Source: Aureimonas populi
Lineage (GTDB): Bacteria > Pseudomonadota > Alphaproteobacteria > Rhizobiales > Rhizobiaceae
NCBI RefSeq assembly: GCF_017815515.1
Contig: NZ_CP072611.1
Location: 2,294,001-2,358,000 of the forward strand
DNA: 64,000 nucleotides
Direction of reading: 5' to 3'
This document shows positions 1 through 64,000 of this stretch, piece by piece. Each line of letters starts with the position of its first letter. The first letter of the stretch is position 1. Both the position numbers and the translations under genes were made by a program. Under the pieces are notes generated by a model. It made no database searches. It was given only the letters and a program-made list of their open reading frames with translations, and was not told where the DNA came from.

Positions 1-260
1 TTGGCAAGCAGGATCAGCCGCAGGCGCATCCTGTCGCGCCGCGTGTAGAGGCGCGTCGTGCCCTGCCTCTGCGGGTTCAGAAGGCCGCGATCCTCATAGA
101 AGCGCAGGCTGCGCAACGTCATGTCGAATTCACGGGCCAGATCGCCGATCTTGAAGATCTCCTTCTCGTGATCGGCGTCGGTCCGGATGCCGAGAAGGCG
201 ATCGATCTCGCTGATGAGGTCGTCCCTGTCGGTTCGCTGGGCAACGGTGGCTTGCTTCAT
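1..260 (-). CDS. MerR-family transcriptional regulator, 5' part (3' end outside window)
   Basis: Translating the minus strand from the ATG at 260 gives about 86 residues that run off the window edge. Residues about 34-70 form a MerR helix-turn-helix: FKIGDLAREFDMTLRSLRFY, then EDRGLLNP and a TRLYTRRD wing. MerR proteins bind palindromic promoters as dimers and usually respond through a C-terminal domain, which is not in the window, so the effector is unknown. An in-frame ATG lies five codons upstream at 275; the ATG at 260 is preferred because GGA sits about 8 nt before it. The polarity gene at 523 is divergent, so the two share about 260 bp of regulatory DNA. Confidence 0.8.
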   Translation of the reverse strand, partial: MKQATVAQRTDRDDLISEIDRLLGIRTDADHEKEIFKIGDLAREFDMTLRSLRFYEDRGLLNPQRQGTTRLYTRRDRMRLRLILLA

Positions 261-442
261 GGGGTATCCGCGCATTTCAAACGGCCGGGGGAAGTCCTCG
301 CAGTTCCAGACCGATTCGCCCCTAGAGTACCGAGGCTCTTCGAGCAGATCATTTAGCTATCTCTAGACTGGTGCAAGGCTGGTGCCTGTCAAATCCAGCC
401 TCGGTCCCGGTTCCCTTTCTAGAACGTAAACAAGCCACGGCC

Positions 443-462
443 GGATTAAGGCTTCGTAATCC
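443..462. promoter_or_regulatory. Inverted repeat upstream of podJ-like gene
   Basis: Perfect arms GGATTA (443-448) and TAATCC (457-462) are separated by 8 nt. The same stretch reads TTAA-N7-TAAT (446-460), which resembles the CtrA consensus TTAA-N7-TTAA with the second half degenerate. It lies 60 bp before the podJ-like start. A binding-site role is inference. Confidence 0.35.
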
Positions 463-522
463 TTCTTCCGGCCGGCCAGGAAGGGCGCGCTCCGGCGCCG
501 CGCCGCCGTTCGAGGGAAACGT

Positions 523-3500
523 ATGACCGCACGCGACAGGAATTCCCGGACCGAGGCAGTCGACCGTTCATCCGACGGCGATTCCATGTCGTCGTTGACC
601 CGGACCCTGGAAGATCTGGAAGCGCGTCTGGGACGCCTCTCGCATGTGCACCCTGATACGGTGGAAGCGCGCGGTGGCTCCGATGTTCCCGAGACGCTGA
701 GCGCCGTGCCGGAGACGCCCGGCGCGCCGGCCGCCGAGCGCCTGCGCAAGATGATCGAGCAGCGCATCGCCGCCTCCCGTTCCGGGCTCGAGGCTTCCTC
801 CGGCATCGCCATCGACGCCGCCGCCCCGCCCCAGGCGCCGGGCGCGAAGAAACCGCGTCGGCGCAAGGCGTCCTCGCCCGCGCTCGACCGCCGCTTCGGC
901 ACCATCGCCGGCGAGGTGGAGCAGCTCCAGCTCCAGGGCCAGACGCTCCAGCTCATCAGCGGCGTGGCCGAGGAGCTTCAGGTTCTCAAGGCCGAGATCC
1001 GGCAGACCATGAGCGGTCGCGACGAGGCCGGTTTCGAGGCGCTGCGCACCTCCTTCGAGGAATTGCGGGCGCTCGTCGGCTCGCAGGGGCAGGGCGGACC
1101 GCAGGCGGGCGAGATCGCCTCTATCCTCGACCGCCTGTCCGCCATGCAGGCCGAGAGCGTCGACCGCGACGCCCTCGACCAGCTTCGGGGGGAGATCGAC
1201 CGCGTCTCGCATCTCGTCGGCGAGATGGCGCGCCAGGATACGGTGGCCGCCGTCAACAAGCGCTGGGACGAGTTCGAGGCCCGGCTGTCGAAGCATGTGG
1301 AGCTGGACGGCGCGGCCAAGCGCGACCTCAATGCCGAGCTGGAACGGCTGCGCCTCTCCGTCGGCGCCCTGGCGAGCGAGGAGCAGATCCGCGCGGTGGA
1401 AAGCCGCTGGGTCGAGTTCGAATCGCGTTATCTGGATACTGTGCGCGGAGAGACGCAGGAGCATTTCACCCGCCTTCTGAAGGACGAGCTGGACACGCTG
1501 CGCGAGCGCATCGACGCGCTTGGCGCGGTGGGCGGGCCGGACGGCGCGCGCATGGACGCGCTCTCCGGGCGTATGGACGAGGCGCTCGGCCGCCTCTCCG
1601 GGCGGCTCGAGCAGATCGAGGAGGCGCTGGTCGCGCTGCCCGACATCTTCGGGATCGAGCGGCTGGAAGGGCGCATCCGCGCGCTCGGCGAAGGCATCGA
1701 GGCGCTCGCGGCGCGGGTGGACGATGCCGATCTCGAGCATTTCGTGATCCTGGAAGAGCGGCTGGACGAGATTTCCGAAGCGCTGGTGGCCTCCGCGACG
1801 CGGGGCGAGGCCGCCTTCGACATGGCGCCGATCGAGCGGATCGAGGCGCGGGTGGCCGATCTGGCCGCCCGCCTCGAGAAGCAGGCCGCGCAGGATGCGC
1901 CGGAGGGACTGGCCGAGCGAGTCGCCGAACTCTCCGCCCGCATCGAAGCTATGAGCGCCGAGCCGCGCATGGATGCCGTCGAGGCGCATATGCGGGCCTT
2001 TTCGGCGCGGATCGAGACGGCGATCGCGCAGATCGAGCAACCGACCGGGACGAACGAGGCGTTCGAGGCGCGCCTGTCCGCGCTCTCGGACAGGCTGGAG
2101 GAGGCCGCCGCCGCGCGCGTGGACGACGAGGTCGTGCGCTCGCTGGAAGCGCAGATCGGGCGGCTGGCCGAACAATTGTCGCAGAGCCTGCCCCTTTCCG
2201 GCGCATCCGAGGCCGACCCGGCGCTCGGCCAGCGCCTGGCCGCCATCGAGGAGCGCCTCGAGGCGGGCCGCGCCGATGTGATGACCGCCGCGCGGGCCGC
2301 CGCCGACGAGGCGGTGCGCCAGATGCGCGAGGACGGCGCGCGCCGCGAGGGCGAGCACGTGCTCAGCCTTTCGGAGGATCTTCGCAGCCTGGAGGCCCTT
2401 TGCCGCCAGACCGACGACCGTTCCATCCAGGTCTTCGAAGCCGTCCATGCGACGCTTCTGAAGATCGTCGAGCGGCTGACGACCATCGAGAAGGAGATGG
2501 CGGGCGGCGGCGCTGCCCCCCAGCCGGCTCCCGCCGCCGCGCCCGTCGTGGCGGCGCCCACGCGCGTCAGCGAGCCGGAGCCCGTTCTCGACACGGCGTC
2601 GGTCGCGCTCGACGCGCCCTTCGTGCGGGCCAGCGCGCCGGCGGACGAGGCACCCGGCGAGGCGCGCGGGCTCAGGGCGGCGATCGCCCGGCACTTCGGC
2701 GGGCGAGGCACGGCAAGCGCGGCGCCCAACCCGGCCGACCGCCTGCGCGCGGACAAGGCGCAGGCCGGCGATGCGGAGGCGCCCGCGCGCGCCGAGCTGG
2801 CCGATACGCCCTCGATCGACGCCGCCGACAGCATCTTCTCGCGCGAGGCCAACCGCCCGCTGGAGCCCGGTTCCGGCGCGCCCGACATCGCTTCCCTCCT
2901 GGAACGCGTACGCCAGCAGCAGAGCGGAAAGGGCGATGCCGAGCCGGTGGCCAAGGCGGACTTCATCGCCGCCGCCCGCAAGGCGGCGCTTGCCGCAGCG
3001 GCCGAGGCCGAGACGCTGAGCAGCGCGCCCGGCGAGGAGGGCCCCGCCCCCAAGGGCACGGGCCGGCACCGCAAGCCGATCCTCATGGCCGTCGGCGCGG
3101 TCCTGCTGGCGCTGATGGCCATGCCGCTCGGGCGCAGCTTCCTGGAGGAACGGGTGGCGCAGGCACCTGCGGACGACATCGTGGTGTCCGCCGTTCCCTC
3201 GCTCCCCCAGCCGGCCGAGCCCGCCACCTCCGAGCCGGCCTCCGCCTCCGAGACGCAATCCTCGGTCGTCTCCGCCACGCAGCCGGAACCCGTGCCGCAG
3301 GCCGAACCGGCCGCACCCCCGGTTGCCGAGGCTCCGGCGGTGCTGCCGGCCTCCGCGCCGGAGGAGGGGGCGTCCGGGTCCGCGACGCCCGCCGTCGAAC
3401 TGGCGGAGGAGCGGCTGGACCCCGCCGCGCAGACCCAGCCCGCGAACGCCGAGGCAGCGACCGCCGAGGCGCCGGGCGCCCCGGATGCGTCGCTCCTGCT

Positions 3501-4398
3501 CGCGGCTTTGGAAAAGCTTCCCGGATCGGCGCGGGGCGACCTGCCGGCCGCGCCTTCGGCCATCGGCACCACGCCCCTGGTGGCCGCTGCCGAAGGGGGA
3601 GACCCGCGCGCGATCTTCGAGATTGGACTGCGCCTTCTGGAGGGCCGCACGGGAACGCCGCGTCCGGCCGAGGCGCTGGACTGGTTCGCCCATTCGGCCG
3701 CCCTCGGCTTCGCGCCGGCGCAGTACAGCCTCGGCACGCTGTTCGAAAAAGGCAACGGCGTGGACCGCAACGCCACGGCGGCGAGGGACTGGTACACGCT
3801 GGCCGCCGAGGCGGGCAATGTGCGCGCCATGCATAATCTCGCGGTGCTCTACGCCACGGGTATAGACGGTCGTTCGGAGCCGGAGACGGCGGCCAGATGG
3901 TTCGTCGAGGCGGCCGAGCGGGGCATGCGCGACAGCCAGTACAATCTGGGCATTCTCCATGCGCGCGGCGCGGGCGTGGCGCAGGATCTCGGCCAGTCCT
4001 ACAAATGGTTCCAGATCGTCGGCCGGGCCGGTGACGCGGATGCGCTTGCCAAGGCCCAGGAAGTGGCCAAAGCGCTGAACGGCGAGGAGCTGGCCGCGCT
4101 CGACGAGGAGATCGCGGCCTGGACGCCGACCGAGCGGGTGGAGGCGGCGAACGCCGTGGACATCCCGTCCGAATGGGCCGGCGAGCCGCAGACGACCGCC
4201 TCGGTCGACATGACGCGGGCGATCCGCAACGTCCAGGCGATCCTCGCCAAGCTCGGCTACGACGCCGGGGTTCCGGACGGGATCGTCGGAGAGCGGACGA
4301 CGCAGGCCGTGCGCGCTTTCCAGAAGGACAACGGAATGCCCGAGAGCGGCGAGATCGACGAGGCGCTGATCCGCGAGCTTCTCGAGCGCAACGTCTGA
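523..4398 (+). CDS. podJ: PodJ-like polarity/localization factor: coiled coil, one TM, Sel1 repeats, peptidoglycan-binding domain
   Basis: This 1291-residue protein has the architecture of rhizobial PodJ-like polar organizers. Residues about 10-670 are heptad-rich coiled coil, followed by an Ala/Pro-rich linker. One transmembrane helix lies near 851-872 (PILMAVGAVLLALMAM), and a second Ala/Pro/Glu-rich periplasmic linker follows. Sel1-like repeats occupy about 1027-1176 (for example AQYSLGTLFEKGNGV and SQYNLGILHARGAGV), and a peptidoglycan_binding_1 domain ends the protein at about 1229-1291. In Caulobacter, PodJ recruits polar cell-cycle and pilus/holdfast proteins; the cytoplasmic coiled coil and periplasmic wall-binding half fit that role. 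The start at 523 has GAGGGAA at good spacing. The symbol rests on architecture, not on sequence identity that could be checked here. Confidence 0.8.
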   Translation: MTARDRNSRTEAVDRSSDGDSMSSLTRTLEDLEARLGRLSHVHPDTVEARGGSDVPETLSAVPETPGAPAAERLRKMIEQRIAASRSGLEASSGIAIDAAAPPQAPGAKKPRRRKASSPALDRRFGTIAGEVEQLQLQGQTLQLISGVAEELQVLKAEIRQTMSGRDEAGFEALRTSFEELRALVGSQGQGGPQAGEIASILDRLSAMQAESVDRDALDQLRGEIDRVSHLVGEMARQDTVAAVNKRWDEFEARLSKHVELDGAAKRDLNAELERLRLSVGALASEEQIRAVESRWVEFESRYLDTVRGETQEHFTRLLKDELDTLRERIDALGAVGGPDGARMDALSGRMDEALGRLSGRLEQIEEALVALPDIFGIERLEGRIRALGEGIEALAARVDDADLEHFVILEERLDEISEALVASATRGEAAFDMAPIERIEARVADLAARLEKQAAQDAPEGLAERVAELSARIEAMSAEPRMDAVEAHMRAFSARIETAIAQIEQPTGTNEAFEARLSALSDRLEEAAAARVDDEVVRSLEAQIGRLAEQLSQSLPLSGASEADPALGQRLAAIEERLEAGRADVMTAARAAADEAVRQMREDGARREGEHVLSLSEDLRSLEALCRQTDDRSIQVFEAVHATLLKIVERLTTIEKEMAGGGAAPQPAPAAAPVVAAPTRVSEPEPVLDTASVALDAPFVRASAPADEAPGEARGLRAAIARHFGGRGTASAAPNPADRLRADKAQAGDAEAPARAELADTPSIDAADSIFSREANRPLEPGSGAPDIASLLERVRQQQSGKGDAEPVAKADFIAAARKAALAAAAEAETLSSAPGEEGPAPKGTGRHRKPILMAVGAVLLALMAMPLGRSFLEERVAQAPADDIVVSAVPSLPQPAEPATSEPASASETQSSVVSATQPEPVPQAEPAAPPVAEAPAVLPASAPEEGASGSATPAVELAEERLDPAAQTQPANAEAATAEAPGAPDASLLLAALEKLPGSARGDLPAAPSAIGTTPLVAAAEGGDPRAIFEIGLRLLEGRTGTPRPAEALDWFAHSAALGFAPAQYSLGTLFEKGNGVDRNATAARDWYTLAAEAGNVRAMHNLAVLYATGIDGRSEPETAARWFVEAAERGMRDSQYNLGILHARGAGVAQDLGQSYKWFQIVGRAGDADALAKAQEVAKALNGEELAALDEEIAAWTPTERVEAANAVDIPSEWAGEPQTTASVDMTRAIRNVQAILAKLGYDAGVPDGIVGERTTQAVRAFQKDNGMPESGEIDEALIRELLERNV

Positions 4399-4481
4399 CA
4401 CGGTTTCCGGTCGATCGGACCGGCGTCGGGGTGAGAATACACGCGCCGGTTCACCATTCCCGCGCTTTGGGTTTGACTTGC

Positions 4482-4518
4482 AAAAGGGGTTCGGGCCATG
4501 ACGGTTCGCACCCCTTTT
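4482..4518 (+). terminator. Rho-independent-type terminator after podJ-like gene
   Basis: A 9-bp stem pairs AAAAGGGGT (4482-4490) with ACCCCTTTT (4510-4518) and is followed by more T. The loop of about 19 nt is long for a classical terminator. It lies 83 bp past the upstream stop and before the TauE-like gene. Confidence 0.55.
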
Positions 4519-4561
4519 TTCTTGTCCCGGCTTGCATGTCGGTATCGGGGACGAGAGCCGC

Positions 4562-5491
4562 GTGAATCTTTATCTTCCCATCGCCGAGATGTCGGTGAAC
4601 GTCTTCGTGCTCGTCGGCATGGGCGCGGCGGTGGGTTTCCTCTCGGGCCTGTTCGGGGTCGGCGGGGGCTTCCTCATCACGCCGCTGCTGATCTTCTACA
4701 ACATCCCGCCCGCCATCGCCGTGGCCACGGGCGCCAACCAGGTGATCGCCTCCTCCTTCTCCGGGGCGCTCGCCCATTTCAAGCGCGGCACGGTGGATTT
4801 CAAGCTGGCGGGAATGCTGCTTGCGGGGGGCGCGGCGGGCTCTGTCGCGGGCGTCTATCTTTTCACGGTTCTGCGCCGCTTCGGCCAGCTCGATCTTGCC
4901 GTGTCGCTTCTCTACGTCGTCATGCTGGGCGTCGTCGGCGGGCTGATGATGGTGGAGAGCGTGCAGGCGATGCGCCGCGTCCATGCCGGCGGCTCCGGCG
5001 AGGTCAAGCGCCCGGGCCACCACAACTGGGTGCACCGGCTGCCGCTGAAGGTGCGTTTCAAGCGCTCCAAGCTCTACGTCTCGGCCATTCCGGTCCTCGG
5101 GCTCGGCTTCTTCATCGGCGTGCTGGCGGCCGTCATGGGGGTGGGCGGCGGCTTCATCATGGTGCCGGCCATGATCTACCTCCTGCGCGTGCCCACCAGC
5201 GTCGTGGTGGGCACCTCGCTGGTGCAGGTGATGTTCACCGCCGCGGTGACGACCGTGCTGCAGGCGGCGACGAACCAGACGATCGACGTGCTCCTCGCCT
5301 TCCTCCTGATGATCGGCGGCGTGCTGGGCGCGCAGTTCGGGGCGGAGGCCGGCCGCAAGCTGCGCGGCGACCAACTGCGCGCGCTGCTCGCCCTCCTGGT
5401 GCTCTCGGTGGCGGTGAGACTCCTGTTCGAGCTCGTGACCATGCCGGACGAGCTGTTCTCGATCACGCTTTCGACGGGCGAGGAGCTGTGA
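4562..5491 (+). CDS. TauE/SafE-family sulfite/anion exporter-like membrane protein
   Basis: This is a multi-spanning membrane protein with the two repeated glycine-rich TauE/SafE motifs: GLFGVGGGFLITPLLI near the N-terminus and AVMGVGGGFIMVPAMIYLL in the second half. The family exports sulfite, sulfoacetate or related organosulfur anions across the inner membrane; the substrate here is unknown. The GTG at 4562 (VNLYLPIAEM) is chosen because close relatives begin at that residue; an in-frame ATG at 4532 would add ten atypical residues. The stop overlaps the next gene's GTG start (GTGA), so the two are probably translationally coupled. Confidence 0.85.
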   Translation: MNLYLPIAEMSVNVFVLVGMGAAVGFLSGLFGVGGGFLITPLLIFYNIPPAIAVATGANQVIASSFSGALAHFKRGTVDFKLAGMLLAGGAAGSVAGVYLFTVLRRFGQLDLAVSLLYVVMLGVVGGLMMVESVQAMRRVHAGGSGEVKRPGHHNWVHRLPLKVRFKRSKLYVSAIPVLGLGFFIGVLAAVMGVGGGFIMVPAMIYLLRVPTSVVVGTSLVQVMFTAAVTTVLQAATNQTIDVLLAFLLMIGGVLGAQFGAEAGRKLRGDQLRALLALLVLSVAVRLLFELVTMPDELFSITLSTGEEL

Positions 5492-6258
5492 GGCGCCGGC
5501 TCGCCGCGCTTCTCGCCGCGCTCCTCGTTGCGCTCGCGCCCGCCCGCGCGCAGGAGGCCGAGACCTTCGAGATCGGCCTTTCGACGGACGTGATCTCGGT
5601 GGGCACCAATTTCGCCGGCTCGCAGCTCGTGGTCTTCGGCGCGCTCGACAATGCCGACCAGCGCATCCTGCGCCAGGGCCGCTACGATATCGTCGTGGTT
5701 CTGGAGGGGCCGCGCCGGCCGCTGGTGGTGCGCGAACGGAGCCGCTTCCTCGGCCTCTGGATCAATCGCGGGGCGGAGCGCTTTTCGGACGTGCCCGTCT
5801 CCTATTCGGTCTCCGCCACGCGCCCCTTGCGCGACGTCGCCCCCCGCGAGACGTTGCAGCAGCTCTCGGTCGGTGCTTCGAACCTGCCCTTCAACCGTGT
5901 CGAGTCCGGGGACATTGAGCGCGCCGAATATGTGGCCGCACTGAACCGGCTACGCGCCGAATCGGGGCTTTACCAATCCACCCACGGCACCATCCAGTTC
6001 GTGTCGAACACGCTGTTCCGGGCCAATCTGACCCTGCCGGCCGACCTGCCCGTGGGGCGCCATGTCGTGCGCGCCTTCCTGTTCAGGGAAGGGGCCTTCC
6101 TGCGCAATCGAAGCCAGGACCTGTGGGTGCGCAAGACGGGCTTCGAAAGCCGGATCTCCAACTACGCCGCCAGCAACGGCCTCGCCTACGGGCTGATCGC
6201 CGTGGCGCTGGCCTTCCTTGTCGGCTGGTTCGGGCGCATCCTCTTCAAGCGCGACTGA
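5488..6258 (+). CDS. TIGR02186-family conserved membrane-anchored protein
   Basis: This 256-residue protein begins with GTG overlapping the TauE-like stop. It has an N-terminal signal peptide (LLAALLVALAPARA, cleavage before QEAE), a beta-rich periplasmic domain, and one C-terminal transmembrane helix (LIAVALAFLVGWFGRIL) ending in a short basic tail. This matches the alphaproteobacterial TIGR02186 family, which sits next to TauE/SafE genes and has no established biochemical function. The overlap with the exporter suggests an accessory role to it. The stop is only 4 bp from the convergent pdeM stop, and no terminator is visible between them. Confidence 0.8.
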   Translation: MRRRLAALLAALLVALAPARAQEAETFEIGLSTDVISVGTNFAGSQLVVFGALDNADQRILRQGRYDIVVVLEGPRRPLVVRERSRFLGLWINRGAERFSDVPVSYSVSATRPLRDVAPRETLQQLSVGASNLPFNRVESGDIERAEYVAALNRLRAESGLYQSTHGTIQFVSNTLFRANLTLPADLPVGRHVVRAFLFREGAFLRNRSQDLWVRKTGFESRISNYAASNGLAYGLIAVALAFLVGWFGRILFKRD

Positions 6259-6262
6259 GCCC

Positions 6263-6979
6263 TCATCGGCACAATGACGAGAACGAGATCGGGTAGACGC
6301 GCGTGCGCCCGATCACATGCGCGACGGCCCGCTCCACCGCGAAGAGGCCGGCGAAGGCCCGGTCCAGCACGTTGAGCCCGCCGGTCGTCACGCCGAAGGA
6401 GGGCATCACCATGCGCGAGCCGTCCGAGGCGAAGCAGGCGCCGCGCACCGAGCGCCCGTTGCCGGCCACGCGCGCGAAAGGGTGGAGATGGCCCGCCACC
6501 TCGCCCATGCGCGCAAAAGGGCTCGGCTCGTGGCGGAACACGAAGGGGCCGATGCGAACCTCCTCGCGCGTCTCGCCGCCCAGGAAGGCCGGCGGCTCGG
6601 GGTCGTGGTTCCCCGTGATCCAGATCCATTCCCGCCCGGCCATGAGCGAGACGAGGGTCTCGCGGAAGGGCAGGGGCATCAGCGCCGCGCCGGGCCGGTC
6701 GTGGAAGCTGTCGCCGAGGCACACGACCCGCGCCGGCTGGTAGCGCGCCAGCGCCGAGCCGAGAAGCGCAAGCGTGGCGGCCGTGTCGTAGGGCGGCAGC
6801 AACATGCCGCGCCGCGCGAAAGCCGCGCTCTTCTCCAGGTGAAGGTCGGAGACGACGAGAAGCCGCTCCTCGGGCGCGTAAAGGACGCCGGACGGATCGC
6901 AGACGAGGCGGCCCCCGTTCAGCGCCGTCTCCACCGCTTCGCCCCCGCTGTTCGCAACACGCTGCCGCAGCCTGTTCAT
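6263..6979 (-). CDS. pdeM: PdeM-like ligase-associated metallophosphoesterase
   Basis: The protein carries calcineurin-type metallophosphoesterase motifs: VSDLHLEK near the start, CLGDSFHD, ITGNHDPE and a C-terminal HLHPF. These provide the usual Asp/His/Asn ligands for two metals. It resembles the 'ligase-associated DNA damage response endonuclease PdeM' family (TIGR04123 type), which is encoded with a DEXH helicase, an MBL exonuclease and an ATP-dependent ligase. The ATG at 6979 (MNRLRQRV) is preferred over a TTG at 7042 because family members start there and GGA lies about 8 nt upstream. It lies 79 bp downstream of the helicase on the same strand and is probably co-transcribed with it. Confidence 0.85.
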   Translation of the reverse strand: MNRLRQRVANSGGEAVETALNGGRLVCDPSGVLYAPEERLLVVSDLHLEKSAAFARRGMLLPPYDTAATLALLGSALARYQPARVVCLGDSFHDRPGAALMPLPFRETLVSLMAGREWIWITGNHDPEPPAFLGGETREEVRIGPFVFRHEPSPFARMGEVAGHLHPFARVAGNGRSVRGACFASDGSRMVMPSFGVTTGGLNVLDRAFAGLFAVERAVAHVIGRTRVYPISFSSLCR

Positions 6980-7058
6980 GCCGGTCCGAATCAAGCCTGT
7001 TCCCGTTTCGTGCCCATGCTCATGCCAGAGCGATTCCGCCAAGGGAAGAGGCTGGCGG

Positions 7059-9575
7059 TCACGAGAGCGCGCGTTCGACCATCTCGCGCTCCATCGTTTC
7101 CTGAAGCAGCTCGTCGCGCGCCTCGCCCTCGATCCGCTCCCGGCCCATCTCCAGCATGATCGGCACGGCGAGGGGCGAAATCTCGTCCAGGTTGCGGTGG
7201 ACGATGTGGTGGCGGATGCGCGCCAGGAGGTCGGATACGCGCTGCACGTCGAGAAGCCCCGTCGCCGCGTCCGCCCATGTGGCGCGCAGCAGGATGTGGT
7301 CGGGCTCGTGCGAGCGCAGGACGTCGTAGATGAGGTCCGCCGAGACCGTCACCTGCCGGCCGGTCTTCTCCCGCCCCGGATGGCGCTTGTGGATGAGGCC
7401 GGAGATCACGGCGCATTCGCGGAAGGTGCGCTTGAGCATCCACGAATCGGCCATCCACGCCTCCAGATCGTCGCCCAGCATGTCCTCGTCGAACAGCGCG
7501 TCGAGCGAAAGCCTGCCGTCGGCGATCATCGAGCCGAGGTCGCCCCGCCCCCAGACGGACAGGGCATAGTCGTTGGCCATGAAGCCGAGGGGCTTGGCAC
7601 GGGCGCGCTCCAGCCGGCGCGTCAGCAGCATTCCGAGCGTCTGGTGCGCGAGGCGCCCCTCGAAGGGATAGGCGACCATGAAGAAGCGGTTGCCGTTCGG
7701 AAAGGTCTCGACGAGCAGGTCGTTCGGCCCGGGAATGATGGATTTGCGCTTCTGGATGGCCAGCCAGTCCCCCACCTGCGTCGGCAGCGCGCCCCAGCGC
7801 CGGGGGTCGGCCAGGATTTCGCGCACCTGCGCGGCGAGGAAGGTGGTGAGAGGGAATTTGGCGCCGCCGTAATAGGGCACCTTCGGCTCGTCGGACCGCG
7901 TGTCGGTGACGAGGCATTCCATCTCGTGGATGCCCTGGAAGGCCAGCACGCGCCCGGCGAAGAGGAACGTGTCGCCGGGCGAGAGCGTCTCGAGGAACAT
8001 CTCCTCGATCTTGCCCAGCACCGGCCCGCCGCGCTGAATGGCCGAGCGCGTCTTCTTGCGGATCAGCCGCACGTTCAGCGCCTCGGCCTCCATGATGGTG
8101 CCGGCATTCATGCGGTACTGCTGCGCGATGGAGGGGTGGGACAGCCGCCATGTGCCGTCCTCGGTCAGCCTGATCTTGGCATATTGCTCGTAGACCTTGA
8201 GGGCGTACCCGCCCGTCGCCACGAACTCGACCACGCGGTCGAAGGTCTCCCGGTCCAGCGTGCGATAGGGCTCGGCCCCGCGCACCTCCTCGAACAGCTC
8301 GTCGGAGCGGAACGGCCCGGCCACCGCCATGCCGAGCACGTGCTGGGCCAGCACGTCCAGCGCGCCCTCGCGCAAGGGCGGGGTGTCCTGGGAGCCGAGA
8401 TAGTTCGCGTCCAGCGCCGCCTGGCATTCCAAGATCTCGAAGCGGTTGGCCGGCACGAGGATGGCCTTGGACGGCTCGTCCATGCGGTGATTGGCGCGCC
8501 CGATGCGCTGGGCGAGGCGCGAGGCGCCCTTGGGCGCGCCGACATGCACCACGAGGTCGATGTCGCCCCAGTCGATGCCGAGGTCCAGCGTGGAGGTGGC
8601 CACCACCGCGCGCAGCTCGTTGCGCGCCATCGCCGCTTCCACCCGCCGCCTCTGCTGCGCGTCGAGCGAGCCGTGGTGCAGGCCGATGGGCAGCGTGTCC
8701 TCGTTGACGCGCCACAGCTCCTGGAACAGGAATTCGGCGCCCGAGCGCGTGTTGACGAAGAGCAGCGTCGTCTTGTGCGCCTTGATCGTCTCGTAGATCT
8801 CGCCCATCGCGTATCCGGCGCGGTGGCCTTGCCAGGGCACGCGGGTGGAGGATTTCAGGATGGTGATGTCGGGCCGTGCGCCCCCCTCCACCGTCACGAG
8901 GTTGGCGAGCGGCCTCGTGCCCTTGGCCTGCGGCACGAGCCAGGCCCGCAGCTCGTCCGGGTCCGCGACGGTGGCGGACAGGCCGATGGTCTGGAGCCCG
9001 GGCCGCAGCCTGCGCAGGCGCGCCAGGCCCAGCGCCAGCAGGTGCCCGCGCTTGGAGATGACGAGCGAGTGCAGCTCGTCGAAGATCACGTAGCGCAGGT
9101 CCGCGAAGAAATCCGCCGCGTCCCTCGCCGCGATCAGGAGCGCGAGCTGCTCGGGCGTGGTCAGCAGGATGTCCGGAGGCTTGAGCTTCTGGCGCTGGCG
9201 CTTGGACTGGGATGTGTCGCCCGTGCGCGTCTCCAGCTCCACCGCAAGGCCCATCTCCGAAACCGGCGTGGAGAGATTGCGGTGGATGTCGGTGGCCAGC
9301 GCCTTCAGCGGCGAGATGTAGAGCGTGTGGACGCCGGGCGGGCGCGTGCCGGGCTTGCGCTTCCCGCGCCGGTGCAGGTCCACCAGCGAGGGCAGGAAGC
9401 CCGCCAGTGTCTTGCCCGCGCCGGTGGGCGCGATCAACAGCACGCTGGCGCCGAGCCCGGTGCGCGACAAGAGTTCGAGCTGGTGCGCGCGCGGGTTCCA
9501 ACCCTTGCCCGAGAACCATCGTGCGAAGGGTTCGGGAAGAAGCGGATGGGGATCGGGGCTCGGCAAGGCGCTCAC
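7059..9575 (-). CDS. Ligase-associated DNA damage response DEXH-box helicase
   Basis: This 838-residue SF2 helicase resembles the Lhr-type, ligase-associated DEXH family (TIGR04121 type). Visible motifs are IAPTGAGKT (Walker A), TTPEQLALL, FDELH (DEXH box), LSATVAD (motif III), the helicase C-domain segment VVATSTLDLGIDWG, and QRIGRANHR (motif VI). A long C-terminal winged-helix/core region follows, as in Lhr proteins, which unwind RNA:DNA or DNA duplexes 3'-5'. The start is uncertain: GTG at 9575 is the first reasonable codon after the YitT stop, but no clear ribosome site precedes it. The reading frame stays open far upstream across neighbouring genes; that extension has no family similarity and is excluded. 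Confidence 0.9.
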   Translation of the reverse strand: MSALPSPDPHPLLPEPFARWFSGKGWNPRAHQLELLSRTGLGASVLLIAPTGAGKTLAGFLPSLVDLHRRGKRKPGTRPPGVHTLYISPLKALATDIHRNLSTPVSEMGLAVELETRTGDTSQSKRQRQKLKPPDILLTTPEQLALLIAARDAADFFADLRYVIFDELHSLVISKRGHLLALGLARLRRLRPGLQTIGLSATVADPDELRAWLVPQAKGTRPLANLVTVEGGARPDITILKSSTRVPWQGHRAGYAMGEIYETIKAHKTTLLFVNTRSGAEFLFQELWRVNEDTLPIGLHHGSLDAQQRRRVEAAMARNELRAVVATSTLDLGIDWGDIDLVVHVGAPKGASRLAQRIGRANHRMDEPSKAILVPANRFEILECQAALDANYLGSQDTPPLREGALDVLAQHVLGMAVAGPFRSDELFEEVRGAEPYRTLDRETFDRVVEFVATGGYALKVYEQYAKIRLTEDGTWRLSHPSIAQQYRMNAGTIMEAEALNVRLIRKKTRSAIQRGGPVLGKIEEMFLETLSPGDTFLFAGRVLAFQGIHEMECLVTDTRSDEPKVPYYGGAKFPLTTFLAAQVREILADPRRWGALPTQVGDWLAIQKRKSIIPGPNDLLVETFPNGNRFFMVAYPFEGRLAHQTLGMLLTRRLERARAKPLGFMANDYALSVWGRGDLGSMIADGRLSLDALFDEDMLGDDLEAWMADSWMLKRTFRECAVISGLIHKRHPGREKTGRQVTVSADLIYDVLRSHEPDHILLRATWADAATGLLDVQRVSDLLARIRHHIVHRNLDEISPLAVPIMLEMGRERIEGEARDELLQETMEREMVERALS

Positions 9576-9613
9576 GGTCAGGGAGATAAGGCGGCCTGCC
9601 GCCGAGCCCAAGG

Positions 9614-10306
9614 TCAGGCGGCGCGATAGCGGTCGTTGCGGTGGTTGATGGCCAGGAAGATGTTCAGGATCACCGCGCCGATGACTGAATAGAAGATTGC
9701 GAGCGGCGAGGCGACCGTGAAGGAGGCGGCCAGGATGGCAAGGTCGATGAGAAGCTGCGTGAGCCCGGCGCGCCAGCCGAACCGGTCCTGCAGATAGACG
9801 GCGAGGATGCCCACGCCCCCGGCCGAGGAGCGGTGGCGGAAAAGCGCCAGCAGGCCGAAGCCCATCAGCAGGCCGGCGAGCATGGAGCCGACCAGCGGGT
9901 CGATCTGCCCGAAGGTCAGGAAACGGTCGTCGAAGGCCGTCATCAGCGAGAGCGTGGTGATGCCGATGGCGGTCTTGATGGTGAAGGCGCGGCCCATCCG
10001 CCCCATGGCGAGCACGAAGAACGGCAGGTTGAGGAGGAAGAAGACAAGGCCGAAGTTCCAGCCCGTCGAATAGTGCAGCAGGAAGGCGAGCCCCGCCACG
10101 CCCCCGGTCAGAAGGCCGAGATGGGCGAGGATGGCGATGCCGAGCGCGGTGAGCGCCGTGCCGGCGAGGATGCCGAAGGCATCTTCCCACGGGCTGTGGT
10201 GGGTGGCGCTCGAGGCCCAGTTGCCGAAGCGATGCGCGCGGCGTACGTCCTGCGGAATATCGTCGTCGCCTTCGCCCCGCGCCCGCCCGTCCATATCCCG
10301 CCTCAT
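9614..10306 (-). CDS. YitT-family membrane protein
   Basis: A polytopic membrane protein of 230 residues with five to six hydrophobic segments. It has the YitT/DUF161 signature GLLTGGVAGLAFLLHYSTG, followed by a characteristic segment with a conserved glycine pair, RHRSSAGGVGILAVYL. The function of the family is not established; some members are linked to transport. Only 38 bp separate it from the helicase start, so the two are likely co-transcribed. ATG codons at 10306 and 10294 are both usable, and the second has GAGG at better spacing. Confidence 0.85.
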   Translation of the reverse strand: MRRDMDGRARGEGDDDIPQDVRRAHRFGNWASSATHHSPWEDAFGILAGTALTALGIAILAHLGLLTGGVAGLAFLLHYSTGWNFGLVFFLLNLPFFVLAMGRMGRAFTIKTAIGITTLSLMTAFDDRFLTFGQIDPLVGSMLAGLLMGFGLLALFRHRSSAGGVGILAVYLQDRFGWRAGLTQLLIDLAILAASFTVASPLAIFYSVIGAVILNIFLAINHRNDRYRAA

Positions 10307-10354
10307 TCTTCGCCTTGCCCAGGAAATAGACGCTCGCTCCGCCGAGCGAAAGCC

Positions 10355-11272
10355 TCAAGGCCGCAGGGCAGCCATGACGGCAAGCCCGGCGATGTCCGCG
10401 CCGCCGTCCTTGCGTACCGTGCAGGGCCGGCTTCGCGCGAGCGCCAGCCCCTCGCCGGCCAGAAGCCCCGCCAGCGAGCCCGCCGCATGCGCGTATCGCA
10501 GCGAGGGCCGTAGCACGAAGGGCTCCTCGCCCTCGTGGGTCTCGATGGAGAAGGCGAACAGCCCGCCCGCCTTCAGCCGCCGCGCCACGCTGGCGAAGAC
10601 GGGCCTGAGATCCCCCACATAGATCAGCACGTCGGCCGCCGTGACGAGGTCGTAGGCGGCCAGGCTTTCCAGAGCGGTGTCGAGGAGGTTGCCGGCCGTC
10701 AGGCTGTCGTAGATCCGCTTGGCGCGGGCCTTGCGCAGCATCGCCCCCGAGATGTCGAGGCCGTCGAGCCGACGGGCCATGGGGCGCAGCCGCTCGCCCA
10801 TCAGCCCGGTGCCGCATCCCAGGTCCAGCACCGCGCCGAAGGGGCCGGCCGCGCCCATGGCGACCAGCTCCTCGCGAAGAATGTCGGGGATGCGGTAGCC
10901 GAGGCGCTCGACGAGCGAGTGCTCGAAGCGCTCCGCATACTGGTCGAAAAGGCCTTCCACGAAAGCCGGGGGCGCCGCTTGCGGGACGGGTGCGGCCCCG
11001 AGGGCGGCGAGCTTCAGCCCGGCGCCGAACCGCCCGTCCGGGTCGTCCGCGAGGCTCGCGGCCAACGTCGCCACCGCTGCCTCCCGCTCGCCGGCCGCTT
11101 CCTCGAACGCGGCAAGGCGCACGCGGCCCAGCGTCCAGTCGGGCGCGAGCTCCAGCGCCTGGCGCATGATCTCGGCGGCGGCCAGCGGATCGCCGGCACG
11201 CGCGTAGGATTCGGCGTGTTGCGCGCGCCGTGCCGCGCGCGGGTCGATTGTATCCGAGGAATCGTCGTTCAA
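10355..11272 (-). CDS. TPR-containing class I SAM-dependent methyltransferase
   Basis: The 305 residues comprise an N-terminal TPR-like helical region (about 10-95) and a Rossmann methyltransferase. SAM motif I is VLDLGCGTGLMG near residue 150; LDGLDISGAML follows as motif II and AYDLVTAADVLIYV as motif IV. The substrate is not evident; relatives are annotated as trans-aconitate/ubiquinone-type methyltransferases with TPRs. It lies 48 bp upstream of yitT on the same strand and is divergent from the MBL exonuclease with about 97 bp between starts. Its place inside a DNA-repair cluster is unusual and may be incidental. Confidence 0.8.
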   Translation of the reverse strand: MNDDSSDTIDPRAARRAQHAESYARAGDPLAAAEIMRQALELAPDWTLGRVRLAAFEEAAGEREAAVATLAASLADDPDGRFGAGLKLAALGAAPVPQAAPPAFVEGLFDQYAERFEHSLVERLGYRIPDILREELVAMGAAGPFGAVLDLGCGTGLMGERLRPMARRLDGLDISGAMLRKARAKRIYDSLTAGNLLDTALESLAAYDLVTAADVLIYVGDLRPVFASVARRLKAGGLFAFSIETHEGEEPFVLRPSLRYAHAAGSLAGLLAGEGLALARSRPCTVRKDGGADIAGLAVMAALRP

Positions 11273-11369
11273 GGCCGGTTTCGCCGCAAGCTGGTGCCAG
11301 CGATATGCGCCGGCGCGGTTTCGCCGACAAGAGCTTTCGGCCGGGGCGTGCCGGCCCTAGATGCTGGCC

Positions 11370-12383
11370 ATGGCACGCTTCGAAGACCTTCTCCGCCCGA
11401 CCCGCGAAGGGCTCTACTGCCCGCCGGGCGATTTCTACATCGACCCGGTCCTGCCGGTCGGCCGGGCGCTCGTCACCCACGGCCATGCCGACCATGCGCG
11501 GCCGGGCAACGGCAGGGTGCTGGCCACGCGGCGCACGCTCGACATCATGGCGCTGCGCTATGGCGAGGATTTCGCGAGCGAGCGGCAGGCCGCCGGCTGG
11601 GGCGAGGCGATCCGCATCGGGGATGTGGCGGTCTCCTTCCATCCGGCTGGTCACGTCCTCGGCTCGGCGCAGATCGCGGTGGAATGGGGCGGAATGCGGA
11701 TCGTCGCCTCTGGCGACTACAAGCGCAGGGCCGACCCCACCGCCGAGGCTTTCGAGCCGGTGCCCTGCGACGTCTTCATCACCGAGGCGACCTTCGGCCT
11801 GCCGGTCTTCCGCCACCCGCCCGCACGCGAGGAGGCACGCAAGCTGCTGGCCTCCACCCGCCGCTTTCCCGAACGCGCCCATCTCGTGGGCGCTTACGCG
11901 CTGGGCAAGGCGCAGCGCATGATCCGGCTGATCCGCGACGAGGGCTATGACGAGCCGATCTACATTCATGGCGCGTTGAAGCGATTGTGCGACTTCTACC
12001 AAAGCGAGGGCATCGACCTCGGCGAACTGCGCCCTGCAACGCTGGAACGCGGCGCCAAGGCCGATTTCGCGGGCGCCATCGTGGTCGGCCCGCCCTCGGC
12101 CTTCGCCGACAAATGGGCGCGGCGCTTCCCCGACCCCGTCTCATGCTTCGCCAGCGGCTGGATGCGGGTGCGCCAGCGCGCCCGTCAGCGCGGGGTGGAG
12201 CTGCCCCTCATCGTCTCCGACCATTGCGACTGGGACGAGCTGGTGGAGACCATCGTCGAGATCGCCCCGCAGGAGGTCTGGGTCACGCATGGGCGGGAGG
12301 AGGCGCTGGTGCGCTGGTGCACGCTCAAGAACCTGCGCGCGCGGCCCCTGCACCTCGTGGGCTATGAGGACGAGAGCGACTGA
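11370..12383 (+). CDS. Ligase-associated DNA exonuclease (MBL / beta-CASP type, SNM1-like)
   Basis: The protein has a metallo-beta-lactamase metal motif LVTHGHADHARPG near residue 40, FHPAGHVLGSAQI (motif III) and VASGDYKRRADP (motif IV), then the helical EEARKLL region and a C-terminal VSDHCDWDEL and WVTHGRE. This matches the 'ligase-associated DNA exonuclease' family related to SNM1/Artemis. In other genomes it is followed directly by an ATP-dependent DNA ligase; here the next gene is a convergent SGNH hydrolase. The ATG at 11370 (MARFEDLLRPT) fits the family start better than the ATG at 11361. The last 22 bases overlap the convergent hydrolase. Confidence 0.88.
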   Translation: MARFEDLLRPTREGLYCPPGDFYIDPVLPVGRALVTHGHADHARPGNGRVLATRRTLDIMALRYGEDFASERQAAGWGEAIRIGDVAVSFHPAGHVLGSAQIAVEWGGMRIVASGDYKRRADPTAEAFEPVPCDVFITEATFGLPVFRHPPAREEARKLLASTRRFPERAHLVGAYALGKAQRMIRLIRDEGYDEPIYIHGALKRLCDFYQSEGIDLGELRPATLERGAKADFAGAIVVGPPSAFADKWARRFPDPVSCFASGWMRVRQRARQRGVELPLIVSDHCDWDELVETIVEIAPQEVWVTHGREEALVRWCTLKNLRARPLHLVGYEDESD

Positions 12384-13111
12384 TCCGCCTTCGCCACCCG
12401 GTCGCCCAGCACATAGGCGGCCAAGTGCCCCGCCACATAGGCCTGGCCCTCGGCCGAGGCGTGGAAGCCATCGCGCGAGAAGCCGGCGGGCTCCACGCGC
12501 GGGATGGTGACGGAGGGCACCACGCCCCGCTCCAGGCACAGCCGTGCGCCGAGACGGCGTATGACGCGCGCCCGCAGCTCCAGCACATGCGCCAGACCCC
12601 GGGGCAGGGCCGGCACGCGCAGCATGTCGACGGGGGGCGACCAGACGATCCGCGCGTCGGGAAAACGCGCCTTCAGGGCGTAGAGCAGCCCGCCGAAGCC
12701 GCGCTTGAAGCGGCGCGCGCCGTGAAAATTCTTCAGATCGTTGGTGCCGACCGACAGGACGATATGGGTGAAGGGCTCGCGCGCCAGATTGGGCACGATG
12801 AAATCACGCAGGTCCGAGGAGACGGCCGAATTGGAGCCCACCGTGCGCCAGAAGACGCTGCGGCCCGACAGCGCGTGGAGCCGCCGGGCCAGGTTTGGCG
12901 CGAGACTGTCCTCGATGCGCTCCACCCCCACGCCCGCCGCCGAGGAGTCGCCCAGCACCAGGAGCCTGATGTCCGGATCGCCCGCCGCCCCGCCGACGCT
13001 GCCGCTCGTGCGCCCCTCGGGCGGGCGCATCCGCTCGATGCGCCGGCGTATGCCGACGCCTTGCCAGACATAGACCGGAAACATGAGCCAGGAGAGGACG
13101 GCATCGCGCAA
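12362..13111 (-). CDS. SGNH/GDSL hydrolase
   Basis: The SGNH blocks are all present: LLVLGDSSAAGVG (block I, nucleophile Ser), TVGSNSAVSSDL (block II Gly region), LSVGTNDLKNFHG (block III Asn), and RDGFHASAEGQ (block V Asp/His). The likely activity is ester hydrolysis; the substrate is unknown. A hydrophobic N-terminal segment suggests membrane association or a weak signal. The proposed start is TTG at 13111 (with GGAG upstream), because the hydrophobic segment LRDAVLSWLMFPVYVW would then be complete; ATG at 13084 is the alternative. The 3' end overlaps the exonuclease by 22 bp on the opposite strand. Confidence 0.78.
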   Translation of the reverse strand: MRDAVLSWLMFPVYVWQGVGIRRRIERMRPPEGRTSGSVGGAAGDPDIRLLVLGDSSAAGVGVERIEDSLAPNLARRLHALSGRSVFWRTVGSNSAVSSDLRDFIVPNLAREPFTHIVLSVGTNDLKNFHGARRFKRGFGGLLYALKARFPDARIVWSPPVDMLRVPALPRGLAHVLELRARVIRRLGARLCLERGVVPSVTIPRVEPAGFSRDGFHASAEGQAYVAGHLAAYVLGDRVAKADQSLSSS

Positions 13112-13419
13112 CGGGAAAGGCTCCGTAAAGGACAGGGCCGCCGCGCGATCGCGCGACGGCCCTTCGGGGTTCGGACAAGGGCCGGCTCGGCACCCCATCA
13201 TACGGCGATGGATCGCAAGCGGTAGCCCAACCCGGCGTGATCGGCGCGAGGTGGCCTGCCACGATGGAGCGGCACGTTTCGTGGTCCATCGAACCGCAGC
13301 GCCCCTTTCCAGCGGCCCTCCTGCGGAGCACGCCTCGTTCGGCGATGCTGATCCTGAAATCCTTGCGCGTCCCGGCGGCCCTCATCCCGAAGCGGTCGAA
13401 GGCCGAGGGCGCGGGCCGG
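13112..13419. other. Intergenic region between SGNH hydrolase and pgk, no gene seen
   Basis: About 308 bp upstream of the hydrolase and downstream of pgk hold no convincing ORF or strong terminator. The open frames here lack family similarity and are shadows. It should contain the hydrolase promoter on the minus strand, but no clear promoter motif stands out. Confidence 0.5.
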
Positions 13420-14613
13420 TCAGGCCTTGAGCGCCTCCACGCCGGGCAGGGGCTTGCCTTCCATCCATTCGAGGAACGCGCCGCCGGCGGTGGAAACATA
13501 GGTGAAGGCGTCGGTGACGCCCGCATGGGCCAGCGCCGCCACGGTGTCGCCGCCGCCCGCCACCGAAACGAGCGCGCCCTCGCGCGTGCGCTGGGCGGCG
13601 TGCCGGGCGGCCGAAACCGTCGCCGCGTCGAACGGCTCGATCTCGAAAGCCCCGAGCGGGCCGTTCCAGACCAGCGTTTTGGCCTTGTCGATCCACTCGT
13701 TGACCATGCCCACGCTGGCCGGCCCGACATCGAGGATCATCCCGTCCGCCGGAATCCGGTCCACCGATAGAACCTCGTTCTGCGCGCCTGCCTTGAACTC
13801 CTTGGCCACCACCGCGTCGGCCGGCAGGAGGATCACGCAGCCCGCCGCCTCGGCGGAGGCCACGATGGAGAGCGCGGTCTGCGCCAGGTCGTGCTCGCAC
13901 AGCGACTTGCCGACATCCTTGCCCTGCGCGGCGAGGAAGGTGTTGGCCATGCCGCCGCCGATGACGAGGCAATCGACCTTCTTCACGAGGTTCGACAGAA
14001 GCTCGATCTTGGTGGAGACCTTCGCGCCGCCGACAATGGCCACGACCGGCTTCTCCGGATTGCCGAGGCCCTTTTCCAGCGCTTCCAGCTCGGCCTGCAT
14101 GGCGCGGCCGGCATAGGAGGGCAGATGATGCGTCACCCCTTCCGTGGAGGCATGGGCGCGGTGGGCGGCCGAGAAGGCATCGTTGACGTAGAGGTCGCCG
14201 AGCGCGGCGAGCTGCGAGGCGAACTCGTCGTCGTTCGCCTCCTCGCCGGCGTGGAAGCGGGTGTTCTCCAGAAGCAGCACGTCGCCATCGGTCATGTTGG
14301 CGACGATGCCGTCCGCCACCGGGCCTACGCAATCGTCCGCGAAGCCCACCGGCTTGCCGAGCTGCCGGGACAGCACTTCAGCCACCGGCTCCAGCGACTG
14401 CGCCTTGTCCACCTTGCCCTTGGGCCGCCCGAAATGGGCGAGCAGGATGACGCGCCCGCCCTTGTCGGCGATCTCGCGCAGCGTGGGCAGCACGCGCTCG
14501 ATGCGCGTTGCATCCGTAACCTTGCCGTCCTTCATGGGAACGTTCAGGTCCACGCGGCACAAAACGTGCTTTCCGGAAAGATCGGCGTCGTCGAGCGTCT
14601 TGAAGGGGGTCAT
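13420..14613 (-). CDS. pgk: Phosphoglycerate kinase
   Basis: This 397-residue protein is full length for bacterial PGK and makes 3-phosphoglycerate and ATP from 1,3-bisphosphoglycerate in the cytoplasm. It shows [16 protein letters not shown] at the N-terminus, [10 protein letters not shown] and [12 protein letters not shown] for 3-PG binding, the hinge [12 protein letters not shown], and the nucleotide site [11 protein letters not shown] near the C-terminus. AAGGA lies 8 nt before the ATG. It is third in gap-DUF1089-pgk, only 10 bp from the upstream gene. Neither fba, the usual downstream partner in rhizobia, nor tkt is present. Confidence 0.97.
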
Positions 14614-14623
14614 CGGGCGGTCC

Positions 14624-15187
14624 TTAAACTCTGACGAAAAGGGTCGGATAGTCGGTCACGAAGCCGTCCTCGTCCACTGGCAGGTCGGCCGAGAAGCTGC
14701 GGTCGGTGGCCTGGTATCGGTAGAGCTGGCCGGGCAGGAGACAGGTGTAGCGCTGGCCGTCCACCATGGGCTCGAAACTGTCGAAGGGCACGTAGACCAT
14801 CCGCAGATCCGCCGTGCCGTCCTGCGGCTGGAGGCCGAGCCGGCGGATGGGAAGCGTGTTGGTGAAGGGCGAACCGGCCAGGTCGATATCCACGCAGCCG
14901 TCGAGAGCGGGCAGGGGCGTGCCCTCCGCGCTTTTCCAGCGCCCCTCGCCGTCGCCGTCCAGCGCAAGGGTGCGCCCTCCCGTCTCGCGCAGGCGCAACT
15001 GCCGAACGCGCCACTGCGGATCGCAGGAAATCTGCCAGACGAGTCCATAGGGCGAGCCGCCCCGCTCGCCGATGACGACGGAGCGCACCGACACGCCCGA
15101 GGCGGTCGGCTCGACGGTGAGGTGCTCCAGCCCTTCGCCGGCGACGGGACGCCAGCGAAGGGTGCGGCGCGAGAGCGGCCGGAACAT
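14624..15187 (-). CDS. Putative glycolipid-binding (DUF1089) protein
   Basis: The ATG at 15187 ([15 protein letters not shown]) gives a protein of 187 residues. It looks like the PF06475 family: an all-beta fold with the segments [25 protein letters not shown] and [12 protein letters not shown], then [12 protein letters not shown] and a C-terminal DYPTLFVRV. The family is named for a structural resemblance to LolA/LppX-type lipid-binding barrels; no enzymatic activity is known. Only 8 bp separate it from gap and 10 bp from pgk, so it is co-transcribed with glycolytic genes. There is no signal peptide, which suggests a cytosolic location. Confidence 0.75.
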
Positions 15188-15195
15188 GGGGCTCG

Positions 15196-16203
<1,008 letters not shown>

Positions 16204-16433
16204 GTCATGCCTCCTGCTGGTTTGCCCCGCGGCGCCAGGCGGTGCCGCCGCTTTCCGCCAGCGTTCTAGCCGGTTTCGCGGGCGCGTAAAGCGCCCAAGA
16301 GCCCCCTTTGGCCCGCGCGGCGAGATTCAATCGTTCCAAAGCTCTCCATGCGTCTTCTCTTACCGCTTCTCAGGATGGTTCGGAGCCGCTAGGACGGAGC
16401 GGGGACGGTCAAATCGCGAATCCCGGAGGGCCG

Positions 16434-16709
16434 ATGGCGGGAGACAAGTCGTTCGACGAGGCGTCGGCAAGGCTGCAGAAGGCGCTGGAGCGGCTGGAGG
16501 CCGCCGTCGAGGCGCGGCTCGACCGCGAGGGGCTGGTGCTCGGCGCCGAGGAGGAGGTGCAGCGCATGAGCGCCGATCGCGGCCGGCTGGCCGGCGATCT
16601 CGACGCCGCCCTCGCCAAGACGAAGCGGCTGGAGGAAGCCAACCGCGAAGTTTCGCGCCGGCTGGTGACGGCCATGGAGCAGATTCGCGGCGTCATGATG
16701 CGCGGCTGA
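16434..16709 (+). CDS. DUF4164 small coiled-coil protein
   Basis: The ATG at 16434, preceded by GGAGGG, gives 91 residues that are almost wholly helical with heptads (SARLQKALERLEAAVEARL, then EEEVQRMSADRGRL). It resembles the DUF4164 family found directly upstream of zapA in rhizobia. The function is unknown; the neighbourhood suggests a link to cell division. Only 15 bp separate it from zapA, so the two form an operon. Confidence 0.75.
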   Translation: MAGDKSFDEASARLQKALERLEAAVEARLDREGLVLGAEEEVQRMSADRGRLAGDLDAALAKTKRLEEANREVSRRLVTAMEQIRGVMMRG

Positions 16710-16724
16710 GGAAGGAGCGGAGCG

Positions 16725-17087
16725 ATGCCTCAGATCGTCGTCACCATAGACGGCAGGACCTATCGCATGGCCTGCGCGGAAGGCGAGGAGGACCACCTCG
16801 TCGGGCTCGCCGCGGATGTGGACGCGCGTGTGGCCGAGCTTCGCAAGAGCTTCGGCGAGATCGGCGACCAGCGCCTGACGGTGATGGCCGCCATCATGGC
16901 GAGCGACGAATTGTCGGAGGCGCGGGCGCGCGTCGCGGCGCTGGAAGCCGAGCTCGAGGCGGTGAACGGAAAGCGCGAGAACGCCTCGCGCAGCGCTGCG
17001 TCGGGCCGCGAGGTGCTGGTGGAGACCATGAACGGCGTTTCGGAACAGATCGAGCGGATCGCGGCCCGGCTCGAACGCGGGCGCTGA
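16725..17087 (+). CDS. zapA: Cell division protein ZapA
   Basis: The 120-residue protein has the ZapA fold: an N-terminal beta segment (MPQIVVTIDGRTYRMACAEG), the conserved EEDHLVGLAADVDARVAEL, then a long coiled-coil helix. ZapA binds FtsZ and promotes bundling and alignment of Z-ring filaments at midcell. AAGGAG lies upstream of the ATG. It directly precedes the 6S RNA gene, the same order as in many other proteobacteria. Confidence 0.9.
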   Translation: MPQIVVTIDGRTYRMACAEGEEDHLVGLAADVDARVAELRKSFGEIGDQRLTVMAAIMASDELSEARARVAALEAELEAVNGKRENASRSAASGREVLVETMNGVSEQIERIAARLERGR

Positions 17088-17139
17088 ACTTTTACGAAAG
17101 CCTATGGCGGCCTGCCGCGCGGGGGCCTATATTGGTCTT

Positions 17140-17290
17140 GGCGGGCTGCACGGTTCGACAGGGATAACTTATTCCCCGGGGCCTTACGCATCCCAAAGGG
17201 AGCTGTTCCTGCCTTGGCCCGTGGGCTGGGGCATACGGCGCCCACCTACACTGTAGGTTCCCGGGATCGATCTTCTCATCGGCCGACGTG
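17140..17290 (+). ncRNA. ssrS: 6S RNA (SsrS)
   Basis: The stretch between zapA and the 5-FTHF cyclo-ligase has the hallmarks of alphaproteobacterial 6S RNA: a 5' strand with TTATTCCCCGGGGCC (about 17169-17183) pairing with a 3' strand TAGGTTCCCGGGA (about 17254-17267), and a conserved central bubble rich in GCCTTGGCCCGTGGGCTGGG (17211-17230). 6S RNA mimics an open promoter and sequesters sigma-70 RNA polymerase in stationary phase. A plausible -10 (TATATT, 17128-17133) sets the 5' end near 17140; both ends are estimates. Location next to zapA and fau is the classical ssrS context. Confidence 0.82.
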
Positions 17291-17323
17291 GCTCGCCACT
17301 TCCTTCTGGTCTCGCGAGGCGGA

Positions 17324-17914
17324 ATGCACGACAGGCCGAGCGCCAAGGGCGCCCTGCGGCGCGAACTTCTGGCGCGAAGGGACGGCCTGGCCCCCGAGTT
17401 TCGCGCGAACGCCTCCCGCCTCGTCGCCGGGCGGATTCTGGCCGGGTTCGGCGTGGCGCCGGCCATCCTCGGCGCCTATCTTCCCATCCGCTCCGAAGTC
17501 GATCCCCGCTCCTTGATGACCGTGCTCGCGGAGCGCGGCGCGCGCGTCTGCGCGCCCGCCATCAAGGGCGATCATCTCGAATTCAGGGAATGGACGCCCG
17601 CCGCCGTCCTGGAGCCGCAGGGGCTGGGCACCCGGGCGCCGGGTCCGGCGGCGCCGGTGCTTCGCCCGGAAATCCTGCTGGTGCCCCTCGCGGGCTTCGA
17701 CCGGCGCGGCCATCGGCTCGGCTACGGGCGCGGCTTCTACGACCGCGCCATCGCCCGGCTGCGCGCCGACGGCGCTCCGCTCCTCGCCATCGGGCTGGCC
17801 TTCAGCGCGCAGGAGGTGCCGGCCGTGCCGGACGATCCCTTCGACATCGCGCTCGACGCCATCGTCACCGAGGCAGAATGGGTCCGGCCGAGGGAAACGC
17901 CTCCGCCGTCCTAG
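17324..17914 (+). CDS. 5-formyltetrahydrofolate cyclo-ligase
   Basis: This enzyme (ygfA/fau type) uses ATP to convert 5-formyl-THF to 5,10-methenyl-THF, recovering folate. The ATG at 17324, with GAGGCGG upstream, gives 196 residues; an in-frame ATG at 17288 would add twelve residues reaching into the 6S RNA. Signatures are KGALRRELLARRDGL, GAYLPIRSEVDP, the loop LLVPLAGFDRRGHRLGYG and GYGRGFYDRAIARL (phosphate/ATP loop). The 3' end overlaps the convergent CAP-domain gene by 50 bp. Confidence 0.9.
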   Translation: MHDRPSAKGALRRELLARRDGLAPEFRANASRLVAGRILAGFGVAPAILGAYLPIRSEVDPRSLMTVLAERGARVCAPAIKGDHLEFREWTPAAVLEPQGLGTRAPGPAAPVLRPEILLVPLAGFDRRGHRLGYGRGFYDRAIARLRADGAPLLAIGLAFSAQEVPAVPDDPFDIALDAIVTEAEWVRPRETPPPS

Positions 17915-18398
17915 GCGGGCGCTCGGCGCCGAAGATCTGCGTCCAGTAGGGCCGCCCGCTGCGGGTGTCGCGCGCCGCTGCGAAGCCGACCTCGGTGACG
18001 TTCGGGTTCATGAGGTTGCGCCGGTGCCCGGGCGAGCCGATCCATCCCTCCATGGCCGCCGAATAGGACGGGTAGCCGCGTCCCAGATTCTCCGCCGTCG
18101 CCGCCCAGTCGTAGCCCACCGCGCCCAGCCGGCGCGGCAGCGGGCCGATGACGTCGTGGCTCATCCGGTCCCGCGCGGCCATGGCGTTCGACTGCTCGGC
18201 GGCCGCCCGGTTCAGCCTCTCGTCGACGGAGAGCTCCGAAAGACCGTTGGCGCGCCGGAACGCGTTGACCTGCCCAAGCGCGTCGGCGCGGTCGAACATG
18301 ATGGAGCGCACCGCGCCGGGGTCACCCGTCGAGGCGCACGCCTGGAGGGCAAGGAGAAGAACGGCGAGAGCGAGAAGGCGCAAGGCGGAGATTCCCAT
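17865..18398 (-). CDS. CAP/SCP-domain lipoprotein
   Basis: A 177-residue secreted protein. Residues 1-21 are a lipoprotein signal with lipobox LQAC (Cys21). The CAP/SCP-like domain follows: LGQVNAFRRANGLSELSVDE, SNAMAARDRMSHDV, ATAENLGRGYPSYSAAMEGW and GSPGHRRNLMNPNVTEVGFA. The bacterial CAP superfamily is extracytoplasmic; biochemical roles are poorly defined. It is convergent with fau, overlapping by 50 bp, and divergent from the GST gene. Confidence 0.85.
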   Translation of the reverse strand: MGISALRLLALAVLLLALQACASTGDPGAVRSIMFDRADALGQVNAFRRANGLSELSVDERLNRAAAEQSNAMAARDRMSHDVIGPLPRRLGAVGYDWAATAENLGRGYPSYSAAMEGWIGSPGHRRNLMNPNVTEVGFAAARDTRSGRPYWTQIFGAERPPRTAEAFPSAGPILPR

Positions 18399-18470
18399 GG
18401 CGGCGGCGGGGGCTCATTTTCGGGCAGCCCCGTGCTATTTTGACGGTCGATTCGAGCGATGAGGACTTCC

Positions 18471-19094
18471 GTGATCGAACTGTTCACCTGGACCACGCCC
18501 AATGGCGAGAAGCCGATCATCATGCTCGAGGAGTGCGGGCTCGACTACGATCTCCATCTGATCGACATCTCGGCTGGAGAACAGAAGAAATCCGACTTTC
18601 TTGCGATCAACCCGAATGGGAAGATTCCCGCCCTTGTCGATGACGGGATTCGGGTTTTCGAATCGGGCGCGATCCTCATCTATCTCGCGGAGAAGAGCGG
18701 GCGCTTCCTGGCGCCCTCCGGCAAGGCGCGGGCCGAGGCGCTGGCCTGGACGTTCTTCCAGGCCGGCGGCACGGGGCCGATGCTCGGCCAGTGGTATCAT
18801 TTCGAGAAGGCCGTGCCGGAGAAAATTCCTTACGCCGTGGAGCGTTACCGGGAGGAGTCGATTCGACTCCTGAGCGTCCTCGACGGACGTCTGGGCGATC
18901 GCGACTACCTGGCGGGGGAGTTCTCCATCGCCGACATCATGAACTATTCCTGGGCCGTGGCGGGGCTCGACGGTCTTGACGTGCGCGAGCGCTTTCCCGC
19001 CCTGTCCATGTGGGCCGGGCGGATGGGCGGGCGCGAGGCGCTGGCGCGCGGGCTGGACCGGTTGCGATCGGCCAAGGGCGGCCTTCGCGCGTGA
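18471..19094 (+). CDS. Glutathione S-transferase (YfcG/YghU-like Nu class)
   Basis: The N-terminal thioredoxin fold reads IELFTWTTPNGEKPIIMLEE, with the TxPN motif typical of Nu-class GSTs that act as disulfide-bond oxidoreductases. NPNGKIPALVDDG (cis-Pro) and VFESGAILIYLAEKSGRF (Glu-Ser glutathione contact) follow, then an all-helical C-domain with FSIADIMNYSW. GTG at 18471 has GAGGA 5 nt upstream and is preferred over ATG at 18459. Its stop overlaps the GTG of the ymdB-like gene (GTGA), so the pair is translationally coupled. Confidence 0.87.
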   Translation: MIELFTWTTPNGEKPIIMLEECGLDYDLHLIDISAGEQKKSDFLAINPNGKIPALVDDGIRVFESGAILIYLAEKSGRFLAPSGKARAEALAWTFFQAGGTGPMLGQWYHFEKAVPEKIPYAVERYREESIRLLSVLDGRLGDRDYLAGEFSIADIMNYSWAVAGLDGLDVRERFPALSMWAGRMGGREALARGLDRLRSAKGGLRA

Positions 19095-19912
19095 GGTTCC
19101 TCTTCCTCGGCGACATGGTCGGCCGCTCCGGCCGCACGGCCGTGTTCGAACGGCTGCCGGGCCTCGTGGCGGACTGGCGGCTGGATTTCGTGGTCGTGAA
19201 CGGGGAGAACGCCACCGGCGGCTTCGGCATCACCGAGGACATCTTCGAACAGACCATCGATTCGGGCGCCGACGTGGTGACGACGGGAAACCACGTCTGG
19301 GACCAGCGCGAGGCCCTGGCCTTCGCACCCCGGCACGACGCGTTCCTGCGCCCGGCCAACTACCCGCCCGGCACGCCGGGCCGCGGCTCGGGCCTGTTCG
19401 TGGCCCGCAACGGGGCGCGTGTGATGGTGGCCAACGTCATGGGCCGCGCCTTCATGCACCCCGAGCTGGACGACCCGTTCCGGGCGGCGGGTGAGATCGT
19501 GGCGAGTTGCCCTCTGGGCGAGCAGGCCGACGCCATCATCATCGACTTCCACGCCGAGGCGACCAGCGAGAAGCAGGCCATGGGCCATTATCTGGACGGG
19601 CGCGTCTCGGTGGTGGTGGGCACGCACACCCATGTGCCCACGGCCGATCATCAGATCCTTGTGAACGGCACCGCCTACCAGTCGGACGCCGGCATGTGCG
19701 GCGATTACGATTCCTCCCTCGGCATGGAGAAGGAGGAGCCGCTCAACCGCTTCCTGACCCGTGTGCCGCGCGGCCGTTTCGAAGCCGCGAGCGGCCCGGC
19801 GACGATCTGCGGCCTTGCGGTGGAGATTTCCGACCGCACGGGCCTGGCCGAGAAGGTCGCGGCCGTGCGCCTCGGCGCGCGCTTGTCGGAGGCGGTGCCG
19901 GATTTCTGGTAG
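19091..19912 (+). CDS. YmdB-like metallophosphoesterase (TIGR00282 family)
   Basis: The 273-residue protein begins at the GTG overlapping the GST stop. Metal-binding motifs are FLFLGDMVGRSGR, VVVNGENATGGFGI, VTTGNHVWDQ, DFHAEATSEK and VVGTHTHVPTAD, all typical of the YmdB family. Bacillus YmdB is a 2',3'-cAMP-type phosphodiesterase that affects biofilm and RNA turnover; alphaproteobacterial members are uncharacterized. This gene normally follows fau in rhizobia; here CAP and GST genes are interposed. Confidence 0.88.
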   Translation: MRFLFLGDMVGRSGRTAVFERLPGLVADWRLDFVVVNGENATGGFGITEDIFEQTIDSGADVVTTGNHVWDQREALAFAPRHDAFLRPANYPPGTPGRGSGLFVARNGARVMVANVMGRAFMHPELDDPFRAAGEIVASCPLGEQADAIIIDFHAEATSEKQAMGHYLDGRVSVVVGTHTHVPTADHQILVNGTAYQSDAGMCGDYDSSLGMEKEEPLNRFLTRVPRGRFEAASGPATICGLAVEISDRTGLAEKVAAVRLGARLSEAVPDFW

Positions 19913-19915
19913 GCA

Positions 19916-20734
19916 TCACACGCCGGACAGGAGGATCACCGTCGGCCTCTCGGGCAGCCCCCGCATCGAGATGGTGAAGCTGGCCTCTGCCCGCCGCTCT
20001 ACCTTAAAATCGGGAATCTGCGCCAGGAAGCGCTCGATGGGTGTGCGGAAGCGGTGCATCGGCAGCACGATGGAGGAGCGCAGCCGCGCGGCGATGTCGC
20101 CGATGCCGGTCTGGCTCATCGTGTAACCGCCGTCCACCGGCACCATGACGATGTCGAGGCGGCCGATGGCGGCGTAGTGGTCGTTCGTCAGTTCATGGTG
20201 CAGATGGCCCAGATGGCCGATGCAAAGGCCGGCCACCTCGAAGACGAAGATGGAGTTGCCGTCCTCCTCGAACGCGCCGTAGCGCTGGATATCGGTGGGC
20301 ACGTTGCGGATATAGACGTCGCCCACCGTCTCGGCATGGCGCGCCGGGCCGCCTTCCGGGTTCCAGCCCCGCAGGACGAGGCCGATGCCGGGGTCCGGCG
20401 CCGGCGTGAAGTGGCTGGAATGCGCCTTGTTCATCGTCACCACGTCCGGCACCACGCCGGGCCCGGCATGGCCGGAATAGTCCGTGGCGACGACCACGCC
20501 TTCCGCGCTCTCGATGATATAGGTGGCGTGCTGGGCGTAGGTGATCCGCACCTCGTCCCGCTGGAGGGCGGCGACCCTGAAGGGCGCGGGCGAGGATGCC
20601 CTTTGCGAGACGAAGGAAACGCCCGGCATTTCCCGCGCCAGCGCGTAGCAGGTGCTCGGCACCATCTGCGCGCTCGCCGGGGCGGCGCCAAGGGCCGCGA
20701 GGGCGGCGATGAACAGGCGGGCAGACATGCGCAC
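19916..20734 (-). CDS. Secreted MBL-fold metal-dependent hydrolase
   Basis: This protein has a signal peptide ([16 protein letters not shown], cleavage before QMVP) and an UlaG-like MBL core: THATYIIE-type strand ([20 protein letters not shown]), [26 protein letters not shown] and [12 protein letters not shown]. In the usual GHLGD motif the Asp appears as His (GHLGHLHH), so the metal set may be altered. GTG at 20734 has GGAGGATC upstream; an ATG lies two codons later. Its stop is 3 bp from the ymdB-like stop on the other strand. The substrate is unknown. Confidence 0.78.
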
Positions 20735-20898
20735 GGCCGATCCTCCGAGAGGGGCCTCCCGGAAAGGAAGCGTATCGCCATTCCCCGGCCGCGCGCATCA
20801 TATTCTCGTCATCGGCGGCAAGTCCGGTTCTGGACGCCAGCGCGCTTGTTTTTTATACCAGCGGCACGCTCACCCGATTTTCTGACGCAAGGTGCCCG

Positions 20899-21648
20899 AT
20901 GGCCGGTCATTCCCAATTCAAGAACATCATGCACCGCAAGGGGCGCCAGGACGCCGTGCGGTCCAAGATGTTCTCCAAGCTCGCGCGCGAGATCACCGTG
21001 GCGGCCAAGGCCGGCCTGCCGGACCCGGAGATGAACCCGCGCCTGCGCCTGGCGATCAACAACGCCAAGGCCCAGTCCATGCCCAAGGACAATATCGAGC
21101 GGGCGGTGAAGAAGGCCTCGGGCGGCGACACGGAGAACTACGACGAGGTCCGTTACGAGGGCTATGGCCCCGGCGGCGTGGCGGTGATCGTGGAAGCCTT
21201 GACCGACAACCGCAATCGCACCGCCTCCAATGTCCGCTCCTACTTCACCAAGTCGGGCGGGGCGCTGGGCGAGACCGGCTCGGTCGCCTTCATGTTCGAC
21301 CGCGTGGGCGAGATCGTCTTCCCCGTCTCCGTGGGCGATGCCGACAAGGTGATGGAAGCGGCGATCGAGGGCGGGGCGGACGACGTGCAGTCCGACGAGG
21401 ACGGCCACCGCATCATCACCGCCTTCGAGGATCTGGGCGAAGTCGCGGCCGCGCTGGAGAAGAGCCTGGGCGAGGCGGAAAGCGTCAAGGCGATCTGGCG
21501 TCCGCAGACCGGCACGCCGGTGGACGAGGAGAAGGCGCAGTCGGTCCTGCGCCTCATCGCCAATCTCGAGGACGACGACGACGTGCAGAACGTCTACGCC
21601 AATTTCGAGGTGGACGACGCGGTGATGGCCAAGCTCTCGGCCGCCTGA
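20899..21648 (+). CDS. YebC/PmpR-family regulator/translation factor
   Basis: The 249-residue protein starts [18 protein letters not shown], the typical YebC opening, and contains the family segments [15 protein letters not shown] ([20 protein letters not shown]), [14 protein letters not shown] and [19 protein letters not shown]. YebC proteins act as DNA-binding regulators in some species and help ribosomes through proline stretches in others. AAGGTG precedes the ATG. It lies upstream of ruvCAB, as in most bacteria, but here a SleB gene and a convergent hydrolase separate it from ruvC. Confidence 0.95.
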
Positions 21649-21779
21649 CCGGGGGACCGCCATGCGCTTCCACGAGAAAGGCCGCCCACCGGGAGCTTTT
21701 CTCGCCCGCCGCATGGTCAACCGGACGTTAAGTTTGTTCAGCGATCATGGATGCTTGCCGTCGCAAGCGGATTCATCCC

Positions 21780-22382
21780 ATGAACGCGCGCCTTCTCCTT
21801 CCTCTCCTCGCCCTCGGCGTGCTCGTTTCGGGTTGCGCCACCGCCCCGGTCAAGCGCATGGGCGAGATCGAGTGCATGGCGCGGGCCATGTATTTCGAGA
21901 GCAACCGCTCCAGCGAGGAGGGCATGATCGCGGTGGGCACCGTGGTCATGAACAGGGTCAACTCCTCCGAATTCCCAGACACGGTCTGCGCGGTCGTGGG
22001 CCAGAAGAACCAGTTCGCGCCCGGCGTCCTCACGCGTGAGATGGGCGCGGGGCGCGAGCTGGCCACGCGCACGGCCCAGAAGGTGCTGCGCGGCGCGCGC
22101 CATTCGCAGGTCGGGCGCCGCTCGATGTTCTTCCACACCGCCGGCCATTCCTTCCCCTATTCCAACATGCATTACGTGGCGATCGCGGGTGGCAATGCCT
22201 TCTACGAGAAGCGGCGCGACGCCAGCGTCACGCAGGAGGAGGTGCGCCGCCGCCAGGCCGGCCGCTCCGCCGGGCAGGCGGCAGCGGCCCCCACACCCGT
22301 TCGCGCCTCGCCGCCCGGGCCCGCCGCCGGCGCGGCGCTCGCACCCATGAGCATCGAGGACGTGATCCGCGCGTCGCGCTAG
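21780..22382 (+). CDS. SleB-type cell wall hydrolase, lipoprotein
   Basis: The ATG at 21780 yields a lipoprotein signal with lipobox VSGC (Cys19). The mature part is a Hydrolase_2/SleB domain: CMARAMYFESNRSSEEGMIA (catalytic Glu region), VGTVVMNRVNSSEFPDTVC, VVGQKNQFAPG and a later FFHTAGHSFPYSN. These enzymes cleave cortex or sacculus peptidoglycan. A Pro/Ala-rich tail of about 50 residues follows. The stop codon is embedded in CTAG, shared with the stop of the convergent serine hydrolase. Confidence 0.87.
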   Translation: MNARLLLPLLALGVLVSGCATAPVKRMGEIECMARAMYFESNRSSEEGMIAVGTVVMNRVNSSEFPDTVCAVVGQKNQFAPGVLTREMGAGRELATRTAQKVLRGARHSQVGRRSMFFHTAGHSFPYSNMHYVAIAGGNAFYEKRRDASVTQEEVRRRQAGRSAGQAAAAPTPVRASPPGPAAGAALAPMSIEDVIRASR

Positions 22383-23419
22383 CCGCGCGGGCCGCTTCTG
22401 GCGGCCGGAACGATCTCCTCGGCGACCAGCCGGTGGAGGTCCCGCACATAGCCGCCGCGGCCGGAGGGGAGGCTCTCGTCCGAGGTGATCGCCACGGTCA
22501 GCTCGAGCGAGGGAATGACGTAGATCATCTGCCCGCCATAGCCCCAGCCGTAATAGCCCCGCTCCCCGCCGAATTCGGAGATGAACCAGCCATAGCCGTA
22601 GAGGCCGTCATGGAAGCGCGATTGGGTGCGCGGTGTCCAGCTCTGCTCGATCCACTGCGCCGAGACGATCCGCTCGCCCTCGGCTGTCTCCCCGCCGCGC
22701 CGGTAAAGCTCGCCGAAGGCCAGAAGCGAGCGCGGCGTCATGGCGGTCTGGTTGCCGCCCAGGTCGATGCCCTGCGGATCGCGCTCCCAGCCGTCCACGC
22801 GAATGCCGGCGGGCCCCAGCCATTCGCGCGCGAGCTGGCGCGTCGGCTGGCCGGACACGCGCGTCAGGATGGCGGACAGGAGATGGGTGGAGCCGGTGGA
22901 ATAGAGCATGTTGCCGCCCGGCTCGTCCTCGAAGGGGCGGGCCAGCGCGTTCGCCACCCAGTCGCGGCTGGAGATCCAGCCGCCGTAATTGCCGCCCGAG
23001 GTGCGCTCCAGCCCGGCTTGCATCGAAAGAAGGTTGCCGATGGTGATCCGCGACAGGCGCGGGTCGGGGTCCGCCGGCAGCTTGTCCTCCAGGATTGGCG
23101 CGATGAGCTGGTCCGGCCCCTCCAGCAGCCCCTTGTCGATGGCGATGCCGACCAGGAGCGAGATCAGCGATTTCGAGGCCGACTTGATGTTCGCCGCGCG
23201 GTCCGTTCGGTATTCCCCGAAGCCTTCCTCCGCCACCGTCTCGCCGCCCTGCGCGATCATGATCGTGCGCAGATTGGGAAAGGTGTCGGCGCGGGCGATC
23301 GCGGCGTCGAAGGCGGCGCCGGCCGGCTGCTCGGAGGAGGCGGGCACCTGCGCCTGTGCGGAGCCGGACGGCGCGAGGGCGACGAGGGCAAGGGCGAGCA
23401 GAAGAGCGGATTTTTTCAT
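22379..23419 (-). CDS. Periplasmic serine hydrolase, beta-lactamase/DD-peptidase class C type
   Basis: The ATG at 23419 gives a 346-residue protein with a signal peptide (KKSALLLALALVALAPSGSA). The SxxK nucleophile motif is S80-A-S-K83 within NIKSASKSLISLLVG; a Tyr motif is present as MLYSTGSTHLL. The C-terminal part GWGYGGQMIYVIPSLELTVA replaces the KTG box, as in class C esterase-like members. The family includes beta-lactamases, DD-peptidases and esterases; none can be chosen. An upstream in-frame start at 23479 would precede the signal peptide and is disfavoured. Confidence 0.85.
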   Translation of the reverse strand: MKKSALLLALALVALAPSGSAQAQVPASSEQPAGAAFDAAIARADTFPNLRTIMIAQGGETVAEEGFGEYRTDRAANIKSASKSLISLLVGIAIDKGLLEGPDQLIAPILEDKLPADPDPRLSRITIGNLLSMQAGLERTSGGNYGGWISSRDWVANALARPFEDEPGGNMLYSTGSTHLLSAILTRVSGQPTRQLAREWLGPAGIRVDGWERDPQGIDLGGNQTAMTPRSLLAFGELYRRGGETAEGERIVSAQWIEQSWTPRTQSRFHDGLYGYGWFISEFGGERGYYGWGYGGQMIYVIPSLELTVAITSDESLPSGRGGYVRDLHRLVAEEIVPAARSGPRG

Positions 23420-23573
23420 CGGGCGAAGATAGGCCGGGCTCCCGGACGGGCATAGCGCGATCACCCGAAGGTGAAGCAAAGACCCCGGGCCATTTGTGCC
23501 GCCTCCGTTTTCCTTCCGTTCATGTTTTGTCTGTCCAATCCGCCGCGATTCGGGTAGAACAAAGGTTAACGAG

Positions 23574-24092
23574 ATGTTTCAGGAGCGGATCATTCGTATC
23601 GTCGGCATCGATCCCGGATTGCGCCGGACGGGCTGGGGCGTGGTCGAGACCCTCGGCAATTCGCTTCGCTTCGTGGCGAGCGGCACCGTCACCTCCGACA
23701 ACAAGCTCGACCTCGCCTCGCGCCTGCGCCAGTTGCACGACGGGCTGGCCCAGGTCATCCACGCTCATCAGCCGCACGAGGCGGCGGTGGAGCAGACCTT
23801 CGTCAACAAGGACGCCACCGCCACGCTGAAGCTGGGGCAGGCGAGGGGCGTGGCCATGCTGGTGCCGGCTCTGGCGGGCCTTCCCGTGGCGGAATATGCG
23901 CCCAACGCGGTGAAGAAGGCCGTGATCGGGGTCGGCCACGGGGACAAGAAGCAGATCCACATGATGGTGAAGGTGCTGCTGCCGAAGGCGAGTTTCGACA
24001 CGGACGACGCGGCGGACGCCATCGCCATCGCCATCTGCCACACCCATCACCGCCAGTCCGCGCAGGCCCGCGCGGCCTTCGCCGCGCTTTAG
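23574..24092 (+). CDS. ruvC: Holliday junction resolvase RuvC
   Basis: The ATG at 23574 gives 172 residues, the normal size. The catalytic acidic residues are visible: Asp in [16 protein letters not shown], Glu in [11 protein letters not shown], and two Asp in [17 protein letters not shown]. RuvC cuts Holliday junctions symmetrically in complex with RuvAB. In most genomes ruvA follows directly; here a toxin-antitoxin pair intervenes. Confidence 0.96.
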
Positions 24093-24122
24093 ATGTTCTT
24101 GACTTGTTCCTGTTGCGGCGAT

Positions 24123-24147
24123 AGGTAATACCGAGGAGGTATTACCT
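24123..24147 (+). promoter_or_regulatory. Perfect 10-bp inverted repeat, likely AbrB/VapB operator
   Basis: AGGTAATACC (24123-24132) and GGTATTACCT (24138-24147) are perfect inverted copies around a 5-nt spacer. The ribosome-binding site GAGGAGG (24133-24139) lies in the spacer and right arm, 9 nt before the antitoxin ATG. A TTGACT at 24099-24104, overlapping the end of ruvC, could be a -35 element, which would place the repeat over the promoter. Autoregulation by antitoxin binding at such palindromes is usual for this family; binding here is inference. Confidence 0.7.
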
Positions 24148-24148
24148 G

Positions 24149-24394
24149 ATGCGCGTCACCGAAAAGGGCCAGGTCACGATCCCGAAGCCCATCCGCGACA
24201 AGCTTGGCATCAAGCCCGGCAGCGAGGTGGAGTTCGTGAGCAGGCAGCACGGCATCGTTCTGGAGAAGAGGGACGATCGCGGGGATCGGGTCGATCCCGC
24301 CGAGGTGCTGTTGCGCCATGTCGATCGTCACGCCGGCCGGTTCGATCTGGACGGGTTGCAGGCCGATGACGTCATGCGCCTGCTGCGGGACTGA
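24149..24394 (+). CDS. AbrB/MazE/SpoVT-type antitoxin (VapB-like)
   Basis: An 81-residue protein with an N-terminal swapped-hairpin AbrB domain (MRVTEKGQVTIPKPIRDKLG, then KPGSEVEFV), followed by a charged tail that should bind the toxin. It lies 3 bp before the PIN-domain toxin gene, an arrangement typical of vapBC modules. The inverted repeat at 24123-24147 abuts its start. Insertion between ruvC and ruvA is unusual. Confidence 0.88.
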   Translation: MRVTEKGQVTIPKPIRDKLGIKPGSEVEFVSRQHGIVLEKRDDRGDRVDPAEVLLRHVDRHAGRFDLDGLQADDVMRLLRD

Positions 24395-24397
24395 GGG

Positions 24398-24814
24398 ATG
24401 GCCAAGACGCTCTGCGACACGAATATCCTGATCGACCTCTTCGGCGCCGGCCAGAACTGGCACGATTGGTCGAGACGGCAGGTGGCGGTGGCACGGGGGC
24501 AGGGGCCGCTCGCCGTCAACCCGCTGATCGTGGCGGAGTTCTCGGTCGGCTTTTCCGATGAGGGCGACGTCTTCGAGCTTTTGGGCAAGGATGCGTTCGA
24601 GCATGAGCCGCTGCCTTGGAACGCCGCTTTCCGGGCCGGCAGCGCCTTCCTGACCTATCGGCGGCGCGGCGGCGACAAACGGTCGCCCCTGCCGGACTTC
24701 TATATCGGGGCCCATGCCCTCCTCGCCGGCCACCGGCTGCTCACGCGAGATGCCGCTCGCTATCGCGCTTATTTTCCCGATCTGGAGATCGTCTGCCCGG
24801 AGACCCACCCGTGA
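24398..24814 (+). CDS. vapC: PIN-domain toxin (VapC-like)
   Basis: The 138-residue protein has the PIN-domain acidic set: Asp7 ([10 protein letters not shown]), Glu47 ([12 protein letters not shown]), Asp100 ([14 protein letters not shown]) and Asp118 ([13 protein letters not shown]). VapC toxins are metal-dependent ribonucleases, often cutting tRNA or rRNA. All the catalytic acids are present, so it is predicted to be active and not a remnant. Its TGA stop overlaps the GTG start of ruvA (GTGA), so ruvA translation is likely coupled to toxin translation. Confidence 0.9.
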
Positions 24815-25428
24815 TCGGAAAGCTGAAGGGCACGCTCGACGAGATCGGCGAGGACCATGTGGTGGTGGACGTGCATGGCGTGGGCTATGTCGCCTTCTGC
24901 GGAGCGCGCACGCTCTCCTCTCTGGGCGGGGTGGGGGAGGCGGCGGTTCTGTTCATCGAGACCTATGTGCGCGAGGACATGATCCGCCTTTACGGTTTCG
25001 CCAGCGAGGCGGAGCGGGGATGGTTCCGCCTGCTTCAGAACGTTCAGGGCGTCGGCGCCAAGGTGGCGCTGGGGGTGCTCGGCACGCTCTCGCCAGGCGA
25101 CCTTGCCAATGCCGTCGCGTTGCAGGACAAGGCGATGGTCGCCCGCGCACCGGGCGTCGGCCCCAAGGTCGCCGCGCGCATCGTCTCCGAGCTGAAGGAC
25201 AAGGCCCCGGCCTTTTCAGGCGCGGCGGCGGAGGATATCGGCTTCAAGCGCAATCTGGGCGAGGGAGTCGCTCCCGCCCCGGCGGCGGACGCGGTCTCCG
25301 CGCTCGCCAATCTCGGCTATTCGCGGGATCAGGCGGCGGGCGCCGTCGCTGCCGCCGTCAAGGAAGCCGGCGAGGACGCCGCCTCACCGGTGCTGATCCG
25401 CCTCGCGCTCAAGGCGCTGAGCCGGTGA
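24811..25428 (+). CDS. ruvA: Holliday junction branch migration protein RuvA
   Basis: The GTG at 24811 gives [20 protein letters not shown], the normal RuvA start, and a 205-residue protein. The helix-hairpin-helix junction-binding motifs are visible ([20 protein letters not shown], then [19 protein letters not shown]), and the C-terminal domain for RuvB contact ends [12 protein letters not shown]. There is no good ribosome site, so initiation likely depends on reinitiation from the overlapping vapC stop. Confidence 0.95.
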
Positions 25429-25480
25429 GCGCGGCACCGTGCATTGACAGGCGCGCGCCGAACCGCGAAGCGCTTCGCCC

Positions 25481-26524
25481 ATGAGCGAGACACGCATCAT
25501 CACGCCCGAGAAGCGCGGCGAGGATGTCGACACCACGCTGCGCCCGCAGCGGCTGGACGATTTCGTCGGGCAGGCCGCCGCCCGCTCGAACCTCAAGGTG
25601 TTCATCGAGGCGGCCCGCACGCGCGGCGAGGCACTGGACCATGTGCTGTTCGTCGGCCCTCCCGGGCTCGGCAAGACGACGCTGGCTCAGATCATGGCCA
25701 AGGAACTGGGCGTCAACTTCCGCTCCACCTCCGGCCCCGTCATCGCCAAGGCGGGGGACCTCGCCGCGCTGCTGACCAATCTGGAAGAGCGCGACGTTCT
25801 CTTCATCGACGAGATCCACCGTCTGAACCCGGCGGTGGAGGAAATCCTCTATCCGGCGATGGAGGATTTTCAACTCGACCTCATCATCGGCGAGGGGCCG
25901 GCGGCGCGCTCGGTGAAGATCGACCTGTCGAAGTTCACCCTCGTCGCGGCCACCACGCGCATCGGCCTTCTCACCACCCCGCTGCGCGACCGCTTCGGCA
26001 TTCCGGTGCGGCTGAATTTCTATACGGTCGAGGAGCTGGAGCATATCGTCAAGCGCGGCGCGCGGCTGATGGGCCTTGCCATGGGCGAGGACGGGGCGCG
26101 CGAGATCGCGCGGCGCGCGCGCGGCACGCCGCGCATCGCCGGCCGTCTCCTGCGCCGGGTTCGCGACTTCGCCGATGTGGCCGGCGCCGGGCAGGTGGAC
26201 CGACGCATCGCCGACGAGGCCCTTTCGCGGCTGGAGGTGGACAGCCTGGGGCTGGACCAGCTCGACCGCCGCTATCTGGACCTGATCGCCCTGAATTTCG
26301 GCGGCGGTCCTGTCGGTATCGAGACCATCGCCGCCGCCCTGTCGGAGCCGCGTGACGCCATCGAGGATATCGTGGAGCCCTATCTCCTCCAGCAGGGCTT
26401 CATCCAGCGCACGCCGCGCGGCCGGCTGCTGACGCCCCACGCGTTCCGCCATATCGGCCTGGCCGTTCCCCCGTCATGGCAGGGCGCGCAGGCAAGCCTC
26501 TTTACCGAGGGTGACGAGGGCTAG
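25481..26524 (+). CDS. ruvB: Holliday junction branch migration ATPase RuvB
   Basis: A full-length 347-residue AAA+ motor. Motifs are [12 protein letters not shown], Walker A ([13 protein letters not shown]) near residue 60, Walker B ([11 protein letters not shown]), sensor 1 ([18 protein letters not shown], including the arginine finger), and a C-terminal winged helix ([17 protein letters not shown]). RuvB hexamers drive branch migration at RuvA-bound junctions. It lies 52 bp after ruvA. Confidence 0.97.
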
Positions 26525-26662
26525 AACGTCGGATATGTGCCGCGCCGCCCGCGTCCCATTGTCCCTCCCGGTTGAAAATCATCCCGACGCATCCTTCATC
26601 CGGCCCGTTGCGTTGAGGGGCGAACCGGCCCCTCCCGCCGGCCGACTGAAAAGGAATGCCAT

Positions 26663-27730
26663 ATGATTGCGAGCTACGGCTTCGCCTGCACGGACGCGAA
26701 CGAGCCCCTGAAGCCCTGGAGCTTCGAGCGGCGCGACCTTCGCGACGATGACGTGCGCATCGAGATCACCCATTGCGGCGTCTGCCACTCCGATATCCAC
26801 CAGGCGCGGAACGACTGGGGATTTGCCGTCTATCCGCTGGTGCCCGGCCACGAGATCGTCGGGCGGGTCACGGAGGTCGGCTCGGCCGTATCCGGCTTCA
26901 AGGTGGGCGACCGGGTCGGCGTCGGCTGCATAGTCGACTCTTGCCAGGAATGCGCTGCCTGCGGCGAGGGCCTGGAGCAATATTGCGAAAACGGCATGAC
27001 GCAGACCTATGCCGACACGGACCGGCGCGACGGCTCGACGACCTATGGCGGCTATTCCGACCAGATCGTCGTGCGCGACAAGTTCGTCTTGCGCATGCCC
27101 GAAACGCTCGACCAGGCCGCGGCCGCGCCGCTTCTCTGCGCCGGCATCACCACCTGGTCGCCGCTGCGCCACTGGAAGGTGGGCAAGGGCCACAAGCTCG
27201 GCGTCGTCGGGCTCGGCGGCCTCGGCCACATGGCGGTGAAGTTCGGCGTCGCGCTGGGCGCGGAGGTCACGCTCTTCACCCGCTCCCCGGAAAAGGAGCA
27301 GGAAGCGCGCGCGCTTGGGGCGACGAACGTGGTCCTTTCCACCGACCCCAAGCAGATGGAGGCCATCGCCGGCACGCTCGACTTCGTGCTGAACACGGTG
27401 CCCAACTCGCATGACGTCAACCCGTATCTCGCCGCGCTGAAGCGGGACGGGGCGCAGATCCTCGTCGGCGTCATCACGCCGCTCGATCCCCCGGTGGGCG
27501 GCGCGAACCTGATCATGCAGCGCAAGACGTTGGCCGGCTCGCTGATCGGCGGCATTGCCGAAACACAGGAGATGCTCGATTTCTGCGGTGAGCACGGCAT
27601 CACCTGCGACATCGAGACGATCAAGATCGCCGACATCAACAAGGCCTTCGAACGCACGATGAAGGGCGACGTCCATTATCGCTTCGTGATCGACATGGCA
27701 TCGCTCGCCGAAACGCGGCAGGCGGCCTGA
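26663..27730 (+). CDS. Zinc-dependent NAD(P) alcohol dehydrogenase, cinnamyl-alcohol/YahK type
   Basis: A 355-residue medium-chain dehydrogenase. Catalytic zinc ligands are Cys38 (THCGVCHSDIHQ) and His63-Glu64 (VPGHEIVGRV); the structural zinc cluster is CIVDSCQECAACGEG. The cofactor fold has GVVGLGGLGHMAVKFGVALG. It resembles YahK/AdhC-type aldehyde reductases that reduce broad-range aldehydes with NADPH. It sits between ruvB and ybgC, where ybgC normally follows ruvB. The GC content does not differ obviously from neighbours. A strong hairpin follows it. Confidence 0.9.
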   Translation: MIASYGFACTDANEPLKPWSFERRDLRDDDVRIEITHCGVCHSDIHQARNDWGFAVYPLVPGHEIVGRVTEVGSAVSGFKVGDRVGVGCIVDSCQECAACGEGLEQYCENGMTQTYADTDRRDGSTTYGGYSDQIVVRDKFVLRMPETLDQAAAAPLLCAGITTWSPLRHWKVGKGHKLGVVGLGGLGHMAVKFGVALGAEVTLFTRSPEKEQEARALGATNVVLSTDPKQMEAIAGTLDFVLNTVPNSHDVNPYLAALKRDGAQILVGVITPLDPPVGGANLIMQRKTLAGSLIGGIAETQEMLDFCGEHGITCDIETIKIADINKAFERTMKGDVHYRFVIDMASLAETRQAA

Positions 27731-27764
27731 AGCCGGCGCCGGGCCGCCGGGCCCGGCACCTTTG

Positions 27765-27801
27765 CCCGTGGGCGGCGGGTTCACACCGCGCCGCCCACGG
27801 G
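27765..27801 (+). terminator. Strong 13-bp hairpin between adh and ybgC
   Basis: CCCGTGGGCGGCG (27765-27777) and CGCCGCCCACGGG (27789-27801) form a perfect stem with an 11-nt loop, but the following bases are ATAAGAGG, not a T tract. It may end adh transcription with help, or act as an mRNA-stabilizing 3' structure. Confidence 0.55.
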
Positions 27802-27814
27802 ATAAGAGGCGGGC

Positions 27815-28264
27815 ATGGAGCCAATGCTTTCCGGCCGCCTGATCGAGGGAGGCCATCGCCTCGACGTGCGGGTCTATTTCGAGGACACCGACTTCTCCGG
27901 CGTCGTCTACCACGCGCGCTACCTGCATTTCCTCGAACGCGGGCGTACCGACTATCTGCGCCTGCACGGCATCGGCCATCGCGAGCTGATGGACGGGCGC
28001 TTCGGCGAGCCCATGGCCTTCGCCGTGCGGCACATGGAGATCGACTTCCTGCGCCCGGCGCGGATCGACGACGTGCTCACGGTCGAAACGCGCACCGCGC
28101 TTCTGGGCGGCGCGCGCATCGTCCTCGACCAGCGTATTCTGCTTGACGGCGAGCCTTTGATGACGGCGCGGGTCAAGGTCGCCGTGATCTCGCCGGAAGG
28201 CAAGCCGCGGCGGATGCCGACCGCCGTCGCCGAGCGGCTGGGGGCAGGGCCCGCGGCCGAATGA
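27815..28264 (+). CDS. ybgC: Tol-Pal-associated acyl-CoA thioesterase YbgC
   Basis: A 149-residue hotdog-fold protein with the 4-hydroxybenzoyl-CoA thioesterase signature VYFEDTDFSGVVYHARYLHF (catalytic Asp) and FLERGRTDYLR. YbgC hydrolyses acyl-CoA and is linked to phospholipid metabolism and Tol-Pal. It lies about 215 bp upstream of tolQ, the standard location, although the gap suggests tolQ has its own promoter. Confidence 0.93.
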   Translation: MEPMLSGRLIEGGHRLDVRVYFEDTDFSGVVYHARYLHFLERGRTDYLRLHGIGHRELMDGRFGEPMAFAVRHMEIDFLRPARIDDVLTVETRTALLGGARIVLDQRILLDGEPLMTARVKVAVISPEGKPRRMPTAVAERLGAGPAAE

Positions 28265-28286
28265 TGTGGCGGATCGGCAACGCCCG

Positions 28287-28301
28287 CTAACCGACTGTTA
28301 A
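28287..28301 (+). promoter_or_regulatory. Candidate CtrA box upstream of tolQ (CTAA-N7-TTAA)
   Basis: CTAA (28287-28290), seven bases, then TTAA (28298-28301) match the TTAA-N7-TTAA consensus with one mismatch. It lies about 180 bp before tolQ. This is a motif match only. Confidence 0.35.
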
Positions 28302-28480
28302 CCTTAACGCCCCATGATCGGCGCGTCTCGCACTCCACCTTCTTGCGCCATTCTTTCACCGGAATCGAACGCAAAGGAAGGTGGAAGGGGAGATCGGCTT
28401 CGCCCGACCGTCGGTGCGGCCGGATGACGAAACACGGGCACCTTGCCCGAACTGCCCGCTTCATCTGAGGGACGCAACGC

Positions 28481-29200
28481 ATGAACGAAGTCGCCCAGAC
28501 TGCGCTCGCCGCCCACGGCAGCGACATGTCTCTGCTCGGACTGTTCTGGCAGGCCGGCTTCATCGTCAAGCTGGTGATGATCGGTCTCCTGGCCGCCTCG
28601 GTCTGGACCTGGACGATCATCTTCGACAAGTTGGCGCGCTACGCTGCCTTCCGTCGCCAGCTCAACAATTTCGAGAACAACTTCTGGTCCGGCCAGTCCC
28701 TCGAGGAGCTGTACCAGACGCTGTCGGATCGCAAGACCTCGGGCATGGGCGCGCTCTTCGTCGCCGCCATGCGCGAATGGAAGAAGAGCTTCGAGAAGGG
28801 CGCCCGCTCCCCCATCGGCCTCCAGCAGCGGATCGAGAAGGCCATGGACGTCACGCTCGCCCGTGAGATGGACGGGCTGGAGTCGCGCCTGGGCTTTCTG
28901 GCCACCGTCGGCTCAGCCGCGCCCTTCGTCGGGCTCTTCGGCACGGTCGTCGGCATCATGACCTCCTTCCAGGCCATCGCCGCATCCGAGCAGACGAGCC
29001 TTGCGGTCGTCGCTCCCGGCATCGCGGAGGCGCTGCTGGCCACGGCCATCGGCCTCGTGGCCGCCATTCCCGCCGTCGTCGCCTACAACAAGCTCACGGC
29101 CGACGCCGGCAAGCTGGGCATGCGCCTCGAGGCCTTCGCAGACGAATTCTCCGCCATCCTCTCGCGCCAGATCGACGAACGCTCGTCGCAGGCGCGCTGA
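28481..29200 (+). CDS. tolQ: Tol-Pal protein TolQ
   Basis: A 239-residue inner-membrane protein of the TolQ/ExbB/MotA type with three TM helices: one at about residues 15-40 (FIVKLVMIGLLAASVWTWTI) and two in the C-terminal half (LGFLATVGSAAPFVGLFGTV and LATAIGLVAAIPAVVAYNKL). With TolR it forms the proton-driven motor that energizes TolA during outer-membrane constriction. The conserved Thr/Pro channel lining is present. It opens tolQRAB, 50 bp before tolR. Confidence 0.96.
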   Translation: MNEVAQTALAAHGSDMSLLGLFWQAGFIVKLVMIGLLAASVWTWTIIFDKLARYAAFRRQLNNFENNFWSGQSLEELYQTLSDRKTSGMGALFVAAMREWKKSFEKGARSPIGLQQRIEKAMDVTLAREMDGLESRLGFLATVGSAAPFVGLFGTVVGIMTSFQAIAASEQTSLAVVAPGIAEALLATAIGLVAAIPAVVAYNKLTADAGKLGMRLEAFADEFSAILSRQIDERSSQAR

Positions 29201-29250
29201 GGTCCTTTCCAAGGTTCGAACGGGCCGTTCATCGGCCGGAGGCTTGATCC

Positions 29251-29706
29251 ATGGGTATGTCGACGGGCGCTTCATCCGCTTCGGGCGGCTCACGCCGCCG
29301 CCGGGGCGGGCGCCGCCGGGCCCCGATGAGCGAGATCAACGTCACCCCCTTCGTGGACGTGATGCTGGTGCTGCTCATCGTGTTCATGGTGGCCGCGCCG
29401 CTGATGACCGTGGGGGTGCCTCTGCAACTGCCCGAAACGCAGGCGCGCGCGCTGAACGCCGATACGCAGCCCATCACCATTTCCGTGCAGCAGGGGGGCG
29501 AGATCTTCCTTCAGGAAACGCCGGTGGCGGCCGAGGATATCGTCGCCCAGCTCCAGGCCATCGCCGAGGCCGGCTACGACGAGCGCATCTTCGTGCGCGG
29601 CGACCAGGCGACGGACTACGGCACGGTGATGCGCGTCATGGCGCAGATTTCCTCGGCCGGCTTCCGCAATATCGGCCTCGTCACCGCCGCCGAGACCGGG
29701 AACTGA
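29251..29706 (+). CDS. tolR: Tol-Pal protein TolR
   Basis: A 151-residue protein with a basic N-terminus, a single TM helix carrying the critical Asp (VTPFVDVMLVLLIVFMVAAP) and a periplasmic domain ending in a dimerizing amphipathic strand. The proton-binding Asp lies in VDVML near residue 35. It works with TolQ as the stator/rotor pair. It lies 10 bp before tolA. Confidence 0.96.
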   Translation: MGMSTGASSASGGSRRRRGGRRRAPMSEINVTPFVDVMLVLLIVFMVAAPLMTVGVPLQLPETQARALNADTQPITISVQQGGEIFLQETPVAAEDIVAQLQAIAEAGYDERIFVRGDQATDYGTVMRVMAQISSAGFRNIGLVTAAETGN

Positions 29707-29716
29707 TCGCGTTTCG

Positions 29717-30790
29717 ATGAAGCCCTTTGTCACCTCGACCGTCCTGCACACCGCGCTCCTCACCTGGGGCCTGTGGTCGTTCGGCCAGCCGGCGGCGCTC
29801 GACCTGACGCAGGGCGAGTCGCTGCCGGTGTCGATCGTGCCGATCGAGGAGTACAGCGCGTCGATGGTGGGCGAGAGCGAGGCGGAGATGACCGACACGC
29901 CCGCTCCCGAGCCCACGCAGACACCCGAGACCCTGCCGATGCCCGCCGAGAATATCGGCGAGAACGAGGTGGACCTGGCATCGCCGCCGCGCCCGGAGAC
30001 GGCGCCGCGCGATCGCGTGCAGACCGCTACGGCCGAGGCGCCTCCGCCACCCCCGCCGCCGCCCGCGCCCGAACCCGAGCCGACCCCCGAGCCCGAGCCC
30101 GAGCCCGAGCCTGCGCCTGTGCCTGTGCCGGAGCCCGAAGTTTCCGAGCCGGCGCCGGCGCCCGAGCCGATGATCGACGAGGCCGCGCCCGAACTGGCCG
30201 AGACGCCGCCGGAGCCGGAGCCGACGCCCCAGAACGTGCCGCGCCCCGTGACGCGGCCCGCGCCCCCCGTTCGCACCGCCGAGGCCCCGCGCCAGACACC
30301 GCCCGCCGAGCCGGCGCGCCAAACGCCGCGCGAGGACAGCGCTCCGACGCAGAGCCAGTCCGAGCGCGAGCCGGAATTCGATGCGGACGAGATCGCCGCG
30401 CTGCTCGACCGCCAGAACTCGGCCGGTGGCGGCGCGCAGCGCTCCGACGCGCAGGCCTCGCTCGGCGGCACGCGCAACACCGGCCAGCGCCTCTCGCAAA
30501 GCGAACTCGATGCGCTGCGCGGGCAGATCGCGCGTTGCTGGAACCCGCCGGCGGGCGTGATGGAGGCGGGCTCGCTGCGCGTCTCGATCCAGATGAGCCT
30601 CGACCAGACCGGCGCTCTCCAGGGAATGCCGCAGATCGTGTCTGGCAGCGGCTCCTCCTCGGCCGAGCGTGCGGCCGGCGAGGCGGCGCTGCGCGCGGTT
30701 CGCCGCTGCGCGCCATACAATCTCCCGATTGAGAAGTACGAGACCTGGAGCCAGGTCCAGATCAACTTCGATCCGAGCGAGATGTTCTGA
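29717..30790 (+). CDS. tolA: Tol-Pal protein TolA
   Basis: The 357-residue protein has an N-terminal TM anchor, a long Pro/Glu/Ala-rich spacer (residues about 60-210, with PEPEP-type repeats in place of the enterobacterial Ala/Lys helix), and a C-terminal domain resembling TonB/TolA domain III ([15 protein letters not shown], then [17 protein letters not shown]). TolA bridges the TolQR motor to Pal in the outer membrane. Domain III includes the RC..P motif and a conserved pair of Cys (ARCWN and RRCAPYN). Confidence 0.93.
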
Positions 30791-30864
30791 GGCATGACGG
30801 CCTCCAGCTCGCCGGCCCATTCCTTGTTGCCGACCAAGACAATTTGAACGGGAAGGTCCCGAGC

Positions 30865-32175
30865 ATGAAGACAGTCGCCAAGGCCGCTTTTGCGGCCCTC
30901 CTTCTTGGCCTGGGATGTGCCGCCGCCACGGCGCCCGCCCACGCGCAGGTCGAGATCGACATCACCAGCGGCAATGTCGAGCCCTTGCCCGTCGCGCTTC
31001 CCGCCTTCGTTTCCAACGACGGCATCGGCACCCAGATCTCCGACGTGGTGACGGCCGACCTTCGCCGCTCCGGCCTGTTCGCGCCCATCGACCGGGCGGC
31101 CTTCATCCAGCGAGACGTGAGCCCCGATGCGACGCCGCGCTTCCAGGACTGGACGGTCATCAACGCGCAGGCGCTGGTGACCGGCAAGGTCACGCCCGAA
31201 GCCGACGGGCGGCTGCGCGTGGAGTTTCGGCTGTGGGACACCTATGCCGGGCAGCAGCTCGACGGGCAGCAGTTCTACACCAACCCGGAGAACTGGCGCC
31301 GCGTCGCCCACATCATATCCGACGCGATCTATGAGCGACTGACGGGCGAGCGCGGCTATTTCGACACCCGCATCGTCTTCGTGGACGAGACGGGCGCGAA
31401 GGACGCGCGGCGCAAGCGCCTGGCCATCATGGACCAGGACGGCGCCAATGTGCGCTTCCTCACCGAGGGCAACGACCTGGTGCTGACGCCGCGCTTCTCG
31501 CCGAACCGGCAGGAGATCACCTACATGTCGTTCGGGCAGGGCGAGCCGCGCGTCTACCTGCTCCAGCTCGAGACCGGCCAGCGCGAGATCGTGGGCAATT
31601 TTCCCGGAATGACCTTCTCGCCCCGCTTCTCGCCGGACGGCCAGCGCGTGATCATGAGCCTTCAGCAGGAAGGCAACTCGAACATCTACGCGATGGATCT
31701 GCGCTCTCGCGCCACGACGCGCCTGACCAGCACCAATGCGATCGACACCTCGCCCTCCTACTCGCCGGACGGTTCGCGCGTGGTCTTCGAGAGCGATCGG
31801 GGCGGGCGCCAGCAGCTCTACGTGATGGGTGCCGACGGCTCCAACCAGAACCGCATCTCCTTCGGCGACGGCTCCTATTCGACGCCCGTCTGGTCCCCGC
31901 GCGGCGACCTGATCGCCTTCACCAAGCAGTCGGGCGGGCAGTTCCAGATCGGCGTGATGCGGCCGGACGGCTCGGGGGAGCGCATCCTGACCTCCGGTTT
32001 CCACAATGAGGGGCCGACCTGGGCGCCGAACGGGCGGGTGCTGATGTTCTTCCGCGATCCGCAGGGCGGCTCCGGGCCGCAGCTCTACTCGATCGACCTG
32101 ACGGGCCGGAACGAGCAGCGCGTGCCGACCCCCAATTTCGGCTCCGACCCCGCCTGGTCTCCCGCTCTCGAATAG
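30865..32175 (+). CDS. tolB: Tol-Pal protein TolB
   Basis: The ATG at 30865, with GGAAGG upstream, gives 436 residues: a Sec signal ending APAHA, a TolB N-terminal domain ([16 protein letters not shown], with [13 protein letters not shown]), and a six-bladed beta-propeller rich in TolB repeats such as [12 protein letters not shown] and [12 protein letters not shown]. TolB is periplasmic and binds Pal. An in-frame TTG at 30844 would place seven residues before the signal and is disfavoured. Confidence 0.96.
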
Positions 32176-32188
32176 GGGCGGGGGCCTT

Positions 32189-32210
32189 TCAGGCTTGCGT
32201 CAGGCTTGCG
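32189..32210 (+). repeat. Tandem 11-bp direct repeat
   Basis: TCAGGCTTGCG occurs twice back-to-back immediately before the terminator after tolB. No function is apparent. Confidence 0.8.
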
Positions 32211-32237
32211 CCCCGCGATTTTGTCGCGGGGCGTTTT
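32209..32237 (+). terminator. Rho-independent terminator after tolB
   Basis: CGCCCCGCGA (32209-32218), a 5-nt loop and TCGCGGGGCG (32224-32233) form a 10-bp stem followed by TTTT. It separates tolQRAB from pal. Confidence 0.85.
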
Positions 32238-32243
32238 CGTTCG

Positions 32244-32264
32244 AAGGCGGCTCATGCCGCCTTT
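32244..32264 (+). terminator. Second hairpin downstream of tolB
   Basis: AAGGCGGC (32244-32251), a TCAT loop and GCCGCCTT (32256-32263) form an 8-bp stem right after the first terminator. It may be a backup terminator; the T tract is short. Confidence 0.5.
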
Positions 32265-32277
32265 CCGACGCATTCTC

Positions 32278-32380
32278 GATTCATTCGCCTAAGGCAGGGA
32301 CAGCGCGATTCACGCCGTCGCCGGCCTTGATGTTGACGGCTCCTTAACCCCGTCAGGGTAAACCGGCAGTGTAGCGAATC
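32278..32380. promoter_or_regulatory. Three GANTC (CcrM) motifs upstream of pal
   Basis: GATTC at 32278-32282 and 32307-32311 and GAATC at 32376-32380 lie within 103 bp before pal. In Hyphomicrobiales GANTC is methylated by CcrM and can tune cell-cycle promoters. TTGACG at 32333-32338 is a possible -35 for pal. Functional meaning is inference. Confidence 0.35.
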
Positions 32381-32404
32381 GACCGCATTTTAGGGGAAAC
32401 GGCC

Positions 32405-32923
32405 ATGAGCCGCATTGCACTCGTTCTGGCCGCCGCACTCCTCGTGACAGGCTGCGCGAACCGTAACCAGACCCTGCCGGACAACGCCGCCGGCCTCGGC
32501 CTCGGCGGGCCGGGCGGCATGGGAGGCGCCGGCGGCATGGGCGGCAGCGCGGCGCCGGGCACGAGCCAGGACTTCACGGTCAATGTCGGCGACCGCATCT
32601 TCTTCGATACCGATTCCTCCTCGATCCGCGCCGACGCGCAGGCCACGCTCGCCCGCCAGGCTCAGTGGCTGAACCAGTATCCCTCCTACGCCATCGTGGT
32701 GGAGGGCCATGCCGACGAGCGCGGCACGCGCGAATACAATCTGGCGCTGGGCGCCCGCCGCGCCGCCGCCACACGCGACTTCCTGGCCGCGCAGGGTGTG
32801 CCGGCCAACCGGATGCGCACGATCTCCTACGGCAAGGAGCGCCCCGTCGCGGTCTGCGACGACATCTCCTGCTGGTCGCAGAACCGCCGCGCCGTGACGG
32901 TTCTCTCGGGCGCCGGTTCCTGA
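32405..32923 (+). CDS. pal: Peptidoglycan-associated lipoprotein Pal
   Basis: A 172-residue outer-membrane lipoprotein: lipobox VTGC (Cys17), a Gly/Met-rich linker (about 30-55), and an OmpA-like domain (VNVGDRIFFDTDSSSIRADA, VVEGHADERGTREYNLALG, RMRTISYGKERPVA). The Asp and Arg of the diaminopimelate-binding site are in the HADERGTREYN segment. Unlike in E. coli, pal here follows terminators and probably has its own promoter. A terminator also follows it. Confidence 0.96.
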   Translation: MSRIALVLAAALLVTGCANRNQTLPDNAAGLGLGGPGGMGGAGGMGGSAAPGTSQDFTVNVGDRIFFDTDSSSIRADAQATLARQAQWLNQYPSYAIVVEGHADERGTREYNLALGARRAAATRDFLAAQGVPANRMRTISYGKERPVAVCDDISCWSQNRRAVTVLSGAGS

Positions 32924-32953
32924 CGCTTTCCCGCAACACACGCTGAAGGATAG

Positions 32954-32975
32954 CGGCCTCCATCGAGGCCGTTTT
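32954..32975 (+). terminator. Rho-independent terminator after pal
   Basis: CGGCCTC (32954-32960), a CATC loop and GAGGCCG (32965-32971) form a 7-bp stem followed by TTTT. Confidence 0.85.
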
Positions 32976-33116
32976 CCGTTCATCGCGCGCTCCTCGGCGT
33001 TCGGCCAAACTTTGGCCGAACTCGCTGCCTTGTGCTGGTTTCCAGAATCCTGAAACGTTGACCTGCCTGCCCTTCGGTGCGAGCAGTTCCGCGTTGTGAG
33101 AGCGGAGCCGACAGTC

Positions 33117-34076
33117 ATGGCCAATTTCCTCTTCCCGTCCTTCGCCTCGGCAGCGCTCGCCGTCGCGGTGAGCGCCGCTCCCGCCGCGGCCATTTCGCTT
33201 CCCTTCGATCTGGGTGGGCGCTCCTCCGAGCGCGCGGCGGCCTCGGCGGCCGAGGAGCGCCCGGTTCTGATGGCGCAGGCCTCGGACGTGTCCGTGCGAA
33301 TCTCGCAGATGGAAGAGGAGATGCGGCGCCTGACGGGCAAGGTGGAGGAGATGTCTTTCCTGGTGTTGCAGTTGCAGGAGCAGCTTCGCAACACGCAGGA
33401 AGATAACGAGATGCGCTTCCAGGATTTGGAGGGCGGCTCCGGCGGTGGTGGGGCGGCGCCCGAACGGCGCAGCCAGGCCGTCCCTTCGGCCGGCAGCGGC
33501 GACGGCGAGTTCGCGCTCGGCCTTCCGGGTGCCGCCCCCCGGGCCCCGGAGGCCGCGCCGCAGGACGATGAGATCGGGGCGCTTCTCGACAATGCCAGCC
33601 TGCGCGATATCGGCGCCGGCCTCTCCGGCGGCGGCGCACCCGCCGCCTCCCCGGCGCCCGGCTCGCAGACCGTCGCCTCCATCGCGCCCAACGGCCCGGT
33701 GGAGCTTTACTCGCTGGCCTACAACTACATGCTGGCCGGCGACTACCACCTCGCCGAGCAGAGCTTCCGCCAGTATGCGCAGGCCTATCCCGATTCCGAC
33801 GATACGCCCGACGCCCAATACTGGCTGGGGGAGAGCCTGTTCGCACAAAGCAAGTATCGCGATGCCGCCGAAGTGTTCCTGACCGCGCAGAAGGAGCACC
33901 CCGAAAGCGGCAAGGCGCCGGAGATGATGCTCAAGCTCGGAATGTCGCTGGCGCGCCTGGATAACCGCGAGACCGCCTGCGTGACCTATGCGGAGGTCCA
34001 GAAGCGCTATCCTTCGATGACCGCCAATGTGAAGCGCAAGCTCGACGAGGAGCGCAGCCAGGCGAGCTGCAGCTAG
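33117..34076 (+). CDS. cpoB: Cell division coordinator CpoB (YbgF)
   Basis: The ATG at 33117 gives 319 residues: a signal peptide, a YbgF trimerization coiled coil (DVSVRISQMEEEMRRLTGKV, then LVLQLQEQLRNTQEDNE), a Gly/Ala/Pro linker, and a C-terminal TPR set (LYSLAYNYMLAGDYHLAEQS, YWLGESLFAQSKYRDAAEVF). CpoB coordinates peptidoglycan synthesis with Tol-Pal during constriction. It ends the tol-pal cluster. A GTG at 33096 would lengthen the N-terminus by seven residues. Confidence 0.92.
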   Translation: MANFLFPSFASAALAVAVSAAPAAAISLPFDLGGRSSERAAASAAEERPVLMAQASDVSVRISQMEEEMRRLTGKVEEMSFLVLQLQEQLRNTQEDNEMRFQDLEGGSGGGGAAPERRSQAVPSAGSGDGEFALGLPGAAPRAPEAAPQDDEIGALLDNASLRDIGAGLSGGGAPAASPAPGSQTVASIAPNGPVELYSLAYNYMLAGDYHLAEQSFRQYAQAYPDSDDTPDAQYWLGESLFAQSKYRDAAEVFLTAQKEHPESGKAPEMMLKLGMSLARLDNRETACVTYAEVQKRYPSMTANVKRKLDEERSQASCS

Positions 34077-34117
34077 CAGCCGTGCTTCCGGGCTTGGCCC
34101 GCGTGCCGCGCCGGGCC

Positions 34118-35565
34118 ATGCTCCAGCCCATGGAGCTTTTGAGCGACAGACCGATTTCGGCCGGGGAAGGGCTCGCCCTTCTCCGGCCTTGCCTTGCACC
34201 GGGCAGCCGGGCCGTTCTGGCCGTGTCGGGCGGCGCTGATTCGCTGGCGCTTCTGGTGCTGGCGGGCGAGGCCGCCCCGGCGCTGGCCGCCCTGGGCGTC
34301 TCGCTCTCCGTCGCAACGGTCGATCACGGATTGCGGCGCGAATCGGCGGACGAAGCGCGCTTCGTCGCGAAGATGGCCGCACGCTGCGGCCTGCCGCACA
34401 CCATTCTTCGCTGGGACGGCGCGGGCGCGGCTCCCAACCTCTCGGCCCGGGCGCGCGAGGCGCGATATGCGCTTCTGGCCGAAGAAGCACGGGCGCGTGG
34501 CGCGGGCGCGGTGCTGACGGCGCACCATCGAGACGACCAGGTCGAGACACATCTTCTGGCGGCCGCGCGGGGCGCGACGGGCCCGCGTCTGGCCGGGATG
34601 CGCCCCGTCCGCGCGCTGGCGCCGGGCCTCGTCCTCGCGCGTCCGTTCCTCGGCGTTCCGGCGGCCCGGCTTCGCCGCAGCCTGTCCGCTCGCGGGCTGC
34701 GCTGGGTGGAAGACCCGACGAACAGCGACCCCGCCTATGCGCGCGCCCGCCTGCGCGCCCGGCTTGCGGCACAGGGCTTCGACGAGGCGGGAATCGCCGC
34801 CGCGCTGGCGCGCGCCGGGGAGGAGCGCGCGCAGGCCGAACGGGCCTTGGTGCGGTTCCTGCGGGGGCAGGCTGGTTTGAGCGTGGGGGAGGCGGGCGAT
34901 ATCCGCTTTTCGCAGGCTGCTTTCGCCGCCGCTCCGCTCTGCGTGGCGCTGGATTTTCTCGCCCGCGCCGTGACGGCGGCCGGTGGCTCGGCCCAGCCGG
35001 CCTCGCGAGAGAAGATCGCGCGGCTGGGCGGGCGCCTGCGCGGCGGCGGGATCGTCCACGCCACCCTGGGCGGCTGCCGGCTCGGTGCGGGGGCGGGGGC
35101 GGTTGCCCTCTCGCGCGAGTTCGGCCGGCGCGGTCCCGATGTCGTCCGCCCGGCCCCCGGCCGGCGCCATGCGGTGTTCGACGGCCGATTCGATGTCGTG
35201 CACGAAGAAGCGGCGGCCCGGATCGAGGCTTTCGGCCGGCTCGGCCGGGGCAACGCGCTGGAGGCGACCCTGCCTGTCGTGACGCAGGAAGGCGGGCGCG
35301 TCCTGGCGGCGCATCGCGGCCTTCTGCGCAAGCTCCCCAAGGGAACCGCCGTGCTGGCCGCCACGCAGCGGGTGGGATGGCGGCTGCTGGCCGATCTTGA
35401 TATCGAAGAGGCCATGTTAACCGGCGTCGGGCAAATCGCCGCAAATCCGCCCGAGCCGGTTGGCAAGAAATGGGGGGATCACTATCTTCACCCGGACGGA
35501 CGAGGCGTCGAGATCGACAGCGCGACCGCTCGTAACGAGGTCACGGCGCAATTCCAGGACGGCCC

Positions 35566-35569
<4 letters not shown>
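34118..35569 (+). CDS. tilS: tRNA(Ile)-lysidine synthetase TilS
   Basis: A PP-loop ATPase that converts cytidine-34 of tRNA-Ile(CAU) to lysidine so it reads AUA. The motif [14 protein letters not shown] lies near residue 36, followed by [32 protein letters not shown] and [20 protein letters not shown]. The start is uncertain; GTG 34082, ATG 34118 and ATG 34130 are all in frame and none has a strong ribosome site. Its last codons overlap the ftsH start (ATGA), so it is coupled to ftsH. Confidence 0.93.
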
Positions 35570-37506
<1,937 letters not shown>

Positions 37507-37531
37507 GGGCGTTGTCCGGCACACAATGCGC

Positions 37532-37557
37532 AAAGGCGGCCCTCGGGCCGCCTTTTT
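37532..37557 (+). terminator. Rho-independent terminator after ftsH
   Basis: AAAGGCGGCC (37532-37541), a CTCG loop and GGCCGCCTTT (37546-37555) form a perfect 10-bp stem with a following TT. Confidence 0.9.
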
Positions 37558-37738
37558 CATGTCGGCGCTGACATTCTTTTTTACTTTCAGCGCGATGATC
37601 GGCGCACTAGAGCATCGGGCCGGCAAACGGAACGCCGTCTCACTGCGGCCCCGTTACTTCATTCATGCGTTCGATCGCGCGCCGTCCGTTGGGACGAGAG
37701 GCCGATCGGAGGCCTTCGATCTTTCTGGAGAGACCCCC

Positions 37739-39082
37739 ATGGGCAAGCGCTATTTCGGTACGGACGGCATTCGCGGCAAGGCGAACCTGCATCCGATGAC
37801 GCCGGATGTGGCGATGAAGGTCGGCATGGCGGTGGGCCTCGCCTTCCGGCGCGGCAGCTACCGGCACCGGGTCGTCATCGGCAAGGACACTCGCCTTTCC
37901 GGCTACATGATCGAGAACGCCCTCGTCGCCGGCCTCACCTCGGCCGGCGTGGACGTCTTTCTCCTCGGCCCAATGCCCACCCCTGCGGTTGCCATGCTCA
38001 CGCGCTCCATGCGCGCCGATATCGGCATCATGATCTCGGCCTCCCACAATCCCTTCGACGACAATGGCATCAAGCTGTTCGGGCCGGATGGCTACAAGCT
38101 GTCGGACGAGGTGGAGCGCACCATCGAATCCATGATCGAGGAGGATTTGTCGCCGCGCCTCGCCAAGGGAACGATGCTCGGCCGCGCCAAGCGCGTTGAC
38201 GGAGTGCACGACCGCTACATCGAATTCGCCAAGCGCACCCTGCCGCGCGACTTCACGCTGGAGGGCCTGCGCGTGGCCATCGACTGCGCCAACGGCGCGG
38301 CCTACCGCGTGGCGCCGGCCGTGCTCTGGGAGCTGGGCGCGGAAATCGTCAAGATCGGGGTCGAGCCCGATGGCACCAATATCAACCTGAATTGCGGCTC
38401 CACCGAGCCGCTGGCCCTGCAGGACAAGGTCCGCGAGGTCCGCGCCGATATCGGCATCGCGCTGGACGGCGATGCGGACCGCGTCCTCATCGTGAACGAG
38501 CTGGGCGAAATCGTCGACGGCGACCAGCTCATGGCGGTCATCGCCGATAGCTGGGCGGGGGAGGGTCGCCTGGCAGCGGGCGGCGTTGTGGCAACCATCA
38601 TGTCCAATCTCGGCCTGGAGCGCTTCCTGGAGACGAGGGGCCTGCAACTGGCCCGCACCAAGGTCGGTGACCGCTATGTCGTGGAGCACATGCGCGAGCA
38701 CGGCTACAATTTCGGCGGCGAGCAGTCCGGCCACATCGTCATGTCCGATTTCGGCACGACGGGAGACGGCCTGGTCTCCGCGCTACAGATCCTCGATGTC
38801 GTGCGCCGCAGCGGCGGCACGGTTTCCGAGGTCTGCCGCAAGTTCGAGCCCGTGCCGCAGATCCTGAGGAATGTCCGCTTCGCCGGTGGGGAGCCGCTGG
38901 AGAAGGATACCGTGCGGCTTGCCATCGACAATGGGCGCGTGCGCCTGGGCAATGCCGGGCGTCTCGTGATCCGCCCATCCGGCACCGAGCCGCTGATCAG
39001 GGTCATGGCCGAAGGGGACGACCCCGCCCTGGTCGATTCCGTGGTGGATGACATTGTCGGGGCGCTCCAGGCAGCGGCCTGA
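37739..39082 (+). CDS. glmM: Phosphoglucosamine mutase GlmM
   Basis: The ATG at 37739 ([16 protein letters not shown]), preceded by GGAGAG, gives 447 residues, the usual size. The phosphoserine loop is [16 protein letters not shown] (Ser near 102), the metal site is [12 protein letters not shown], and the sugar-binding and C-terminal phosphate loops are [10 protein letters not shown] and [16 protein letters not shown]. GlmM converts glucosamine-6-P to glucosamine-1-P for UDP-GlcNAc, peptidoglycan and lipid A. The terminator after ftsH suggests it has its own promoter in 37558-37738. Confidence 0.97.
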
Positions 39083-39115
39083 TACTTGCCGCAAGGTCGT
39101 TTTTCGCTTCGTCAG

Positions 39116-39130
39116 TAAACCTCGCGTTAA
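39116..39130 (+). promoter_or_regulatory. Candidate CtrA box (TAAA-N7-TTAA) and AT-rich promoter element before porin 1
   Basis: TAAA (39116-39119), seven bases and TTAA (39127-39130) match TTAA-N7-TTAA with one change. The following 39127-39140 is a strongly AT-rich tract (TTAATTATTAATAT) in an otherwise GC-rich region. It lies 75-90 bp before the porin-like gene. Confidence 0.4.
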
Positions 39131-39204
39131 TTATTAATATTTACGCTCTCCAGTATGCGGACGTGTAGCCGCGCCCATTCCTGGTCATATTGGAGACGTG
39201 ACTC

Positions 39205-40011
39205 ATGAACCGGCTCTTCGTCCTCGCCCTCGCAGGGGCGAGCGCATTCAACTTCGGCGTAGCTTCGGCTGCGGATATCTTCGTGCCCCCTCCCATAGAA
39301 TATGTGGAGGAAGTCAAGCCTGATTATACCGGCTGGTATATCCGGGGAGATGCTGGATACTTGTTCGAGTCGAAGACCGACTGGAACTATCGCATGTTCG
39401 GGCAGGATGATTTCAGCGAGTATCACTACGACCGCGTGAAGCATAAGAGTGGTTATACCGTAGGTGCGGGCGTGGGTTATCGCTTCGCCGAGCATTTTCG
39501 CACAGATGTGTCTGCGGATTACTATTCCTTCGATATCGAAGGCAACAGCCGCTGTCCCATCGCGCCTTTCGCGGGCAGTTTCGGTCCCGGTTGCTCCTTC
39601 GACGACCGTTCGGACGCCGATGTCTGGACCGTGATGGCGAACGCCTATGTCGATCTTCCCTATTTCGGCCCGCTGACGCCCTACTTCGGTGCCGGCATCG
39701 GCTTCGCGCACGTCTCCTATGGCGACCTGAAGAACGATATCCGCGACGCGTCCGGCTCGGTCGTCTTCTCCGATGTCCATTCGGGCGAGGACTCCTGGCG
39801 CTTCGCCTCCTCGCTCATGGCCGGCGTAAGCTACGATGTGATCAAGAACGTCGCGCTCGATGTCGGCTACCGCTACACCCGCGTCTTCGACGGCGACGCC
39901 TATGGCTGGGACACCGAGGACACCGCACTGGGAGCGACCGGCGTGCAGACGCGCGACAACGGCTTCGACATCCACGCCGTGCGCGCGGGCCTGCGCTACA
40001 CCTTCTTCTAG
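39205..40011 (+). CDS. Outer-membrane beta-barrel protein, Omp25/Omp31-like (copy 1)
   Basis: The 268-residue protein has a signal peptide ending ASA (cleavage before ADIF) and repeated short beta-strands with aromatic girdles, such as GWYIRGDAGYLF, YTVGAGVGYRFAEHF and LDVGYRYTRVF, and ends in the outer-membrane sorting signal RAGLRYTFF. It resembles Hyphomicrobiales Omp25/Omp31-family porins or structural OMPs. The first part of the gene is visibly AT-richer than its neighbours. A second copy follows; the two share architecture, the AAAS/AAD signal end and the SGEDSWRFA segment, so they are tandem paralogs. Confidence 0.85.
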   Translation: MNRLFVLALAGASAFNFGVASAADIFVPPPIEYVEEVKPDYTGWYIRGDAGYLFESKTDWNYRMFGQDDFSEYHYDRVKHKSGYTVGAGVGYRFAEHFRTDVSADYYSFDIEGNSRCPIAPFAGSFGPGCSFDDRSDADVWTVMANAYVDLPYFGPLTPYFGAGIGFAHVSYGDLKNDIRDASGSVVFSDVHSGEDSWRFASSLMAGVSYDVIKNVALDVGYRYTRVFDGDAYGWDTEDTALGATGVQTRDNGFDIHAVRAGLRYTFF

Positions 40012-40033
40012 GTCGCGCCTTCACTGATCTCCG

Positions 40034-40067
40034 AAAGCCGCCGTGGCCAGCTCCACGGCGGCTTTTT
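40034..40067 (+). terminator. Rho-independent terminator after porin 1
   Basis: AAAGCCGCCGTGG (40034-40046), a CCAGCT loop and CCACGGCGGCTTT (40053-40065) form a perfect 13-bp stem with following T. Confidence 0.92.
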
Positions 40068-40127
40068 CGTGCGTGCCCGCCTTTGCGAACGGCTCCGCCC
40101 AGCGCCGCGCAAGGTTAACGAACACGG

Positions 40128-40142
40128 TTAATCAACCCTTAA
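40128..40142 (+). promoter_or_regulatory. Perfect CtrA box (TTAA-N7-TTAA) upstream of porin 2
   Basis: TTAA (40128-40131), TCAACCC, TTAA (40139-40142) match the CtrA consensus exactly, 74 bp before the porin 2 ATG. A further TTAA at 40115-40118 lies 9 bases away, giving a small cluster of half-sites. Confidence 0.6.
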
Positions 40143-40215
40143 CTCTATGCCCCGCATAACCGGATTAAGGATGGCAGGCCGGCTTGGGCCGGGCAGAGAA
40201 GAGGCGTTTGGGGCG

Positions 40216-41025
40216 ATGAGAATCCGCAGGACCGTTCTTGCAACCTTGACGGTCGTCATGGCCGCGTCGACGGCGGCCAGCGCTGCCGACATGCCGGTCT
40301 ATGGCGGTATGCTGAGCTCGGCGCCGGAGCTGGTGCCGGTGGAGATCGGCACGGGCTGGTATCTGCGCGGCGACGTTTCCTACGATATCGAGCAGGATTA
40401 TGACGGCCGGGCCGGCCTCTACTCGCCCTTCGCCAGCGTGTCCACGGACTATGACGACCTGACGCTCGACGACGCGTTTTCCGGCGGTCTAGGCATCGGA
40501 TACCAGTTCACCGACTTCCTGCGCGGCGACATCACGGCCCGCTACGGCAAGTCGGATGTGAGCGCCTTCACGGATCTGAACGGGGCCTGCTTCTTCGGCG
40601 CGACCTGCGACCTTCGCGGCACCGCCGAGATGGAAACCTGGGACCTGATGGCGAACGCCTATGTGGATCTGGGCACCTTCGCCGGCTTCACCCCCTATAT
40701 CGGCGGGGGCCTGGGCGCCGTGAACGTCTCCTACCAGGATGCGAGCCTGGCTTATTGCGATACGGGCCTTGGCGGATGCGTGACCGATACGGTGGGCAGC
40801 GGCGAGGATTCCTGGCGTTTCGCCTATTCGCTGATGGCGGGCCTTGCCTACAATATCAACCGCAGCCTCGCCGTGGACATCGGATACCGCTATCTCAACG
40901 TGGACGGGGGTGACATGTACAATTTGGCGCTGGACGGCGATTTCGCCGGTTCGGGCCTGTCCTCGCAGGACGATGGATTCGACCGCCACAGCATCACGGC
41001 GGGCTTGCGCTACAAGCTCTGGTAG
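40216..41025 (+). CDS. Outer-membrane beta-barrel protein, Omp25/Omp31-like (copy 2)
   Basis: The ATG at 40216 gives 269 residues with a signal peptide (LATLTVVMAASTAASA, cleavage before ADMP). Alternating strands such as GWYLRGDVSYDI, GLGIGYQFTDFLRGD and VDIGYRYLNV fill the mature part, which ends in the barrel signal TAGLRYKLW. It is a paralog of the gene at 39205; both have a segment SGEDSWRFA and a central MANAYVDL. An upstream in-frame start at 40147 would precede the signal peptide. Confidence 0.85.
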   Translation: MRIRRTVLATLTVVMAASTAASAADMPVYGGMLSSAPELVPVEIGTGWYLRGDVSYDIEQDYDGRAGLYSPFASVSTDYDDLTLDDAFSGGLGIGYQFTDFLRGDITARYGKSDVSAFTDLNGACFFGATCDLRGTAEMETWDLMANAYVDLGTFAGFTPYIGGGLGAVNVSYQDASLAYCDTGLGGCVTDTVGSGEDSWRFAYSLMAGLAYNINRSLAVDIGYRYLNVDGGDMYNLALDGDFAGSGLSSQDDGFDRHSITAGLRYKLW

Positions 41026-41048
41026 GCCGCAGCGTCCGTGAGAAAGAG

Positions 41049-41083
41049 AGGCCGGAGAAGCGGAGCGCTTCGCCGGCCTTTTT
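41049..41083 (+). terminator. Rho-independent terminator after porin 2
   Basis: AGGCCGG (41049-41055) pairs with CCGGCCT (41073-41079), with an inner AGCG/CGCT helix in the loop, followed by TTTT. It also faces the convergent gene at 41104. Confidence 0.8.
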
Positions 41084-41103
41084 CGCGCGCGCCGGAGGCC
41101 GGC

Positions 41104-41616
41104 TCAGCGGCTGTCGCGCTTGCCCTGGGCATTCTTCACGAACTGCGAGACACGGCCCGCTTCCATGGGGCTGCCGATATCGTCGGCTCGCTCGTTCTCC
41201 ACCGGGTTCATGCCCGTGTCCTTGGTGCGCCCGGCCGAGGGCCGCTTGGCGGCGGGCGCCTGGCGCTTCAATGTCAGCGCGCGCCGGGCATGGGCCTGAA
41301 GCTGCGTCCTCGCCTCGCCCTTGCGGCGGCGCGTGCGCTCCTTGTTGGCACGCGAGACAGCTTCGGCCAGGATCCCGGCCTTCTCCCGCATTCCGGTGCT
41401 GGCGTTCTGGTCGATCCCGCCGCCGCCGCGCCTGGCCTCGCCGCGCCGCCGCCGTGCCATATCGTGGGCACGGTCCCGCCGTTCGCGTAAGCGGGAGATC
41501 AGCTGGTTGAGATCGGTGTCGCCGATCTCGGCCAGAGCCGGGCGGTGGGTCTGCTCCACCATCTCGAGCTCGTCCTTGTCCAGAACCCGCTGTTCGTCCT
41601 TCCTGCGCGTCGCCAT
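41104..41616 (-). CDS. Conserved basic hypothetical protein
   Basis: The ATG at 41616 has GGAGAG upstream and gives 170 residues. The protein is very basic and helical, with Arg/Lys-rich stretches (ARRRRGEARRGGGGIDQNAS, KERTRRRKGEARTQLQ) that suggest nucleic-acid binding or disorder. It has no signal peptide or membrane segment. I do not recognise a family. It is convergent with porin 2 and divergent from serC; the two share about 160 bp that also hold the serC leader. The frame stays open into serC on the antisense strand; that extension is not coding. Confidence 0.75.
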   Translation of the reverse strand: MATRRKDEQRVLDKDELEMVEQTHRPALAEIGDTDLNQLISRLRERRDRAHDMARRRRGEARRGGGGIDQNASTGMREKAGILAEAVSRANKERTRRRKGEARTQLQAHARRALTLKRQAPAAKRPSAGRTKDTGMNPVENERADDIGSPMEAGRVSQFVKNAQGKRDSR

Positions 41617-41689
41617 TCTCTCTCCTTTCGAAATCCACTGTGAAGGAATCCAACTCGTCATTCGCGGGCAGGGTTCCGTTCGAACGTGC

Positions 41690-41778
41690 TTGACGGGGCT
41701 GGCGGAGAGGCATAGAGGCGACGGCGGGACACCTCTCCCCAACGAGAGGCTTCTATCTGAAAGGGTAGCTATCAGATG
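41690..41778 (+). promoter_or_regulatory. serC leader: structured 5' UTR (serC RNA motif type)
   Basis: Upstream of serC lie a hairpin (CCTCTC 41732-41737 with GAGAGG 41744-41749), an outer pairing of ATAGAGGC (41712-41719) with GCTTCTAT (41749-41756), and a second hairpin (ATCTGA 41755-41760 with TCAGAT 41772-41777) that encloses the SD-like AAGGG and the start codon. TTGACG (41690-41695) may be the -35. The second hairpin overlaps the outer helix, so the two are mutually exclusive. Rfam describes a 'serC' motif in alphaproteobacteria upstream of serC; assignment is from context, not a search. Confidence 0.65.
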
Positions 41779-42951
41779 GCGAACATCACCACGCCGGCAT
41801 TGCGTCCGGCCGATCCCCGTTTCTCTTCCGGCCCTTGTGCCAAGCGTCCCGGCTGGACGCTGGACGCGCTCTCCGACGCCCCGCTCGGGCGCTCGCACCG
41901 CGCCAAGATCGGCAAGGCCAAGCTTCTCCAGGCGATCGAGGACACGCGCGAGGTTCTGCGCGTTCCGGCCGACTATCGCATCGGCATCGTGCCCGCTTCC
42001 GATACGGGCGCGGTGGAGATGGCCATGTGGTCGCTGCTCGGCGAGCGCGGCGTCGATCTCCTGGCCTGGGAAAGCTTCGGCGCCGGCTGGGTGACGGATG
42101 CGGTCAAGCAGCTCAAGCTTGCCGACGCGCGCGTCCTTGAGGCCGGCTACGGCGAGATCGTGGATTTCGCGAATGTCGATTTCGACCGCGACGTCGTCTT
42201 CACCTGGAACGGCACCACCTCCGGCGTGCGCGTGCCGAACGGCGAGGCCATTCCCGCCGACCGCGCCGGCCTGACGATCTGCGACGCCACCTCGGCGGCA
42301 TTCGCCCAGGACCTGCCGTGGGACAAGCTCGATGTCGTCACCTTCTCCTGGCAGAAGGTGCTGGGCGGGGAGGCGGCGCACGGCATGTTGATCCTCTCGC
42401 CCCGCGCTGTCGAGCGGCTCGAAAGCTACAAGCCGGCCTGGCCGCTGCCCAAGATCTTCCGCCTCACCAAGGGCGGCAAGCTCATCGAGGGTATCTTCAA
42501 GGGCGAGACCATCAACACGCCCTCCATGCTGTGCGTGGAGGATTATCTCGATGCGCTGCAATGGGCGCGCTCGCTGGGCGGGCTGGACGGGCTGAAGGCG
42601 CGCGCGGACGCGAACCTGGCGGCGATCGAGCGCTTCGTGGAGGCGAACGACTGGATCGGCTTCCTGGCGAAGACGCCCGAGACGCGCTCCAACACGTCGG
42701 TCTGCCTCACCTTCACCGACCCCGCGATTACCGGCCTTTCCGCCGATGATCAGGCGGCCTTCGCCAAGGGCGTGGCCTCGGCGCTGGAGAAGGAGGGCGT
42801 CGCCCTCGATATCGGCGCCTATCGCGATGCCCCTCCGGGCCTGCGCATCTGGGCCGGCGCGACGGTGGAGACCGCCGACATCGAGGCACTGATGCCCTGG
42901 CTGGCCTATGCCTACGAGGCGCAAAAGGCTTCGCTGAAGCAGGCGGCCTGA
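41776..42951 (+). CDS. serC: Phosphoserine aminotransferase
   Basis: A 391-residue PLP enzyme that makes 3-phosphoserine from 3-phosphohydroxypyruvate and glutamate. It starts [20 protein letters not shown], typical of the alphaproteobacterial type. The Schiff-base lysine lies in [19 protein letters not shown], and [14 protein letters not shown] and [13 protein letters not shown] contribute to cofactor binding. serA follows 206 bp later, so serine synthesis is grouped, with an intergenic repeat between them. Confidence 0.96.
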
Positions 42952-42983
42952 AGACCGGCGTCACTCCCGCCTTTCCGTAAAGC

Positions 42984-43092
42984 GTCATCCCGGCCTCGAG
43001 CCGGGATGCATCCCAGATCGTCGAAACCGCCTTGCCGTCACCGGATCCGATGCGGCCATGCCTTGGGGCATGGTTCCCGCATGGAGGATGAC
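42984..43092. repeat. Palindromic intergenic element between serC and serA
   Basis: The element is bounded by GTCATCC (42984-42990) and its inverse GGATGAC (43086-43092). Inside are a perfect hairpin CATCCCGGC/GCCGGGATG (42986-42994 / 43000-43008) and a second, CCATGCC/GGCATGG (43056-43062 / 43067-43073). Extragenic repeats starting GTCATCCCGG are widespread in Hyphomicrobiales genomes. This is the only copy seen in the window. It may form a stable RNA in the serC-serA transcript. Confidence 0.65.
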
Positions 43093-43157
43093 GAGGCATC
43101 GAGGTTTCACCAGGGCCGTCCGTCCGGCGACGGCCGACACCAGTTCAGGATTTTCCC

Positions 43158-44750
43158 ATGGCACCCCGCGTTCTCGTTTCCGACAAGCTTTCCAAGACCG
43201 CCGTCCAGATCTTCAAGGATCGCGGCGTCGAGGTGGATTATCTGCCCGACCTCGGCAAGGACAAGGAAAAGCTCCTCGAAGTCATCGGTCAGTATGATGG
43301 CCTTGCCATCCGCTCGGCGACGAAAGTGACCGAGAAGGTCATCGCCGCCGCGACCAATCTCAAGGTCGTCGGCCGCGCCGGCATCGGGGTCGATAATGTC
43401 GATATCCCGGCGGCGAGCCGCAAGGGCATCATCGTGATGAACACGCCCTTCGGCAATTCCATCACCACGGCCGAGCACGCCATCGCGCTGATGTTCGCGG
43501 TGGCGCGCCAGCTTCCGGCCGCCGATGTCTCGACCCATGCCGGCAAGTGGGAGAAGAACCGCTTCATGGGCGTGGAGATCACCGGCAAGACGCTCGGGAT
43601 CATCGGTTGCGGCAATATCGGCTCGATCGTTGCCACGCGCGGCGTGGGCCTGAAGATGAAGGTCGTCGGCTTCGATCCCTTCCTCTCGCCCGAGCGCGCC
43701 AAGGAGCTCGGCATCGAGAAGGTGGAACTGGCGGATCTGTTCAAGCGGGCGGACTTCATCACCCTGCATACGCCGCTGACCGACAAGACCCGGGGCATCA
43801 TCGACGCGGCCGCCATCGCCACGATGAAGGACGGCGTCCGCATCATCAATTGCGCGCGCGGCGGCCTGGTGGTCGAAAAGGATCTGGCCGAGGCGATCAA
43901 GGCCGGGAAGGTGGCCGGAGCGGGCATCGACGTGTTCGAGGCGGAGCCCGCCACCGATTCTCCGCTCTTCGGGCTGGAGAACGTGGTGTGCACGCCGCAT
44001 CTGGGCGCCTCCACCTCCGAGGCGCAGGAGAATGTCGCGCTCCAGGTGGCCGAGCAGATGTCGGCCTATCTCATCGAGGGAGCGGTTTCCAACGCGCTCA
44101 ACATGCCGTCGATCTCGGCCGAGGAGGCGCCCATTCTCACGCCCTTCGTCAAGCTGGCAGAGGTGCTGGGGGCCTTCGCCGGGCAACTGACGGAAGACCC
44201 CATCACGGAGGTCGAGATCCTGTTCGATGGCCAGCCGGCGGGGATGAACACCCGCGCGCTCGTCGCCGCCGCTCTCTCCGGCCTGCTCAAGCCGCAGATG
44301 CAGAGCGTCAACATGGTTTCCGCGCCTTTGATGGCCAAGGAGCGCGGCATCCAGGTTTCCGAGGTGCGGCGCGACAAGTCGGGCGTCTTCGACGGCTATA
44401 TCCGCGTCACCATCAAGACTGCCGCCATGGAACGCTCGGTGGCCGGCACCTGCTTCTCTGACGGGAAGCCGCGCTTCATCCAGATCAAGGGCATCAACAT
44501 GGAGGCCGATGTCGGCCGCTACATGCTCTACACCACCAACAAGGACGTGCCCGGCGTCATAGGCGAAATCGGCATGGCCTTCGGCAAGGCGGGAATCAAC
44601 ATCGCCAACTTCCATCTGGGCCGCGACGAGGAGGGCGGAAACGCCATCGCGCTCCTCTATCTGGACGAGCCGCTGACGCCGGCTTTCATCAAGGAGGTGG
44701 AGAGCTTGAACGCCATCGGCCAGGCCAAGCTCCTCGAATTCGACATCTAG
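43158..44750 (+). CDS. serA: D-3-phosphoglycerate dehydrogenase
   Basis: The 530-residue protein is the long form with a C-terminal extension. The NAD-binding motif is TLGIIGCGNIGSIVATRG near residue 147, with the catalytic segments RAGIGVDNVDIPAASRKG and LHTPLTDKTRG, and the catalytic His in VCTPHLGASTSEAQENVALQ. A C-terminal ACT domain (YTTNKDVPGVIGEIG) suggests serine feedback inhibition. It carries out the first step of serine synthesis, preceding SerC. A strong bidirectional terminator follows. Confidence 0.97.
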   Translation: MAPRVLVSDKLSKTAVQIFKDRGVEVDYLPDLGKDKEKLLEVIGQYDGLAIRSATKVTEKVIAAATNLKVVGRAGIGVDNVDIPAASRKGIIVMNTPFGNSITTAEHAIALMFAVARQLPAADVSTHAGKWEKNRFMGVEITGKTLGIIGCGNIGSIVATRGVGLKMKVVGFDPFLSPERAKELGIEKVELADLFKRADFITLHTPLTDKTRGIIDAAAIATMKDGVRIINCARGGLVVEKDLAEAIKAGKVAGAGIDVFEAEPATDSPLFGLENVVCTPHLGASTSEAQENVALQVAEQMSAYLIEGAVSNALNMPSISAEEAPILTPFVKLAEVLGAFAGQLTEDPITEVEILFDGQPAGMNTRALVAAALSGLLKPQMQSVNMVSAPLMAKERGIQVSEVRRDKSGVFDGYIRVTIKTAAMERSVAGTCFSDGKPRFIQIKGINMEADVGRYMLYTTNKDVPGVIGEIGMAFGKAGINIANFHLGRDEEGGNAIALLYLDEPLTPAFIKEVESLNAIGQAKLLEFDI

Positions 44751-44776
44751 GGCTCCGGCTTACAGCTGACTTGGAA

Positions 44777-44807
44777 ACGAAGGGCGCTTCTTGGGAGCGC
44801 CCTTCGT
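44777..44807. terminator. Bidirectional terminator between serA and EamA gene
   Basis: ACGAAGGGCGC (44777-44787) and GCGCCCTTCGT (44797-44807) form a perfect 11-bp stem with a 9-nt loop. The right arm reaches the last base of the convergent gene's stop codon. Confidence 0.8.
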
Positions 44808-45712
44808 CATTTGGCGGGCCGCCACGCCGCCCGGCCCGCGCGCTCGGCCAGCATGATGCCGCCGATCACCAGCGCCAGCGCGATGAAATGATAGGGCAGC
44901 AGCGCCTCTCCCAAAATCGCCACCGCCATGACGGCGCCGGTGATGGGGACGAGGTTGACGAAGAGATTGGCCCGGTTGGCGCCGATCAGTTCCACGCCGC
45001 GAATGTAGAAGACCTGGGCGGCGATGGAGGGCAGGATGGCAGTGAACAGCGCGATGGCCCATCCCGTGGCGTCCGGCGCCACGAAGCGACCTGTGGCTGT
45101 CTCCCACAGAAGCAGGGGGATCGCGGCCGCGAAGGCCGAGGCGCACAGGACGAAGATCAGGCTTATCCAGTGCAGGGGCGGCTTCAGCCGCAGAGCCACC
45201 GTGTAGCCGCCGTAGAGCAGCACCGCCCCCAGCATCATCGCGTCGCCGATATTGAGATCGAGCGTCAGGAGGGCCGTGGGGTCGCCCCGTGCGGCGGCGA
45301 GAAGCACGCCCGCCGCCGTGAGGGTGAAGCCCAGGACCTGCATCGGCAGAACCTTGACCTTGTAGAACAGGAACATGCCCAGGAACACGACGAGCGGCAT
45401 GGCGGACTGCACGATCATTGCCTGGACGGCCGTGGTGTGGAGGAGCGCGGTGTAGAGAATGGCGTTGAACAGCGCCATCCCGCAGGTGCCCATCGTGAAG
45501 AGGAAGGGCAGGCGGGAGATGATCACCTGGCGGTCGGCGCGCAGCTTGTGCCAGGCGAAGGGCAGGAGAAGAAGCGTCGCCATGCCCCAGCGCAGGACGT
45601 TCAGCATCATGGGCGAGACGTGGCCGACGGCGAGCTTGCCCCCCACCGCATTCGCGCCCCAGAAAATGGCGGCCAGGACGAGGAACAGGTATGGGTGGGC
45701 GATGAGGCGCAT
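44807..45712 (-). CDS. EamA/DMT-family transporter
   Basis: The ATG at 45712 (MRLIAHPYLFLVLAAIFWG) gives 301 residues in ten TM segments with two EamA repeats: FWGANAVGGKLAV opens repeat one, and VPITGAVMAVAILGEAL closes repeat two. EamA permeases export metabolites or amino acids; the substrate is unknown. Upstream in-frame sequence to 46024 does not look like coding sequence. It is divergent from purA with about 187 bp between starts. Confidence 0.88.
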   Translation of the reverse strand: MRLIAHPYLFLVLAAIFWGANAVGGKLAVGHVSPMMLNVLRWGMATLLLLPFAWHKLRADRQVIISRLPFLFTMGTCGMALFNAILYTALLHTTAVQAMIVQSAMPLVVFLGMFLFYKVKVLPMQVLGFTLTAAGVLLAAARGDPTALLTLDLNIGDAMMLGAVLLYGGYTVALRLKPPLHWISLIFVLCASAFAAAIPLLLWETATGRFVAPDATGWAIALFTAILPSIAAQVFYIRGVELIGANRANLFVNLVPITGAVMAVAILGEALLPYHFIALALVIGGIMLAERAGRAAWRPAK

Positions 45713-45899
45713 GATCGGGCATCCATAGGCTGGCGCCCGAGCGCGCCGCAAGAGCGGTCTGCGTGCTGGGGAGCAGTCGCAAAAAGCGTATCGCGGCCCT
45801 CGCATCGCGGGTGCCGTTTGGCTATGGTCCGGCCGTTTTGCAAAGAGGGGTGAAAAGCCCGCCGGCATGGAAAGCGCATCCCGCTTCCAAGGAGAGTGA

Positions 45900-47192
<1,293 letters not shown>

Positions 47193-47330
47193 ACGCGGAG
47201 AATGCCGCTGGTCGGTCGAGATGACGCCCCAAAGAGCGCGCAGGGTGGCGGGCGAAAGCTTGCGGCCAGCCGGCCGCGCTATAGGGGGCGCTCCCACGCC
47301 GATGCGGTCACCTTATGAGCAGGGCATGAC

Positions 47331-48941
47331 ATGGCGGATTTGAGCGCCGTTCTGAAGAAGACGATCGACGCGCTGCCCTCGGCCAGCCCGCAGCTTCGGG
47401 CCAAGGTCTACGAGAAGGCGCGCGCCGCGATCGCTCGCCAAATCGCCAGCGCTGACCCGCCGCTGCCGCAGACGATGGTGGAGGCGCGCCAGCGCGCCCT
47501 CGAGGAAGCGATCGCCGCGACGGAAGCGCATTACGCGGCGGGCGAGGGCGGGCCGGTGCCGGCCGCCCCTGTCGCCGAGGCGCCGCGCCAGCCATCGCCG
47601 CCGCCACCGGCTCCCCGTGCGCCGGCCGCCGCGCCACCGCCACCGCCGCGCCGCCCCGAACCGACCCCGCCCCCTCCCGCGCGCCCCGTGCCCGACGAGG
47701 ACGAGGCGCGCCCCGCGGTGATCTCGCAGGCGGAGCATCGCGCCCCGGTGGCCCCGCCCGCGCGCGAGGAGCCGCTGCGCTCCACCCCGCCGGCGGCCGG
47801 CGAGCCGCGCCGGGTGCCGCCGCCTCAGGCGCCTATCGCGCCGAAGAGGGAAGCGAGCCCGCTTGCGCCGCCCGAGCCCATCCGTGAGACGGAGCCGAGC
47901 GAAGGCTCGCTGGTCGACGATATTCCGGAGGCCGATCTCGCCGCGCCCGCTTATGCGCGCCGCCGCGCGAAGGGCGCGCGCAAGCCGCTGTATACGAGCC
48001 TTGCCGCGCTTCTCTTCATCGGCGGGCTGGGAGCGGCCGGCTATTTCTACAGCGACGAGATCGCTGGCGCGCTGAGCGGCAGAGAGCCGGAAGTCGCATC
48101 CTTGCCGGCCGAGGAACCCACGGCCGAACCGGGCGCGCAGCCGCCTGCGGAAGAGGGGGAGGCGACCGAGCCCGACGCCGCCGGGACCGCGCCCGATCCC
48201 TCCAGCCGCCAGTTCACCCAGCGGCTTCTGCCCGATGGGTCCGAAACGGATGAAGGGCCGGCCCAGAGCACCGCCAACGTGTTCGACGAGGGCACCGACG
48301 TCGCCGCCGCCTCACCCATCCTCACGCCTGAGCCGCCGGCCGCCGAATCGGTTTCCCCGCCGGCGGCGGACGCTGCCGGGGAGGATGGCGTGCCGGTGGG
48401 CCAGCGCGCGGTGTTCTACGAGGAGCGCTCCGCCAGCCAGCCGGGTTCGCAGCATGTCGGCAATGTCGTCTGGAGCATCGTCAACGAGCCGCCGGCGGCC
48501 GGCCAGCCGCCCGAGCCGGCGGTGAGGGCGCAGGCCGATATCACCGAAACAGGCCTGCGCCTGACCATGACGATCCGCCGGAACGCCGACGCCACGCTGC
48601 CGGCGAGTCATGTGATCGAGCTTCTGTTCGACACCCCGGCGGACTTCGCGGGCGGGGCGGTCGAGAACGTCCAGCGCCTGGCGCTGAAGCCGACCGAGCA
48701 GGCACGCGGCGAGCCCCTCATCGGCGTGGCCGGCAAGATTTCGGACGACTTCTTCATCATCGCGCTGAACGATCTCCAGCAGGCGGTCGACAACAATTTG
48801 AGCCTGATGGCCAACGAGCAGTGGATCGATATCCCGCTGGCTTACACCAGTGGCCAGCGCGCTCTCATGTCCCTTGAAAAAGGGATACCGGGAGAGCGCG
48901 TCTTCCGCGAGGCGCTGGACGCCTGGGCTACCAGAAGTTGA
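47331..48941 (+). CDS. One-TM conserved hypothetical protein, Pro/Ala-rich, between purA and rpoH
   Basis: The 536 residues comprise a helical N-terminal segment (about 1-65), a Pro/Ala-rich disordered region (about 66-200), one TM helix near 218-240 (SLAALLFIGGLGAAGYFY), a second acidic, Pro/Ala-rich linker, and a soluble periplasmic domain (about 350-536; for example GNVVWSIVNEPPA and LTMTIRRNADATLPASHVIE). Rhizobial relatives have occasionally been labelled CheA-like, but no histidine-kinase motif is visible here. The function is unknown. It is convergent with rpoH and shares a bidirectional terminator with it. Confidence 0.75.
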   Translation: MADLSAVLKKTIDALPSASPQLRAKVYEKARAAIARQIASADPPLPQTMVEARQRALEEAIAATEAHYAAGEGGPVPAAPVAEAPRQPSPPPPAPRAPAAAPPPPPRRPEPTPPPPARPVPDEDEARPAVISQAEHRAPVAPPAREEPLRSTPPAAGEPRRVPPPQAPIAPKREASPLAPPEPIRETEPSEGSLVDDIPEADLAAPAYARRRAKGARKPLYTSLAALLFIGGLGAAGYFYSDEIAGALSGREPEVASLPAEEPTAEPGAQPPAEEGEATEPDAAGTAPDPSSRQFTQRLLPDGSETDEGPAQSTANVFDEGTDVAAASPILTPEPPAAESVSPPAADAAGEDGVPVGQRAVFYEERSASQPGSQHVGNVVWSIVNEPPAAGQPPEPAVRAQADITETGLRLTMTIRRNADATLPASHVIELLFDTPADFAGGAVENVQRLALKPTEQARGEPLIGVAGKISDDFFIIALNDLQQAVDNNLSLMANEQWIDIPLAYTSGQRALMSLEKGIPGERVFREALDAWATRS

Positions 48942-48966
48942 GAGCCGGCTTTTCCGACCGGGCATG

Positions 48967-48999
48967 AAAAAGCCGGCCTCCATTTGGGGCCGGCTTTTT
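48967..48999. terminator. Bidirectional terminator before rpoH stop
   Basis: AAAAAGCCGGCC (48967-48978) and GGCCGGCTTTTT (48988-48999) form a perfect 12-bp stem with T tracts on both strands. It serves the hypothetical gene and rpoH. Confidence 0.92.
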
Positions 49000-49018
49000 C
49001 GTCTTCCGGTTTTCGGCG

Positions 49019-49924
49019 TCAGGCGTCTGCGAGAACCCGAAGCTGGCGCCGGGCGGCCTCGGCCGTGTCCTTCACGGCCTTCTGCACCTTCTCGAAGGCG
49101 CGCACCTCGATCTGGCGAACGCGCTCGCGGCTGATGTCGAACTCGCTCGACAGCGCTTCCAGCGTCAGCGGCTCCTCTGCCAGGCGCCGCGCCTCGAAGA
49201 TGCGGCGCTCGCGATCGTTCAGGACCTCCATCGCGCCGCGCAACATGCCGCGCCGCTGCTCCAGCTCGTCCTGATCCGCCAGCATCTGCTCCTGGCTCTC
49301 GGACTGGTCCACGAGCCAATCCTGCCACTCGCCGGATTCGCCCTCCGTCGCGCGGATCGGCGCGTTCAACGAGGCATCGCCGGAGAGACGGCGGTTCATC
49401 GAAACGACCTCCTCCTCGGAAACGCCGAGCTGCGTGGCGATCTGCTGCACCTGATCGGGGCGCAAATCGCCGTCCTCGAGCGCCTGGATTCGGCTCTTCA
49501 TCTTGCGCAGGTTGAAGAACAGGCGCTTCTGGTTGGCGGTGGTGCCCATTTTCACCAGGCTCCACGAACGCAGGATATATTCCTGGATCGAAGCCTTGAT
49601 CCACCACATCGCATAGGTGGCGAGGCGGAAGCCCCGGTCCGCGTCGAAACGCTTGACGGCCTGCATGAGGCCGACATTGCCTTCCGAAACCACTTCGCCG
49701 ATGGGAAGGCCGTAGCCGCGATAACCCATGGCGATCTTGGCCACGAGCCGCAGATGGCTCGTGACGAGCTTGTGAGCGGCATCGCGGTCGTCATGCTCAG
49801 CATAACGCTTGGCGAGCATGTATTCTTCCTGCGGCTCCAGCATGGGGAAGCGCCGGATTTCCTGGAGATAGCGGCTGAGGCCGCCCTCGCCGGAGGTAAT
49901 GCTGGGAAGATTTGCCTGAGCCAT
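49019..49924 (-). CDS. rpoH: RNA polymerase sigma-32 factor RpoH
   Basis: The ATG at 49924 has GGAGGG 5 nt upstream and gives 301 residues. Region 2 has VVSEGNVGLMQAVKRFD and the -10-binding core ATYAMWWIKASIQEYIL; the RpoH box is near NQKRLFFNLRKMKSRI (the alphaproteobacterial form of QRKLFFNLR); region 4 is a helix-turn-helix with LTLEALSSEFDISRERVRQI. RpoH directs the heat-shock regulon. The upstream frame to 50092 is excluded. The ORF follows rluD on the same strand after about 200 bp. Confidence 0.96.
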   Translation of the reverse strand: MAQANLPSITSGEGGLSRYLQEIRRFPMLEPQEEYMLAKRYAEHDDRDAAHKLVTSHLRLVAKIAMGYRGYGLPIGEVVSEGNVGLMQAVKRFDADRGFRLATYAMWWIKASIQEYILRSWSLVKMGTTANQKRLFFNLRKMKSRIQALEDGDLRPDQVQQIATQLGVSEEEVVSMNRRLSGDASLNAPIRATEGESGEWQDWLVDQSESQEQMLADQDELEQRRGMLRGAMEVLNDRERRIFEARRLAEEPLTLEALSSEFDISRERVRQIEVRAFEKVQKAVKDTAEAARRQLRVLADA

Positions 49925-50128
49925 CGAAGCCCTCCATCTCTTACAGCCGCGCCAAGACGCGCCGGCCGGTGGCCGCCCCGCTTGGAAAGCCGGAACGGCA
50001 GACGTTAATATGGGTGTCGAACAAGGCGATTGCACGTCCGCCCAAGGCCCCTGCGGGGCGACGCACCGTTCAAAAAACGCAACGTGCATCAATCGCTTGC
50101 GGCTATCCTTGCCGCTTCTTTCGAAAGT

Positions 50129-51100
50129 TTAATGTTCGAATGCGGCCATGAGTTCCGCCATGTCGGCGGGCGGCGGGGCCTCGAATGCCAGCCTTTCCCC
50201 CGTGCGCGGGTGCACGAAGCCGAGACGCTGGGCATGAAGGGCCTGGCGCGTGAACGCCCCGGCCAGCCGACCAGCCTCGTCCGGCAACGACGATGCCTTG
50301 GAGCGAAACCCGGCGCCGTACACGCCATCGCCCACCAGCGGATGGCCGATATGGGCGAGATGAACCCGGATCTGGTGCGTGCGCCCCGTTTCCAGCCGGC
50401 ATCGCAGAAGCGCGGCGAAGGCCGGCGGTGGGCCGTAACGGGACACCACCTCCCAATGCGTCACGGCTTCGCGCGCATCGCTGCGCGCCGCCGGCACGAC
50501 GCTGCGCTTGGTGCGGTCGCTGTTGGAGCGCCCCAGGGCAGCGTCCACCCGGCCGGAAGGACGGGCGGGCGCGCCCCAGACGAGCGCGAGATAGGCACGC
50601 TCCATCCGGCCGTCGCGGCCATGGGAGGCGAACTGAGCGGCAAGGCCGCGATGGGCCGCATCGTTCTTGGCCACCACCATCACCCCGCTCGTCTCCTTGT
50701 CGAGGCGGTGCACGATCCCGGGCCGCTTGACGCCGCCGATGCCCGAAAGGCTGTCGCCGCAGTGATGGAGGAGGGCGTTGACGAGGGTTCCGCTCCAATT
50801 GCCCGGGCCGGGATGAACGACCAGCCCGGCCGGCTTGTCCACGACGATCAGGTCCTCGTCCTCGTAGAGGACGCTGAGCGGGATCGCCTCGGGCTGCGGG
50901 TCGGGCGCCTCCGGTTCGGGCAGGAGAAGGGAGACGACCTCGCCCCGCGCCATCTTGCGGCTCGGCTGGACCGCGCGAGCCTCGTCGATCCCCACGCACC
51001 CCTCGCCGATCAGGGCCTGGAGGCGCGCGCGCGACACCTCGCCCTGCATCCGCCGGGCGAGGAACTGGTCGAGACGAAGCCCCGCCTCCTCCTCGCCCAC
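50129..51100 (-). CDS. rluD: Pseudouridine synthase RluD-type
   Basis: An S4 domain (RLDQFLARRMQGEVSRARLQ) is followed by the RluA-type catalytic domain: LSVLYEDEDLIVVDKPAGLV and GIVHRLDKETSGVMVVAKND, which contains the catalytic Asp. RluD modifies 23S rRNA helix 69. The listed start is the GTG at 51100, but similarity seems to begin earlier: the frame is open upstream as FTVGEEEAGLRLD and has an ATT codon at 51151-51149 with GGAGG exactly 5 nt before it. That ATT may be the true start, giving 340 residues. No ATG, GTG or TTG lies between. Confidence 0.92.
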   Translation of the reverse strand: MGEEEAGLRLDQFLARRMQGEVSRARLQALIGEGCVGIDEARAVQPSRKMARGEVVSLLLPEPEAPDPQPEAIPLSVLYEDEDLIVVDKPAGLVVHPGPGNWSGTLVNALLHHCGDSLSGIGGVKRPGIVHRLDKETSGVMVVAKNDAAHRGLAAQFASHGRDGRMERAYLALVWGAPARPSGRVDAALGRSNSDRTKRSVVPAARSDAREAVTHWEVVSRYGPPPAFAALLRCRLETGRTHQIRVHLAHIGHPLVGDGVYGAGFRSKASSLPDEAGRLAGAFTRQALHAQRLGFVHPRTGERLAFEAPPPADMAELMAAFEH

Positions 51101-51174
51101 GGTGAAGCGGGTTGCCTCGCGCTCTTCTTCACCTGTATCGACGGGCGGAATCGTTTCCTCCGAAAGGCTTATGG

Positions 51175-51519
51175 ATGACCGAGATCGACGAGACGGCCGA
51201 AGAGCCGCTGGACCCCGCCACCGAGCGCGTCCGGCGCAAGATGGTGCGCCTTCTCGCCGTCTCCATCGGCATCATGCTGATCGGCGTTATGGCGGTGCTG
51301 GCCGCCGTTGTCTACCGCACGTCGGAAGGCGGCGGGCGGCTTGAAGCAGGCGCGAGCGTTCCCCTCGCGCTGCCCGTGGCGGGCGATGTCGTGCAGTCGT
51401 CGCTGGATGGCGACAGGCTTCTCCTGCAACTGCGCCCGGCGGGCGGAACGGACGAGCTTCTCGTGTTCGACAGGCGGGACGGAACGCTTCTCTCACGCCA
51501 TCCGCTCGTCCTTCCGTGA
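51175..51519 (+). CDS. DUF6476-like small membrane protein
   Basis: A 114-residue protein with an acidic N-terminus (DETAEEPLDPATERVRRKMV), one TM helix (LLAVSIGIMLIGVMAVLAAVVY) and a small beta-rich domain ending HPLVLP. It resembles the DUF6476 family seen next to rluD in alphaproteobacteria; no function is known. AAAGG is upstream of the ATG. It is divergent from rluD with only about 25 bp between the ATT proposed for rluD and this start. Confidence 0.72.
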   Translation: MTEIDETAEEPLDPATERVRRKMVRLLAVSIGIMLIGVMAVLAAVVYRTSEGGGRLEAGASVPLALPVAGDVVQSSLDGDRLLLQLRPAGGTDELLVFDRRDGTLLSRHPLVLP

Positions 51520-51592
51520 ACCATGCAGATTGGCGCGACAGGAGACTTGCCATCGCCGGATCGGCCGATTATACGGAGCCCACACTGGTTAC

Positions 51593-51667
51593 GCGCCCAT
51601 CGTCTAGCGGTTAGGACGGCGCCCTCTCACGGCGCAAACAGGGGTTCGATTCCCCTTGGGCGTACCA
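51593..51667 (+). tRNA. tRNA-Glu (anticodon CTC)
   Basis: Complete cloverleaf: acceptor GCGCCCA with TGGGCGT (first pair G-U wobble), D arm GTCTAGCGGTTAGGAC, anticodon stem GCGCC/GGCGC with loop CTCTCAC, anticodon CTC at 51626-51628, T arm AGGGGTTCGATTCCCCT, and encoded CCA at 51665-51667. It reads GAG. Confidence 0.95.
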
Positions 51668-51734
51668 GTCTGTTCCCCGGTTTTATGGCGTTGAATTCGG
51701 TTTTGCACACGGTGTCCCGTGTCGGAGCCGGGAT

Positions 51735-52565
51735 ATGAGCGTCGGCGGCCATATTGCGCTGACGCCGATCGACGATCCGGCCGATTCGCGAATCGAGGTC
51801 TTTCGCGACATTCGCGAGCGCGATCTCGTGGGGCGCGGCGGCTTCATCGCCGAGGGGGCGGTCGTTCTCGACCAGCTTCTCGCCTCGTCCTTCTTCCAGC
51901 CCACCGCGCTTCTGGTTCTGCGCAATCGCCTGGCCGGCCTTATGCCGCGGCTGGCGGGGTTGCGGCCCGGCGTGCCGGTCTATGTCGCCGAGCGGGCGGT
52001 GTTCGATGCGGTCGCTGGTTTCCCGGTTCATCGCGGCGTGATGGCCCATGCCGTGCGCCGGCCGGAGAAACGGCCTCTTTCGCTTCCGGCCATGACCGCG
52101 CGGGGCGCTCTCTTCACCGTGGCGGCCGGCATTTCCAACCATGACAATATGGGCGCGATCTTCCGCAACGCAGCCGCCTTCGGCGTCGACGCGGTGATCC
52201 TGGACGAGACGAGCTGCGATCCGCTCTACCGGAAGGCCATCCGCGTGTCTGTCGGGAGCGTGCTGCGCGTGCCGTTCATCCGGCTTGGCGCGGTGGAGCA
52301 AATCGTGGAAGAGCTGGAGGGCCTAGGCGTCGAATGTCTGGCGCTGGCGCCCGGCGCGAGCGTTCCGCTCCAGCGCTGGCGTCCGGCGCCGTCATCGGCG
52401 CTCTTTCTGGGGGCCGAGGGGGAAGGGCTTCCGCCTGCCGTCTGGACACGGATGAAAGCGCTGCGGATCGAGATGGCGCCGGGGCTCGACAGCCTCAACG
52501 TCGCCCATTGCGCCGCGATCGCCCTCCACCACGCTTTTTTGCATCGCTCGCCCCCGGCCCGGTAG
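51735..52565 (+). CDS. SpoU/TrmH-family RNA methyltransferase
   Basis: A 276-residue SPOUT enzyme with the knotted-fold motifs: NMGAIFRNAAAFGVDAVILD (motif 1), LGAEGEGLPPAV (motif 2) and DSLNVAHCAAIALHHA (motif 3). It transfers a methyl group from SAM to a 2'-O ribose in tRNA or rRNA. The N-terminal domain resembles the substrate-binding region. The last 71 bp overlap the convergent coiled-coil gene. Confidence 0.88.
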   Translation: MSVGGHIALTPIDDPADSRIEVFRDIRERDLVGRGGFIAEGAVVLDQLLASSFFQPTALLVLRNRLAGLMPRLAGLRPGVPVYVAERAVFDAVAGFPVHRGVMAHAVRRPEKRPLSLPAMTARGALFTVAAGISNHDNMGAIFRNAAAFGVDAVILDETSCDPLYRKAIRVSVGSVLRVPFIRLGAVEQIVEELEGLGVECLALAPGASVPLQRWRPAPSSALFLGAEGEGLPPAVWTRMKALRIEMAPGLDSLNVAHCAAIALHHAFLHRSPPAR

Positions 52566-53379
52566 GGCTGGCCGGCGTATTGCCGGACGAGGGGCGCGCC
52601 GTGTCGGCCGCCGCAAGCTCGCGCACCCGTTCGGCAAGGCTGCGCGGGGCGCCGCGCTCTTTCCTCTCCGGGGCTTCGCCCGCCACCATCGCGGCGAGGG
52701 GCGATCCATCCCCCTCCTCGACGGCGGTCCGGTGAATCACATGGGCCGCGATTTCGGCCAGCCTCTCGCGGATATCGGCGTCCTGTTGCTCCCCTTGCGC
52801 AACGGGCAAGGCGCCCTCCATGGAGGGCGAGGCGGCGCTCGAAAGCGCCGCGACGCGCGTCCGGCTGGCCGAAAGCTCGACGCTCAGCTCGTCCCGCTCG
52901 GTCTCCAACTCGTCGATTCTGGCCAGAAGCGTGTCGATCTCCAGCGCGCGCTCCGTGATTTGCGCCTTCATCTCCGCATTGTCGGCCTCGAGCGCGGCCA
53001 CCGTCTCGCTCAATGCCTCGCTGCGTTCGCGCAAGGAGGAAAGTTCTCCCCGCAGTGCATTGGCATCTGCCTCGAACTGCTCGCGAAAGTGCTTCATCTC
53101 GGCGTGAGAGGCCGTCAGGCGGCCGACCTTGGCGCGTTCCAGCGCGGCCTTCTCGCGTGCTTCGTGCGCCGCCATCTCGTGCCGGCGAACCGTCATGGCG
53201 GCCTCGGCGCGCACACGGTCCACCTCCGCGCGCAGCTCGTTCATCGTGGCCGGCATGGTGGCCACGAAGTCGCGCCGCGCCAGCCGCTGCGCGTTGCGCC
53301 ACAGGATGGGAACGAACAGGAGGCAGAAGAGGATCGCGACAAGCGCGCCGAGAAGGAAGACGAGGCCGGTGGCGATCAT
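52495..53379 (-). CDS. Membrane-anchored coiled-coil protein of unknown function
   Basis: The ATG at 53379 gives 294 residues: one N-terminal TM helix (VFLLGALVAILFCLLFVPIL), then a long coiled coil (about 40-190, with ELRAEVDRVRAEAAMTVRRH and SETVAALEADNAEMKAQITE), and a disordered Ala/Pro/Arg-rich tail ending GGGRSRRNGRR. It has a 71-bp convergent overlap with the RNA methyltransferase. The architecture resembles membrane-tethered scaffolds, but no family is recognised. Confidence 0.75.
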   Translation of the reverse strand: MIATGLVFLLGALVAILFCLLFVPILWRNAQRLARRDFVATMPATMNELRAEVDRVRAEAAMTVRRHEMAAHEAREKAALERAKVGRLTASHAEMKHFREQFEADANALRGELSSLRERSEALSETVAALEADNAEMKAQITERALEIDTLLARIDELETERDELSVELSASRTRVAALSSAASPSMEGALPVAQGEQQDADIRERLAEIAAHVIHRTAVEEGDGSPLAAMVAGEAPERKERGAPRSLAERVRELAAADTARPSSGNTPASPTGPGASDAKKRGGGRSRRNGRR

Positions 53380-53483
53380 GAAAATCCTGTTCGGGCGGCG
53401 GGGAGCCGTGCCGATAGTGAGGGCGCGCCGGCCGCTTTGCAAGGAGGCGGAGGGCCGGCGGAGCGGCCTTCCGCCTCAAAGCC

Positions 53484-54065
53484 TTAGAAGGGATTCCAGG
53501 TCGGAGCCGGCGTGAGCTTGAGATAGCCCAGATTGATGCCGAGACGCGCGCCGACACCCGTGCGGATGGGCACCATCACCACATTGTCGCGCTGAAGCAC
53601 CGTCATGCCGAGCCCGCCGACCAGATAGGCGCTGCCCGTCACCCCGCCGAAGCGGCCATAGACGTTCTCCACGGCCGGCAGGTTGTAGACCAGCATCATC
53701 ATCCGTGCACCATCGGCGCCAGCGTCGAGGCCGATGGAGGGCCCCTGCCAGAAGATCCGGTGCTCGCCCGCATTCTTGGTGAAGAGCGTACCCTCGCCGT
53801 AGCGCAGGCCGCCGATGAAGGCGCCGCCGGCTTCCTCTCCGAGGATATAGCCGTTGGGCAGGCCGAAGCTCTGGAAGGCGTGCTCGACGACGGAGGCGAG
53901 GCCCCCGGAGGTGGCGCCGAAGAAGCCGTGCCCCTCCTGGACGATCTCCTCCATCGTATAGCCGGCCGATTGCGCCGAAGCGGGCGCGGGGCCGGCGAGG
54001 ACGGCTGCGGAAAGTGTCATCGCGACCGCGGCGATAAGGCGGATCTGCCTGAGCATGCGGATCAT
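53484..54065 (-). CDS. eipA: EipA-type envelope integrity protein (DUF1134)
   Basis: The start at 54065 has AAGGA at 8 nt. The signal peptide ends ASA before QSAGY. The mature domain shows the DUF1134 signature: YTMEEIVQEGHGFFGATSGG, GLPNGYILGEEAGGAFIGG, LRYGEGTLFTKNAGEHRIFW and VPIRTGVGARLGINLGYLKL. Brucella EipA is a periplasmic lipocalin-like protein needed for envelope integrity and virulence and is encoded next to chpT; here too it is divergent from chpT. Alternative in-frame ATGs are at 54074 and 54056. Confidence 0.9.
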   Translation of the reverse strand: MIRMLRQIRLIAAVAMTLSAAVLAGPAPASAQSAGYTMEEIVQEGHGFFGATSGGLASVVEHAFQSFGLPNGYILGEEAGGAFIGGLRYGEGTLFTKNAGEHRIFWQGPSIGLDAGADGARMMMLVYNLPAVENVYGRFGGVTGSAYLVGGLGMTVLQRDNVVMVPIRTGVGARLGINLGYLKLTPAPTWNPF

Positions 54066-54194
54066 CGGGCGCATTCCTTCATCGGATGAGGCACGCGCCG
54101 GGCTTCGCCGCTCGCGGGCCTTTCGTAAGGGTCGGCTCCGATTGAAGCACCATATGGTTTGCAACTGCCTAACGAGCGCAAAGCGGCAACACTC

Positions 54195-54267
54195 GACTCC
54201 CATCGCGCCCGGCCGGGGAGGAGGCGGTTGACGCACGGGGCCAGCCGACTCATTCTCGCCGCGATTC
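54195..54267. promoter_or_regulatory. chpT upstream region with three GANTC sites and a candidate promoter
   Basis: The roughly 302-bp eipA-chpT intergenic region (54066-54367) holds no gene. GACTC at 54195-54199, GACTC at 54247-54251 and GATTC at 54263-54267 are potential CcrM methylation sites. TTGACG at 54228-54233 is a -35-like element; 17 bp later the -10 region starts at the second GANTC. This would give a 5' UTR of about 100 nt. Confidence 0.45.
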
Positions 54268-54367
54268 GACCCCGACGGGCCCTTGCCGTTCGCCTTCGTG
54301 CAGCCGGTGCGTCCTGCCGGGCATGGGGATGCGCGCTCGCGAGGCGCCCACCAGAACTGGACGAAAA

Positions 54368-55027
54368 ATGACGAACCTGCCTGCTTTGTCCGCCCCCGAG
54401 CTGGCCGCGCTTCTCGCAAGCCGGCTGTGCCACGACATCATCTCGCCGGTGGGGGCGGTGCAGAGCGGGCTCGAACTGCTCGACGAGATGCCGGACGACC
54501 CCGAATCCATGGCGCTCGTGCGCAACTCCACCAAAAGCGCCGTCGCCAAGCTCCAGTTCGCCCGCATCGCCTATGGGGCCTCGGGATCGACCACGGCCCA
54601 GATCGATCTCGGCGACGCGCAGCAGGTGGCGGAGGGCTTCATGTCCTTCGAGCGCGCCGGCCTCTCGTGGAGCGGCGAGCGCGCCTATGTGCCCAAGAAC
54701 ATCGCCAAGCTCATCCTGAACCTCGTCGTCATCGCCAACGCCTCCGTGCCGCGCGGCAAGGAAGTGGAGGTCGCGGTCGAGCGCCTTGAACCGACCGTGC
54801 GGGTGGTAGTCACGGCGCGCGGCGCTCCCTTGCGCGTGCCTGCCAAGTTCCGGGCCCTCCTGGCCGGAGAGGCGGACGACGAAGCCATCGACGCCCACGC
54901 CGTGCAGCCCTATTACACCCTGCTTCTGGCCGCCGAGGCCGGCCTCGGCGTGTCGCTGGAGCAGAAGGAGGGCGAGGCCGTCTTCACTGTCGAAAGCGCG
55001 GGGAGCGCGGCGAGCGAAGCCGCCTAG
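54368..55027 (+). CDS. chpT: Histidine phosphotransferase ChpT
   Basis: The ATG at 54368 yields 219 residues. The phospho-accepting His22 is in SRLCHDIISPVGAVQSGLEL, followed by a helical DHp-like dimer (DEMPDDPESMALVRNSTKSA) and a degenerate kinase-like domain (YVPKNIAKLILNLVVIAN). ChpT passes phosphate from CckA to CtrA and CpdR. The intergenic region upstream has three GANTC motifs. ctrA lies just downstream, on the opposite strand. Confidence 0.95.
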   Translation: MTNLPALSAPELAALLASRLCHDIISPVGAVQSGLELLDEMPDDPESMALVRNSTKSAVAKLQFARIAYGASGSTTAQIDLGDAQQVAEGFMSFERAGLSWSGERAYVPKNIAKLILNLVVIANASVPRGKEVEVAVERLEPTVRVVVTARGAPLRVPAKFRALLAGEADDEAIDAHAVQPYYTLLLAAEAGLGVSLEQKEGEAVFTVESAGSAASEAA

Positions 55028-55157
55028 CGCATCCGTCCCTTCACCCTTTTTTGGCTATCTTCGGGAACCGCCCGGCAAGGAGAGGCGGGCATTCTGCACG
55101 TCCCTTGCCGGCCGCCGGCACGCCCCCCAAGGGGGCCGAGACTGTCCGGAGTTCCTG

Positions 55158-55541
55158 ATGCAGACCTGCCTCGTGATCGACGAATCACCCGTGGTGCGCA
55201 AGATCGCCTGGCGCATCCTCTCCCTCTCGGGATACCGGCCCGAAACGGCCGGCAACATCGAGGAGGCCGAGAAGGTGCTGGCCGATCTGGAGCATCTGGA
55301 CATCGCCATCGTTTCCGCCACCTTGCCGGACGAGCCGGTCGAGGCGGCCATCCGGCGGCTCAAGGCGCATCCGCATGCCGCCGGCTGCGTGGTGCTCGCA
55401 TCGCTGGTGGAGGCCAATCTCGGCCTGATGACGCGTTCCAAGCGGGCAGGGGCCGCCGGCTTCACTTATCGCCCCTTCGACCGCGAAAGCCTGGCTGGCT
55501 GGCTGAAGCCCTATTCGCAGGCCCGCTCGGAACCGGCCTGA
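55158..55541 (+). CDS. Stand-alone receiver-like protein lacking the phospho-acceptor Asp
   Basis: The 127 residues have a receiver fold: CLVIDESPVVRKIAWRILS at the start gives the acidic pocket (Asp8, Glu9), followed by the usual alternating helices and strands. Aligning LDIAIVSATLPDEP with Ctr[15 protein letters not shown] puts Ser53 in place of the phosphorylated Asp51. The conserved Lys of the TKPF loop is Arg (YRPF). This looks like a pseudo-receiver, which would act by binding and not by phosphorylation. It lies between chpT and ctrA, and a terminator separates it from ctrA. Confidence 0.8.
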   Translation: MQTCLVIDESPVVRKIAWRILSLSGYRPETAGNIEEAEKVLADLEHLDIAIVSATLPDEPVEAAIRRLKAHPHAAGCVVLASLVEANLGLMTRSKRAGAAGFTYRPFDRESLAGWLKPYSQARSEPA

Positions 55542-55545
55542 ACGC

Positions 55546-55572
55546 AAAAAAGCCCGCGCGAGGCGGGCCTTT
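55546..55572. terminator. Bidirectional terminator between receiver-like gene and ctrA
   Basis: GCCCGC (55552-55557), a GCGAG loop and GCGGGC (55563-55568), flanked by an A6 run on the left and CTTT on the right. It can serve both converging genes. Confidence 0.8.
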
Positions 55573-55597
55573 GAGCAGTGGTGCCGGGATGGGCCTC

Positions 55598-56293
<696 letters not shown>

Positions 56294-56695
56294 CCAATTC
56301 CCCTCTCCGTCGATCCGGTCGCCCCTGTCGCCCGGATCGCGTTTCGTCTCTCATCTGCCAGGGATCGTGACATGGATTGGTTAACGAAGCCTTCCGTAAC
56401 CATGATGTCCTCGCTCCCGCGATCGGTCCCTGCCAGTATCGCGGGCAGGGAACTTGCTGCGATGCTTCCTCGGGCAAACAGGCGCAGGACCGTCTTTTTC
56501 AACGATCCGAACGCTTGTCGCTCGAGGATTTACCCCGCCTTAAGTCATCGACCCCTAGGATTAACGTTGCGCGTAAACAGACGGTTAAGCGTGTAGCCTT
56601 CGAGGCTTGCGCGAACCCTCCGCGTCGGATGCAACGAGGCGCGTGCCCCCTTTTTCTCAGGGGAGCCGCGCGGCGCAAGCGAGGACACCGATTTC
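56294..56695. promoter_or_regulatory. ctrA / fliJ-like divergent regulatory region
   Basis: These 402 bp hold no convincing gene. They contain a near-palindrome with arms GGTTA (56379-56383) and TAACC (56397-56401) plus inner GAAG/CTTC (56386-56389 / 56391-56394), 86 bp before ctrA, and a CtrA-like box TAAA-N7-TTAA at 56574-56588, about 110 bp before the FliJ-like gene. No GANTC was found in this region. Autoregulation by CtrA is inference. Confidence 0.5.
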
Positions 56696-57049
56696 ATGGC
56701 CAAGCGGGACAATCTCGTGAGACTGTCGCGGTTCAAGGTCGGCGAGAAGCGCCGGCAGGTCGACCAGCTCGAACTCATGATGGGCGAATTCGAGCGCATG
56801 GCGGGCGAGCTCGACGCGCAGATCGCCAGCGAGGAAAAGAAGGCCGGAATCACCGATACGACCCACTTCGCCTATCCGACCTTCGCCAAGGCGGCCCGCA
56901 CGCGCCGCGACAATCTGATGGATTCGGTCTCGGAGCTGAAGGCGCAGATGAATGCCGCCCGCCTTGCCCTGGCCGAGGCCGAGGCCGAGCTTGCCAATGC
57001 CGAGAGGCTGGAGCAGATCGGCGAGGAGCGCCGCGCCGCCAGCGCCTGA
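56696..57049 (+). CDS. FliJ-like coiled-coil protein
   Basis: The 117-residue protein is almost all coiled coil (VGEKRRQVDQLELMMGEFER, DNLMDSVSELKAQMNAARLA) with a FliJ-like basic start (MAKRDNLVRLSRFKVGEKRR). It resembles the FliJ family of flagellar export chaperones, and this gene is found divergent from ctrA in rhizobia. A role in flagellar export is inferred from that resemblance. No other flagellar gene is in the window. Confidence 0.65.
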   Translation: MAKRDNLVRLSRFKVGEKRRQVDQLELMMGEFERMAGELDAQIASEEKKAGITDTTHFAYPTFAKAARTRRDNLMDSVSELKAQMNAARLALAEAEAELANAERLEQIGEERRAASA

Positions 57050-57072
57050 CGAGAGGCGGCGCACCGCCGAAC

Positions 57073-57096
57073 GGCCCGCTTCGGCGGGCCTTTTTT
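57073..57096 (+). terminator. Rho-independent terminator after fliJ-like gene
   Basis: GGCCCGC (57073-57079), a TTCG loop and GCGGGCC (57084-57090) with T6 (57091-57096). A classical UUCG-type tetraloop terminator. Confidence 0.92.
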
Positions 57097-57118
57097 CGTT
57101 CGGGCACCGGCCATGGAA

Positions 57119-57149
57119 AAAGGGCCGGCTCTTCTCGAACCGGCCCTTT
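57119..57149. terminator. Terminator downstream of sciP
   Basis: AAAGGGCCGG (57119-57128) and CCGGCCCTTT (57140-57149) form a 10-bp stem with an 11-nt loop; the A-run on the left side gives sciP (minus strand) its T tract. It also backs up the preceding terminator. Confidence 0.85.
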
Positions 57150-57174
57150 CCTCAAGGCTTGAAGCGCGTGGCGC

Positions 57175-57468
57175 TCAGTGATGCAGGTCGACCTTCTTGC
57201 GGTATTCCTGAAGCTGGGTGGTCCGCAGGCCCGCAAGGCCGTGGCTGTCGATCGATACCTGCCAGGAGAGGAACTCCTCCACCGTCAGCGTATAACGCGA
57301 ACATGCCTCATCGAGGCTCAGGAGCCCCCCGCGAACCGCGGCCACCACCTCCGCCTTGCGCCGGATGACCCAGCGCCGGGTGTTGGAAGGCGGCAGGTCC
57401 GCGATCGTCAGCGGGCTCCCGTCCGGGCCGATGACGTATTTCACTCTTGGTCTAACCTGATCGGTCAT
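57175..57468 (-). CDS. sciP: CtrA inhibitor SciP (DUF1153)
   Basis: The ATG at 57468, with GAGAG upstream, gives 97 residues. The DUF1153 helix-turn-helix is present: YVIGPDGSPLTIADLPPSN, TRRWVIRRKAEVVAAVRGG, LLSLDEACSRYTLTVEEFLS. In Caulobacter SciP binds CtrA-target promoters or CtrA itself and represses them in G1. It lies about 0.9 kb from the ctrA start. A GATTC (CcrM) motif sits at 57552-57556, upstream of the gene. Confidence 0.93.
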   Translation of the reverse strand: MTDQVRPRVKYVIGPDGSPLTIADLPPSNTRRWVIRRKAEVVAAVRGGLLSLDEACSRYTLTVEEFLSWQVSIDSHGLAGLRTTQLQEYRKKVDLHH

Positions 57469-57693
57469 TGAACTCTCTACACAACGCAAGACCTAATCGC
57501 GATCGGACCTTAGGCTCCATGGATTGAAAATTTCGCTAAGCGGCTCGTAAGGATTCGATAAGAAGTCGAGACAAGTCCGCATGATCGCCGCGATTGTCCG
57601 CAAGGCCGCGGGCGTGCGATAAGGCGCGCAAGGGGCCTCTCCTCTTGCAAGCAACGGTGAGAAGGCCGAAATGAAGCCTATGGTGTGCTTGAG

Positions 57694-58845
57694 ATGAACA
57701 GCCTGGATCTGCCGAAGGCGCCGGCCGAGACGCGCGTGGTCGTCGCCATGTCGGGCGGGGTCGATTCCTCCGTCACCGCCGCCCTGCTCAAGGAGGAGGG
57801 CTACGATGTCGTCGGCATCACGCTGCAGCTTTACGATGGCGGGGCGACGCCGCGCCGGGCCGGTTCCTGCTGCGCGGGGCAGGATATTCACGATGCGCGC
57901 CGCACGGCGGCTGTCCTCGGCATTCCTCATTATGTGCTGGATTACGAGCAGAAGTTCCGCGAGCAGGTGATCGACCCCTTCGCCGCCAGCTATCTTGCGG
58001 GCGAGACGCCGATCCCCTGCGTGGCCTGCAACCAGACGGTGAAGTTCAAGGATCTTCTCCAGACTGCCAGGGATCTGGGCGCCGATGCGCTGGCCACCGG
58101 CCATTACATCGAATCGCGCGCGGCCGGTGCCCATCGCAGCCTGCACCGCCCGGCCGATCTCGACCGGGACCAGAGCTATTTTCTCTACGCCACCACGCAG
58201 GCGCAGGTCGATTTCCTGCGCTTCCCGCTCGGCCGCCTGACCAAGCCCGAGACCCGCCGCATCGCGGAGGCGCACGGCCTGTCCGTCGCCGCCAAGCCCG
58301 ACAGCCAGGACATCTGCTTCGTCTCGAAGGGGCGTTACTCGGATGTCGTGGCCAAGCTGCGGCCGGAGGCGGGAGAGCCCGGCGAGATCGTGCATCTGGA
58401 CGGGCGGGGCCTCGGCCGGCACGAGGGCATCGTCAACTTCACCGTGGGGCAGCGCAAGGGGCTGAAGATCGCGGCTGGCGAGCCCCTTTATGTCGTGTCC
58501 ATTGATGCCGCGACGCGGCGCGTCACCGTCGGCCCGCGCGAGGCGCTGCTCGTGCGCCGGCTCGCGCTGCGGGACGTCAACTGGCTGGGCGATGGCGTGG
58601 TGGGGGAAGCCGCCGGGCACGGCGAGGACCTCTTCGTCAAGGTTCGCTCGGCCCGCCCGCCCGCCCCGGCCAGGCTGCTGCGAGACGGCAACGAACTGGT
58701 GGTGGAACTCGCCGAGGGTGAGAGCGGCGTCTCGCCTGGCCAGGCCTGCGTCTTCTACGCGGGCGAGGGGGCCGGCGCGCGCGTTCTGGGCGGCGGCATT
58801 ATCGCCCGCTCGTTCCCGGCCGGTTCATTCGCCAGCGCGGCTTGA
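57694..58845 (+). CDS. mnmA: tRNA-specific 2-thiouridylase MnmA
   Basis: The ATG at 57694 gives 383 residues. PP-loop motif [20 protein letters not shown] lies at the N-terminus; catalytic Cys regions are [16 protein letters not shown] and [16 protein letters not shown], and substrate loops are [11 protein letters not shown] and [12 protein letters not shown]. MnmA thiolates U34 of Lys, Glu and Gln tRNAs. Its end overlaps the convergent oxidoreductase by 21 bp. An in-frame GTG at 57685 is less likely. Confidence 0.95.
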
Positions 58846-59793
58846 AGGATAGGGCGAGGCGGCGGAAAGGATCCGCACCGTTTCCACCGCTTCCGCCGCG
58901 CCTGTTTCCGGCTCGCGGCGCGTTTCGATACATTCGATGAAATGGCGCAACTCCCGGTCGAGGGGCAGGCCGGGCACGGTTTCCAGATATTCCGGGTCGG
59001 CGTTGTGGAAGGCGAAGCCCGCGCCCTCGCGCCAGACCCGGTGCGCATAGAGCGCCAGCTTCTGCCCCTCCGGCGCCAGATCATCGAAGGTGATCATGCC
59101 TTGCGTGCCCACCACGGTGAAGCGGCGGTCGCGGAACGGCGATATGCGTGAGACGTGCACTTCGGCCGAAAGGCCGCCGGCGAAGTCCATGCGGATGTCG
59201 GCGACATCGATCTCGTCGCTGAGGACGCTGCGGGCCGAGGTCTCGATTCGCTCCGGCGCGCCGCCGGCGATCTTCAGAACCAGCGACAGGTCGTGCGGAG
59301 CCAGGTCCCAGATGGCGTCCATGCCGAGGAAGCGGCCGAGGCCCAGCCGGGTGGACACCATGTGGCGGATGTCGCCGATCCCCCCTCGCGACACGACCTC
59401 GCAGAGCCGCTCGAAGACCGGGTGGAAACGCAGGACATGGCCGACCATCAGGAGGCGCCCGCTCTCGCGCGCCACCTCGGCCGTGTGCGCGGCGTCGGCG
59501 GGATCGAGCGCGATCGGCTTTTCGATGAGAACGTCCTTGCCCGCCTTCAGCATCGTCCGCCCTGTCGGTCCGTGCAGGCGAGAGGGCAGGGCGAGGACGG
59601 CGGCGTCGATCTCTCGCGAGCCGGCGACCTCCTCGAGGCCGAGCGCGGGCACGCCGTAGCGCTCGGACATCGCGCGGGCGCGCGCCTCGTCATGGTCGGA
59701 GATGGCCGCCAGCGCGCCGAGCTCCGACAGGGTGCGCACATGGTTCTGGCCCCATTGGCCGCACCCGACGACGGCGATCCTCGGCTTGGACAT
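58825..59793 (-). CDS. Gfo/Idh/MocA-family oxidoreductase
   Basis: A 322-residue NAD(P)-dependent dehydrogenase. The Rossmann motif is [15 protein letters not shown]; the lysine motif of the family is [30 protein letters not shown] and [12 protein letters not shown] complete the substrate site. It resembles sugar and UDP-sugar dehydrogenases of the WlbA type; the exact substrate is unknown. The 3' end overlaps mnmA by 21 bp on the opposite strand. Confidence 0.88.
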
Positions 59794-59943
59794 CTCGGCT
59801 CCCGCGTGATGATTGCTGCGCCGAACTAGCCTTTCCGCCCCGAAGGCCGCAAGGCATGACGGCGAAGCTTGACAGGCGGGGCAGCCTCTCTCTATACCCC
59901 GGCCATCCAGCGGGCGGCGCTCTTTGAGGGCGCCTTCATGCGT

Positions 59944-60020
59944 GGCAGCGTAGCTCAGTTGGTTAGAGCACCGGACTCATAACCCGGGGGTCGGCAGTTC
60001 AAATCTGCCCGCTGCTACCA
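59944..60020 (+). tRNA. tRNA-Met (anticodon CAT)
   Basis: A full cloverleaf with CCA encoded at 60018-60020: acceptor GGCAGCG with CGCTGCT (first pair G-U), D arm GTAGCTCAGTTGGTTAGAGC, anticodon CAT at 59978-59980, T arm GGCAGTTCAAATCTGCC. The anticodon stem is CCGGA/CCCGG, so the pair next to the loop is A-C, not A-U. CAT could also mean a lysidine-modified tRNA-Ile2, but the elongator Met pattern (loop CTCATAA, GGGGTC variable region) fits better. Confidence 0.85.
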
Positions 60021-60137
60021 TTCCTCCCAGTGTATTTCCGTTCACACCTAAGCTTGACAATCGTTCTTCTTGTTGTCTTTCCCCGTCTCCGTTAAGGTTT
60101 GCGGGCGGCAGCTCCTGACTCTTTCGTCGGAACGGAC

Positions 60138-61301
60138 ATGAAAACTCCAACGGGCTTTTGGTTTATCGCCGCGATCGCGGCCGTGGGCGGCGGGCTTCTC
60201 GCCGGTTACTGGCATTTTTCCGTCATCCTGCCGCATCCGGCCGATGCCGGCGCGCCGGCCGCTGCGACAACCGCATCTCAGGAAACCGTCCCGACGAACG
60301 AAGGCACACAGCCGCAAGCCGAGGCCCAGGTCGAGGCGGTGGTGCCGAGCTTCGAGTTGCTTCGGGTGGAGCCGGACGGGTCGGCCGTCATCGCGGGCAT
60401 GGCGGCGCCCGGCTCGCAGGTCGTCCTGCGCCGTGGCGACGATGTGCTGGCCCGCGAAACGGCCGGGGCGGGCGGCGATTTCGCCTTCGCGCTCGCCGCC
60501 GTTCTGGATGTCGGAGAGCATCAGCTTCGCCTGGAGACGGAAACGGTGGAGGGCACCCTGTCCGCTTCGCGCGAGACGGCGCTCGTCAGCATCCCCCCGC
60601 GCGGCCGCGAAAGCGAGCTTCTGGTGATGCTGGAAGAGCCCGGCGCGCCCTCCCGCGTGGTCGCCGCGCCCGAACCCGATCTCACCACACCGGTGGCCGA
60701 GGTGGCGGCGCCTGCGCCGGGCGAAACGGCCCTGCTTGCCGCCGGCGGCCCGGATGTCCCGGGCCTTGCGGATACCTCCCTCGCGATCCGGGCGGTGGAG
60801 ATCGAACGCGATCGTCTTTATGTGGCCGGTATCTCCCGCCCGGGCTCGACCGTTCGGCTTTATGTCGACGATGTCTTCGTGACCGAGGCGAAAGGCACAG
60901 GCGGCGAGGAGTTTCTCGCCTCGGCGCTGGCCGATGTCGCCGTGGGCGACCATATCGTGCGGATCGACGAACTGGCCGAGGACGGTTCGGTGATCGCGCG
61001 GGTGGAAGTGCCGTTCCAGCGGCCCGAAGGCGAGTCCGTGTCGGCCGTCGCCTCCCTGCTTCGCGGCGCGGCGGACGGGGCCGGCCAGGGCGCAGACGCG
61101 GCGGGCCGGCAGGCGGCGCTGGAGCCGGTGGAAGGCCGGGTCATCATCCGCCGGGGCGACACGCTCTGGCGCATCTCTCGCGAGACCTACGGTGCGGGAA
61201 GCCGCTACACCGTCATCTATCTCGCCAATGGCGAGCAGATCAGGAATCCGAACCTCATCTATCCCGGGCAGGTCTTTCTCCTGCCCGACGCCGACGGGTG
61301 A
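60138..61301 (+). CDS. LysM peptidoglycan-binding protein with two Ig-like repeats
   Basis: The ATG at 60138 gives 387 residues: an N-terminal TM or signal anchor (FWFIAAIAAVGGGLLAGYWH), a Pro/Ala linker, two tandem Ig-like repeats (RVEPDGSAVIAGMAAPGSQV and, later, VEIERDRLYVAGISRPGSTV), and a C-terminal LysM domain (RRGDTLWRISRETYGAGSRY, then PNLIYPGQVFLL). LysM binds N-acetylglucosamine in peptidoglycan. An Ig-like repeat before LysM is common in alphaproteobacteria. The function is unknown. It lies 117 bp after the tRNA. Confidence 0.85.
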   Translation: MKTPTGFWFIAAIAAVGGGLLAGYWHFSVILPHPADAGAPAAATTASQETVPTNEGTQPQAEAQVEAVVPSFELLRVEPDGSAVIAGMAAPGSQVVLRRGDDVLARETAGAGGDFAFALAAVLDVGEHQLRLETETVEGTLSASRETALVSIPPRGRESELLVMLEEPGAPSRVVAAPEPDLTTPVAEVAAPAPGETALLAAGGPDVPGLADTSLAIRAVEIERDRLYVAGISRPGSTVRLYVDDVFVTEAKGTGGEEFLASALADVAVGDHIVRIDELAEDGSVIARVEVPFQRPEGESVSAVASLLRGAADGAGQGADAAGRQAALEPVEGRVIIRRGDTLWRISRETYGAGSRYTVIYLANGEQIRNPNLIYPGQVFLLPDADG

Positions 61302-61397
61302 CGATGGGCTGCGGGGTGGAAGCGCGGAACGCTCTCCTCTAGAACGCTTCTCGAAGGGTGGGCCGACGCATGGCCGCCCGCACGAGGACGTTTCCCC

Positions 61398-63347
61398 TTG
61401 GCTCCCACGAACCAGCCGGCCGTATCGGGCGAATCCGGTGCGCTCTTCACCACGCTTCGCAACCTCTGGCCCTATATGTGGCCGCGCGAGCGGCCTGATC
61501 TGCGCGCGCGCGTTCTCTGGGCGAGCTTCTACCTCCTCGTCGCTAAGCTGCTGACCGTCGGCGTTCCCTACTTCTACAAATGGGCCACGGACGCGCTCGA
61601 CGGGACGCACTCGGCGCAGGCGTGGCTGCCGCTGGCGTTGACCGGCGCGGTGACGCTGGTCGTCGCCTATAATGTCGCGCGCGTTCTCTCCGTCGCGTTC
61701 AACCAGCTTCGCGACGCGATCTTCGCGCAGGTCGGCCAGTATGCGGTGCGCCGGCTGGCCTACCGAACCTTCGTCCACATGCACCAGCTTTCCCTGCGCT
61801 TCCATCTGGAGCGGCGCACCGGTGGCCTGTCGCGCATCATCGAGCGCGGCACCAAGGGCATCGAGACCATCGTGCGCTTCGCGGTGCTGAACACCGTCCC
61901 CACCATCCTGGAATTCCTGCTGACGGCGGCCATCTTCGGCTTCTCCTACGGCCTGTCCTACGTGGCCGTGGTGACGGCCACGGTCGCCGTCTATGCTTGG
62001 TTCACGGTGAAGGCGAGCGACTGGCGCATCGCCATTCGCCGCGAGATGAACGATTCGGACACGGACGCCAACACCAAGGCGATCGACAGCCTCCTGAATT
62101 TCGAGACCGTCAAATATTTCGGCAACGAGGGTATGGAGGCCGAGCGCTTCGACCGCTCCATGGCGCGCTACGAGAAGGCGGCGACCCAGACCTGGACCTC
62201 GCTCGGCTGGCTGAATTTCGGTCAGGGGGTGATCTTCTCGGCCGGCATGGGCGCGGTGATGGTGATGAGCGCGCTGGAGGTGCAGGCCGGCACGCAGACG
62301 CTCGGCGACTTCGTCTTTATCAATGCCCTGCTGATGCAGCTTTCGATCCCGCTCAACTTCATCGGCTTCGTCTACCGCGAAATCCGGCAGGGGCTGACCG
62401 ACATGGAGAAGATGTTCGAGCTTCTGGGTGTGGAGGAAGAGGTGAAGGACCATCCGGACGCCCGCCCGCTCGCCGTCTCCAGCGGCGCCATCCGCTTCGA
62501 GGACGTCCGCTTCTCCTACGATCCCGAGCGCGAGATCCTGAAGGGCATCTCGTTCGAGGTGCCGCCGGGCAAGTCCGTCGCCATCGTCGGGCCCTCAGGC
62601 GCGGGCAAGTCCACCATATCGCGCCTGCTCTTCCGCTTCTACGACGTCACATCCGGGCGCATCACCATAGACGGGCAGGACATCGCGGCGGTGAGGCAGG
62701 ATTCGCTTCGCGCGGCCATCGGCATCGTGCCGCAGGACACGGTGCTCTTCAACGACACTATTGCCTACAACATCCGCTACGGGCGCGTGGATGCGCCCGA
62801 GGACGAGGTGCGGCAGGCGGCCGAGCGCGCGCAGATCGGCCCCTTCATCGCGGCGCTGCCGGAGGGCTACGAGACGATGGTGGGCGAGCGCGGCCTCAAG
62901 CTTTCGGGCGGTGAGAAGCAGCGCGTGGCGATCGCCCGCACGCTCCTCAAGGCGCCGCCGATCCTCGTGCTGGACGAAGCCACTTCCGCGCTCGATACCC
63001 ATACCGAGCAGGAAATCCAGGATGCGCTCGATCTCGTGTCGAGGAACCGAACCACGCTGACCATCGCCCATCGCCTTTCCACCATCGTGGCCGCCGACGA
63101 GATCATCGTGCTGAAGGCCGGTCAGATCGTCGAGCGCGGGTCGCACGGCGAACTGCTGGAGCGCGGCGGACTCTATGCCGAGATGTGGACCATGCAGCGC
63201 GAGGCCAGCGAGGCCGAGGAGGCGCTGCGCCGCGCCCGCGAGGCGGATGAGCAGGGCATCCTCCAGCGAAGGCGGGTGAACGATCCGGGCACCCGCGAGG
63301 AACCGATCCATGCCTCCGGGGCGTTTGACGACGATGGCGGTGCTTGA
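61398..63347 (+). CDS. Atm1/HMT1-type ABC exporter (TMD-NBD fusion)
   Basis: The 649-residue half-transporter has TM helices in about residues 25-330, including FYLLVAKLLTVGVPYFYK, and a nucleotide-binding domain with Walker A VGPSGAGKSTISRLL (near 398), signature LSGGEKQRVAIARTLL (near 501) and Walker B ILVLDEATSALDT. The segment NFETVKYFGNEGMEAERFDR is typical of the Atm1/HMT1 group, which exports glutathione-metal or sulfur compounds. The proposed start is TTG at 61398 with GAGGAC upstream. psd follows 74 bp later, as in many alphaproteobacteria. Confidence 0.9.
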   Translation: MAPTNQPAVSGESGALFTTLRNLWPYMWPRERPDLRARVLWASFYLLVAKLLTVGVPYFYKWATDALDGTHSAQAWLPLALTGAVTLVVAYNVARVLSVAFNQLRDAIFAQVGQYAVRRLAYRTFVHMHQLSLRFHLERRTGGLSRIIERGTKGIETIVRFAVLNTVPTILEFLLTAAIFGFSYGLSYVAVVTATVAVYAWFTVKASDWRIAIRREMNDSDTDANTKAIDSLLNFETVKYFGNEGMEAERFDRSMARYEKAATQTWTSLGWLNFGQGVIFSAGMGAVMVMSALEVQAGTQTLGDFVFINALLMQLSIPLNFIGFVYREIRQGLTDMEKMFELLGVEEEVKDHPDARPLAVSSGAIRFEDVRFSYDPEREILKGISFEVPPGKSVAIVGPSGAGKSTISRLLFRFYDVTSGRITIDGQDIAAVRQDSLRAAIGIVPQDTVLFNDTIAYNIRYGRVDAPEDEVRQAAERAQIGPFIAALPEGYETMVGERGLKLSGGEKQRVAIARTLLKAPPILVLDEATSALDTHTEQEIQDALDLVSRNRTTLTIAHRLSTIVAADEIIVLKAGQIVERGSHGELLERGGLYAEMWTMQREASEAEEALRRAREADEQGILQRRRVNDPGTREEPIHASGAFDDDGGA

Positions 63348-63421
63348 ACGCGCGGCCCGCCATGCCTTAATGCGGGCCAAGCGCCCGTGCCCGACATCAT
63401 GAGAAGGAAGACAAACGCACG

Positions 63422-64000
63422 ATGGACATGATCCAGTCGATCCGAAACGTCCTCGTGCCGATCCACCGGCAGGGCTACCCCTTCATCGCCGGCTTCTTCG
63501 TGGCCTCCATCCTGCTCGGCTTCCTGTGGGAGCCGCTGTTCTGGCTGGGCCTCGTGCTCACGCTCTGGTGCGCCTATTTCTTTCGCGATCCCGAGCGCGT
63601 CACGCCGCAGGCGGAGCATCTGGCCGTCAGCCCGGCTGACGGCAAGGTCTCGCTGGTGGGCCATGTCCTGCCGCCGGCCGAGCTTGCACTGGGCGACGAG
63701 CCGATGCTGCGCATCTCCATCTTCATGAACGTGTTCGACTGCCACGTGAACCGCGCCCCGGTGCGCGGGCGCATCCTGCGCATGGCGTACAAGGAAGGCC
63801 AGTTCGCCAATGCGGAACTGGACAAGGCGAGCGAGGTGAACGAGCGCTCCTCCCTCGTCATCGACAGCCCGAAGGGTGAGGTGGGCGTGGTGCAGATCGC
63901 CGGCGCTGTGGCGCGGCGCATCGTGCCCTTCGTCTCGGCCGGCGAGCATCTGGAGACCGGCCAGCGTTTCGGCCTCATCCGCTTCGGCTCGCGCCTCGAT
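63422..64000 (+). CDS. psd: Phosphatidylserine decarboxylase proenzyme, 5' part (3' end outside window)
   Basis: A partial ORF of 193 residues. It has a hydrophobic N-terminal helix ([20 protein letters not shown]), [36 protein letters not shown] core ([13 protein letters not shown]), and the autocatalytic site near the window end, RFGSRLD, where self-cleavage between Gly and Ser generates the pyruvoyl cofactor. This matches the short alphaproteobacterial proenzyme form. It makes phosphatidylethanolamine. The next ATG, at 63428, is an alternative start. Confidence 0.94.

Follow-up and report, generated by a model that had tools for sequence, protein, structure and literature searches.

The role of chromosomal toxin-antitoxin pairs is a long-standing question, and a vapBC pair standing between ruvC and ruvA in Aureimonas populi raises it in a concrete form: is such a pair a passenger of the ruv operon, or is it controlled together with the Holliday junction genes that follow it? 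We have analysed a stretch of 64,000 nucleotides of this genome, referred to here as the window, and have compared the locus with those of its relatives. The pair occupies this one fixed place in many genera of one family, DNA damage sensed through LexA being a candidate input and RuvAB the shared output. Our preferred reading, to which we give a probability of about two in three, is that vapBC and ruvAB form one unit controlled by LexA and VapB, in which an internal promoter under LexA is followed first by the cassette and then by ruvAB. What the pair does can be tested by comparing natural relatives, some of which carry it, some lack it, some have kept only the promoter, and some have exchanged the toxin.

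Gene order and protein assignments

The features of the locus are collected in Table 1. A gap of 56 nt separates ruvC from vapB and one of 3 nt separates vapB from vapC, and the vapC stop overlaps the GTG start of ruvA by 4 nt (24811-24814). An AbrB-type antitoxin and a PIN toxin between ruvC and ruvA, with this stop-start overlap, had been named in a preliminary description of the window, and the Pfam matches, the gene order on the + strand and the positions of the codons have confirmed it. PF01850 and PF04014 both score above their cut-offs and the antitoxin gene lies directly 5' of the toxin gene, as in type II VapBC modules. For the NCBIfam equivalog NF047959 (TA_toxin_VapC), the window VapC obtained 26.4 of 80 bits, under the curated cut-off, and therefore the protein is called here a VapC-type PIN toxin and is not assigned to that equivalog. 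Among solved structures, only weak matches were obtained for VapC (VapC15, E 0.87), and VapB matched AbrB-fold structures.

Table 1. Features of the ruvC-vapBC-ruvAB locus in the window
Feature	Positions	Strand	Basis or remark
ruvC (Holliday junction resolvase)	23574..24092	+	Pfam RuvC, E 3e-47
LexA-type box GTTCTTGACTTGTTC (GTTC half-sites around TTGACTT)	24095..24109	+	GTTC-N7-GTTC pattern; 54/54 vapBC junctions of the RuvA sample
Putative -35, TTGACT, within the LexA-type box	24099..24104	+	inferred
Putative weak -10, TAGGTA, 17-nt spacer from -35	24122..24127	+	TA at that spacing in 102/113 vapBC promoters
Putative VapB operator, perfect 10-bp inverted repeat AGGTAATACC-N5-GGTATTACCT	24123..24147	+	covers -10, probable start site and vapB SD
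vapB ribosome-binding site, AGGAGG	24134..24139	+	sequence inspection
vapB-type antitoxin, AbrB/MazE fold, 81 aa	24149..24394	+	PF04014, E 1.9e-14; TIGR01439
vapC-type PIN toxin, 138 aa, D7 E47 D100 D118	24398..24814	+	PF01850, E 2.9e-9; alignments
ruvA ribosome-binding site, GGAG, inside vapC 3' end	24799..24802	+	8 nt 5' of GTG
ruvA, GTG start, 4-nt overlap with vapC stop	24811..25428	+	TIGR00084, 183 bits
ruvB	25481..26524	+	TIGR00635, 450 bits

All four acidic PIN residues reported earlier are present, and the positions of D7, E47, D100 and D118 are occupied by D or E in 114, 114, 114 and 113 of 114 orthologues at the ruv locus, respectively, N replacing D118 in one. A dead toxin in the window was rejected because these active-site residues are intact. 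In one of the 114 orthologues (G066, L040), codon 5 of the trimmed frame is a stop, which a later start may explain. An anti-phage defence family was rejected as well, since neither protein matched a family of PADLOC-DB at an E threshold of 0.01. Placement by chance or artefact was rejected because the arrangement recurs: the conservation in related strains, which had been proposed as a check, was found at the ruvC-ruvA junction of 16 of the 21 genus members and of 54 of the 150 family genomes chosen by RuvA.

Putative promoter region between ruvC and vapB

The preliminary description had overlooked two elements of the ruvC-vapB gap: a palindrome at 24123-24147 and, 5' of it, the LexA-type box at 24095-24109. 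GTTCN7GTTC is the LexA consensus given for Caulobacter (PMC12700426). This pattern, which marks promoters of the LexA regulon, and an operator palindrome, which marks those of VapBC modules, are found together at one putative promoter, the operator being putative by sequence as well. A consensus promoter scan of the region returned no sigma-70 site because the -10 is weak, and the same scan returned no terminator-like site. A single ruvC-vapBC-ruvAB transcript had been assumed earlier. One half of this assumption is supported, in that the toxin pair and ruvAB are probably co-expressed, as indicated by the 4-nt overlap, the region without a terminator-like site and a screen in Rhizobium leguminosarum (PMC11406972); the other half has to be modified, since the sequence indicates an additional promoter in the ruvC-vapB gap.

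Perfect repeats with arms of at least 7 nt were found in 82 of 113 vapBC loci, in 5 of 113 shuffled sequences, and in one of 17 loci having the box without vapBC. The TA situated 17 nt 3' of TTGACT is shared by 102 of the 113 vapBC loci; at the 17 box loci without vapBC, it was found at 17 nt in five and at 18 nt in four.

The 15-mer might be a strong -35 region only, to which LexA would not bind, so that the unit would not be controlled by damage. The sequence TTGAC does stand in the middle of the box, and the recA of the same genome has no exact box in its upstream region, only a site with one mismatch. However, the -35 accounts for 6 of the 15 bases, and the flanking GTTC half-sites persist in genomes where the -35 is altered (G008, G020 and G301), match the alphaproteobacterial LexA consensus (PMC12700426) and are absent at VapC homologues away from ruv. 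We therefore regard this explanation as unlikely. The genome itself encodes LexA (domain match at G000:C1:2694493-2694681), and the exact box GAACACAACTAGAAC lies upstream of its lexA, as in an alphaproteobacterial LexA regulon. In the 134 nt 5' of the window ruvC, there is no exact box and one site with one mismatch. The genome (3.82 Mb) contains 88 exact GTTCN7GTTC matches, compared with 43 for the reversed pattern, and many of the exact matches are therefore noise. A chance match within the short ruvC-vapB gap is unlikely, and the main weight for the box comes from relatives.

Distribution of vapBC and of the box

Relatives of VapC were found in 23 of 61 genomes, the present one included, the ruvC-ruvA junction being their location in 22 of the 23. 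Within the genus, the five genomes without vapBC have ruvC-ruvA gaps of -4, -4, -4, 13 and 19 nt. For the family, 150 RuvA places were used, which are the best-scoring among 296 genomes with a match (of 297), and are neither a random sample nor one chosen by the box. They comprise 54 junctions with vapBC, 59 empty junctions with a gap of up to 30 nt, 31 wider junctions without a vapBC match, and 6 places where ruvC is not upstream; 145 of the 150 were classed in the main table, and the remaining five, which have neither vapBC nor the box, were classed separately. GTTCN7GTTC was present in 54 of the 54 vapBC junctions, 0 of the 59 tight empty ones, 6 of the 31 wider ones and 5 of the 6 where ruvC does not adjoin ruvA. 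In a larger table of 220 genomes, enriched for box-bearing genomes, vapBC was found in 114; the box lies in the gap in 113 of them and across the ruvC stop in the last (G253).

Presence of vapBC has changed at least 37 times on a FastTree tree of RuvC plus RuvA, which was built from two short proteins and contains 213 rows. In 10 independent pairs differing in vapBC, being only those over starred branches of this tree, the box changed in the same way in 5.6 (mean), in the opposite way in 0, and was unchanged in 4.4, with a median p of 0.03.

Two kinds of unusual junctions were noticed among the relatives. In one genome (L024, G031), the ruvC-ruvA junction contains vapBC twice in tandem, and each of the two pairs has a LexA-type box of its own. 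Five others (L176 in G173, L177 in G279, L155 in G074, L151 in G278 and L154 in G318) have ruvC-ruvA gaps of 1065-1683 nt, the box being distant from ruvC.

Box tied to ruv and palindrome tied to vapBC

The pattern GTTCTTGACNTGTTC was found in 130 of the 297 family genomes (134 matches) and its reversed control in 2 genomes. Of the 134 matches, 125 precede ruvA by 61-1520 nt in the same orientation; around the other nine, no ruv or vap match was found within the surrounding 5-kb stretch. Relatives of VapC were also examined regardless of position, among 462 confirmed stretches, of which the best 80 were kept as named loci. Thirteen of these 80 are at ruvA, including those of Aurantimonas, Rhizobium, Neorhizobium and Mesorhizobium, and the box is present in 13 of 13; the other 67 are elsewhere in many phyla, and the box is present within 520 nt in none of 67, of which two, with only 155 and 296 nt of upstream DNA, provide too little to tell. 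In the sole genome of the 23 with its VapC off ruv (L021, G028), the palindrome GGTAATACC is kept and the LexA-type box is absent. Since VapC away from ruv lacks the box and this locus has the palindrome without it, the palindrome appears to move with VapBC and the box with ruv.

In several family genomes the box directly precedes ruvA and vapBC is missing, including cases in which ruvC is located elsewhere, and the box is therefore probably the SOS promoter of ruvAB itself, with vapBC placed behind it. In the order (199 genomes), 26 matches to GTTCTTGACNTGTTC were found. Outside the family there are 22, of which 12 are at ruvA, and 11 of the 12 are without vapBC. Neighbourhoods of ruvA were read at 29 of 30 loci from 91 genomes, the window's own being left out. 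Of the 27 belonging to other families, three have vapBC with one-mismatch boxes only, and five have an exact box without vapBC. The three (L438, L440 and L446, from two other families) carry vapBC 5' of ruvA with the one-mismatch boxes at the matching place, and because a one-mismatch site also occurs 5' of the window ruvC, these are weak evidence; one further vapBC locus of another family (L404) has an exact box. Both box junctions and 4-nt ruvC/ruvA overlaps occur in the other families, and either state may be the ancestral one.

An SOS box placed 5' of ruvC instead was not supported. Exact GTTCN7GTTC or its complement was found within 250 nt in 0 of the 59 tight empty junctions (shuffle rate 0.9%), and SOS control of ruvAB is therefore not universal. 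An exact box 5' of ruvC was counted in 15 of 112 vapBC loci and 4 of 37 wider gaps, both counts being inflated because six rows (G031, G173 and G279; G074, G278 and G318) took the wrong stretch.

VapBC could also be a selfish passenger, which sits behind a good promoter where clean loss is awkward and which brings no benefit to repair, the box being the old SOS promoter of ruvAB. To this explanation we give somewhat less than even odds. It agrees with the patchy presence of the pair (at least 37 changes on the RuvC plus RuvA tree; 5 of 21 genus members without it), with the box lacking vapBC in family and order, with a VapC family that is common away from ruv (67 of the 80 best named loci), and with a second AbrB-PIN subfamily in the ruvA-ruvB gap of many genomes. 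It is less easily reconciled with active-site residues that are intact in nearly all of the 114 loci, or with a box, spacing and palindrome that are kept though VapC diverges to about 45-50%, since such promoter geometry would be dispensable for a mere passenger. The conserved promoter, however, serves ruvAB too.

There were also matches of the box at other genes of the order. In two loci of other families (L403 and L413), the 15-mer box stands 5' of PA0069-family radical SAM genes, which gives a hint that these genes may be under SOS control. At L406, likewise outside the family, a GTTCTTGACNTGTTC match lies 5' of an ImuA-like gene, the ImuA match being under its cut-off and judged by eye.

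Junction of vapC and ruvA

The statement of the preliminary description that ruvA has no visible ribosome site is wrong, since GGAG stands 8 nt 5' of its GTG inside the 3' end of vapC (Table 1), and the surrounding CCGGAGA stretch is found in 16 of the 16 genus members with the pair, the window genome included. The proposal that had been built on this statement was that RuvA is translated only by ribosomes finishing vapC, so that loss of the module would be costly and the module would be fixed. The 4-nt stop-start overlap in the window and in 53 of 114 loci favours such coupling, as does the classing together of vapC, ruvA and ruvB in the R. leguminosarum screen (PMC11406972), although plain polarity gives the same result. 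The own ribosome site of ruvA argues against it, together with the 61 of 114 loci without the 4-nt overlap (abutting genes in 5, gaps of 7-27 nt in 56), the at least 37 changes of presence and the many relatives that have ruvA without the pair. These include the case that had been named in advance as speaking against the proposal: the five genus genomes of 21 without the pair keep a full-length ruvA with a TTG or GTG start, and strict dependence of ruvA on the toxin is therefore not supported. We consider this explanation improbable in its strict form.

A weaker form of coupling has survived. A vapC-like tail with GGA 5' of ruvA, in the absence of an intact pair, was found in 6 of 40 wider junctions (G084, G085, G175, G233, G256 and G281, a vapB-like ORF being kept in G256) and in 0 of the 59 tight junctions. 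The same combination of tail and GGA occurs in 39 of the 114 vapBC loci, all within the 53 having the 4-nt overlap. These leftover tails fit deletions that spared the ruvA SD, and the last 20 nt of vapC, rather than translation of the toxin, may matter to ruvA, which would account for part of the earlier proposal. SD-like motifs were found 5' of ruvA in 51 of 114 vapBC loci and in 18 of 59 tight empty junctions, which means that ruvA of this family is often without a plain SD in any setting.

Replacement of the toxin in place

The window VapC has 78% identity to that of G018 and 50% to that of G006, compared with 81% and 87%, respectively, for RuvA. Among 80 pairs with RuvA identity of at least 94%, which share members and are thus not independent, identity of the VapC core was under 62% in 45, and the median core identity in the other 35 was 0.89. 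The medians in those 45 pairs were 0.96 for RuvA, 0.96 for RuvC, 0.56 for VapB residues 1-43, 0.26 for the rest of VapB, 0.43 for the VapC core and 0.82 for the VapC tail. Profiles of DNA identity, displayed for 6 of 42 swapped pairs found, are high through ruvC and the box, drop in the operator or inside vapB, and come back at the vapC end or in ruvA. The DNA-binding half of VapB is kept and the rest replaced in some pairs (0.88 and 0.23 for G217/G027; 0.93 and 0.29 for G217/G152), and in the median swapped pair the first half has diverged too.

When VapC was divided into 16 clusters at 62%, at least 44 changes of VapC type were counted on the 213 rows of the FastTree tree. Strictly vertical descent of VapC was rejected, because close pairs are bimodal and VapC identity tracks RuvA identity weakly (r 0.27; reached by 0 of 999 permutations). 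This pattern indicates that the toxin is exchanged in situ, in the same slot of ruv.

A further and doubtful step would be to regard the slot behind the SOS promoter of ruvAB as one reserved for a toxin that varies. The box with its promoter and the vapC tail with the ruvA start would be kept, and the toxin core with the matching part of the antitoxin would be exchanged among species, the DNA-binding half of the antitoxin being kept in some pairs. SOS would then co-induce junction processing and a lineage-specific RNase, and VapB at the operator would set the amount of RuvAB in the damaged cell, so that a toxin-antitoxin module would act as a recombination regulator, possibly with selection by phages or rival toxin-antitoxin modules for changing specificity.

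Proposed control and comparison with known systems

The gene order, the box, the palindrome, the active-site residues, the ruvA SD, the conservation and the in-place replacement of the toxin are the sequence-based observations on which the preferred reading, a vapBC-ruvAB unit under LexA and VapB, is built; binding of LexA and VapB, SOS induction, toxicity and a benefit of the coupling are its predictions. In an undamaged cell, LexA on the box would cover the -35 and repress the promoter, and the VapB-VapC complex on the palindrome would cover the -10 and repress the same promoter. DNA damage would remove LexA, loss of VapB would take off the second brake, and a single message would then carry vapB, vapC, ruvA and ruvB. 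A further promoter, upstream of ruvC, presumably serves that gene. VapC, as a PIN protein of the RNase type whose active site is intact, would slow growth while RuvAB processes junctions. The arrangement suggests that the cell may arrest its growth at the same time as it turns on DNA repair.

VapBC modules, LexA-controlled toxin-antitoxin pairs and, in one species (R. leguminosarum), vapBC 5' of ruvA are already known. In the open-licence papers searched, no report was found of a LexA box at ruvC-vapBC-ruvA, of the family-wide pattern or of toxin replacement there. The closest tested logic appears to be that of higBA in Caulobacter crescentus, which is repressed by LexA and HigA and whose downstream gene higX is read when both are gone (PMC13384398). 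One promoter, repression by LexA and an antitoxin, a downstream gene that is not part of the pair, and an alphaproteobacterial LexA box are common to both, being predicted in our case. In contrast to the window, higBA encodes HigBA, with a ribosome-dependent RNase, rather than AbrB-VapC, occurs in the crescentus/vibrioides lineage only, and is followed by a gene for a membrane-bound transcription factor, not by a repair gene (PMC13384398). The Escherichia coli dinB-yafNO operon resembles the putative unit in that a type II pair shares an SOS transcription unit with a DNA-repair gene (PMC2814082). There, however, the pair follows the repair gene and is induced from the dinB promoter, whereas in the window the putative SOS promoter comes first, then the pair and then the repair genes; the account of dinB-yafNO in that source describes no swapping of the toxin (PMC2814082).

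The same order, with an AbrB antitoxin and a PIN toxin directly 5' of ruvA, is found in R. leguminosarum RL3987-RL3990 (vapB-vapC-ruvA-ruvB), where a transposon screen showed all four genes to be required for root attachment at all three pHs, vapB being classed apart from vapC, ruvA and ruvB at later stages (PMC11406972). A single transcript with polarity would give the attachment pattern, which is our reading and not that of the paper; its main text mentions neither LexA nor ruvC, and its subject is fitness in attachment rather than how the pair is regulated or how it varies (PMC11406972). Sinorhizobium meliloti VapBC10 similarly combines a PIN RNase toxin, for which cleavage of tRNA-Ser was shown, with a small DNA-binding antitoxin, but its VapB is of the helix-turn-helix type, not AbrB, and "ruv" is absent from the main text of that paper (PMC10945364). 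The present locus suggests a route by which selfish pairs can become linked to core operons, namely by occupying the stretch between an operon's promoter and its ribosome site.

Pairs in the ruvA-ruvB gap

The ruvA-ruvB gap of the window is 52 nt and contains no toxin-antitoxin pair. In relatives, for example L201 (G077), L220 (G263) and L128 (G200), this gap carries a second AbrB-PIN pair of a different subfamily. GTTCN7GTTC occurs within the ruvA-ruvB gap in 4 of 220 genomes. Of 211 gaps measured, 72 are 690-800 nt long, and each of six inspected gaps contains an AbrB-PIN ORF pair, one of which has been confirmed by Pfam.
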